From IMG/VR virus record IMGVR_UViG_3300025759_000662, positions 1 to 24,671 of that record: 24,671 nt of DNA; one strand, given 5' to 3'. Of this stretch, positions 1 through 24,671 are shown one piece after another. The notes beneath the pieces are model-generated. The model searched no databases. It saw only the letters and a list, made by a program, of their open reading frames with translations, and was not told the DNA's origin. The translations under genes were made by a program, and so were the position numbers. The stretch comes from a virus. Position 1 is the first letter of the stretch. The number at the start of each line of letters is the position of its first letter.

Positions 1-183
1 GCGCCCGATTTAATAAACTTCTCATCTTCCGAGGGCGTGTTAATTTTTAAATTCGGCGGTTTGCTCATACCCTCCGGGGAATATGGGGCTGATTTGATTG
101 CCTATGACGTTCTTCGACCAAATGGCTTGAAACTAGCAGACGGTCACGTTGGCTCTTTACTTGTTTTTTTATTCGAGGATTGA
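1..183 (+). CDS. 3' end of an unidentified phage gene (partial)
   Basis: The frame is open from the first base and ends in TGA at 181-183, giving the last 60 residues of a protein whose start lies outside the window. The tail is hydrophobic and beta-rich, with alternating Gly and Leu/Ile/Val, and ends in FLFED. There is no catalytic motif. It lies two bases upstream of the endolysin start, and that gene's ribosome-binding site (GAGGA) sits inside this reading frame, so the two are probably co-transcribed. A late virion protein such as a tail or baseplate component would fit the position before the lysis genes, but nothing in the visible part proves this. Confidence 0.6.
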   Translation, partial: APDLINFSSSEGVLIFKFGGLLIPSGEYGADLIAYDVLRPNGLKLADGHVGSLLVFLFED

Positions 184-185
184 TT

Positions 186-593
186 ATGCAGCAATTACTC
201 CCGAAAAGAGGTGTGGACGATTTTGGCTCAGGCGAATACCAAGCTTCACGCGGAGATCGGATTCACAATGGGGTTGATTACAGATGCGCCCCAGGCGCTG
301 AAATACTTGCTCCAATTTCCGGGCGAATTACAAAAATTGGTTACCCTTATTCTGGCGACTTTCACTACCAATATGTTGAAATCACTTTAAACGATTTACG
401 TCACCGCGTCTTTTACGTTTCCCCGCAGGTGTCGATCGGTGATCAAGTAATTGAAAATGAATCGGTTATTGGCGCTGCACAAAACATTGCTAAAAAATAC
501 TCCGCTGGTAACAGAGTAATGAAGAATCATGTTCATTACGAAATCAAAGATGAACATGGGCAGTTTATTAATCCGGAGGCCGACAATGTTTAA
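186..593 (+). CDS. M23-family metallopeptidase endolysin
   Basis: A 135-residue protein with the two zinc-binding signatures of LytM/lysostaphin-type M23 peptidases: HNGVD (His27, Asp31) near the N-terminus and HVH (His115, His117) near the C-terminus. Enzymes of this family cut peptide cross-links in peptidoglycan. There is no signal peptide, membrane segment or cell-wall-binding domain, so it should be cytoplasmic and need a holin for release; the two genes downstream fit that need. ATG at 186 is preferred because GAGGA lies about 7 bases upstream; an in-frame TTG at 180 is possible. It overlaps the next gene by 8 bases. Family assignment is firm; the lysis role is inferred from context. 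Confidence 0.88.
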   Translation: MQQLLPKRGVDDFGSGEYQASRGDRIHNGVDYRCAPGAEILAPISGRITKIGYPYSGDFHYQYVEITLNDLRHRVFYVSPQVSIGDQVIENESVIGAAQNIAKKYSAGNRVMKNHVHYEIKDEHGQFINPEADNV

Positions 594-996
594 CTGGTTA
601 ACAAAATCAACCAAAACTGTTGATGACATTTTTGATAAAGACTCTGGGCTGCTAACAAAAGTTGGGTCATGGGTTGGAAATTACCAGTTCACTGACGAAG
701 AACGGGCAGAGATGAATTCCACTACAGCGAAAGCTGTGCGCGACTTTGTGGTTGCAACCCTTGACGAGAGCACCGACCGGTCAAAAGCCCGACGAGAGAT
801 CGCGGTGTTCTTTATAAAATTCTACGCGCTACTGGTGTTCATGGCAGGAATCACATACCCAGTGCAGCCAGAGTGGTCGAAGGTATGGTTTGACTTGTCG
901 ACCTCGCTCAGTGTTGGCGGTCTAGTAGCCGCCATAAGCGTTTTCTTCTTTGGTTCCTACGGAGCTGTCCGATATCAGCAAAACAAGGCGAAATGA
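586..996 (+). CDS. 3TM-type holin-like membrane protein
   Basis: A 136-residue protein. The N-terminal half is soluble and charged (VDDIFDKDSGLLTKVGSWVG). It is followed by two clear hydrophobic segments at about residues 69-90 and 103-128, then a short basic tail (RYQQNKAK). The arrangement resembles the 'holin of 3TMs' family known from phages and gene-transfer agents. ATG at 586 follows GGAGG (575-579) with good spacing; an upstream in-frame start at 529 would run deep into the endolysin and lacks such a site. It overlaps the endolysin stop by 8 bases and the next holin by 4 (ATGA). It may be a holin or its partner/antiholin; the sequence does not decide. Confidence 0.7.
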   Translation: MFNWLTKSTKTVDDIFDKDSGLLTKVGSWVGNYQFTDEERAEMNSTTAKAVRDFVVATLDESTDRSKARREIAVFFIKFYALLVFMAGITYPVQPEWSKVWFDLSTSLSVGGLVAAISVFFFGSYGAVRYQQNKAK

Positions 997-1313
997 GAGT
1001 GCCAGAAAAAATTGTAGAACTGCTCAACAATATCCCGCCCACCGTGACAGGGTTTCTGATGGCAGTTATGATAGGTGTGCTCCGTGTGATCTTTAACCGT
1101 GAAGAAAGCCGTCCGGTCAGGGTACTAATGGAGGGGCTTATATGCGGATTCCTCACGCTAGCCGCAGGCTCGATCACTGGTGCAATCGGGGTTGTCGGAG
1201 ACTGGAACCTCTTTTTAGGTGGTTTTATCGGGCTTATTGGATCGCACAAAATTCGCATGTTTGCTATCAAAACGCTTGACCGAAAAGCTGATCCCGGAAA
1301 GACAAAAGATTAA
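993..1313 (+). CDS. Lambda-type phage holin
   Basis: A 106-residue protein with an amphipathic N-terminus (PEKIVELLNNIPPTVTGFL) and three hydrophobic segments at about residues 15-35, 44-66 and 70-87. It ends in a charged tail (RKADPGKTKD). This matches the lambda S-like holin family, which forms inner-membrane lesions that let the endolysin reach the cell wall. The ATG overlaps the previous stop as ATGA, so translation is probably coupled. No Rz/Rz1 spanin pair follows: the leftward genes begin only 12 bases after the stop. With two adjacent holin-like genes, one may time the other. Confidence 0.75.
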   Translation: MRVPEKIVELLNNIPPTVTGFLMAVMIGVLRVIFNREESRPVRVLMEGLICGFLTLAAGSITGAIGVVGDWNLFLGGFIGLIGSHKIRMFAIKTLDRKADPGKTKD

Positions 1314-1325
1314 AAATATTTGTCC

Positions 1326-1535
1326 CTATATATGTGTCAATGCCTCCATGCTTGTTTTGAATTCCTCAACCCATTGTTCAATGGTGAGGTGGTTTAGCTG
1401 CGGCACGTAGACTGCCGACAACGGTGGCAGCTCACACTCATCACTGAAAAAAATACAGCACCCGCCTTTGGTGTCGACGCGCACCCCCTTGTATCCAGTC
1501 GCACGTCTGATTGCTCTTTCGATCTTACGATTCAT
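1326..1535 (-). CDS. Small phage protein of unknown function
   Basis: A 69-residue protein, last gene of a four-gene leftward group. The N-terminus is basic (MNRKIERAIRRATG); the middle has two adjacent Cys (GGCCIFF); the C-terminus is acidic (IEQWVEEFKTSMEAL). No membrane segment and no recognised family. ATG at 1535 is chosen because it overlaps the upstream stop as ATGA and has GGAG about 9 bases before it; a GTG at 1544 is the alternative. The coupled start and good ribosome-binding site support a real gene. Confidence 0.55.
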   Translation of the reverse strand: MNRKIERAIRRATGYKGVRVDTKGGCCIFFSDECELPPLSAVYVPQLNHLTIEQWVEEFKTSMEALTHI

Positions 1536-1702
1536 TTTCCACACTCCGGATTTTCGTTTTTATAGTCTGGCCAGTGGCCAGCGCATACCATGTTCTGATA
1601 GTGCATGGCCTCACGCTGTTCCTCGTATGTGTCTTGCGAGGAGACCCAAGCAATCGACAGCAAAACAGCGGCAGCGATTAAAATTTTACTGATCGCGGGC
1701 AT
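1532..1702 (-). CDS. Small membrane-anchored or secreted protein
   Basis: A 56-residue protein with an N-terminal hydrophobic stretch (ISKILIAAAVLLSIAWV, residues 4-20). A short hydrophilic part with two Cys (residues 40 and 54) and the motif HWPDYKNENPEC follows. The layout fits a signal anchor or cleaved signal peptide with a small periplasmic domain. ATG at 1702 has GGAG about 8 bases upstream and lies inside the end of the previous gene (17-base overlap); a longer start at 1747 lacks such a site. Similar small exported proteins are common in phage accessory clusters. A superinfection or envelope role is possible but not shown. Confidence 0.5.
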   Translation of the reverse strand: MPAISKILIAAAVLLSIAWVSSQDTYEEQREAMHYQNMVCAGHWPDYKNENPECGK

Positions 1703-2132
1703 CGTCAGCACTCCAGTCGTATGAGCGGAAAGAGTTGTAGCACTCATCTATGAAACCTGCCTCAAAGTACCGGTATAGAATATGTCTCCACGCCTCCGCA
1801 AAGTTTTCTGGGACGTCGTCTATGAGCATCTGCAATTCTGCCGCGTCACCATAGATGGTTGCCTCTGACGTAAAGCACTCCTCCAGCCGGTAACCACGGC
1901 ACAGGGATGAGTAGATGTCTCTGAAGTTGCATGGGTCGGTGTACAACTCCTGAATGAGCCGGATATGTGCGCCTTCGCAGCAAAGTGGCAGCACGTCGTC
2001 AAGATGATCTTTCCCTTCGGTGGTCAGGAAGAAGGCAATCGCCTTGTCCTTTGACTCGCAGTCGAGAGCTTGAAAGTCCCCTCGCCAGTCGAGACCGGCG
2101 AGTTCGTGAATGTATTGGACTGTGTTATACAT
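1686..2132 (-). CDS. Acidic phage protein of unknown function
   Basis: A 148-residue acidic protein, rich in Asp, Glu, Cys and aromatic residues, with no membrane segment or recognised catalytic motif. ATG at 2132 (MYNTVQY) is preferred over an in-frame start at 2150 because AGGAG lies about 7 bases upstream. It is the second gene of the leftward cluster behind the promoter at 2368-2396 and overlaps the next gene by 17 bases. Acidic small phage proteins sometimes inhibit host DNA-binding enzymes by mimicking DNA; that is speculation here. Confidence refers to this being a real gene. Confidence 0.6.
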   Translation of the reverse strand: MYNTVQYIHELAGLDWRGDFQALDCESKDKAIAFFLTTEGKDHLDDVLPLCCEGAHIRLIQELYTDPCNFRDIYSSLCRGYRLEECFTSEATIYGDAAELQMLIDDVPENFAEAWRHILYRYFEAGFIDECYNSFRSYDWSADDARDQ

Positions 2133-2142
2133 GCTGCACTCC

Positions 2143-2337
2143 TTATACAAAAAGATTTTCGGGCATTCTGACGAGATAACCGCCCGCCCCGTGGGTAGCC
2201 TTGAATATTATTTCCCCGTTTGGCGCTTTACAGCGGTATCCTTCTTCATATTTTTCAACAGTTAGGCCAGCGTCGCGGAGCGCCTTAATCATGCGTTGAG
2301 TGGTTGTTTTGTCAAAAGCCTTTAAAATAGTTTTCAT
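2143..2337 (-). CDS. Small basic phage protein of unknown function
   Basis: A 64-residue basic protein and the first gene downstream of the leftward promoter at 2368-2396. The order of elements looks alpha-beta-beta: a helix (TTTQRMIKALRDAGLTVEKYEEG), then two short strands (YRCKAPNGEIIFKAT and GYLVRMP). This faintly recalls small RNA-binding folds such as HicA-like or dsRBD domains, but no diagnostic catalytic His is placed as in HicA. AAGGA about 9 bases before the ATG supports the start. Its position next to a strong promoter suggests early, high expression. Confidence 0.55.
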   Translation of the reverse strand: MKTILKAFDKTTTQRMIKALRDAGLTVEKYEEGYRCKAPNGEIIFKATHGAGGYLVRMPENLFV

Positions 2338-2352
2338 CGTTTTGGTCCTTTT

Positions 2353-2400
2353 AGTGTTTACATTTTAATTATGGGCCACTCTCAATAAAAAGTAAACACT
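2353..2400. repeat. 9-bp inverted repeat bracketing the promoter
   Basis: AGTGTTTAC at 2353-2361 is matched in opposite orientation by GTAAACACT at 2392-2400. One arm covers the -35 box and the other lies just downstream of the -10. The arms are 30 bases apart and enclose the whole core promoter, as expected for paired operator sites of a repressor or activator. The DNA-binding protein encoded next door (2406-2609) is a natural candidate ligand, by inference only. Confidence 0.6.
2368..2396 (-). promoter_or_regulatory. Leftward sigma70-like promoter for 2337-1326
   Basis: Read on the minus strand there is a -35 box TTTACT (2391-2396), an exact 17-base spacer and a -10 box CATAAT (2368-2373). 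The first gene starts 31 bases downstream of the -10. The -35 is preceded by AAGTG, giving AAGTGTTTACT, a block shared with three other leftward promoters in this window. Confidence 0.7.
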
Positions 2401-2405
2401 TTATT

Positions 2406-2609
2406 TCAACTATTTGCATTTATTTTTTCAAGTACAACTTTGATCCTTGAGGTTGCCGCCTGCTTCGAAATAGGTAAATCTTTCAACCTAACCCCATTGA
2501 CAAAGTAATCGATCATGGCACGTTTGTTGCTTTCAATCATCCTGGTTTTACTTAGAGCCAGTTCGATTGTCTCGATTGAATACGATCCACAGTGTTCAAG
2601 GTTACTCAT
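2406..2609 (-). CDS. Small helix-turn-helix protein, TrfB/KorA-like
   Basis: A 67-residue protein, last gene of the nucleotide-metabolism operon. Residues about 13-66 follow the layout of TrfB/KorA-type repressors: an N-terminal helix (SIETIELALSKTRM), a second helix (ESNKRAMIDYFVNG), then a helix-turn-helix (LKDLPISKQAATSRIKVVLEKI) in which SKQAATSRIKVVLEK would be the recognition helix. KorA-type proteins repress promoters by binding palindromes. ATG at 2609 overlaps the dCMP deaminase stop by one base (TGATG), with AGGAG about 8 bases upstream. It sits beside the palindrome-flanked promoter at 2353-2400. The family link is by pattern only, so moderate. Confidence 0.6.
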   Translation of the reverse strand: MSNLEHCGSYSIETIELALSKTRMIESNKRAMIDYFVNGVRLKDLPISKQAATSRIKVVLEKINANS

Positions 2610-3019
2610 CAAATATCTCCTATATCACAAAACTCAACAGCTATATTGAAACTTTCCAAAAGGGCAATGGGTTCCATATCCCTGTACCTTTCTCCGTAAA
2701 ACACCCTTTTGATCCCTGCCATAACAAGCATCTTAGCACAAGCCATACACGGACTTAGAGTTACGTAGACATCGCAATCTTTTGTTGCAACGCCGTTTTT
2801 TACACAGAACATAAGCGCGTTTTGTTCTGCATGCATAACTTCATCGATAGTTTGACCGTTGGATTCACAACAGTTATCCCTACCAGGCAATGTGCCGTTG
2901 TAACCGGTGCTAAGGATTCTACCTTCCTTTGCAATCACACAGCCAACCTTATTTCTTTCTGCATAAGATGCCTCGGCCCATAATCTGGCAGTCGCCATTA
3001 GCAATAGGGTCTTATCCAT
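2609..3019 (-). CDS. dCMP deaminase (ComEB-type)
   Basis: A 136-residue protein with the zinc-dependent cytidine/deoxycytidylate deaminase signatures: HAE (His63, Glu65 as proton shuttle) and PCMAC (Cys91, Cys94). A second Cys/His-rich stretch (RDNCCESNG, residues 47-55) is typical of phage dCMP deaminases with an extra zinc. It converts dCMP to dUMP. It overlaps the MazG-like gene by 8 bases and the HTH gene by 1, so all are co-translated. In T-even phages dCMP deaminase works beside a dCTPase and a dCMP hydroxymethylase to balance pyrimidine pools; the same set appears here. Confidence 0.9.
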   Translation of the reverse strand: MDKTLLLMATARLWAEASYAERNKVGCVIAKEGRILSTGYNGTLPGRDNCCESNGQTIDEVMHAEQNALMFCVKNGVATKDCDVYVTLSPCMACAKMLVMAGIKRVFYGERYRDMEPIALLESFNIAVEFCDIGDI

Positions 3020-3392
3020 AAATAATCGTCTCTATTTTTTTCTCTGGTGCGACCCAGTCGTCTGGCTTGGTTGCATCCGTTACACCGTCAAACCCTTCCC
3101 GGCCTTTTTTAATCCCCGGCTTCTTACTCATATTCGCTTCGTGGATTACATTGAATATTCGACGGATTTGAGAAACTTCAAGACCGGATCGGTACAAGCC
3201 TCCAATAGCAAAATAACATAAATCTATCAAAGCATCAGCGTCGTCTACCAGAGAAGTGGATTCTTCAAATTCTTGAATTTCTTCCTTTAAGGCCGCAATC
3301 AACCATGCTCGTTTATCGGCATCCAGTCGTTGTGGAGAACTAATATCCAGCCCTATGACTTCACGGTTAAATGTCCCAATTTCTTTAATCAT
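3012..3392 (-). CDS. MazG-like all-alpha NTP pyrophosphohydrolase
   Basis: A 126-residue, mostly helical protein with the metal-binding acidic pattern of the MazG/dUTPase-2 superfamily: EE..E at residues 37-41 (KEEIQEFEE) and a second helix with DDADALID (50-57). A C-terminal KPDDW..PE segment is frequent in phage members. Such enzymes release pyrophosphate from nucleoside triphosphates; T4 dCTPase/dUTPase is an analogous activity. Substrate cannot be read from sequence, but between a dCMP-type TS homologue and a dCMP deaminase a dCTP or dUTP substrate is likely. ATG at 3392 has AAGGA upstream and overlaps the amidotransferase stop by 8 bases; a start at 3446 would overlap far more. Confidence 0.78.
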   Translation of the reverse strand: MIKEIGTFNREVIGLDISSPQRLDADKRAWLIAALKEEIQEFEESTSLVDDADALIDLCYFAIGGLYRSGLEVSQIRRIFNVIHEANMSKKPGIKKGREGFDGVTDATKPDDWVAPEKKIETIIYG

Positions 3393-4704
3393 TTCTATAT
3401 TCCTTAAAAAGTTTAATGTTCGACTGAGTATTAGATAACAGATCATTCCGAATAGCTTTGGTTTTCAACGGAACTTTGGGTCTATCAATAATCTCTTTGG
3501 GTAACATGTGGCGATAAGCGTCTTTGAGATGCTTCTTATCTATCCGTTCGGCGTAAGGTAGTTCCATGGCGTACTTAACAATATATGGAGCCAAGAAGGG
3601 TGACCTAACCTCAATCGTGTGTCGCATCATTGTTCGGTCCAATCTTGGCAGATGATAATAAGGTAGTTCCTGGAAGACGTCAGACATCTGACTGTCATAT
3701 TCTTTGGCCCTTCTATAACCTCCAAAAAGCTCGTCTGCGCCATCCCCGGTCAGCACCATGTGATAACCTTCTTTGGCGATGGACTTAGCTAAGGCGAGCT
3801 GTGGTTTGACCGAGCCAAGGTCTACAGGTGATTGATGAACAGTAACCGCCTCGCTATCAGTTACCTCATCCAATGTGATATTGGTTCGGTTTGTTGTCAT
3901 CATATCGGCGTAATCGCTTTCATCATTGTCCACATGGAAGACTTTGATCTGATCCCCGTATCCCAACTCTTGAGTGACGGCATAAATGATGGAACTGTCC
4001 AAACCCCCCGATAATAGCAAAGATTGGGGTCGTGCTACGTGCATTCTTTTAGAGGTTGCTTGGGATATACCTGTGGAAATTACGTACGGCGCACTTATTT
4101 TAGACCAATCCCAGTAGCTAGATATGACCCCGTCGATATAAACTGAGCCAGCTGGCATTTGCTTGATATTTTTATAAGGAGTATTACCTGTTGGGTCGTA
4201 TCCCCACTTTTGGATGTTGCTAAAGAAGATAGGGTCGTATTCAGATGGAGCAAGACCCACTAAACAGTCAATCTCCGAGGCTACTACATTTAAGTCTGTA
4301 CGATAATAGAGTGGCTTCTGAGACAAGTAGTCAGTAATGGCAATCAGTTTTTTCTCACGTATAAAAGCCACATTCCAAAAGCCGTCGAACTTATGGAACA
4401 GTTCCAAGATCTTATCCAATGGATTATCGACGATCAAATTCCTGATCATCCTTACGTCGCCTGTCGAAGTGGGATCTAGTTCATGATAGTTAAAAATCTC
4501 ACCTGTGAAAGCTACGAAATTTAATGGTTGATGATATTCATACGGATCAAGAGAACACATTGGTAATGAAACATGACCGACGTGATAATGGCCATTAGTT
4601 TCAAAACATGGTTCAACCGTTCCCCGGTATTGCATTTTATATAGAGCTAATTCGATAGCCCCCGAACTAACCCTTTTATCGTTTGAAGCAATTAGACCAC
4701 ACAT
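3385..4704 (-). CDS. Asparagine synthetase B-like glutamine amidotransferase
   Basis: A 439-residue two-domain protein. Residues 1-200 form a class II glutaminase: catalytic Cys2 (MCGL), YRG at 26-28, FTGEIFNY at 66-73 (NGEIYN in most AsnB) and DYLSQKPLYY at 125-134. Residues about 220-439 form an ATP-dependent synthetase: PP-loop SGGLDSS (232-238), TGDGADELFGGYRR (319-332), RLDRTMMRHTIEVRSPFL and a late RPK. The family adenylates a carboxylate and transfers ammonia from glutamine. It is shorter than E. coli AsnB (about 554 residues) but no key motif is lost. It overlaps the dNMP kinase by 13 bases and the MazG gene by 8. The substrate may be aspartate or, given the neighbours, a modified nucleotide; that is open. 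Confidence 0.85.
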   Translation of the reverse strand: MCGLIASNDKRVSSGAIELALYKMQYRGTVEPCFETNGHYHVGHVSLPMCSLDPYEYHQPLNFVAFTGEIFNYHELDPTSTGDVRMIRNLIVDNPLDKILELFHKFDGFWNVAFIREKKLIAITDYLSQKPLYYRTDLNVVASEIDCLVGLAPSEYDPIFFSNIQKWGYDPTGNTPYKNIKQMPAGSVYIDGVISSYWDWSKISAPYVISTGISQATSKRMHVARPQSLLLSGGLDSSIIYAVTQELGYGDQIKVFHVDNDESDYADMMTTNRTNITLDEVTDSEAVTVHQSPVDLGSVKPQLALAKSIAKEGYHMVLTGDGADELFGGYRRAKEYDSQMSDVFQELPYYHLPRLDRTMMRHTIEVRSPFLAPYIVKYAMELPYAERIDKKHLKDAYRHMLPKEIIDRPKVPLKTKAIRNDLLSNTQSNIKLFKEYRND

Positions 4705-5216
4705 GTAATACCCCGGATGTAATCTAACAACTCTCTGTAAGCGCCTTTATGTTTCCAGTTGTACCGGATATATCCAGTGAACTTCACGGAGTTTGAGCCC
4801 ATGAACCCCTCATACATGTTAATGATTTTAGTATGGTTACGCATCACGGCATCGAGATGATCTTTTGATTTGTGGGCTTTAAATCCAACGTCAACATCCA
4901 TTTTGTTGATACCCGTGGGAGCACAATAAACTACGATCTGCGGTAAGTCCAAATAGTGATTGAACTTATTTAGATTAAGGCGGACCGGTCGATCTAAAGC
5001 CCTAGAGTAAATTAGTTCGGAAATCCACGTGACACGGTCGTGAATATGAAGCTCCTTTCTTTCTGCATGATATTCTTGTTCCTCGGTAACGAAGTCAAAA
5101 ACCTCCTGACTCGGTAACATCGGCGATCGATGCAAAGTTGCTCCAAGATCTTTTTCTAACTGCAAGCTCAATGTGCTTTTGCCTGACCCATCTGGTCCTT
5201 CTAGAACGATGATCAT
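4692..5216 (-). CDS. Deoxynucleoside monophosphate (thymidylate-like) kinase
   Basis: A 174-residue P-loop kinase with Walker A GPDGSGKST at residues 7-15 and a DR motif (HDRVTWISELIYSRAL, about residues 60-75) placed as in thymidylate kinases. The C-terminal part is less typical. It should phosphorylate a deoxynucleoside monophosphate for phage DNA synthesis; by context this could be the modified dCMP made by the upstream enzyme, as T4 gp1 does for hydroxymethyl-dCMP. The start overlaps the upstream stop as TAATG, with a very strong GGAGG 6 bases before it. The kinase assignment is solid; the exact substrate is inferred. Confidence 0.8.
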   Translation of the reverse strand: MIIVLEGPDGSGKSTLSLQLEKDLGATLHRSPMLPSQEVFDFVTEEQEYHAERKELHIHDRVTWISELIYSRALDRPVRLNLNKFNHYLDLPQIVVYCAPTGINKMDVDVGFKAHKSKDHLDAVMRNHTKIINMYEGFMGSNSVKFTGYIRYNWKHKGAYRELLDYIRGITCVV

Positions 5217-5956
5217 TAGTTTCCTCCAGTTAACTTTTTAAGGGTATATTTGTCATTTTCAAAACAGTGGAACGAGGTACAAGAAAAATTCAATGTGCCT
5301 GGGGTCGCATTTATCCCGGCTGCTTCAATTAAAAATAAAGTCATCCTGTTGGCAAAGAAGATGTCATTGTGGAAGTGCCGGATTGCATCGCACGATCGCA
5401 TAGGATAAAAGCAATGCATCTTTTCATTTCTAACTATGAACTGCCAACCTAGTGTACAAGGAACTCTCTCGCCTTCTATAGCAGCATTGAGATCCTCTGG
5501 AAAAAAGATAGGGATATAACACTGTCTTGTCGTTGGGTCCTTTTTTAGAAGAGTAATAGCATCCGAAAGATCGGCAGTATTAAATCTGATCCCATTAGGC
5601 ATTAAGGTTTTAGGCCAAAGACGTTCGGGATAAGAATGCGAAAATTTGTTATCGGTAAGAAAGTCCTCATTACCTTTTAACCAAATTTTATGGCTAGGCG
5701 GGGGATTAACGGGTTCCCCGGCGATACGTTCTTGGAAGTGATCCTCGGCCCACGGTAAAAACGGATTAGTTTCTTTTTTTAAAGAATCGAGGCCATCAGT
5801 CATAGGCATCATTAGGTTTAAGTTCAATATCTCGAGAAACATGGGCGGACACTTGACCCCTTGCCAAGAGTTAGTTTCAACTACATTGCCGTATTTCAAA
5901 AGATGGAATCTAGCTTTATTAATGCCAGATCTTATATCGATGGCTCGAATCTGCAT
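5216..5956 (-). CDS. Thymidylate-synthase homologue with dCMP-type active site (probable dCMP (hydroxy)methylase)
   Basis: A 246-residue member of the thymidylate synthase fold. The C-terminal half carries the family signature: catalytic Cys167 (VPCTLGWQF), then MRSCDA with Arg187, Ser188 and Asp190 at C+20, C+21 and C+23, exactly as in E. coli TS (C146, R166, S167, D169). At C+31, where TS has Asn177 for dUMP selection, this protein has Asp198 (HFHNDIFF). T4 dCMP hydroxymethylase has Asp at the same offset (C148, D179). The His/Tyr site near the end reads FHCFEND, so Tyr is replaced by Phe. ATG at 5956 has AAGGA upstream; the open frame to 6007 runs over the promoter. Methyl versus hydroxymethyl product cannot be told. 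Confidence 0.8.
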   Translation of the reverse strand: MQIRAIDIRSGINKARFHLLKYGNVVETNSWQGVKCPPMFLEILNLNLMMPMTDGLDSLKKETNPFLPWAEDHFQERIAGEPVNPPPSHKIWLKGNEDFLTDNKFSHSYPERLWPKTLMPNGIRFNTADLSDAITLLKKDPTTRQCYIPIFFPEDLNAAIEGERVPCTLGWQFIVRNEKMHCFYPMRSCDAIRHFHNDIFFANRMTLFLIEAAGINATPGTLNFSCTSFHCFENDKYTLKKLTGGN

Positions 5957-5988
5957 TGGTTTTCCTTTTAATTGATTTTGATATGGGA

Positions 5989-6017
5989 ATAGTAAGCACT
6001 TAATCAACTAATGTAAA
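5989..6017 (-). promoter_or_regulatory. Leftward sigma70-like promoter for the nucleotide/modification operon
   Basis: On the minus strand: -35 TTTACA (6012-6017), 17-base spacer, -10 TACTAT (5989-5994), 33 bases before the ATG at 5956. The -35 block AAGTGTTTAC is repeated as AAGTGCTTAC 23 bases downstream, running into the -10. This direct repeat spaced two helical turns could be an operator pair. Confidence 0.7.
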
Positions 6018-6021
6018 CACT

Positions 6022-7377
6022 TCATTTTAAGAGGGCCATTAGTAGATCCGTTTCTACTTTTTCTTTGTTCTTAAGAACATCAACAATCCTTTCATCAATA
6101 GTTTTTTGACCAACAATATGATGGATGGTAACCGAGTTCTTTACACCTTGCCGATGAACCCTACCGCATGCTTGCACATACAGTTCCCGATCGTAGGGAA
6201 GAGAATACCAAACTACGTCGTGGCAGTCGCTGCCCTGTAAATTAAGACCATGTGAACCACTTGCCACCTGGATTAACAGGATCGGGATAAGACTGTTATT
6301 CCAGTCGTTTACAAGACTATCAAGATCTTCTGCTTTATTGCCTAACACCCTTGCTGAAGGAAAGGCTTTCTTTAGCCTGGATAGATCATGGTTGTATTCA
6401 TAAAAAACCAATAATGGTCTGCCTGCTAAACTTTCAACAATCTCCTTGACTGCTTTGGTTTTTTCGTCATGGATGTCAAGTGTGTTACCATCCTCGTCGT
6501 AAATACCCCCGTTGGCTATTTGCTTTAATTTACCGGCAACCACGGCGGCATTGACAGCAGTAACCAACTTGTCGCCGAGTTGGATCATCATGTCTTTTTT
6601 CATTTTTTCATAAAAGACCCGGGCCTTGTCGCCTATGTCAACAGGAATGAAATTATCAATCCTTTCGGGTAGGTCTAACTCGTCACTAGATTTGTGCATA
6701 ATCAGATCGTTAATCTTTTCATAGATTTTATCTTCGGCCCAATCGTAAGGCGCATAGATATAGCCCATATAATCCGACTGATAAAAGTATCTGCTACGGT
6801 ATGCTGAAAAGCTTTTTCCCAATCTTTCCCCGTCATCTAACACAAATACTTGACTCCACAACTGAAGTAAGCCATTGGGCGCTGGCGTAGCGGTCAGAAT
6901 AACCTTCCGTTCGAAATTGTAGGTCATTCTTTTTAAAAGTTTGAATCTAGCGGATGATGAGTTTTTAAAATTGCTGGATTCGTCTACAATCAACATCCAG
7001 CGCTTACCTTTAAAGGTAAACTTTTTAGATCCAATCGTACGAGCTAAAAATTGAAGCCCGTCTGGGTTAATCACCACAATGTCAGAATTAGAATTCAGCG
7101 CCTTTTCACGATTTTTTCCGTGGGCAATGGAAATGGTTAACCCGTTAAAGTTCTCCCATTTCTCAATTTCCTTTGGCCATACTAGATAGCAGACTCTTAA
7201 TGGCGCAATAATCAAGACCCTATCGATTTTATTTTGGTGCTTTAATTTTTTAATAGCTGAAAGGGAGCAAGCCGTTTTGCCTAAGCCTACCGGTACAAAA
7301 AGACCGGCCTGTTCCTTATCAAGAATAAAATCAATTGCATCTTTTTGATAGTCATGGGGATTAAAGATTTTAGTCAT
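6022..7377 (-). CDS. SNF2/DEAD-like DNA helicase
   Basis: A 451-residue superfamily 2 ATPase. Motif I is GLGKT (residues 31-35), motif II DESS (132-135, preceded by hydrophobics), motif III TATP (162-165). The C-terminal RecA domain carries SGSHGLNLQG and motif VI QACGRVHRQG. This compact form is common in phage replication modules, where it probably remodels DNA-protein complexes or helps recombination. It overlaps the VRR-NUC gene by 8 bases, and the pairing of these two genes is recurrent in phages, suggesting a helicase-nuclease team. The promoter of the next operon begins immediately after its stop. Confidence 0.88.
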   Translation of the reverse strand: MTKIFNPHDYQKDAIDFILDKEQAGLFVPVGLGKTACSLSAIKKLKHQNKIDRVLIIAPLRVCYLVWPKEIEKWENFNGLTISIAHGKNREKALNSNSDIVVINPDGLQFLARTIGSKKFTFKGKRWMLIVDESSNFKNSSSARFKLLKRMTYNFERKVILTATPAPNGLLQLWSQVFVLDDGERLGKSFSAYRSRYFYQSDYMGYIYAPYDWAEDKIYEKINDLIMHKSSDELDLPERIDNFIPVDIGDKARVFYEKMKKDMMIQLGDKLVTAVNAAVVAGKLKQIANGGIYDEDGNTLDIHDEKTKAVKEIVESLAGRPLLVFYEYNHDLSRLKKAFPSARVLGNKAEDLDSLVNDWNNSLIPILLIQVASGSHGLNLQGSDCHDVVWYSLPYDRELYVQACGRVHRQGVKNSVTIHHIVGQKTIDERIVDVLKNKEKVETDLLMALLK

Positions 7378-7660
7378 TTTGCTTTCTCGCTTCTATAAAT
7401 TTATCAACGTCATCCTTTGAAGAAAGGACACAATAGTTTTGGCCATACGAAAGGATCTGTTTGCCGACATGTTCCTGAAGTGCGGTTAACTTTCCTCCTG
7501 GCCTTTTCATTTCTATGAACCACACCTCCCGGTTAATAAAAAGGATTTGGTCAGGAACGCCTCTATGCGACGGACTGGACCATTTGAAAGATAGACCACC
7601 AGCTGACTTGGCCTTCTTTTTAAAATAACTTTCTATCGTTTTTTCAAGTATTTTTGACAA
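7370..7660 (-). CDS. VRR-NUC domain nuclease
   Basis: A 96-residue single-domain protein. The core GVPDQILFINREVWFIEMKRPGGKLTALQ has the PD-(D/E)xK active site as Asp in GVPD, Glu-x-Lys in IEMK and a trailing Gln, the hallmark of the VRR-NUC family. Members include structure-specific nucleases; phage versions are proposed to resolve Holliday junctions or flaps. The most plausible start is TTG at 7660, with GGAG/AGG sequence upstream; no ATG exists near the N-terminus. It overlaps the upstream ORF by 17 bases and the SNF2 helicase by 8. Confidence 0.85.
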   Translation of the reverse strand: MSKILEKTIESYFKKKAKSAGGLSFKWSSPSHRGVPDQILFINREVWFIEMKRPGGKLTALQEHVGKQILSYGQNYCVLSSKDDVDKFIEARKQND

Positions 7661-7859
7661 TGATTATACCTACTCCCCGACGTTTACCTGTTTTGCGCCT
7701 TTCCCTCTGTTTTTTTGTTTCATTATGGTGGAAGTCGTCGTTTATTCGAATGGGTAGAACTTCAATTGGGCCATGTTCCTCAATCCATTTTTCTACGTCG
7801 GCTTTCAGTTGTTCTCTAACCTTAGCCTTTTCACCAATTTTGTCTTGCGAGGGTCTCAT
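7644..7859 (-). CDS. Small highly charged protein of unknown function
   Basis: A 71-residue protein. The first half is a predicted charged helix (GEKAKVREQLKADVEKWIEEHGP). A short IEVLPIRIND segment follows, then a very basic stretch (ETKKQRERRKTGKRRG) that could bind nucleic acid. ATG at 7859 overlaps the polymerase stop as ATGA and has AAGGAG upstream, so the gene is almost certainly translated. It sits between the polymerase and VRR-NUC genes, suggesting a replication accessory role. No family recognised. Confidence 0.65.
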   Translation of the reverse strand: MRPSQDKIGEKAKVREQLKADVEKWIEEHGPIEVLPIRINDDFHHNETKKQRERRKTGKRRGVGIIIVKNT

Positions 7860-9589
7860 GATAAAATACTCCTTGCTTCTTTAATGTACCTGTCGTAATC
7901 AATGTTGTTCGGTGTGGCGTCGGGTAAACTCATAAGCGGGGTCGACCCGTCGCTAGTAGGCACTTTATTACCATTGCTACTATAAACGATTTTCTCCCCG
8001 TCGGTTGACCAATAAAATCTAACCACTTTACCGAGTTTCTCACCCTTCCATTCTGCTCCACCTTTTACAGTGCGAACTGTTAGAAATTCTCGTATGTCCC
8101 CACACTCACGTATTGTTTTTTCCACTGGCGTACCGTCGGACAGCCTTTTAACAACCGCATCGTAAATGATGGGTGTAGCAGGATTCTTGGTTAATCCCGG
8201 TCTGGCAAAGACCCCCTTTGTCTTAACACTCCCGTCCGGTTTTATTGCTACATAGTTGTTGACGTCCCTACAGTGTAAAGACTTATAGGGGGTGTGTTCA
8301 AGTTCAAAGCTCGTTGTTTTTTCCCATTGTTCCAAAAGGTGTTCGTAGCCTGGATCGTGAACAACGCCATCGGTATTAGCCGAATAAACTCTACAACCAG
8401 CTTTTTCCAAGGATTCGATAAGCATTAGCAAGGCAAGCTGACCCGTTAAAGTTACTTCCAACATCCCCGCAGGGTGATACATGCATGACCAACGGTTGGA
8501 CAATTTACCAAAGGAGCTGTTAATTATGAGTTTTAGCGAATTGGATCGCATCTTTTCACCGGCTTTTTTAGCCAAGATTCTTTGATTAAAAACCGACGTA
8601 AAAAATGGTAAAAAGTTACGTCCAAGACTCGGGGGAGATATGTCGTTATTGATCATGATCGAGGGATAATAACTAACCACGTCGCTGTCAACAACGTTTT
8701 CGACATGTAGTTCTTTTTCTTGGGAATGAAGCCCGCCGAGGCCACATTTATAAGTTGTTTGACCTATCTCAAAAGGCTTTATTAACTTGGTTGGCAGTTT
8801 TACATAGCCGCTTTTATCCACAGTGAACCTATGTTTATTAACGAAATCCAGAATCTCGTTAAGATGAGACGAATCAAACTTGATGTAGTCCGGGGCAGTG
8901 TAACCAACGTTCCTAGGCGGCGTATCCTTATTTGCCTTGACTTTCAATTTACTTTGAACGATCGCCTCGGCTATTTGTGCACCACCTTTTGATCGCAGAT
9001 CTAATCCGTATTCTGCAGACATGTATTTCCGTAGCTCCATATCTTCGAGCAACTGGTTATACAAATCAATAGTTGTATCCAGATCGTTTTCACAATACTC
9101 CGAAACGTGATCCATTTGCTCGTCAGTTAATTCTATGCTTGGATCGTATGGAAGATCTTGCAGTTTTTTGGAATGGAGTCTACCGCCGTAAAGTTTCAAG
9201 GAAGTAAAAACGCCCGGGGCAACTTGCATCAAATCGAAGGTATTAAAGCGCGGATCTAATTGTAAATCCAGCTTTTTTAATGCTTGCCATTGATGCAGAT
9301 CACTTTTAACGATCCGATCTGACAAAGCTTTTAATTTTTCACAATTAAGGCCTTCCAAAGCAGCCAAGATCATTGGGATGTCATACCCGTTGCTGTTATA
9401 GCCAAAAGTGGTCCGCGTGCACATCGCCGTACGTAGTTTCTTTTGTTGTTCTAAGGTTAACCCCTTGGAAGATTCACGTACGTCGACCTTTAACAGCTTG
9501 TTATTAGCGGGATTCTTAAAAGCAACAAGGAAGTAATTGGGATAACACTCTACATCGAAGACTACTGGGTGGGGGTTGCGATCTTTCAT
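7856..9589 (-). CDS. Family B DNA polymerase with 3'-5' exonuclease
   Basis: A 577-residue polymerase. Exonuclease motifs: FDVE (Asp12, Glu14), FGYNSNGYD (62-70) and YCEND (165-169). Polymerase motifs: A, DVVSYYPS (303-310); B, KLIINSSFG (353-361); C, SANTDGVV (403-410). Motif C has Asn in place of the first Asp of the usual DTD; the second, catalytic Asp is kept. At under 600 residues it is a compact phage form without an obvious protein-primed TPR insertion. ATG at 9589 has GAAGGA upstream and is preferred to TTG at 9613, which lies inside the terminator that precedes the gene. It should replicate the phage genome with the PrimPol at 12845. Confidence 0.9.
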   Translation of the reverse strand: MKDRNPHPVVFDVECYPNYFLVAFKNPANNKLLKVDVRESSKGLTLEQQKKLRTAMCTRTTFGYNSNGYDIPMILAALEGLNCEKLKALSDRIVKSDLHQWQALKKLDLQLDPRFNTFDLMQVAPGVFTSLKLYGGRLHSKKLQDLPYDPSIELTDEQMDHVSEYCENDLDTTIDLYNQLLEDMELRKYMSAEYGLDLRSKGGAQIAEAIVQSKLKVKANKDTPPRNVGYTAPDYIKFDSSHLNEILDFVNKHRFTVDKSGYVKLPTKLIKPFEIGQTTYKCGLGGLHSQEKELHVENVVDSDVVSYYPSIMINNDISPPSLGRNFLPFFTSVFNQRILAKKAGEKMRSNSLKLIINSSFGKLSNRWSCMYHPAGMLEVTLTGQLALLMLIESLEKAGCRVYSANTDGVVHDPGYEHLLEQWEKTTSFELEHTPYKSLHCRDVNNYVAIKPDGSVKTKGVFARPGLTKNPATPIIYDAVVKRLSDGTPVEKTIRECGDIREFLTVRTVKGGAEWKGEKLGKVVRFYWSTDGEKIVYSSNGNKVPTSDGSTPLMSLPDATPNNIDYDRYIKEARSILS

Positions 9590-9610
9590 TTTTATCCTTC
9601 TATTTTGTGA

Positions 9611-9650
9611 CAAAAAAGGCAGTAACCCTTTTCGGGAATACTGCCTTTAT
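9611..9650. terminator. Strong rho-independent terminator between ssDNA-binding and polymerase genes
   Basis: AAAGGCAGTA (9615-9624) pairs perfectly with TACTGCCTTT (9639-9648). The 14-base loop can itself form CCC-GAAA-GGG. Read leftward the stem is followed by a T run, so it should end transcripts leaving the ssDNA-binding protein gene. Read rightward the T run is short. Confidence 0.8.
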
Positions 9651-9655
9651 TTGGT

Positions 9656-10159
9656 TTAGAGTTCTTCTAGTTCGTCGAACTCTTCGGTTACGTCGGTTGG
9701 ACCAGAACCAAATGGTTCGCCATCTTTGACAAACTGTATACCGTATACGTTGCCGTTGACACGCTTACCATAAGAGTTGTTCTGGACCCAAACATCCACG
9801 ATTGCGTTGACGTAACAACCTGCGTAGATTTTATCATCTTCCTCTACAATAGGAGTCTTGTCTCGGTCAATCACCGTTGGACGTTTGTTACTGGATGCTT
9901 TAAAAGAAACGCAACCTTCATAACCGTCGTATTCAGACTCATCGCCATTGCGGAGACAACGTTTATCTGACGGGATTTTAATGTTACCTTCTTTTATAGC
10001 AGTTTCGATCATTTCCTCAATCTGTTTAATCTGAGCCGCGTCGGTTTCTTTATTGAGAAGAAACGTGGCTTCATACTTAGTTTCAACATCGTTGAACTTA
10101 GCTTTTTTAAACAAAGAAGGAAAAGAAAGACGGACGTTTTTAAGATGGAGTTTAGCCAT
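9656..10159 (-). CDS. Enc34-type single-stranded DNA-binding protein (DUF2815)
   Basis: A 167-residue protein. It begins KLHLKNVRLSFPSLFKKAKF, followed by the ATFLLNKETD strand, typical of the DUF2815 family whose phage Enc34 member binds ssDNA through an OB fold. The YAGCYVNAIVDVWVQNN segment is another family feature. The C-terminus is acidic (EEFDELEEL), as in many SSBs that recruit partners. ATG at 10159 has AAGGTG upstream; an in-frame ATG at 10168 is also possible. The gene has its own promoter just upstream and a strong terminator 6 bases after the stop, consistent with high, separate expression. Confidence 0.88.
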   Translation of the reverse strand: MAKLHLKNVRLSFPSLFKKAKFNDVETKYEATFLLNKETDAAQIKQIEEMIETAIKEGNIKIPSDKRCLRNGDESEYDGYEGCVSFKASSNKRPTVIDRDKTPIVEEDDKIYAGCYVNAIVDVWVQNNSYGKRVNGNVYGIQFVKDGEPFGSGPTDVTEEFDELEEL

Positions 10160-10215
10160 TGTATTCACCTTTTAGATTCGGATTTAAGTTTTTGTGTCCA
10201 TTATTGGACAAGCTC

Positions 10216-10244
10216 ATAATGGTATAAGTGCCGACGGAAGTAAA
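10216..10244 (-). promoter_or_regulatory. Leftward sigma70-like promoter for the ssDNA-binding protein
   Basis: Minus strand: -35 TTTACT (10239-10244), 17-base spacer, -10 CATTAT (10216-10221), about 57 bases before the ATG at 10159. The -35 is embedded in ATGTTTACT, the same block as in the other leftward promoters. It begins right after the methyltransferase stop. Confidence 0.7.
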
Positions 10245-10248
10245 CATT

Positions 10249-11178
10249 TTATTTAATCTTTTTAAAAATAATTACAATTTGTTCCATAGGAGGTCGTACA
10301 TTGTACTTGTCCTCGTAAGTATTCATAGCCAATGAGCCAGGATAGTGGGGTAGAACCAAGGTTCCTTGTAATTCCATATTGTTATTTAAAAGATCGGCTA
10401 ACATCCTGTGAAGTTCCCAAACTTTTTTGCTTTTAATCATATCCTTAATAACAAAAACAGCATGGCCTCCTACTACCAACTTGTCACAAGATTTATCCTG
10501 GATTAACTTCATTAAATCCCAATAAGTCCTGGTTGACTTCATTTTTCCGGCATTTCCTTCCTTTTTATAAAAAGACTTTTTACCAATGGAACTAGTTTCG
10601 TCCCCCCCATCTGGATAAGGGTTAGAGAAATTTACAAGATGAACACTTTCATCTTGAATACTATCCAAATGAATCGAACTATCCCCTTCATACAATTGCC
10701 ACTTATCCCCTTCACCGTCAGGAGAGATTGACTTAAATGTCTCAAGAGTCAATTTATGGAATTCATATTCGATCCCAATCGTTTTACGATTATTGAACAT
10801 TGCTTCTGCCCCTGTTGTTCCCGATCCTGCAAAAGGATCAAGGACGGTATCCCCTTCTTTTGTTAAATTAAGGATAGCCCAACGTATAGCGTGTAAAGGG
10901 GTTTTAGCAATGTGACCGCCTTTTGAAGTCCCTGACGGAGGATAATACTTATTCCTAACATTCTTATTTGGTAAAGACCCGTCCTTATTTAAAATCGTTC
11001 CCTTAAAATTATCCTTGGACAGATACTTAGAATCGAGATCATAAGTTTCATGAAATCGAGGGGGATAATCAGGAGAAACAAGCAACTCTTGACCCATTTC
11101 GTTAATTTTGATATGTTTTACGGAACTTATTTTTTGGATTTTTTCCCAGTTTGTTTCATAATCTTTCTTAAAGCTCAT
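10249..11178 (-). CDS. AdoMet-dependent DNA methyltransferase with unusual motif IV
   Basis: A 309-residue protein with a clear class I AdoMet-binding motif, LDPFAGSGTTGAEA (residues 113-126), preceded by KTPLHAIRWAILNLTKEGDTV, the usual lead-in of N4/N6 amino-methyltransferases. The expected catalytic (D/N/S)PP(Y/F/W) motif appears as SNPYPD (185-190), where the first Pro is missing or shifted. The target base is therefore uncertain, and the enzyme could be altered in activity. It overlaps the DUF2800 gene by 11 bases. It may protect phage DNA from host restriction, or modify a noncanonical base given the TS-like operon nearby; only the methyltransferase fold is firm. Confidence 0.8.
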   Translation of the reverse strand: MSFKKDYETNWEKIQKISSVKHIKINEMGQELLVSPDYPPRFHETYDLDSKYLSKDNFKGTILNKDGSLPNKNVRNKYYPPSGTSKGGHIAKTPLHAIRWAILNLTKEGDTVLDPFAGSGTTGAEAMFNNRKTIGIEYEFHKLTLETFKSISPDGEGDKWQLYEGDSSIHLDSIQDESVHLVNFSNPYPDGGDETSSIGKKSFYKKEGNAGKMKSTRTYWDLMKLIQDKSCDKLVVGGHAVFVIKDMIKSKKVWELHRMLADLLNNNMELQGTLVLPHYPGSLAMNTYEDKYNVRPPMEQIVIIFKKIK

Positions 11179-12361
11179 TGTCGAATCCCTCTGTCATAAT
11201 TTCACTGCGCTTATCCGAGATCTTTACCAAGGTAACTTTTCCCTCAGGTTTGAAGACCCATTCTTCTACCATTTCAACATCAGGTATTTTATTAATCAAT
11301 TTCTCTGCCTCAGCGGGTGAAACTACTTTTGGCTTAGTATAAGCCTTAATGCCGAGAAGACTTACTATTTCAATCTCACCTTTCTTAGTCCAACGGCGAT
11401 TAGATCTACCCCTGACTAATTTGTAACCGGGTATTTCTTCACCACGTTCAAGTGACTCTTTTGCACCTTCTGCAACGATTTTGCACCACTTTTCGATCAT
11501 AGGAATTTTATCAAGGATCCAACCGATTTGGTCTGCATCCATCTTTTCCGGGTCTTTTAGGACCAGCGTAGAAGCTTCTAAATCGTCGTCTAAGACATCA
11601 AATTCTTTGCTTATGGTTTCTAAACAATGTTGTGCGAATGCGCTACAAACATGGGATACGGGGCACCAGCGACACGCCTTTTCACTTGGCCCAAATGGTG
11701 CATCTGGTTCTAAACACAACCTTGCTCCGGCTTCTACTTCTGCTCCAAAAGCCAACAGATCGTCTAAGGAAACGGTCCAACTGTCAAAATTATTTAAGCG
11801 TGGTTGCACAATGTGCAAGGTAATCTCGCTGAAAGGGTAATCCTGGAAAGTCTCCAAAACGCCCAGTGCGTAGATCATGGCTTGATAGTTGCACTCGGCT
11901 GATACCCACTCGCCTCGACCGTACTTTAAGTCAAAAATGTGAGCAACACATTCTCCTTCAAAAGCATCCAGTTGTTCCTTTCTGCCGAGGAGGATGGCGT
12001 CAGAAGTACCAAAGCCGTCCGGAACCCAGGATGTAAACGCGACCTTTTGTTCTACAAAAAGTTCATAGCTATGTAAGCCAGCCATGTGGTCTGCAACATA
12101 GCCCAGGTAAAGGTTGACGTTATCAACCAGTTCCTCGTTAATCTCCATTTCGAAGCCATCGTTTAACACCAGGGTGCTTCCCATATGGACTTCGGCCAAA
12201 GTGCCGGTCTTAAGACAGAGCTCAGCAAGACTGTGGGCAACAGATCCTTCTTGAGCATGAATGCTCGATGGCCCGTTGGGTATATCGGCAGTCATGCGTA
12301 CTGATGCTGGACAAGATAACCATCGGGATGCAGAGGAGGGGGATAGTTTTGCGTGTTTCAT
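11168..12361 (-). CDS. DUF2800 RecB/Cas4-like nuclease
   Basis: A 397-residue protein with a PD-(D/E)xK exonuclease core: Asp121 in FGTSD, Asp144-x-Lys146 in IFDLKYG and the trailing Gln160...Tyr164 (NYQAMIYAL). Four Cys are placed as for the iron-sulfur cluster of Cas4/AddB nucleases: Cys17 in LSCPAS, then Cys230, Cys233 and Cys239 (CRWCPVSHVC). Such proteins are thought to be recombination exonucleases. It is the first gene of the leftward replication block. The ATG at 12361 has AAAGGT upstream and lies 31 bases beyond the -10 of its promoter. DUF2800 and the Enc34-type SSB are often neighbours in phages. Confidence 0.83.
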   Translation of the reverse strand: MKHAKLSPSSASRWLSCPASVRMTADIPNGPSSIHAQEGSVAHSLAELCLKTGTLAEVHMGSTLVLNDGFEMEINEELVDNVNLYLGYVADHMAGLHSYELFVEQKVAFTSWVPDGFGTSDAILLGRKEQLDAFEGECVAHIFDLKYGRGEWVSAECNYQAMIYALGVLETFQDYPFSEITLHIVQPRLNNFDSWTVSLDDLLAFGAEVEAGARLCLEPDAPFGPSEKACRWCPVSHVCSAFAQHCLETISKEFDVLDDDLEASTLVLKDPEKMDADQIGWILDKIPMIEKWCKIVAEGAKESLERGEEIPGYKLVRGRSNRRWTKKGEIEIVSLLGIKAYTKPKVVSPAEAEKLINKIPDVEMVEEWVFKPEGKVTLVKISDKRSEIMTEGFDNEL

Positions 12362-12392
12362 AAGTTTTACCTTTCAGATTATAGGAAGTTGG

Positions 12393-12421
12393 ATCTTATC
12401 CCAAGTCCATAAATTAGTAAA
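12393..12421 (-). promoter_or_regulatory. Leftward sigma70-like promoter for the replication block
   Basis: Minus strand: -35 TTTACT (12416-12421), 17-base spacer, -10 TAAGAT (12393-12398), 31 bases before the DUF2800 ATG. The -35 is preceded by GGTG, giving GGTGTTTACT, the block shared by all four leftward promoters. Confidence 0.7.
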
Positions 12422-12558
12422 CACCTTTGTTGTTGGTATTGATGTCGACACTAGTCTGGTGCTAATAAGGAGAGGGTGGGCGTGCGTATAGACCAAGTCT
12501 TGTAACTTTTACAATTAACTATTTTTATCAGGATCAAGGCCTTAATAAATTTTTCTAA

Positions 12559-12587
12559 TTGTACAAATCCCGTCTGAATAGGATAAG
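12559..12587 (+). promoter_or_regulatory. Weak rightward promoter candidate upstream of hairpin
   Basis: TTGTAC (12559-12564), 17-base spacer and GATAAG (12582-12587): three and four matches to the sigma70 consensus boxes. A transcript would begin near 12594, contain the long hairpin at 12613-12683 and meet the terminator at 12694-12721. Weak on sequence alone; listed because of what follows it. Confidence 0.3.
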
Positions 12588-12612
12588 GTTATCATGCGAT
12601 TTAGGAAAATCA

Positions 12613-12683
12613 TGTCGGTTCACTCCCTGTATCAACTTTCCTAGGTCGCGCAAAGATAGTCCTTATAGGGAGTTGAACCGGCA
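12613..12683. ncRNA. Long imperfect hairpin, candidate structured RNA or origin element
   Basis: The arm 12616-12622 (CGGTTCA) pairs with 12674-12680 (TGAACCG), and 12623-12628 (CTCCCT) pairs with 12667-12672 (AGGGAG), with one bulged T at 12673. Pairing extends outward by three and inward by three more pairs if G-U is allowed, giving about 19 pairs around a 32-base loop. The loop includes the palindrome CCTAGG. It is too long for a plain terminator stem and does not fold as a tRNA. It could be a small RNA ending at the terminator just downstream, or a single-strand origin or protein-binding hairpin near the replication gene. Confidence 0.4.
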
Positions 12684-12689
12684 CCAGAC

Positions 12690-12723
12690 AAAAAAATCCC
12701 CTGGTTTTAAACAGGGGATTTAA
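12690..12723. terminator. Bidirectional terminator hairpin
   Basis: AAATCCCCTG (12694-12703) pairs perfectly with CAGGGGATTT (12712-12721) around an 8-base loop. Seven A's precede the stem, so leftward transcripts would end in a strong U run; rightward the T run is only three, then AAAATTTT. It insulates the PrimPol gene from the divergent region. Confidence 0.75.
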
Positions 12724-12844
12724 AATTTTACCAATGCGTTAACTAGAAGATACAGGTAAATGATTTAACAAGGGTGTGCTAAGTTAAATACCTTTGTGTA
12801 TTTTATCTCAGTCTCCTAAAAAATGAAATAACAAGGAGATAACC

Positions 12845-15001
12845 GTGGCAAAAGTTTTAGAAAAAGCCCCGTTTAAATTTAATCCAAATGGTATACCCCC
12901 GGAATTAAAAGAAGCTAAGCAATGGGTAGTTTGGTCTCTTTTCGAATCCGATAAGAACAAACCTACCAAGAACCCGTGTTATGTTACCAAAAATGGCACA
13001 GTCAAACAAGCACGTTGGGCAGAACCTGAGAATCAGTATTCCTTTGATCAAGCCTTAGAAATTTATGAAAGCAACCCGTCTGTTCATGGTCTTGGCTTCG
13101 TCCTTACAAAAGAAGATCCTTACGTTTTTATTGACATAGATAATGTAGGCCTTAATGATCCACGGTCTGCTTACGCTTCTATTGATAGCTGGTCAGAATT
13201 TAGTCAATCTGGCAAAGGCCTACATATCATGGTTAAGGGTAAGATCGACGGTGCGTTCATTAGCCAGTCCAGTGGCATTGAGATTTACTCTCATGGTCGC
13301 TTTATTGCTATGACGGGTACTATCACGGCCGATCTGTGTATGGAGATCACCGAGAGGCAAAATATTATTGAAGAGTTGTTGATCACCTATTCGGATGATG
13401 AGCAACCATCCAGTCTTAAAGAGGAGCGTAAAGCGTTCAGTCTGCCGGAAGTTGTTAATGAGGGTTCACGTGATGACACGATGTATCGTTATTGCTGCAA
13501 GCTGTTTAGCGATGGACTAACTTATCAAGAAGTTGTCTCCCGGGTTATCCGGATCAACAACGAACGCTTCGTCCCACCGCTTGATGAAGAAGTAGTTAAA
13601 GCCAAGGTGGAAGGCGCTAGTAAGTTTATGGAGAAAGTCGACCGTCAATTAAGGGCGGAGATTTTTTCTGCCCTTGAAGAGTCTTCTTATCGTGACCTTG
13701 CTTATAAGTACGTCTTTCTTCGGTCGACCAACCGGTTTATGAACATTGAGACCAAGACAGAAATGTCGATCCAGGCTTTTAACCAGTCGATGCCAAACAT
13801 ACCGGACGAAGGTATTGATGCCAAGGGCAAACCTAAGCTCGAGATGGTCCTGCCTTCTGAATTCATCAAGCGTCAAGAGGATTACAAGGTTCTTGATGGT
13901 GTGTTCTGGCGGCCTACTCCGTTTGGTAAAGAGATAGATCCAGAGTTCCTTTATATGCAAGAGCTCGGTACTAGCTATATTAATACTTGGCGGGGATTTG
14001 CTTTAACGCCTATCCGGGGTAACGTCAAACCGTGGTTAAGACAGTTGAGACGGCTAATTCCTGAGGCTAAGGATCGTAAGGTCTTTATCCAACGGATGGC
14101 GATAGACGTGCAGATGCCTCACGAGAAGGTGAATTGGCAGATCCTTTTGCACGGCGGCTATGGTGTTGGTAAGGACAGCATCATCAAACCGTTCCAAAGG
14201 ATATTCGGTTCCGCCTTTAAGTCTTTAGATGGATCCAGAATAGGCAGTGGCTTTGATGATGAACTGATCGGATCCAAGGTCTTACTGATCAATGAAGTGG
14301 ATAACGCTGGTCGTAAACCCGAAGAAAACTCGTGGATCAAGCGTAATGCTGCATCTGAAGGCGCATCCATGATCATGCTCAATAAAAAGATGGCCGGCAA
14401 AGTGCTACAGGCCAACGTGTCCTCTCTTTACCTTCTTAGTAATGAACCAGACTGTCTTAAGTTTACTACAGATGAACGCCGTTTCTATGTGATAGCCGGC
14501 TCGCACAAGCCCATGACACCTAAGGAAACGGATGATTACTATGGCAAATGGTTTGACAAAGGTGGTGCCAACGCTCTTTTCGACTTTTTGATGAGGGTGA
14601 ACATTACTATCAGTCCTGCTATGGTTCCGGAGCGGACAGAAGCCTTCTATAACATGATTGAAGACACCCAATCTGAGTGGGAGATTATCCTGAGTGACTA
14701 TTTATCCATGGGTAAAGGTCACTTTGCCTATGAACTTGTTTGTCCTATTCATGTCTCGGAGCATGAGCTTGTAGGGATTAGATATAAACCCTCTATTCAA
14801 ACCATCAAGAAATGGATGATGAAAAGGGGTTTTCATCAATATAAAGAACAGCCACAAGCTAAGATTGATGGAAAGATTGAGAAAAAGTCAAGGACGTGGT
14901 TAGCAAACAAAGCACTTTGTCCTGATTATCACACGCTGTCAGGAATAGACCTTTATCACAAGATTGACGAAATTGAGTCTAAGGGCTTTATAGACTTATA
15001 A
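12845..15001 (+). CDS. NrS-1-type primase-polymerase/helicase
   Basis: A 718-residue protein, the same length as the NrS-1 phage polymerase. Residues about 20-180 form an archaeo-eukaryotic primase (PrimPol) domain: FIDIDNV (Asp97, Asp99), SGKGLHIMV (122-130) and the late HGRFIAMTG. Residues about 400-600 form a superfamily 3-like helicase with Walker A GGYGVGKDS (about 436-444) and Walker B VLLINEVDN (about 478). Such proteins make primers de novo, extend them and unwind DNA. The start is GTG with AAGGAG 7-8 bases upstream. No separate DnaG-type primase or DnaB helicase is present in the window, so this is the likely initiator. A terminator follows 25 bases after the stop. Confidence 0.9.
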   Translation: MAKVLEKAPFKFNPNGIPPELKEAKQWVVWSLFESDKNKPTKNPCYVTKNGTVKQARWAEPENQYSFDQALEIYESNPSVHGLGFVLTKEDPYVFIDIDNVGLNDPRSAYASIDSWSEFSQSGKGLHIMVKGKIDGAFISQSSGIEIYSHGRFIAMTGTITADLCMEITERQNIIEELLITYSDDEQPSSLKEERKAFSLPEVVNEGSRDDTMYRYCCKLFSDGLTYQEVVSRVIRINNERFVPPLDEEVVKAKVEGASKFMEKVDRQLRAEIFSALEESSYRDLAYKYVFLRSTNRFMNIETKTEMSIQAFNQSMPNIPDEGIDAKGKPKLEMVLPSEFIKRQEDYKVLDGVFWRPTPFGKEIDPEFLYMQELGTSYINTWRGFALTPIRGNVKPWLRQLRRLIPEAKDRKVFIQRMAIDVQMPHEKVNWQILLHGGYGVGKDSIIKPFQRIFGSAFKSLDGSRIGSGFDDELIGSKVLLINEVDNAGRKPEENSWIKRNAASEGASMIMLNKKMAGKVLQANVSSLYLLSNEPDCLKFTTDERRFYVIAGSHKPMTPKETDDYYGKWFDKGGANALFDFLMRVNITISPAMVPERTEAFYNMIEDTQSEWEIILSDYLSMGKGHFAYELVCPIHVSEHELVGIRYKPSIQTIKKWMMKRGFHQYKEQPQAKIDGKIEKKSRTWLANKALCPDYHTLSGIDLYHKIDEIESKGFIDL

Positions 15002-15026
15002 ATTTCAACATTCTTTATACTTTTTT

Positions 15027-15048
15027 GGGCATATTAATGTCCTTTTTT
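15027..15048 (+). terminator. Rho-independent terminator after PrimPol gene
   Basis: GGGCAT (15027-15032), a 4-base loop ATTA and ATGTCC (15037-15042) form a 6-pair stem with one G-U pair, followed by six T's. Placed 25 bases after the PrimPol stop. Confidence 0.65.
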
Positions 15049-15084
15049 ATGCTTGTTTATATCAGATAAGCTTTTTTCTTCGTT

Positions 15085-15265
15085 TTGAGTACCTTTCTTA
15101 ATTTTGAGTACTTTTGAGTACTTGAGTACTTTTGAGTACAATTTAAAGAGAAAAGTACTCAAAAGTAAAAAATAAGTGAAAGTTGAGTACTGTTTTGAGT
15201 ATCACCTAAGTTTATGATTTTAATAGTTTATTATAAGTAAAGTACTCAAGTACTCAAGTACTCAA
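15085..15265. repeat. Array of ten TTGAGTAC repeats, candidate origin or operator cluster
   Basis: Exact copies on the + strand start at 15085, 15104, 15114, 15122, 15132 and 15183. Exact copies on the - strand (GTACTCAA) start at 15155, 15242, 15250 and 15258, the last three in perfect 8-bp tandem. A TTGAGTAT variant lies at 15195. The left cluster alternates 10- and 8-base spacing. The surrounding 600 bases are very AT-rich and non-coding, and lie directly after the replication initiator gene. This is the usual look of an iteron-type replication origin or a cooperative operator array. Confidence 0.7.
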
Positions 15266-15381
15266 TATTTTTTTATTTTATATAGAGAACACAAGTAAAC
15301 GTCTATTTTCTCTCTTTTTACCCCCCTTTTTTACGCCTTTTCGTGTGTTTTCCTCTATACCGCCCTTGGATGCAAAAAAAA

Positions 15382-15426
15382 TTGAGTATCTGAATACTGA
15401 ATTGAGTATTGATCAATTTTTGATCA
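15382..15426. repeat. Secondary repeat patch with TTGAGTAT and GATCA palindromes
   Basis: TTGAGTAT, a one-base variant of the main repeat, occurs at 15382 and 15402. AATACT (15393-15398) and AGTATT (15405-15410) form a small inverted repeat. It is followed by the palindromes TTGATCAA (15409-15416) and TGATCA (15421-15426). Together they look like an extension of the array about 115 bases upstream, perhaps a second-affinity binding patch. Confidence 0.45.
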
Positions 15427-15516
15427 GTTTTATTAAAAATCCCTGGATTCGAGGGGAGGTTAAACTTTAGTCAAATTTGGTATAAGATATTGGACCTCAA
15501 AAAATAATTAGAACAA

Positions 15517-15525
15517 AGTGTTTAC
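15517..15525 (+). promoter_or_regulatory. Orphan AGTGTTTAC element upstream of terminase genes
   Basis: AGTGTTTAC is identical to the -35/operator block of the leftward early promoters but points rightward, with no acceptable -10 at 17 bases (CGATTT). A TATACT lies 28 bases after TTTACA. It may be a regulator-binding site rather than a promoter, which would let the early regulator act on the late genes. Confidence 0.35.
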
Positions 15526-15624
15526 AATTTAAAGATAAGGGGGCGATTTTCCTCTATACTAATCCGGGTATTAAATTTTTGCTGAATTTAGTATATGATG
15601 AATAGTGTATAGAGGATTTTTGCT

Positions 15625-15921
15625 GTGGCCGATAATACCTTAGTTTTTGAAAGAACCCTTTTAAAGATGAAGAAGCTCGACAATGAGCTTCAAGCTGAAA
15701 ACGTCAGAGCCAGATTGAACCCTGGAGGTTACATTGAAAACCTTCAAAGCCTTATCGACGAATCGAAGAAGTGTGAAATAGAAGAGTTACCCAGATTAAA
15801 GTTTCAGGCTGACATCTATCTTGCCATGTTGCGTAAATGCTTACCGGATCTTAAAGCTGTTGAACTGAGCACAAGAGGTGCTTTGTCTATCCGCATTGCT
15901 AAGGACGAAGAAAATCTTTAG
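15625..15921 (+). CDS. Putative terminase small subunit
   Basis: A 98-residue, strongly helical charged protein (e.g. FERTLLKMKKLDNELQAENVRARL; LPRLKFQADIYLAMLRKCLPDL). No domain is recognised with certainty. It is the first gene of the packaging block and overlaps the large terminase by 44 bases, the classic position of the DNA-recognition small subunit. The start is GTG with AGAGGA 8 bases upstream. The iteron-rich region before it could also contain the packaging site. Assignment is mainly by position. Confidence 0.55.
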   Translation: MADNTLVFERTLLKMKKLDNELQAENVRARLNPGGYIENLQSLIDESKKCEIEELPRLKFQADIYLAMLRKCLPDLKAVELSTRGALSIRIAKDEENL

Positions 15922-17170
15922 TCGAACAGAAAGGCAAAAGGAAGCAACCAAGGTCCTGTCTTCTAGTGACGAAGCAGGATTATTCGGTGGATCAAGATCA
16001 GGTAAGACCTTCATCATTATTCGCTCGATAGTTTTGAGAGCATGTAAAACGCGTTCTAGGCACCTCATAACTAGGTTCAGGTTTAACCATGTGAAAACCT
16101 CTATCTGGTACGATACGTTCCCTAAAGTCATGTCTATGTGCTTCCCTGAGCTGGAGGTCGCATACAACAAGTCAGATTGGTTTGTCCAATTCCCAAATGG
16201 ATCTGAAATCTGGTTTGGAGGGATTGATGATAAGGAACGTGTTGAAAAGATTCTTGGTAACGAATACAGTACTATTTATATCAACGAGACAAGTCAAGTT
16301 GGCTATGAAGCAGTATTGATGCTGCAAACCCGACTTGCAGAAAACAGTGGATTAGACCTTCGCTTCTGGTATGACTTTAATCCCCCAACCAAAAAGCATT
16401 GGACCTACATTTACTTTGTAGAAAAGAAAGACCCTGTAACCTTAAAACCTCTTGGTCATGATGTACCTTATTTGGTAATGAACCCAAGCGATAACGTCGT
16501 CAACTTGCCGCCTACTTATCTAAGCCGCTTAGAAAGGTTACCTCAAAAGCAAAGAGATAGATTCCTTTTTGGTAAATTCACACTGGACGTTGATGGAGCG
16601 CTATGGGATTATGAATCCATTATGGCAGCACAGACCAGAGAGCCAAAAGGGGAAAAGATTAGAACTGTAATCGCCATTGATCCAGCGGTTACCAACAATG
16701 AAAACTCAGATGAGACAGGCATAATTGCCGCGTCAGCTTATAATGATAACGGGTTTGTAGTTGAAGGGGATTATACCTGTAAGTCGTCAACACAAACTTG
16801 GGCCATTAGATCAATCAATGCTTATGAAAAACACGAAGCAGATGCCATGGTTGTTGAGACTAACCAAGGTGGCGATCTGGTTGAAAACGTCTTACGCCTT
16901 AATGGATTCGAGGGAAGGATAATAAAGGTTCATGCTAAAAAAGGAAAAGCCCTAAGAGCCGAACCGGTATTAGCCCTATATGAACAAGGCAGGGTTACCC
17001 ATAATGAAGATCTACAAGACCTAGAGTCTGAGATGATGGAATGGGTGCCGTTTAATACTAAAGACTCACCGAACAGAATTGATGCCATGGTTTATGCCAT
17101 AACAGAACTTAGCAATGATAACCAGAGTCTATCTGATCTTTTGAAACTATCAATGAGCGAACAGCTATGA
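15878..17170 (+). CDS. Terminase large subunit
   Basis: Up to 430 residues. Packaging ATPase: Walker A GGSRSGKT (residues 37-44) and Walker B TIYINE (132-137, Glu catalytic). The C-terminal RNase H-like nuclease has TVIAIDPAVTN (about residue 262), VVETNQGGD and the late NRIDAMVYA. It translocates DNA into the prohead and cuts it. The start is unclear: GTG at 15878 and TTG at 15896 lack good ribosome-binding sites, while AAGGA (15901-15905) lies 8 bases before an ATC codon at 15914. The protein family usually begins close to the RTERQKEA segment, so a short N-terminus is likely. The stop overlaps the portal start as ATGA. Confidence 0.92.
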   Translation: MLCLSALLRTKKIFSRTERQKEATKVLSSSDEAGLFGGSRSGKTFIIIRSIVLRACKTRSRHLITRFRFNHVKTSIWYDTFPKVMSMCFPELEVAYNKSDWFVQFPNGSEIWFGGIDDKERVEKILGNEYSTIYINETSQVGYEAVLMLQTRLAENSGLDLRFWYDFNPPTKKHWTYIYFVEKKDPVTLKPLGHDVPYLVMNPSDNVVNLPPTYLSRLERLPQKQRDRFLFGKFTLDVDGALWDYESIMAAQTREPKGEKIRTVIAIDPAVTNNENSDETGIIAASAYNDNGFVVEGDYTCKSSTQTWAIRSINAYEKHEADAMVVETNQGGDLVENVLRLNGFEGRIIKVHAKKGKALRAEPVLALYEQGRVTHNEDLQDLESEMMEWVPFNTKDSPNRIDAMVYAITELSNDNQSLSDLLKLSMSEQL

Positions 17171-18522
17171 AAATGCCATGGGCCAAAAAACCATTAGAGC
17201 CACAATTCACCATCAAGAACGAATCAGGTGAAGATGTTGTCTTTAAGCTTAACGACACTTCCTTGCGATCACAAATCGCTGGAGCCATATCAGGCGGTTA
17301 CGACTGGGCGGATACGCTCCATAACGTCTACACCGACTATGGTTATCCTGAAACGGTAACATTCTCAAACTGCTGGAATATGTATCGGCGTTTTGGTATT
17401 GCTAAAAATATCGTCGAACTGCCTGTTGATACAGGCTGGATGACCAGGCCAGAAATCGAAGGACTTAATGATGAATTCGAGCGCATGGCCGATCGCACAA
17501 AATTCTGGCTTCGTGTCAAGGCACTTGATACTCGCCAACGGGTAGGACGCTATGCTGGCATGTTCATGCGTGTCCGCGATGGTCAATCGCCTGATAAGCC
17601 TATTGAGACAAAGGGTAGCGGCGAAGGATTCCTTGTCGCCATGACCCCGTTATATGAGGGTCAGCTAAAGGTCTTGACGACCGAAACAAATCCGGCCAGT
17701 GAAAACTATGGCTTGCCGACCATGTATCAGTTCATCGGCAACGGTCCTGGTGGACGTAGTGAATACGGCTCTGGAGTTTTTAGCATTCACCCGAGTCGTA
17801 TTGTGATCGCAGCAGAAGGAGCCGACAACGGCGGCATTTACGGCATACCCGCACTTGAAGCCGCATACAACTCGCTGATGGACTTGCGTAAGATCATTGG
17901 TGCAGGCGGTGAAGGCTTTTATAAAAACGCCGCCCAATCGGTTATCTTCCAGCTTGAAGATGCTGCAAGCGCAAAGCAAAACGCCACCCTTTTAGAGAAA
18001 TTCAACGACAACTACGACGCATTTTCTAAGAACAGAATGCGCCGGGGATTGTGGACTCCGGGACTTCGACCGACTGTGCTGGAAAGTTCATTAGCCAACC
18101 CAAAGGACTTTTTCGCCTCGGCGCTTAATGACGTTGCAGCAGCGGCACAAATTCCTGCAACCATTTTGATCGGGCAGCAAACAGGCAGATTGGCATCCAG
18201 CGAAGATAGCAGGCACTTCCTGGCGATGGTTAATAGTCGTAGGGAAAACTTTCAGTCTGACCTGATTGGTGCGCTAATCGACTGGTTGATGCAATATGGC
18301 GTCATTCGTGCTTCAGATTATGAGATCATGTGGGACGATCTGCTGGCGCTGTCAGATAGCGAAAAGCTGGATGCCGCTCAAAAAATGGCGGAGATTAACC
18401 AAAAGCAATTCCTATCTGGCGGCGGTGCACCATTCACTGGCGAAGAAATTCGTGAGATGGCAGGTTACGAGCTGGAAGACTTTGAGATGGGCAGTGAGGA
18501 GCTGCCAGAAGATGAAATCTGA
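17167..18522 (+). CDS. Portal protein (DUF1073 type)
   Basis: A 451-residue protein starting by ATGA overlap with the terminase. The NCWNMYRRFGIAKNIVELPVDTGWMTRPEI segment and the later AAQIPATILIGQQTGRLASSEDSRHF segment are typical of DUF1073 phage portal proteins, which form the dodecameric DNA channel at one capsid vertex. The C-terminus is acidic (DFEMGSEELPEDEI). Database entries of this family are sometimes labelled after the anti-CBASS Acb1 nuclease; no Acb1-like HxT pair was seen here, so portal is the better call. It overlaps the MuF gene by 11 bases. Confidence 0.85.
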   Translation: MKMPWAKKPLEPQFTIKNESGEDVVFKLNDTSLRSQIAGAISGGYDWADTLHNVYTDYGYPETVTFSNCWNMYRRFGIAKNIVELPVDTGWMTRPEIEGLNDEFERMADRTKFWLRVKALDTRQRVGRYAGMFMRVRDGQSPDKPIETKGSGEGFLVAMTPLYEGQLKVLTTETNPASENYGLPTMYQFIGNGPGGRSEYGSGVFSIHPSRIVIAAEGADNGGIYGIPALEAAYNSLMDLRKIIGAGGEGFYKNAAQSVIFQLEDAASAKQNATLLEKFNDNYDAFSKNRMRRGLWTPGLRPTVLESSLANPKDFFASALNDVAAAAQIPATILIGQQTGRLASSEDSRHFLAMVNSRRENFQSDLIGALIDWLMQYGVIRASDYEIMWDDLLALSDSEKLDAAQKMAEINQKQFLSGGGAPFTGEEIREMAGYELEDFEMGSEELPEDEI

Positions 18523-19405
18523 TGTAGATCCCACCGGACAACGCCGCAATCGACGTAAAACAACCAAGCGATTTGCAAAACGGCTTGCTGCAGCTAAGTC
18601 AAAGGTCTTGACGCGGTTTGAGGCAATCCAATACACCACCAAAAGCGAGACGCCAATTCAAAATAAAGAGGGAGTGGTGTTTAAGTATGACATCACCCCG
18701 GAACAGCTAGATCAACTGCGAAAAGACATAGAGCGCACGCTTAACCAGGAGTTGCTGGAGTCGACCGATTTAACGATGCCACCAGATTGGTGGTATAAGG
18801 TCGACCTTGAACAGCCGTACCGTGAAGGCACTATTGAAGAGACCAACCGGTTTAACCGACTGGTAGAGGTAGCAATTGCATTAGGCATTTTAGCTAAGTT
18901 CAGAATGCCGCCACAGAAAGTGCCGGTTGAGGTGGCGTTAAGTTCCAGGGCTTACATAGCCGGCAAGGCCGCACAATACACGCAGAGTTTTAGCAATGTC
19001 GCAGGACTTAGCAGCACAACTTCAACTCAGGTTTTCAGGGTGATCAGTTCAGGCATTAAGGCAGGATTGCCGCGTGGTGAGATCAAGACGCAAATCCGTG
19101 AGCGATTCAACGTCTCGGAGTCGGCTGCAAAGCGGATTGCAGAGACTGAAATCAACCGTGCTTATAACGATGCCAAAATGGATTCTGTGACTGAAAATGC
19201 TGATCGTACAGGACTACAAGCAGGTGTGATTCATATATCGGCGCTTCTTCCGACTACCAGAACAGGACACGCTGACCGTCATGGCAACGCCTATACAGTG
19301 TCAGATCAAACAGCGTGGTGGAATGAAAACTCAAACAGAATCAACTGTCATTGCAGTGTAGAAAGTGTTTTGATTGACGAAAACGGCCTAATTGTTGATG
19401 AATAA
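18512..19405 (+). CDS. MuF-like head morphogenesis protein
   Basis: A 297-residue protein. The N-terminus is very basic (RRNRRKTTKRFAKRLAAAKSK). The C-terminal third carries the phage Mu F-like fold: RIAETEINRAYNDAKMDS, then GHADRHGNAYTVSDQTAWWN and the closing NRINCHCSVESVLID. These minor capsid proteins sit near the portal. ATG at 18512 is chosen because GAGGAG lies 10 bases upstream; the frame is open back to 18296 but that part would overlap the portal gene in full and has no such site. It ends the first late block; a 118-base gap follows. Confidence 0.82.
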   Translation: MKSDVDPTGQRRNRRKTTKRFAKRLAAAKSKVLTRFEAIQYTTKSETPIQNKEGVVFKYDITPEQLDQLRKDIERTLNQELLESTDLTMPPDWWYKVDLEQPYREGTIEETNRFNRLVEVAIALGILAKFRMPPQKVPVEVALSSRAYIAGKAAQYTQSFSNVAGLSSTTSTQVFRVISSGIKAGLPRGEIKTQIRERFNVSESAAKRIAETEINRAYNDAKMDSVTENADRTGLQAGVIHISALLPTTRTGHADRHGNAYTVSDQTAWWNENSNRINCHCSVESVLIDENGLIVDE

Positions 19406-19468
19406 GTCTAAAACCTAACAAAAAAAGTAAGATCTAGTTTTAAAAGTAGATCAAAATGTGATCGTTTG

Positions 19469-19480
19469 TGGTATTATAAT
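19469..19480 (+). promoter_or_regulatory. Extended -10 promoter candidate before protease gene
   Basis: TGG directly precedes TATTAT (19472-19477), an extended -10, and a perfect TATAAT overlaps at 19475-19480. No good -35 is present. It lies in the only sizeable gap (19406-19523) of the head block, which also holds three GATC-centred words. It could add expression of the protease/scaffold and capsid genes. Confidence 0.45.
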
Positions 19481-19523
19481 CGAAACATGCTTTTATACCG
19501 GTTAAAATGGTGCATTAGGTTTT

Positions 19524-21149
19524 ATGAATAAAAAACTAATGATTCAGTGTTCTACAGCGATAAACAAATCGCATGTTAGACGAGAATTACGCAACGGCAT
19601 AGAGCATATCATCGTCTCAAGCGCTACACTCCCAGATGACGTTGTTATGAACGGCGGTTTATATCCAGCAGACGAGATTGCTAACAGTTTCCCATCCCTC
19701 GAAAGAACCTTAGCCCCCATAGAGCACCCCGTCGATTCGGCGGGGAATTTTTTGTCTGCATCCGATCCTGATGCAATCCATAATTTTTATGCTGGGGCAT
19801 ACAATGAAAACGTCGAGCGGAAAAACGGTCGTGTAACACTGGACAAGGTAATCAATGTCCAGGAGGCGCTTAAAAGCGAACGTGGTAAACGCCTGTTAGA
19901 TCGAATCAACGAGTTGGAAACATCTTCTAACCCTCGGCCAATCCATACTTCAACTGGCGTTTTTCTGGAAGTGGAAGAACTAAAAGAAGTGGCGGTTAAT
20001 GCAGCAGGTAAAACATACCGCTGGATTGCCCGCAATATGGTATTTGACCATGATGCTATTCTGCTAGACAGCATTGGTGCTGCTACGCCAGAACAGGGTG
20101 TGGGCATGGCGGTTAATTCGAAGGGTGAAAAAGTACAGGTAGAGCGGATTGTGATTAACGCAAGCAACCCGTCAAAGCGTCTACCATTAGCATCATCTGA
20201 TCGCCGATGGGATAGCGCACAAGCAATCCCTCGGCTGCGTGAGCACGTCGGTGCAGAAGATGCGCCAAATGCAGCCTATGCTAAATTCTTCCTTTGGTAC
20301 GATGCCGATAACGCTGAAAACTTTGGCGCTTACAAGCTGCCATTTGTTGACATCATCGATGGAAGACCACACGCAATCCCGTCTGCGCTTCGCAATGCAT
20401 CAGCCAGGCTATCGCAAACAGAGGGACCTAGTGAGTCAGAACGCACTAGCATCCAGTCTGTGATTGATAACTATTTAGAGCGCGTGACAACAAACGCATC
20501 ATTTTCAGAAATACTTCAAGCAATCGAAACTACCCTAGAAAGCACAGCAATCGAGGCGGAAGAAATTCTTGAGGTTTTTGATGATAAGGTCATTTTTAGA
20601 AATGACGACAAAATCTTTGCAGTGTCATACTCGATGTCCGAGAATGGCGTTGCAGCGATAAGTGGCATACCGGTTGTAGTCGACCGGAATGTTACATACA
20701 CCCCCAAAACCAATACGAAAGGTGAAGAAATGAAAGAGATGATTATCAACGCACTCAAGGAGGCCGGTGTACCTGTAGCAGACAATATGTCTGACGCTGA
20801 CATCCTCTCCGCGTATAGTCAGCTTTTCACCAGCAACGGCGACAACCAAGGCGCAGACAGCGAAGGCAAACTAGCCGCAGTTGTCGCAAACGCGCTGGCC
20901 CCTGTCGTAACAGAGCTGGAAGAGCTGAAGACTGCTATCAATTCAGGCAAACAGGCAGAAGTTGATCGCCTTGCCGAAATCGTTGGCAACTCCGATAAAT
21001 ACCCAGGCATTGACGCAGAAACTGCCAAGTCTCTGCCGGTCGAAAAGCTGAAAGACCTTGCGGCTAATTGCGGCAGTTCGTTCGGTGTGCCTATTACTGT
21101 CAACCTCGGTGCCGATAAAGAACTGGCTCCTGTTGACATGCCCGAATAA
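19524..21149 (+). CDS. DUF2213-type prohead protease fused to scaffold-like domain
   Basis: A 541-residue protein. Residues 1-210 resemble DUF2213 prohead proteases (SSATLPDDVVMNGGLYPADEI; LAPIEHPVDSAGN; IHTSTGVFLE). Residues about 220-300 (RRWDSAQAIPRLREH...; FLWYDADNAENFGAYKLPFVDIIDGRPHAIPSAL) match a module often attached to phage proteases. From about residue 390 the protein is acidic and helical with low complexity, as expected of a scaffold. An internal ATG at 20730 (MKEMIINALKEAG) could give a separate scaffold product. The ribosome-binding site is weak (AGGT). It lies upstream of decoration and major capsid genes, as in many siphoviruses. Confidence 0.75.
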   Translation: MNKKLMIQCSTAINKSHVRRELRNGIEHIIVSSATLPDDVVMNGGLYPADEIANSFPSLERTLAPIEHPVDSAGNFLSASDPDAIHNFYAGAYNENVERKNGRVTLDKVINVQEALKSERGKRLLDRINELETSSNPRPIHTSTGVFLEVEELKEVAVNAAGKTYRWIARNMVFDHDAILLDSIGAATPEQGVGMAVNSKGEKVQVERIVINASNPSKRLPLASSDRRWDSAQAIPRLREHVGAEDAPNAAYAKFFLWYDADNAENFGAYKLPFVDIIDGRPHAIPSALRNASARLSQTEGPSESERTSIQSVIDNYLERVTTNASFSEILQAIETTLESTAIEAEEILEVFDDKVIFRNDDKIFAVSYSMSENGVAAISGIPVVVDRNVTYTPKTNTKGEEMKEMIINALKEAGVPVADNMSDADILSAYSQLFTSNGDNQGADSEGKLAAVVANALAPVVTELEELKTAINSGKQAEVDRLAEIVGNSDKYPGIDAETAKSLPVEKLKDLAANCGSSFGVPITVNLGADKELAPVDMPE

Positions 21150-21161
21150 GGAGACTGAGAA

Positions 21162-21629
21162 ATGTCCAGTATCGCAAAACGTACGATTTATGTCGGCCCC
21201 GGTGGCGACAATAACGGCAAGCCTTTGGTTATCGAAGGTGTTGCTTTGGCTGCTACAGCCCCAGGCACCGTTGTTGAGCAAGTAGCAACCGGCCTTCAGG
21301 CTAACGCCGCTGCTGCAACTGTTTTCGGCCAGGAACTGCTCGTTGCAGATAAAGACCAAGCGCGGTCCAAGTCTGTTGATGACGCATGGACCATCAGCGA
21401 AAACATGGTAGCTATTAAAGCCCGTTCCGGTGACATCCTGAACGTATTGGTAGCAACCGGACAGACCATTAGTGCCAAAGGCACTCCGCTGTCATTGAAC
21501 GGCGCGGGTCTGCTAAAGATTGCTGTTACTCCGGCAACCGTTGGCGTTACCAGCGAACAGGTGTTGGCTTACGCCGATGAAATTATCACCACCAGCGCGA
21601 CCACCCTTGTTCGCGTCCGTGTGGCATAA
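21162..21629 (+). CDS. Capsid decoration protein (DUF2190-like)
   Basis: A 155-residue Ala/Val/Gly/Thr-rich, beta-type protein. It has a central GDILNVLVATGQTISAKGTPLSLNGAGLLKI segment and the closing EQVLAYADEIITTSATTLVRVRVA, features of head decoration or stabilisation proteins encoded just before the major capsid protein. The ATG has AAGGAG at good spacing, and the next gene starts 12 bases later. Structural context makes this call likely; the family name is by pattern. Confidence 0.7.
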   Translation: MSSIAKRTIYVGPGGDNNGKPLVIEGVALAATAPGTVVEQVATGLQANAAAATVFGQELLVADKDQARSKSVDDAWTISENMVAIKARSGDILNVLVATGQTISAKGTPLSLNGAGLLKIAVTPATVGVTSEQVLAYADEIITTSATTLVRVRVA

Positions 21630-21640
21630 GGAGAAACATC

Positions 21641-22690
21641 ATGATTTTCCAGAAAAAAGTAATTGGCAATAGCCGTGCAGCTATCGAACAATGGGAAGCC
21701 GTTGTCGAAGCACGTCGCGGTGCCAATATGCAAGAAATCACGTTCCAGCGTAACGGCCTTGTGTCAAACGCCGGTCTGATCCCGCAGGACGTTTATCAGG
21801 AGTTTGATAACGTTACCGTTGAGCGTATGCGCTCAGACGACGGCGACACGTTCCTGAATGATCTGCTGCCATTGTCTCGTTCCGTGTCTATCGGCAAACT
21901 GACCCATAAGTTCCGTCAGGCTTCCGATGCAGGCAATGCTCAAACCAGTATGAGTGGCCAAATTGGTCTGAACATGGATCAGGTTGAATACACCTACGAT
22001 GGTTCAATCATTCCTGTTCACGATACCGGCTTCTTCCGCAACTGGCGTGAGTGGAATGCTCAAACCTCCGAAGGTTTTGACGCACTGATCGATGATCAAC
22101 GTGAATCAGTAGCAACTTTACGTCGTCACATGGCTGATCAGTTCCTCGACGGCCACAAAGATGCAAACGGTCAAACCATCGTGGTAGACGGTCTGTCATG
22201 GACTGGCATGCGTAATGATGCCCGCGTTGCACAGGTTGACCTGGGCGCTGGTGGCGTAAACTTTGACTTCACTGACACCACCAAAACCGGTGTAGAAATC
22301 AAAGCCGCCTTTATTGCAGTGCGTAACGTCCTCTGGATTGACAACAACTGTGAGCGTGATGCTGTTTATTACGTTAGCCGTGAAGTTGCTGCCAACATGG
22401 AGCGCAAGTTCAGCACCTCTTACGATTCTCGCACCATCATGCAAGAATTGGCCACTTTGATGGGTGTTGCTGCTATCAAAACTAGCTCTAAACTGTCAGG
22501 CAATGAGCTGATGGCTTTCCCGCTTGATAGCAACTTTGTTCGTCCTATTGTCGGTATGGGTGTCAACACCGTTGCGCTTCCACGTCCTGTTTACAACTCT
22601 AACTACGAGTTTGCAGTATGGGGCGCGGTCGGCTTTGAAATCCGGACTGACTATGCTGGAAACAGCTGCGCAATGTTTGCCCAAGCGTAA
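21641..22690 (+). CDS. Major capsid protein
   Basis: A 349-residue protein with no enzyme motif and with HK97-type capsid features. It has an N-terminal helical arm (AIEQWEAVVEARRGANMQEITF), then a long E-loop-like region (RSVSIGKLTHKFRQASDAGNAQTSMSGQ), a spine helix (DDQRESVATLRRHMADQFLDG) and a beta-rich end (NYEFAVWGAVGFEIRTDYAGNSCAMF). It resembles the Gp13-like capsid family. A strong AAGGAG precedes the ATG. Its place after protease/scaffold and decoration genes supports the call. No cleavage site of the N-terminal arm can be assigned. Confidence 0.85.
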   Translation: MIFQKKVIGNSRAAIEQWEAVVEARRGANMQEITFQRNGLVSNAGLIPQDVYQEFDNVTVERMRSDDGDTFLNDLLPLSRSVSIGKLTHKFRQASDAGNAQTSMSGQIGLNMDQVEYTYDGSIIPVHDTGFFRNWREWNAQTSEGFDALIDDQRESVATLRRHMADQFLDGHKDANGQTIVVDGLSWTGMRNDARVAQVDLGAGGVNFDFTDTTKTGVEIKAAFIAVRNVLWIDNNCERDAVYYVSREVAANMERKFSTSYDSRTIMQELATLMGVAAIKTSSKLSGNELMAFPLDSNFVRPIVGMGVNTVALPRPVYNSNYEFAVWGAVGFEIRTDYAGNSCAMFAQA

Positions 22691-22701
22691 GGCGGTGATT
22701 T

Positions 22702-22899
22702 ATGGCTAACGTCAAATGCGTTGTAAATCATCCGAAACTTTATCTGTCAGCAAATGGCAAGCTGCAACATGTTCCTCGTGGCACGGTAGTTACCTTGTCA
22801 CAGGAGCAAGCGGCTCGCATGGCCGGTAAAGTTTCAGAAGCACCGAAGGCAAAAGAGGTTGTTTCTGGCGATGCAAAAAGTGAAGCCAAAGAGAAGTAA
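22702..22899 (+). CDS. Small head-region protein of unknown function
   Basis: A 65-residue protein. The first 40 residues form a small beta domain (NVKCVVNHPKLYLSANGKLQHVPRGTVVTLSQEQAARM); the rest is a lysine/alanine/glutamate-rich tail (EAPKAKEVVSGDAKSEAKEK). Similar small genes follow the capsid gene in many phages and may be minor head proteins or assembly helpers. It is closed by a strong terminator 14 bases after its stop. Confidence 0.65.
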   Translation: MANVKCVVNHPKLYLSANGKLQHVPRGTVVTLSQEQAARMAGKVSEAPKAKEVVSGDAKSEAKEK

Positions 22900-22912
22900 C
22901 CATTAAGTCGGG

Positions 22913-22934
22913 AGCCGCCTTCGGGCGGCTTTTT
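22913..22934 (+). terminator. Rho-independent terminator after the capsid block
   Basis: AGCCGCC (22913-22919), a TTCG tetraloop and GGCGGCT (22924-22930) form a perfect 7-pair stem, followed by T's. It is the strongest terminator in the late region. It probably limits expression of downstream connector genes relative to the capsid. Confidence 0.9.
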
Positions 22935-22949
22935 AAATAAAGGCCATTT

Positions 22950-23336
22950 ATGACGATCACAATTACCGTTGCTGACGTTCAGGCCATATTGCCTACCAGC
23001 ACACAACTGACAACAGCACAGATCACAGCCGCCATCGGTGCGGCAGATTGCGTTATAGAACGCCTCGCTACAGGCTGTGGTGAAGATTTAAGTGATGCCT
23101 GCTTGACGCAGGTAGGCATTTATCTTACTGCTCACTTTGCAGCGGTGATGGAAAATACACTGACCTTGAAGTCAGAAAAAGATGATTGTGCAAATGCGTC
23201 AGTGACTTACGGATTCGAGTTTGGACAAGGCATTATGGGCACGCCGTTTGGCCAGATGGCTAATACCCTGTCAGGTGGCTGTTTGGCAGAGCAGGATAAA
23301 ACGCCAACGGGCATTTTTGCGATTGGTTCTATCTAA
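22950..23336 (+). CDS. Head-tail connector / adaptor-like protein
   Basis: A 128-residue protein. The pattern TVADVQAILPTSTQLTTAQITAAIGAADCVIERLA, then LTQVGIYLTAHFAAVMEN and a Gly-rich end matches DUF4054/gp6-type connectors. These bind below the portal. AAGG lies a few bases before the ATG. The position between the capsid block and the head-closure gene fits. The stop overlaps the next ATG by one base. Confidence 0.72.
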   Translation: MTITITVADVQAILPTSTQLTTAQITAAIGAADCVIERLATGCGEDLSDACLTQVGIYLTAHFAAVMENTLTLKSEKDDCANASVTYGFEFGQGIMGTPFGQMANTLSGGCLAEQDKTPTGIFAIGSI

Positions 23337-23701
23337 TGGCAAGCCGGCTATTCCTCCGCAACCTTGCAAAGCGCGGTAAAAGTATCACGCTGCAAAACCG
23401 CGCCATTACGTCACCGGTTTTTGGGGCTGTTGATTTTAATGAAACTTTTACGACTGCCAGCACAGTCAAAGCACTGATAAAAACCACTAGCGGAAAAACA
23501 TTTTTCGATGGTGTATCGGTTGACCGGGTTATCACCCACATTTTCCGGATTGAGTATCTGGCAGGAGTAACTGCCGAAACGTGGATTCTATTTAATAGCC
23601 GCAGAATTGATATTCTTCAGGTAGAAAATTGCTGCGAAGAAGATAGCGTGCTGATTTTAACCTGCTCTGATATTGGTGTCGGCGAGGCTGCAAAAGCATG
23701 A
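23336..23701 (+). CDS. Head-tail joining (head closure) protein
   Basis: A 121-residue beta-rich protein (SITLQNRAIT...; VKALIKTTSGKTFFDGVSVDRVITHIFRIEYLAGVTAETWILFNSRRIDILQVENC). The IxxVENxxE..SVLILTCSDIG ending is characteristic of the phage head-tail joining family that plugs the connector after packaging. Start TAATG and end ATGA overlaps show tight coupling with both neighbours. Confidence 0.75.
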   Translation: MASRLFLRNLAKRGKSITLQNRAITSPVFGAVDFNETFTTASTVKALIKTTSGKTFFDGVSVDRVITHIFRIEYLAGVTAETWILFNSRRIDILQVENCCEEDSVLILTCSDIGVGEAAKA

Positions 23702-24177
23702 TTACGGTAGACCGTGCAAGCCAAAAAGTTATCATGCGACTGAAAAGTGTAGATAAACTATCGCGCAAAGGTCTTGAACATGCCGCCTATACCTCAGGTG
23801 TGCAGCTTATGAAGGAAACCAGCAAGCAAATCCTGAAAAAGCCGAAAGGCGGCAAAACCTATATTATTAGAGACAGCGCTGGCCGTCGTCGTCGCCATGT
23901 GGCCTCAGCCCCAGGCGAGACACACGCAAACATGACAGGTGCAGCGCGTAGGTCATTAGGTTTTCATGTGAGCGGGCACGACCTGGAGTTTGGCTATGGC
24001 GTGCAAAGTGCATCACCAGCGCCGGAATATGTAGGATGGCTTGAATTTGGCACCAGTAAGATGGCTGCACGTCCATCGTTAATGAACGGCATCAAAAGCC
24101 AGGAGCGCAACATCGGGAAGAATATAGAAAAAGAGATTGGCAAACGCCTTGAAGGGCGTGGAGGGCTTATCCGATGA
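23698..24177 (+). CDS. Tail completion protein, HK97 gp10-like
   Basis: A 159-residue protein. It has the HK97 gp10 layout: an N-terminal helix (LSRKGLEHAAYTSGVQLMKETSKQIL), the central SAPGETHANMTGAARRSLGF, then YVGWLEFGTSKMAARPSLMNGI. The WLEFGTSKMAARP motif is the family hallmark. It acts at the head-proximal end of the tail. The frame starts by ATGA overlap and ends by ATGA overlap with the next gene. Confidence 0.88.
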   Translation: MITVDRASQKVIMRLKSVDKLSRKGLEHAAYTSGVQLMKETSKQILKKPKGGKTYIIRDSAGRRRRHVASAPGETHANMTGAARRSLGFHVSGHDLEFGYGVQSASPAPEYVGWLEFGTSKMAARPSLMNGIKSQERNIGKNIEKEIGKRLEGRGGLIR

Positions 24178-24671
24178 GAGCAAGCGACATTGTAGCGCAG
24201 CTGGCTAAAACACTGCCAAAACACGCCGATGATTTTACGGCCAATGTCGAGATAACAGGCATAACCCAAGCTGCAGGCGTGGCTACTGCTATTACAGCAA
24301 CAGCGCACGGGTTGGTTGCTGGCAATCAGATCAACATCACAGGATCGCAGCATCCTATCCCGTGCAGCATTACGCGCGTTGGCGTAATTGCCACATTGGT
24401 AACAACGTCTGATCACGACATGACTGAAAATGCTGGGTTCGACGTCCAGATAAGCGGCGCAACGGAGCCGGAGTTTAACGGCACATTTACGCTGCTGTCA
24501 GTTCCCAATCGCCGGACGATCACGTTTAAAGTGGCAGATTCAGGCGCATTGGTGGCTACAGGCTCTCCGCTATTGTTAAATGGTTCTAGTCCATTGCAAT
24601 CATTCAACGGCTTGGTAGACGTAGTGTCAGTGCCGACAACGACGTCATTTACTTACGCCGTTGATTCATCT
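24174..24671 (+). CDS. Tail/virion protein with repeated beta-sandwich-like units (partial)
   Basis: The frame opens at an ATG overlapping the gp10-like stop (ATGA) and runs past the window end: 166 residues visible. After a short helix (MRASDIVAQLAKTLPKHADDF) there are repeats of about 50-60 residues of the type ATAHGLVAGNQINITGS ... NGTFTLLSVPNRRTITFKVADSG ... NGLVDVVSVPTTTSFTYAV. Such HGL-GD-I-I-G/YNG-TVTSV-FTY repeats are common on phage tails and capsids, where they decorate the surface. It may be a tail terminator or a larger surface protein; the visible part cannot decide. Confidence 0.65.
   Translation, partial: MRASDIVAQLAKTLPKHADDFTANVEITGITQAAGVATAITATAHGLVAGNQINITGSQHPIPCSITRVGVIATLVTTSDHDMTENAGFDVQISGATEPEFNGTFTLLSVPNRRTITFKVADSGALVATGSPLLLNGSSPLQSFNGLVDVVSVPTTTSFTYAVDSS

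Follow-up and report, generated by a model that had tools for sequence, protein, structure and literature searches.

A gene cassette that is widespread among uncultured phages probably serves to hypermodify cytosine, and would represent a second route to such DNA that is based on a thymidylate synthase (TS) homologue and brings its own AsnB-type ligase. We base this reading on gene content, linkage and conserved active-site residues, which are observed directly, and on folds taken from predicted models. The window, that is, the whole stretch of DNA that we analysed, comprises positions 1 to 24,671 (24,671 nt) of the uncultured virus record IMGVR_UViG_3300025759_000662. It carries the six genes of the cassette on its minus strand at 2406-5956, which are listed here with two associated features:

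5216..5956, minus strand: TS homologue, predicted to modify dCMP at C5 (hydroxymethylase- or hydroxylase-type); PF00303 (Thymidylat_synt), 7e-8.
4692..5216, minus strand: dNMP kinase-like protein; phrog_761 (thymidylate kinase), 9e-13.
3385..4704, minus strand: AsnB-like ligase with an Ntn amidotransferase domain and a PP-loop synthetase domain; PF00733 (Asn_synthase), 3e-33, and GATase_7, 4e-7.
3012..3392, minus strand: MazG-type nucleotide pyrophosphohydrolase, predicted to remove dCTP; PF01503 (PRA-PH), 3e-7, and phrog_18404, 4e-20.
2609..3019, minus strand: dCMP deaminase; PF00383 (dCMP_cyt_deam_1), 2e-23, and phrog_174, 8e-48.
2406..2612, minus strand: small HTH protein, perhaps a regulator, with a TTG start; phrog_10566, weak at 0.003.
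10249..11178, minus strand: variant amino-methyltransferase with the motif SNPYP, an optional accessory of the cassette; PF01555, 5e-17.
5989..6017, minus strand: candidate cassette promoter, TTTACA-17-TACTAT, placed just upstream of TS by consensus match alone (9/12).

Read from TS to the HTH gene, adjacent genes overlap by 1, 13, 8, 8 and 4 nt, and the TS gene starts with an ATG at 5956 that has a good ribosome-binding site. A kinase homologue also adjoins TS in the loci L049, L066, L030 and L264, and in L049 an HTH homologue holds the same position; as the gene arrangement recurs in unrelated phages, it is not due to chance. The preliminary description had proposed six overlapping genes under one promoter. 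The first half of this proposal is borne out by the open reading frames, their family matches and the 1-13 nt overlaps, whereas promoter-like sites in the region are no more frequent than chance (16 compared to 24.1 in shuffled sequences), which leaves a single promoter for all six genes a plausible candidate. The helicase, nuclease and polymerase genes upstream lie on the same strand as the cassette. The DNA polymerase (window 7856-9613) is family B-like by its motifs YYPS and NTDG, with a very weak Pfam match (0.059).

The TS homologue keeps the catalytic Cys and has Asp at the position of E. coli ThyA Asn177, both invariant in the TS alignment (residue positions in TS and AsnB were mapped via alignments). 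When T4 gp42 is aligned with the window TS and E. coli ThyA it shows the same Asp at position 177, and in the MetaGPA study a change from Asn to Asp at this position marks cytosine-modified phage contigs (PMC8670742). The window protein falls outside the curated ThyA family, scoring 20.1 bits compared to the cut-off of 108.35 bits for TIGR03284 and having Asp rather than Asn at 177. Judged by these residues, dCMP is a well-supported candidate for the substrate. The closest solved relatives by fold and profile are the CMP hydroxymethylase MilA and the phage dCMP hydroxylase AfhB, both at a low identity of 15-19%; the predicted TS model (pLDDT 80) is closest to MilA and then to AfhB, while the sequence profile slightly prefers AfhB, on which our literature search found no paper. 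The product would most likely be 5-hydroxymethyl-dCMP, and an AfhB-type flavin hydroxylation, giving a 5-hydroxyl group, is also a candidate. ThyX is found in 9 of 15 records, and one also has a canonical Asn-type ThyA, so those phages can make dTMP without the cassette TS.

A TS with the dCMP-selecting Asp, a kinase, a dCTPase-type hydrolase and a dCMP deaminase together resemble gp42, gp1, gp56 and Cd of T4, and the gene matches and the Asp thus uphold the earlier suggestion of a T4-like set that destroys dCTP and makes a modified dCMP. Unlike the T4 set, the cassette includes an AsnB-like ligase, and no glucosyltransferase was identified among its genes. A second point of comparison is the 5hmC carbamoyltransferase reported by MetaGPA, a hypermodifying enzyme with a carbamoyltransferase domain (PMC8670742). 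The phages that carry it share with ours the combination of an Asp177-type TS homologue, a dCMP deaminase and a hypermodifying enzyme (PMC8670742), but the class of that enzyme is a different one. Carbamoyltransferase domain proteins (L336-L339, from records G001, G014, G004 and G003) occur in only 4 of the 15 AsnB-cassette records and lie far from the cassette. They are candidates for acting on 5hmC and are compatible with its presence in those phages, although they could serve another purpose.

The AsnB-like gene is closely linked to the TS homologue. Its relatives come from viral contigs (36-61% identity) and from two metagenome-assembled genomes (38-41%); removal of duplicates left 77 distinct relatives, all chosen by similarity to the query. 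A TS homologue was found in all 69 AsnB-like loci with room for one and a dCMP deaminase in all 74 with room, both mostly directly adjacent, and the two contigs from metagenome-assembled genomes have the same gene set in changed order. At the loci of 78 cellular AsnB-like genes this TS was never found. When the search was reversed and started from TS, an AsnB-like gene was present in 72 of 80 loci. In five of the remaining eight (L260, L263, L304, L311 and L320) the contig stops within about 0.65 kb past TS, in L304 within the apparent start of an AsnB gene; the other three (L264, L265 and L316) have room and lack AsnB near TS, an absence that is tentative because the records are mostly fragments. 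Searching with PF00733 gave no match in the L264 and L316 records and a short PP-loop match only in that of L265. More distant TS homologues in isolates also occur without AsnB. The co-occurrence of AsnB-like genes with Asp-type TS homologues, which had been put forward as a check on the original idea, is therefore supported, and the complete forward linkage set against the AsnB-less TS loci indicates that the AsnB-like gene depends on TS and not the reverse. The trees of TS, AsnB and deaminase are correlated (r 0.84-0.90), a measure that cannot part co-function from shared descent. We found no report of a TS-AsnB pairing in the literature and no cultured phage with the cassette among 50,697 phage records. 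A T4-like phage represented by L264:5711-7850 and L329 combines TS, kinase, dCMP deaminase and a C5-methyltransferase, and AsnB was not found in it; elsewhere on the contig of L265 there are two QueC-like PP-loop frames.

Most of the AsnB-like relatives belong to T4-like phages with UvsX, gp41 and gp43 as neighbours (names read from the sequences). We compared the window and three further contigs from its lineage with four large T4-like ones (115-157 kb) and found TS (about 50-57% identity), AsnB (45-52%), MazG and dCMP deaminase common to both, the other matches being one methyltransferase pair and weak matches in tail and polymerase genes. As these unrelated lineages share essentially only the four genes, we regard the set as a mobile functional cassette. 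The amino-methyltransferase was considered as an essential part of it and rejected, as 25 of 57 loci have a homologue upstream of TS, in most cases at a distance of 0-390 nt. In the window protein SNPYP replaces the canonical DPPY-type motif IV, and relatives have GTPYP or GSPYP. Single loci show further variation: an S-adenosylhomocysteine hydrolase gene is inserted between TS and AsnB at L116:2079-3350, and Streptomyces phage KimJongPhill has a comparable MazG-TS-dCMP deaminase cluster that contains no AsnB and in which MazG is separated from the Asp-type TS homologue by gp77 (L325:4871-5932), a protein of unknown family.

The predicted model of the AsnB-like protein (pLDDT 81) has E. coli AsnB (1ct9) as its best match and GMP synthetases as weak matches. 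The ATP-PP loop SGGxDS (SGGLDS in the window) and the catalytic Lys449 are kept in 70 of 70 viral members, which from the residues makes an ATP-dependent ligation likely. The glutaminase domain retains Cys1, Gly75, Glu76 and Asp98; 88 of 91 AsnB-like proteins have lost Asn74, which is replaced by Thr in the window protein, and most have lost Arg49, usually to Ser or Ala, and the complete site (Cys1, Arg49, Asn74, Gly75, Asp98) was not found. To our knowledge, all class II glutamine amidotransferases have that Asn in the oxyanion hole, and its loss suggests either a possible defect in glutamine hydrolysis or a change of donor. The earlier proposal that the nitrogen comes from glutamine is weakened by the loss of the two residues, although Cys1 and the ATP site are intact. 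Asn74 is kept only in L120, L261 and L284, which together with L119 lie near the base of the AsnB-like clade in a quick tree, and this basal placement hints at the order in which the residue was lost. A change from Glu348 to Asp in the synthetase motif was dropped as a marker of the group; the cellular sample had been fetched by the pattern TGDGADE and was therefore biased.

In the pathway that we propose, the substrates, the order of steps, the donor and the product are what we infer. The TS homologue would convert dCMP into a C5-substituted dCMP, MazG would deplete dCTP, the dCMP deaminase would supply the dTTP branch and the kinase would phosphorylate the modified nucleotide on its way to a triphosphate that can be incorporated. 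With ATP, the AsnB-like ligase may then adenylate either the modified base itself or a small carboxylate destined for attachment to it, and would form a C-N bond by which the C5 substituent gains an amide or amine; its target may be the nucleotide or, as for CmoY, DNA that is already synthesised. Given the altered glutaminase site, glutamine is just one possible donor, the alternatives being free ammonia, an amino acid or another amide, and the loss of Asn74 and Arg49 argues against a simple glutamine-dependent amidation. AsnB enzymes classically adenylate carboxylates, and the relatives share no carboxylate-making gene. This is the weak point of our reading as regards the acceptor, and it leaves three candidate modes of action: the ligase may adenylate the hydroxymethyl group, acylate the base or use a host-made intermediate. 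It is possible, and we suggest this only tentatively, that nothing beyond TS and the rebuilt AsnB-type ligase is required for a new C5-substituted cytosine that bears nitrogen, such as 5-aminomethylcytosine or an amide-linked derivative, with a donor other than glutamine at the Ntn domain; such a ligase-based pathway would have arisen independently of CmoY and passed between unrelated phages as a cassette.

If the proposed pathway is true, phages would have a new means to disguise their DNA, via a nitrogen-containing group on an altered cytosine. The cassette suggests that the asparagine-synthetase fold was recruited for phage DNA modification a second time and independently, here in combination with nucleotide chemistry of the TS type. 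It would provide a modified nucleotide that is likely to be new, a way past restriction enzymes and a candidate DNA-labelling enzyme, and its minimal set comprises so few genes that it could be rebuilt in a laboratory strain.

The operon could instead make only 5hmC (or 5-hydroxycytosine) as T4 does, with the AsnB-like enzyme aminating some other nucleotide or metabolite, for example at a carbonyl in the manner of GMP synthetase. PP-loop enzymes can adenylate nucleotide carbonyls, and this alternative would fit both the weak structural matches to GMP synthetases and a TS profile that is closest by sequence to the AfhB hydroxylase; we nevertheless consider it unlikely, as the one-way dependence of AsnB on TS across unrelated phages suggests that the ligase acts on the TS product. 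It is less probable still that the AsnB-like gene encodes a genuine asparagine synthetase and, as an auxiliary metabolic gene that stands among nucleotide genes by habit, provides asparagine for phage protein synthesis: the structural match to E. coli AsnB and the Pfam and NCBIfam names (asparagine synthase) point that way, but the protein misses the curated cut-offs (154.0 compared to 267.1 bits for TIGR01536, and 110 compared to 499 for PRK09431), the AsnB-like proteins form one clade of their own (support 100 in the quick tree) whose pocket has invariant residues of its own, for example His in place of the E. coli AsnB Asp at position 384, and on contigs with enough room the gene is always accompanied by the TS homologue.

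Cytosine hypermodification by the cassette has a precedent in Synechococcus phage S-B43, where CmoA, CmoX and CmoY make 5-carboxymethylcytosine and an AsnB-fold ligase joins glycine to it in DNA; the same study describes a second ligase cluster that carries a glutaminase domain (PMC12783734). By analogy, this precedent supports our reading, since cytosine in phage DNA is there the target of a ligase with this fold (PMC12783734). The preliminary description had called the pathway an undescribed branch of DNA hypermodification, which holds in part, as an AsnB-fold ligase acting on phage cytosine was published in 2025 as CmoY, in a different pathway based on CmoA and CmoX (PMC12783734). Like the CmoA-CmoX-CmoY system, the cassette encodes an AsnB-fold, probably AMP-forming ligase (here a predicted fold) beside a putative cytosine C5-modifying enzyme; unlike it, the cassette is without CmoA and CmoX and would use a TS homologue on dCMP instead. 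The ligases also differ, in that the cassette enzymes form a separate clade whose profile does not match SpCmoY, a protein of 271 aa without the amidotransferase domain that the cassette ligase has.

Several possible sources of a carboxylate were considered, namely CmoA, a C5-methyltransferase, TET/JBP and a 2OG-Fe(II) oxygenase, and none proved general among the relatives. CmoA was found in none of 14 viral records and none of 5 further ones, in a search that recovered its positive control, Streptomyces phage TurkishDelight. The 14 viral records likewise contain no C5-methyltransferase (PF00145) and so no Arg at SpCmoX position 350, and a TET/JBP search gave no match, its control being silent as well. 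A 2OG-Fe(II) oxygenase-like gene lies between AsnB and dCMP deaminase at L251:7077-7679, in this locus only. The four basal members have variant C5-methyltransferases near TS-AsnB (L120:4566-5816, L119:7373-8791, L261:2930-4087 and L284:3058-4203), in which motif IV keeps its Cys but has the form DCG/ECG, DN/DD takes the place of the ENV motif and a Lys corresponds to SpCmoX Arg350. Engineered M.MpeI uses Cx-SAM after the same change to Lys at this site (PMC12783734). These enzymes, and the Asn74 kept in three of the four loci, would suit a route via 5-carboxymethylcytosine like that of CmoA-CmoX-CmoY, with host-supplied Cx-SAM and an unrecognised transferase, which is nonetheless highly improbable for the cassette because no such methyltransferase is present in the window or in the T4-like members, CmoA is present in none, and a C5 already substituted by TS cannot be carboxymethylated too.

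In TurkishDelight itself, gp123-125 (L199:12917-16345) are annotated as methyltransferase, glutamine amidotransferase and methyltransferase, and resemble, respectively, CmoX with Arg at 350, a ligase of the CmoY type whose glutaminase residues are intact, and CmoA; as a set they agree with the arrangement of the published ligase cluster that carries a glutaminase domain. The CmoA-like gene matches TIGR00740 at 3e-25, below the cut-off, and Gordonia phage Evaa has a CmoA-like gene that is 51% identical to it.

Follow-up and report, generated by a model that had tools for sequence, protein, structure and literature searches.

An Asp-type thymidylate-synthase homologue paired with an AsnB-like enzyme: a candidate cytosine-hypermodification cassette of uncultured phages

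In the virus record analysed here (24,671 bases in full, hereafter the window), a thymidylate-synthase (TS) homologue stands in a block of overlapping minus-strand genes together with an AsnB-like amide ligase, and on balance we read the two as parts of an undescribed cytosine-hypermodification cassette, its substrate and product being inferred. The analysis was made on the sequence, on predicted structures and on relatives; a set of 50,697 phage records held no close match to the window. Several cytosine hypermodifications of known phages begin with an Asp-type TS homologue, and a partner enzyme sets the final base: T4 adds glucose, RB69-like phages add arabinose and the MetaGPA contigs carbamoyl. 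The retuned type of TS is itself known; judging from the sequences, it is the TS-AsnB pairing and the final chemistry that look new, and the AsnB-like neighbour is a more unusual part of the locus than the Asp switch.

A TS-fold protein with aspartate at the cytosine position

A preliminary description of this DNA had placed a TS homologue at 5216-5956, and these coordinates proved correct. The gene (5216..5956, minus strand; product P0001, 246 aa) is intact, starting at ATG 5956, which is preceded by AGGA, and stopping at TAA 5218-5216. Its product scored 32.6 bits against PF00303 (cut-off 24.3) and E 4.5e-29 against PHROG 160 ('thymidylate synthase'). Similar proteins were found in 126 phage records (E 1e-5; closest 41.6% identity), in many of which they are annotated as 'thymidylate synthase'. 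A structural search with the AlphaFold2 model (pLDDT 90.9, pTM 0.90) returned TS-superfamily structures in all 50 rows of the table (Z 19.3-21.4). AfhB, the dCMP hydroxylase of phage HY126, came first with 9iqc (Z 21.4, rmsd 2.6, 218 aligned) and 9iqu (Z 21.1, rmsd 2.4, 207 aligned), followed by M. tuberculosis ThyA, Brucella ThyA and the CMP hydroxymethylase MilA (5jnh, 5b6d) at Z 20.1 (for MilA, rmsd 2.5, 222 aligned), gaps of about 1 in Z being near-ties. With the TS fold, the PF00303 match, the catalytic Cys and the phosphate Arg and Ser all present, P0001 belongs to the TS superfamily.

We counted offsets from the catalytic Cys167 (codon 5456..5458, minus strand; Cys in 135/135 rows of the alignment described below) on the real sequences. 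As had been claimed, Arg, Ser and Asp stand at +20, +21 and +23, exactly as they do from C146 of E. coli ThyA and from C148 of T4 gp42. At +31, the counts and the alignments likewise confirmed Asp198 (codon 5363..5365, minus strand) at the place of E. coli Asn177, with T4 gp42 having Asp (Asp179) at the same offset. By this residue P0001 is not a canonical ThyA, which has Asn at 177, and falls with the Asp-type (dCMP) TS homologues. Asp occupies site 198 in all 65 IMG/VR relatives that cover it (two further relatives, L067 and L068, end before the site and stand outside the 65), and again in 135/135 rows of a second alignment, composed of 72 sequences reached via the AsnB-like gene and 63 via TS, the window among the latter; this alignment includes near-copies, and one contig enters it twice, as L005 and L083. 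Given its presence in every one of the 65 relatives, Asp198 is a fixed, family-wide character, due neither to a switch in one protein nor to chance.

In the MetaGPA study (PMC8670742), position 177, together with 147, best splits the TS homologues of modified contigs from those of unmodified ones, Asp is usual at 177 in the former, and mutagenesis papers are cited in which N-to-D alone makes TS a dCMP methylase. At the equivalent of 147, all 135/135 rows of our family have Thr or Ser. Because that work links TS homologues with Asp177 to phage DNA modified at cytosine (PMC8670742), dCMP is probably the substrate of P0001; the dCMP preference put forward from the Asn-to-Asp change has both mutagenesis and metagenome association in its favour, and this cytosine switch is already known, not new. 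The choice between deoxy- and CMP-type substrates follows a residue rule set out in PMC5175136, which we applied to the Ser188 and Arg144 sites. Ser188 is found in 127/135 rows and Arg144 in 135/135, residues that would fit dCMP over CMP, whereas MilA, which shares the cytosine Asp, has Ala and Lys for the ribose (PMC5175136).

The protein has also lost the C-terminal tail of TS: 79 residues follow the catalytic Cys, where E. coli ThyA has 118, and at most 14-34 residues remain after His230 in nearly all TS-family rows (8 in the shortest). A ThyX-like gene lies near 34 of the 80 AsnB-linked loci described below (motif visible in 33; the single member that was scanned matches Pfam Thy1 at E 3.5e-43), so that dTMP need not derive from the TS homologue there. 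On Asp198, the lost tail and the nearby ThyX we rejected an ordinary TS as very unlikely.

The gene block and its AsnB-like member

Just upstream of TS lies a helicase-like gene (6022..7377, minus strand; a cluster of 44 loci) that is kept in many relatives, phage Muddy having gp50, 'DNA helicase', at the same place. From TS downstream the order is TS, kinase-like, AsnB-like, MazG/PRA-PH-like and dCMP deaminase, all on the minus strand, each downstream ORF overlapping its neighbour by 1 to 13 bases. The gene for a dNMP-kinase-like P-loop protein of 174 aa (4692..5216; PHROG 761 thymidylate kinase E 9e-13, Pfam below cut-off) runs into the TS gene by 1 base, and is overlapped by 13 bases by the gene for a 439-aa AsnB-like class II amidotransferase or amide ligase (3385..4704; PF00733 E 3.1e-33, PF13537; E 9.6e-11 against AsnB, PDB 1ct9). 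A MazG/PRA-PH-like nucleotide pyrophosphohydrolase follows (3012..3392; PF01503 E 1.9e-7, PHROG 671), with ATG 3392 chosen as its start in an ORF open up to ATG 3446, and then a dCMP deaminase of 136 aa (2609..3019; PF00383 E 2e-23, PHROG 174 E 7.6e-48). In the MetaGPA study the domains co-occurring with TS are PF01503, PF00383, PF14437 and a carbamoyltransferase (PMC8670742). The window operon has the first three and is like those contigs in Asp at 177 and in a changed 147; it may differ from them in Arg164 and His107 (see below) and does differ in the AsnB-like gene, which would occupy, in the role of the carbamoyltransferase, the place expected for the hypermodifying enzyme.

Away from the block, the window carries an N6/N4 DNA methyltransferase-like gene (10249-11178, minus strand; PF01555) whose motif IV is likely SNPYP, the usual form being D/S-PP-Y; a related group near 17/80 AsnB-type loci has GTPYP.

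We compared 88 AsnB-like sequences, the window and one duplicate contig included, with E. coli AsnB residue by residue. The AsnB hallmarks are there: catalytic Cys1 in 87/88 (one gap), K449 in 86/88 (two gaps), and G75, E76, D98 and the SGG-DS loop (PP-loop) in all 88; D351 is common to both as well. The acceptor pocket is another matter, for Glu348 (human 364) is replaced by Asp in 88/88; human Glu-364 is modelled beside the aspartyl intermediate, and Ala or Gln there leaves the enzyme inactive (PMC6748925). Further, R49 is kept in 6/88 and N74 in 3/88, so the glutamine pocket is altered and the nitrogen donor, or even glutaminase activity, is uncertain, and the family is about 115 residues shorter than E. 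coli AsnB. The natural reading of these residues is an enzyme whose acceptor, and perhaps also its nitrogen donor, is not that of AsnB, one that probably acts in the same pathway as the TS homologue. Its relatives in cellular genomes have 23-30% identity among the matches listed (80 kept of 518), and in phage records we found only one Streptomyces phage (two records; 34% covered, E 1e-5).

CmoY is a precedent for an AMP-forming, AsnB-like ligase at work in phage DNA modification; a second CmoY cluster has an amidase domain too, although soluble protein was not obtained (PMC12783734). The window block differs from the CmoA-CmoX-CmoY pathway in that its handle would come from the TS homologue. 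No CmoA over the cut-off was found in 22 records or in the 43 of the 80 AsnB-type records that were searched; a match of 15.8 bits in the L005 record fell below the cut-off and was set aside. CmoX was likewise found neither in the window record nor in those 43, all of them fragments, and the CmoA-CmoX-CmoY pathway was rejected. The window record and the same 43 fragmentary records held no C5-methyltransferase, and the TS-AsnB block is, by the absence of this enzyme and of CmoA, distinct from that pathway. Transferases were considered as partners as well: carbamoyltransferase PF02543 was found in 0/50 TS-family records and 0/9 further ones, and PF00535, the glycosyltransferase family searched, in 0/10 records.

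A C5-cytosine-methyltransferase-like gene stands beside TS in six relatives. One of these, L024, bears the AsnB-like gene, and in the other five loci (L027, at 3405-4406, L030, L034, L036 and L038) no AsnB-like gene was seen; the catalytic motif in L027 is SPDC, where SPPC is usual. Near the cassette we also observed genes like UDP-glucose dehydrogenase in 24/80 AsnB-type loci (e.g. L133:20164-21006), cytidylyltransferase in 19/80 (e.g. L111:8560-9000) and PMM in 13/80 (e.g. L103:5902-6609), one member of each group having been scanned. With such genes nearby, an attached uronic acid could give a carboxylate there, and some of the phages may thus include a step with a sugar.

Linkage of the two genes across relatives

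Among 68 loci found through TS, the window included, the AsnB-like gene is present in 9, in 6 of which it is the next ORF after TS, and absent from 59. An IMG/VR search with the AsnB-like alignment alone gave 315 confirmed relatives, the best 80 of which were kept; they were chosen by nearness to the window's AsnB-like protein, and near-copies are present. A TS of the same family lies upstream in 72 of these 80 (best 80 of 315), on the same strand in 72/72, with the AsnB-like gene as next ORF in 60/72 and the two <=60 bases apart in 59/72. In the remaining 8/80 the AsnB-like gene starts within 168 bases of the contig start. The deaminase was found by profile in 76/80 and by tblastn in two more, the last two contigs ending there.

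We also built a TS tree of 112 rows by a quick method, with long branches flagged and rows picked by likeness to the window's AsnB-like protein. Its 63 AsnB-linked rows need 3 label changes against a shuffled mean of 36.6, a value as low as 3 being reached in 0/500 shuffles, and 59 of the 63, among them the window, fall into a single group (support 100). Many of the AsnB-type contigs look T4-like in sequence. The window and two other contigs, G022 and G032, are built differently, so that the block occurs in unlike genomes: G022 (35,950 bases, holding L069) has the order and sequence of most window genes in common with the window, and G032 (42,082 bases, holding L087) has the same TS-kinase-AsnB-MazG-deaminase block. 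Among the ORFs of at least 90 aa in these two contigs, which are perhaps incomplete, no other hypermodification candidate was seen, mostly judging by eye, and PF00535 and PF02543 were searched in both and not found. A report of the TS-AsnB pairing was not found in the literature searched, which lay mostly outside subscription papers and preprints.

Two other families were observed around TS in relatives. An unannotated family, c4, occurs in 46/68 TS-found loci, mostly beside TS; none of the 80 AsnB-type loci has it, and in no locus was it seen together with the AsnB-like gene (examples are L026:7162-7983, L013:6873-7811 and Muddy gp47 at L317:5033-5926; PHROG 13667 for one member). Its profile matches Muddy gp47 and KimJongPhill gp77 strongly and Serbin gp51 weakly (E 1.3e-7). 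Cys120, Arg142 and Asp153 are invariant in 35 members, the last two standing 11 apart, as in TS. An initial profile comparison gave no significant match between c4 and the TS family. The fold was settled by a structural search with the c4 model (pLDDT 93.2), whose matches are structures of the TS fold headed by AfhB (Z 14.9, rmsd 3.6, 188 aligned); c4 is thus predicted to be a divergent TS-fold protein, perhaps an additional enzyme or else the subunit of a partner. The other family (L019:9169-11682; 52/68 loci) is a PolA-type polymerase found after TS and deaminase, which seems, in the sequence read by eye, to start with a uracil-DNA-glycosylase-like domain.

The reaction at C5 and the proposed pathway

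A signature for hydroxymethylation has been proposed from the T4 ternary complex, with Asp or Glu at Cys-3 and Ser or Thr at Tyr-2, and the T4 D145N mutant formed no product (PMC6400193). D145 and S94 are each kept in 80/80 T4-type relatives (best 80 of 170). At the T4 Asp145 place, in a profile alignment with the T4 gp42 family, P0001 has Arg164 (Cys-3; codon 5465..5467, minus strand), an Arg shared by 135/135 rows, and at the Ser94 place in the profile alignment it has His107 (two before Tyr109; codon 5636..5638, minus strand), shared by 133/135, the remaining two being gapped. Elsewhere, the Cys-3 residue is Asp in MilA, Glu in AfhB and Leu in E. coli. With the dCMP marker present and the hydroxymethyl marker absent, the P0001 sequence does not indicate 5-hydroxymethyl, because the published signature is replaced by Arg164 and His107. 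Of the product foreseen in the preliminary description, the prediction of a 5-modified dCMP is supported; hydroxymethyl as the indicated group is not. On the general acid (Glu58/Glu60) two alignments disagree: one sets Phe66 at its place, and the other, read by eye, suggests Glu71, which is replaced by Asp or Asn in 65/72 AsnB-linked rows.

A T4-like dCMP hydroxymethylase is still a serious contender, though one that we would not expect to prevail. In this case water would be placed by non-T4 residues, 5-hydroxymethyl-dCMP would be formed, and the AsnB-like enzyme would then act on the hydroxymethyl group or on an attachment to it. P0001 has in common with T4 gp42 the fold, the Cys, Asp179, Ser169, Arg123, Asp171, Tyr96 and the want of a long C-terminal tail, so that Asp198, Ser188, Thr168 and the short C-terminus all match, and its neighbour domains are those of the contigs whose carbamoyltransferase acts on 5hmC (PMC8670742). 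Against this, Asp145 becomes Arg, Ser94 His, Arg124 Gln145 and Tyr218 Phe232 in the P0001 family, with Arg and His as constant at Cys-3 and Tyr-2 as Asp and Ser are in the T4 type, and the acidic Cys-3 residues of MilA and AfhB are unlike Arg164 as well.

It is quite unlikely that the enzyme is a dCMP methylase making 5-methyl-dCMP. The Asn-to-Asp mutants of TS do so (papers cited in PMC8670742), and 134/135 rows retain Asp190, the counterpart of the Asp169 that orients the pterin; but the family lacks the C-terminal tail with which TS closes its site for hydride transfer, and a methyl group offers the AsnB-like enzyme nothing to act on.

It is very doubtful that the enzyme is a dCMP 5-hydroxylase dependent on flavin, as AfhB from RB69-like phages would be. 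AfhB has the cytosine Asp, a short C-terminus and, in its PDB title, FAD, and it is first both by fold and by profile (47.9 bits); its lead over MilA and ThyA, however, is a narrow one of about 1 Z unit and 1 bit, and besides the Glu at Cys-3 it has Asn where P0001 retains Asp190, which favours folate over flavin. Ordinary metabolism, with TS making dTMP from dUMP and AsnB making asparagine for the host cell, is highly improbable: the 'thymidylate synthase' annotation is common and metabolic genes are known in phages, but Asp198 is invariant, ThyX lies near many of the loci, the TS-AsnB-deaminase order is fixed, and the AsnB Glu348 place, at which the human enzyme is inactive with Ala or Gln (PMC6748925), is Asp throughout.

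If the block is a hypermodification cassette, as we prefer, the TS homologue would put a folate-derived one-carbon group on C5 of dCMP by covalent catalysis through Cys167. The kinase-like protein would then move the modified dCMP towards the triphosphate, the MazG-like hydrolase and the deaminase would clear unmodified dCTP and dCMP, and a polymerase would build DNA with the modified cytosine; T4 gp1, gp56 and Cd provide the analogy for the kinase, hydrolase and deaminase steps. The AsnB-like enzyme, with ATP, would activate an oxygen on the new C5 group or on something attached there, and this oxygen would give way to an amide or amine, at the nucleotide or the DNA level, yielding a hypermodified cytosine; gene linkage and the altered pockets suggest this last step. 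Against the cassette reading weigh the missing hydroxymethylase signature, the disagreement over the general acid, the altered glutamine pocket of AsnB and the 59/68 TS-found loci that lack the AsnB-like gene. In one specific version, which we consider unlikely, an exocyclic methylene on dCMP would be trapped by a carboxylated nucleophile such as glycine, held by Arg164 and His107, and the AsnB-like partner would amidate the carboxylate; the cmnm5U that MnmE-MnmG makes in tRNA is a parallel for glycine capture. Against this version, Arg164 is just as invariant in the relatives that showed no AsnB-like gene, and its role must therefore lie in a step that all of them share.

The cassette is small enough to be expressed whole, and the cultured phages Muddy, Serbin and KimJongPhill have the same TS signature, so that part of the question is open to test in them. 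The fixed gene order that joins the TS homologue to an AsnB-like enzyme, together with Arg and His for Asp and Ser, points to an undescribed base. If true, the glycine-capture reading would be a new route of cytosine hypermodification, built on folate and not on carboxy-SAM, and uncultured phages of unlike lineages would carry it.

Follow-up and report, generated by a model that had tools for sequence, protein, structure and literature searches.

Lambda-type O-protein iterons have an AT-rich neighbour, and in Streptococcus phage Sfi21 an origin reportedly lies near the primase gene; for most non-model tailed phages, to our knowledge, no replication origin is known. The origins of SaPIs and PICIs are found directly 3' of the rep gene, and PICI origins always comprise two iteron sets that flank an AT-rich region (PMC6092414). 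SaPI Rep helicases recognise the short-iteron origin directly downstream of their own gene through a C-terminal domain, apparently as two hexamers, and the isolated C-terminal domain of Cch2 binds its repeats (PMC7581432). An origin region located 3' of a PrimPol gene is also already known from pRN1 (PMC4234260).

The locus analysed here carries a dense array of the 8-bp word TTGAGTAC downstream of a primase-helicase gene. Judging from sequence and gene order, this array is likely a replication origin of the iteron type, recognised by the primase-helicase that the phage itself encodes. SaPIs and PICIs already provide examples of this kind, an iteron origin on the 3' side of the gene for a primase-helicase initiator; what is new is the TTGAGTAC word and its presence in this phage. 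We found no published description of such phage arrays in a search that was thin on subscription journals, and a prior description is possible.

A two-orientation array downstream of a primase-helicase gene

The window (the whole stretch of DNA that was analysed) is an entire IMG/VR virus record of 24,671 bp, which is not known to be a complete genome. Since it encodes its own TerL, portal and further ORFs of the head-gene region, it belongs to a phage and not to a PICI satellite. The features of the region are as follows.

12845–15001, plus strand: primase-helicase of 718 aa, the proposed initiator, with an NrS-1-type AEP PrimPol N-terminus, PriCT_1 and a DUF5906/D5-like helicase
15027–15042, plus strand: terminator-like hairpin between primase stop and array, GGGCATATTAATGTCC then TTTTTT
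15085–15139, plus strand: forward iteron set, five exact TTGAGTAC at spacings of 19, 10, 8 and 10
15155–15162, minus strand: lone reverse TTGAGTAC, exact
15183–15202, plus strand: forward TTGAGTAC and the variant TTGAGTAT (at 15195), by word match
15203–15241, no strand: AT-rich stretch (82% AT), by composition a candidate unwinding element between forward and reverse sets
15242–15265, minus strand: reverse iteron set, three exact TTGAGTAC in perfect 8-bp tandem
15266–15281, no strand: 16 bp of A/T only, adjoining the reverse set
15382–15409, plus strand: two outlying TTGAGTAT variants, by word match
15625–15921, plus strand: ORF of 98 aa, at the small-terminase position
15878–17170, plus strand: TerL, matching TerL of loci L023, L024 and L025

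In a PDB sequence search, residues 22–160 of the primase-helicase match the NrS-1 primase structures 6a9w, 6k9a and 7rr3 (E ~1e-13; 8e-14 for 6a9w), and the N-terminus also matches 7ola (E 6.5e-10), which is titled only "DNA primase" in the database and which we take to be the structure of SaPI5 Rep. The domain matches to PriCT_1 (E 6.6e-5) and DUF5906 (E 2e-4, below the curated cut-off) are both weak, and the match to the DNA primase family phrog_1829 has an E-value of 6e-50. The first-pass annotation had called this gene an NrS-1-type PrimPol/helicase, and the 6a9w and 7ola matches, together with the weak PriCT_1 and DUF5906 hits, bear this out. The C-terminus gave no meaningful match in the PDB sequence search, and an AlphaFold model of the PrimPol, built from an input of only three sequences, has a pLDDT of 30. 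The window also encodes a DNA polymerase (7856–9613, phrog_1252) and an Enc34-type single-stranded DNA-binding protein (9656–10168). On the minus strand, at 2609–6007, adjacent genes for a dCMP deaminase, a MazG-like hydrolase, an asparagine-synthase-like protein (assigned by eye, phrog_16728), a thymidylate-kinase-like protein and a thymidylate synthase homologue are found, a group that may make up a pathway for modifying DNA bases.

When the whole record was scanned, all ten exact copies of TTGAGTAC fell within 15085–15265 and none elsewhere. Six are on the plus strand (starting at 15085, 15104, 15114, 15122, 15132 and 15183) and four on the minus strand (15155, 15242, 15250 and 15258), the last three being those in perfect tandem at 15242–15265; three TTGAGTAT variants start at 15195, 15382 and 15402. 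This recount returned the same copy numbers, span and strands as had been reported before, including the tandem and the variants up to 15409. All 13 sites lie in the 623-bp gap (15002–15624, 71% AT) that separates the primase-helicase stop from the terminase genes. The array had been placed in AT-rich non-coding DNA directly after the primase gene; the composition holds, and "directly" needs a small correction, as the first copy begins 84 bp past the stop with the hairpin in between.

The array is far beyond chance: the top 8-mer of the gap occurs 10 times without overlap, whereas in 5000 dinucleotide-preserving shuffles of the same 623 bp the top count averaged 2.4 and reached 4 at most. One-mismatch matches to TTGAGTAC across the whole window number 22, where 17.9 are expected; they show no excess, and the signal therefore consists of the exact word crowded into a single place. 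In an alignment of the 13 sites, seven of the eight positions are invariant and conservation stops at the flanks, which puts the repeat unit at about 8 bp. Start-to-start spacings are 19, 10, 8, 10, 23, 28, 12, 47, 8, 8, 124 and 20. Broadly, the order is forward set, AT-rich DNA, reverse set; the split between orientations is imperfect, since the middle of the array mixes two forward sites with a reverse one. Slippage of a neutral or selfish short repeat might produce the 8-bp tandem runs that do occur here, but the two orientations and variable spacing speak against it, as does the return of the same layout, each time with another word, at one position in the genomes of different phages (see below), and we consider this explanation of the array extremely unlikely.

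Several other signals were sought in the window. DnaA-box-like matches are present, with none inside the 623-bp gap, and neither Rfam families nor tRNAs were detected in the window. Single-strand DNA folding of the array region gives a z of -4.95, as expected from inverted copies, and is thus no separate evidence. GC skew, proposed earlier as a check for an origin at the array, proved uninformative; its minimum falls near 12 kb, where transcription diverges, and not at the array. A second repeat, TTTTCCTCTATAC in two copies (15348–15360 and 15547–15559) with its inverse GTATAGAGGA (15607–15616) just ahead of the ORF at 15625, is possibly a regulatory or packaging element separate from the array.

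Arrays beside primase genes in other phages

A TerL search retrieved L023, L024 and L025 (76%), L026 (74%), L028 (73%) and others. The closest relative, L025, is syntenic with the window (TerL 76%, SSB 76%, polymerase 63%, DUF2800 48%) and has a different primase of 762 aa (Prim-Pol, PriCT_2, DUF5906), with 22% identity over the helicase. Its primase–TerS gap holds forward copies of GGTTACA, an 89% AT stretch and reverse copies. The expectation that close relatives would carry an array at the same place is thereby confirmed for the slot, which in L025 is filled with another word. No relative with the identical word TTGAGTAC was found in IMG/VR, and an IMG/VR scan for tandem TTGAGTACTTGAGTAC gave 12 loci, none of them with an array. 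L026 and L028, with other primases that do not adjoin TerS, have no array before TerS, and neither does mEp021 (L126), which combines a homologous TerL with other replication genes. Searches for PrimPol relatives by exact peptide patterns in viral contigs, for polymerase relatives, and for TerL relatives in bacterial genomes returned none, and an SSB search only two L025-type contigs.

In a wider TerL-based sample of 80 loci, more bidirectional arrays were seen upstream of TerS, the word differing from locus to locus: L061 (AAGTCCTTA), L079 (GACTCAAG), L081 (CCCTCCTA), L065 (CCCATCCC), L084 (GCCCGTA), L045 (AAGTAGACAA), L044 and L096. In L065 the array is directly 3' of a DUF5906 primase-helicase gene; in L044, L061, L079, L081, L084 and L096, several of which are fragmentary contigs, an adjacent primase is not demonstrated. 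Because its loci were selected through the terminase, this sample cannot tell an origin from a packaging site.

Annotated phages picked by primase similarity carry arrays at the primase stop in Burkholderia AH2 (AGGTCCGAA), Nostoc Nsp-JY18 and Microcystis Mel-JY33 (both ACCCGGGTCC), Moraxella Mcat4 (CCCTGCAC), Serratia JS26 (CCTACGCAAT), Achromobacter AXY1 (AACTAGGATA) and Stenotrophomonas Silvanus (ACCTGTAACC); the array of Serratia Smarc5 (AGGTAACA) begins 467 bp past the primase stop. What follows the array differs from phage to phage. In Silvanus the next gene encodes an endolysin, in Nsp-JY18 TerS is 2.1 kb further on, beyond leftward genes, and has no array of its own, in Mcat4 the terminase is 2 kb from the array, and in Smarc5 the annotated cos overhang lies about 220 bp beyond the last copy. 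L025 and Silvanus both use GGTTACA, and the best match within the set to the C-terminus of the L025 protein is that of Silvanus; a shared word as the mark of a shared initiator C-terminus is only suggestive, since phages with other words also have similar C-termini.

Among 26 primase loci, a set that includes the window, L025 and L065 (chosen for their arrays) and the near-duplicates L129 and L144, 12 of 27 bidirectional clusters were near the primase stop, against 5.8% expected from the share of sequence, and every cluster with at least six copies was at the primase stop. A terminase-blind set was then defined as 80 IMG/VR loci retrieved by primase alignment, 78 of them with a stop, the near zone being -200 to +600 bp around that stop. 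An array was near the stop in 50 of the 78, and arrays with at least six copies were near in 35 cases and far in four, the near zone making up 7.9% of the sequence. The primase alignment was made from array-bearing phages, and the array fraction therefore cannot be extended to all primases of this type; the positional test, which works inside each locus, does not suffer from this bias. Grouping at 70% identity left 35 groups (near zone about 7% of the sequence), with an array of at least four copies near the stop in 16 and of at least five in 10. Arrays of at least five copies were near in 10 and far in four (P about 4e-9), those of at least six near in eight and far in two (P 3e-8), and those of four copies near in six and far in 14, a weaker near excess. 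Roughly half of the primase groups lack an array; the Jedunavirus type and ZP6 are among these. The loci with an array near the primase stop include L173, a 59,407-bp record that is presumably Salmonella phage Chi.

These data bear on the idea that the words are small-terminase binding sites, cosB- or pac-like, adjoining a cut site. The array is indeed upstream of the terminase genes in the window, L025, L045, L044, L061, L079, L081 and L084, and several Casjensviridae records have it between primase and genome end. However, arrays stay by the primase where no terminase is adjacent, as in Silvanus, Nsp-JY18, Mcat4 and L198 (small ORFs and PhoH downstream of the array), and a terminase-like gene is about 1.4–2.3 kb away in L189 (assigned by eye), L169 and L197. 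As the array sits by the primase stop where the terminase is elsewhere, it follows the primase gene and does not travel with the terminase. The exception is L045, whose array at 4296–4526 (equivalent to L121 11135–11423) lies just before TerS and 7.6 kb past the DUF5906 primase, a layout that fits packaging better and may point to an origin able to move or to some arrays serving the terminase. Homologous TerL genes beside other replication genes lack the array, and the Smarc5 cos is separate from its array. For the 98-aa ORF at the TerS position of the window, neither Pfam nor PHROGs gives a TerS family, and BLAST against the TerS of L025 yields nothing meaningful. The packaging site that had been offered as an alternative is weakened by the primase-side arrays away from terminases and by the Smarc5 cos, and we regard it as very unlikely.

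Regulator sites that control the late (terminase/head) transcript or the primase were the other alternative considered. The array of the window is upstream of the late gene block, and two promoter-like matches overlap its copies (15257–15230, minus strand; 15114–15142, plus strand), but two such matches are no excess over the 2.9 seen in shuffles. In other phages the array remains on the 3' side of the primase regardless of the next genes, be they lysis genes, PhoH or leftward genes, and ten near-contiguous sites in two orientations around AT-rich DNA would be unusual for a repressor. An operator array thus appears improbable; autoregulation by the initiator would not conflict with an origin.

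A few observations were made alongside. Pseudomonas phage Kakheti25 (L229) has an AT-rich non-coding gap at 8015–8357, 1.2 kb past the primase, with GTTATA in both orientations; it is possible that this is an origin of similar kind away from the primase gene. One-direction runs of ACCTTCG occur in L143 (1237–1612, 16 copies, inside an annotated RNA-binding protein gene) and in L059 (516–696, 11 copies). In L198 (9382–11109) a PhoH-like gene is split by LAGLIDADG/Hom_end homing-endonuclease domains, probably an intein.

A proposed origin and its relation to known systems

The earlier suggestion of an iteron origin used by the PrimPol/helicase is supported, at the level of sequence comparison, by the L025 array in the same place and by primase-side arrays in many phages. 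By analogy with SaPI Rep and Cch2, the primase-helicase would bind the copies, probably via a C-terminal DNA-binding domain, and two oppositely facing rings would assemble on the forward and reverse sets. The AT-rich DNA between the sets would then melt, the primase-helicase would load itself and prime both strands so that two forks start, and the phage DNA polymerase and the Enc34-type SSB would take over extension. We infer the binder, the melting and the fork direction from these analogous systems. A further reading, which we think rather unlikely, is that the melted words are template recognition sequences for primer-free DNA synthesis by the PrimPol, as TTTGGTTA is for the NrS-1 polymerase; if so, the orientations of the word would set the two fork directions, and this would be a multi-start primer-free phage origin.

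If the array is an iteron origin, a bidirectional array of a phage-specific word of 7–10 bp just 3' of an AEP/DUF5906 primase-helicase gene would predict the origin in many phages, a rule that would extend to the record we assign to phage Chi. The data suggest that many tailed phages use a SaPI/PICI-like origin, which would link satellite and phage replication, and the matched pairs of initiator and word would provide material for how such helicases change specificity.

Among known systems, lambda-type O-protein origins also have iterons bound by an initiator (PMC11447400), but these are four longer units inside the replication gene and are served by a separate helicase. In pRN1, the gene for the PrimPol-helicase ORF904 is likewise followed at once by a required origin region (PMC4234260); differently from the array, that region is a 100-nt stem-loop without iterons. 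The NrS-1 polymerase shares the AEP PrimPol type and the use of a phage-specific 8-base word, TTTGGTTA (PMC8718748, PMC7102993), which differs in having only two copies, located mid-genome and read on a single-stranded template; in the window, TTTGGTTA has three scattered copies, with no enrichment and none in the array. The SCCmec helicase Cch2 and its AAGTG repeats are similar in combining a D5/primase-C-terminal-type helicase with short repeats downstream of the gene (PMC7581432), whereas only three repeats are reported there and Cch2 is a separate helicase that is not fused to an AEP primase.

The SaPI/PICI origin, with its pri-rep-ori order, resembles the locus in three respects: the array is 3' of the primase/initiator-helicase gene, with its first copy 84 bp past the stop (PMC6092414, PMC7581432); it consists of multiple short repeats, here ten exact copies and three variants; and two sets flank AT-rich DNA, although here they are not perfectly pure in orientation. 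Unlike SaPIs and PICIs, the replicon here is a tailed phage that encodes its head and terminase proteins itself, and its word TTGAGTAC is new.
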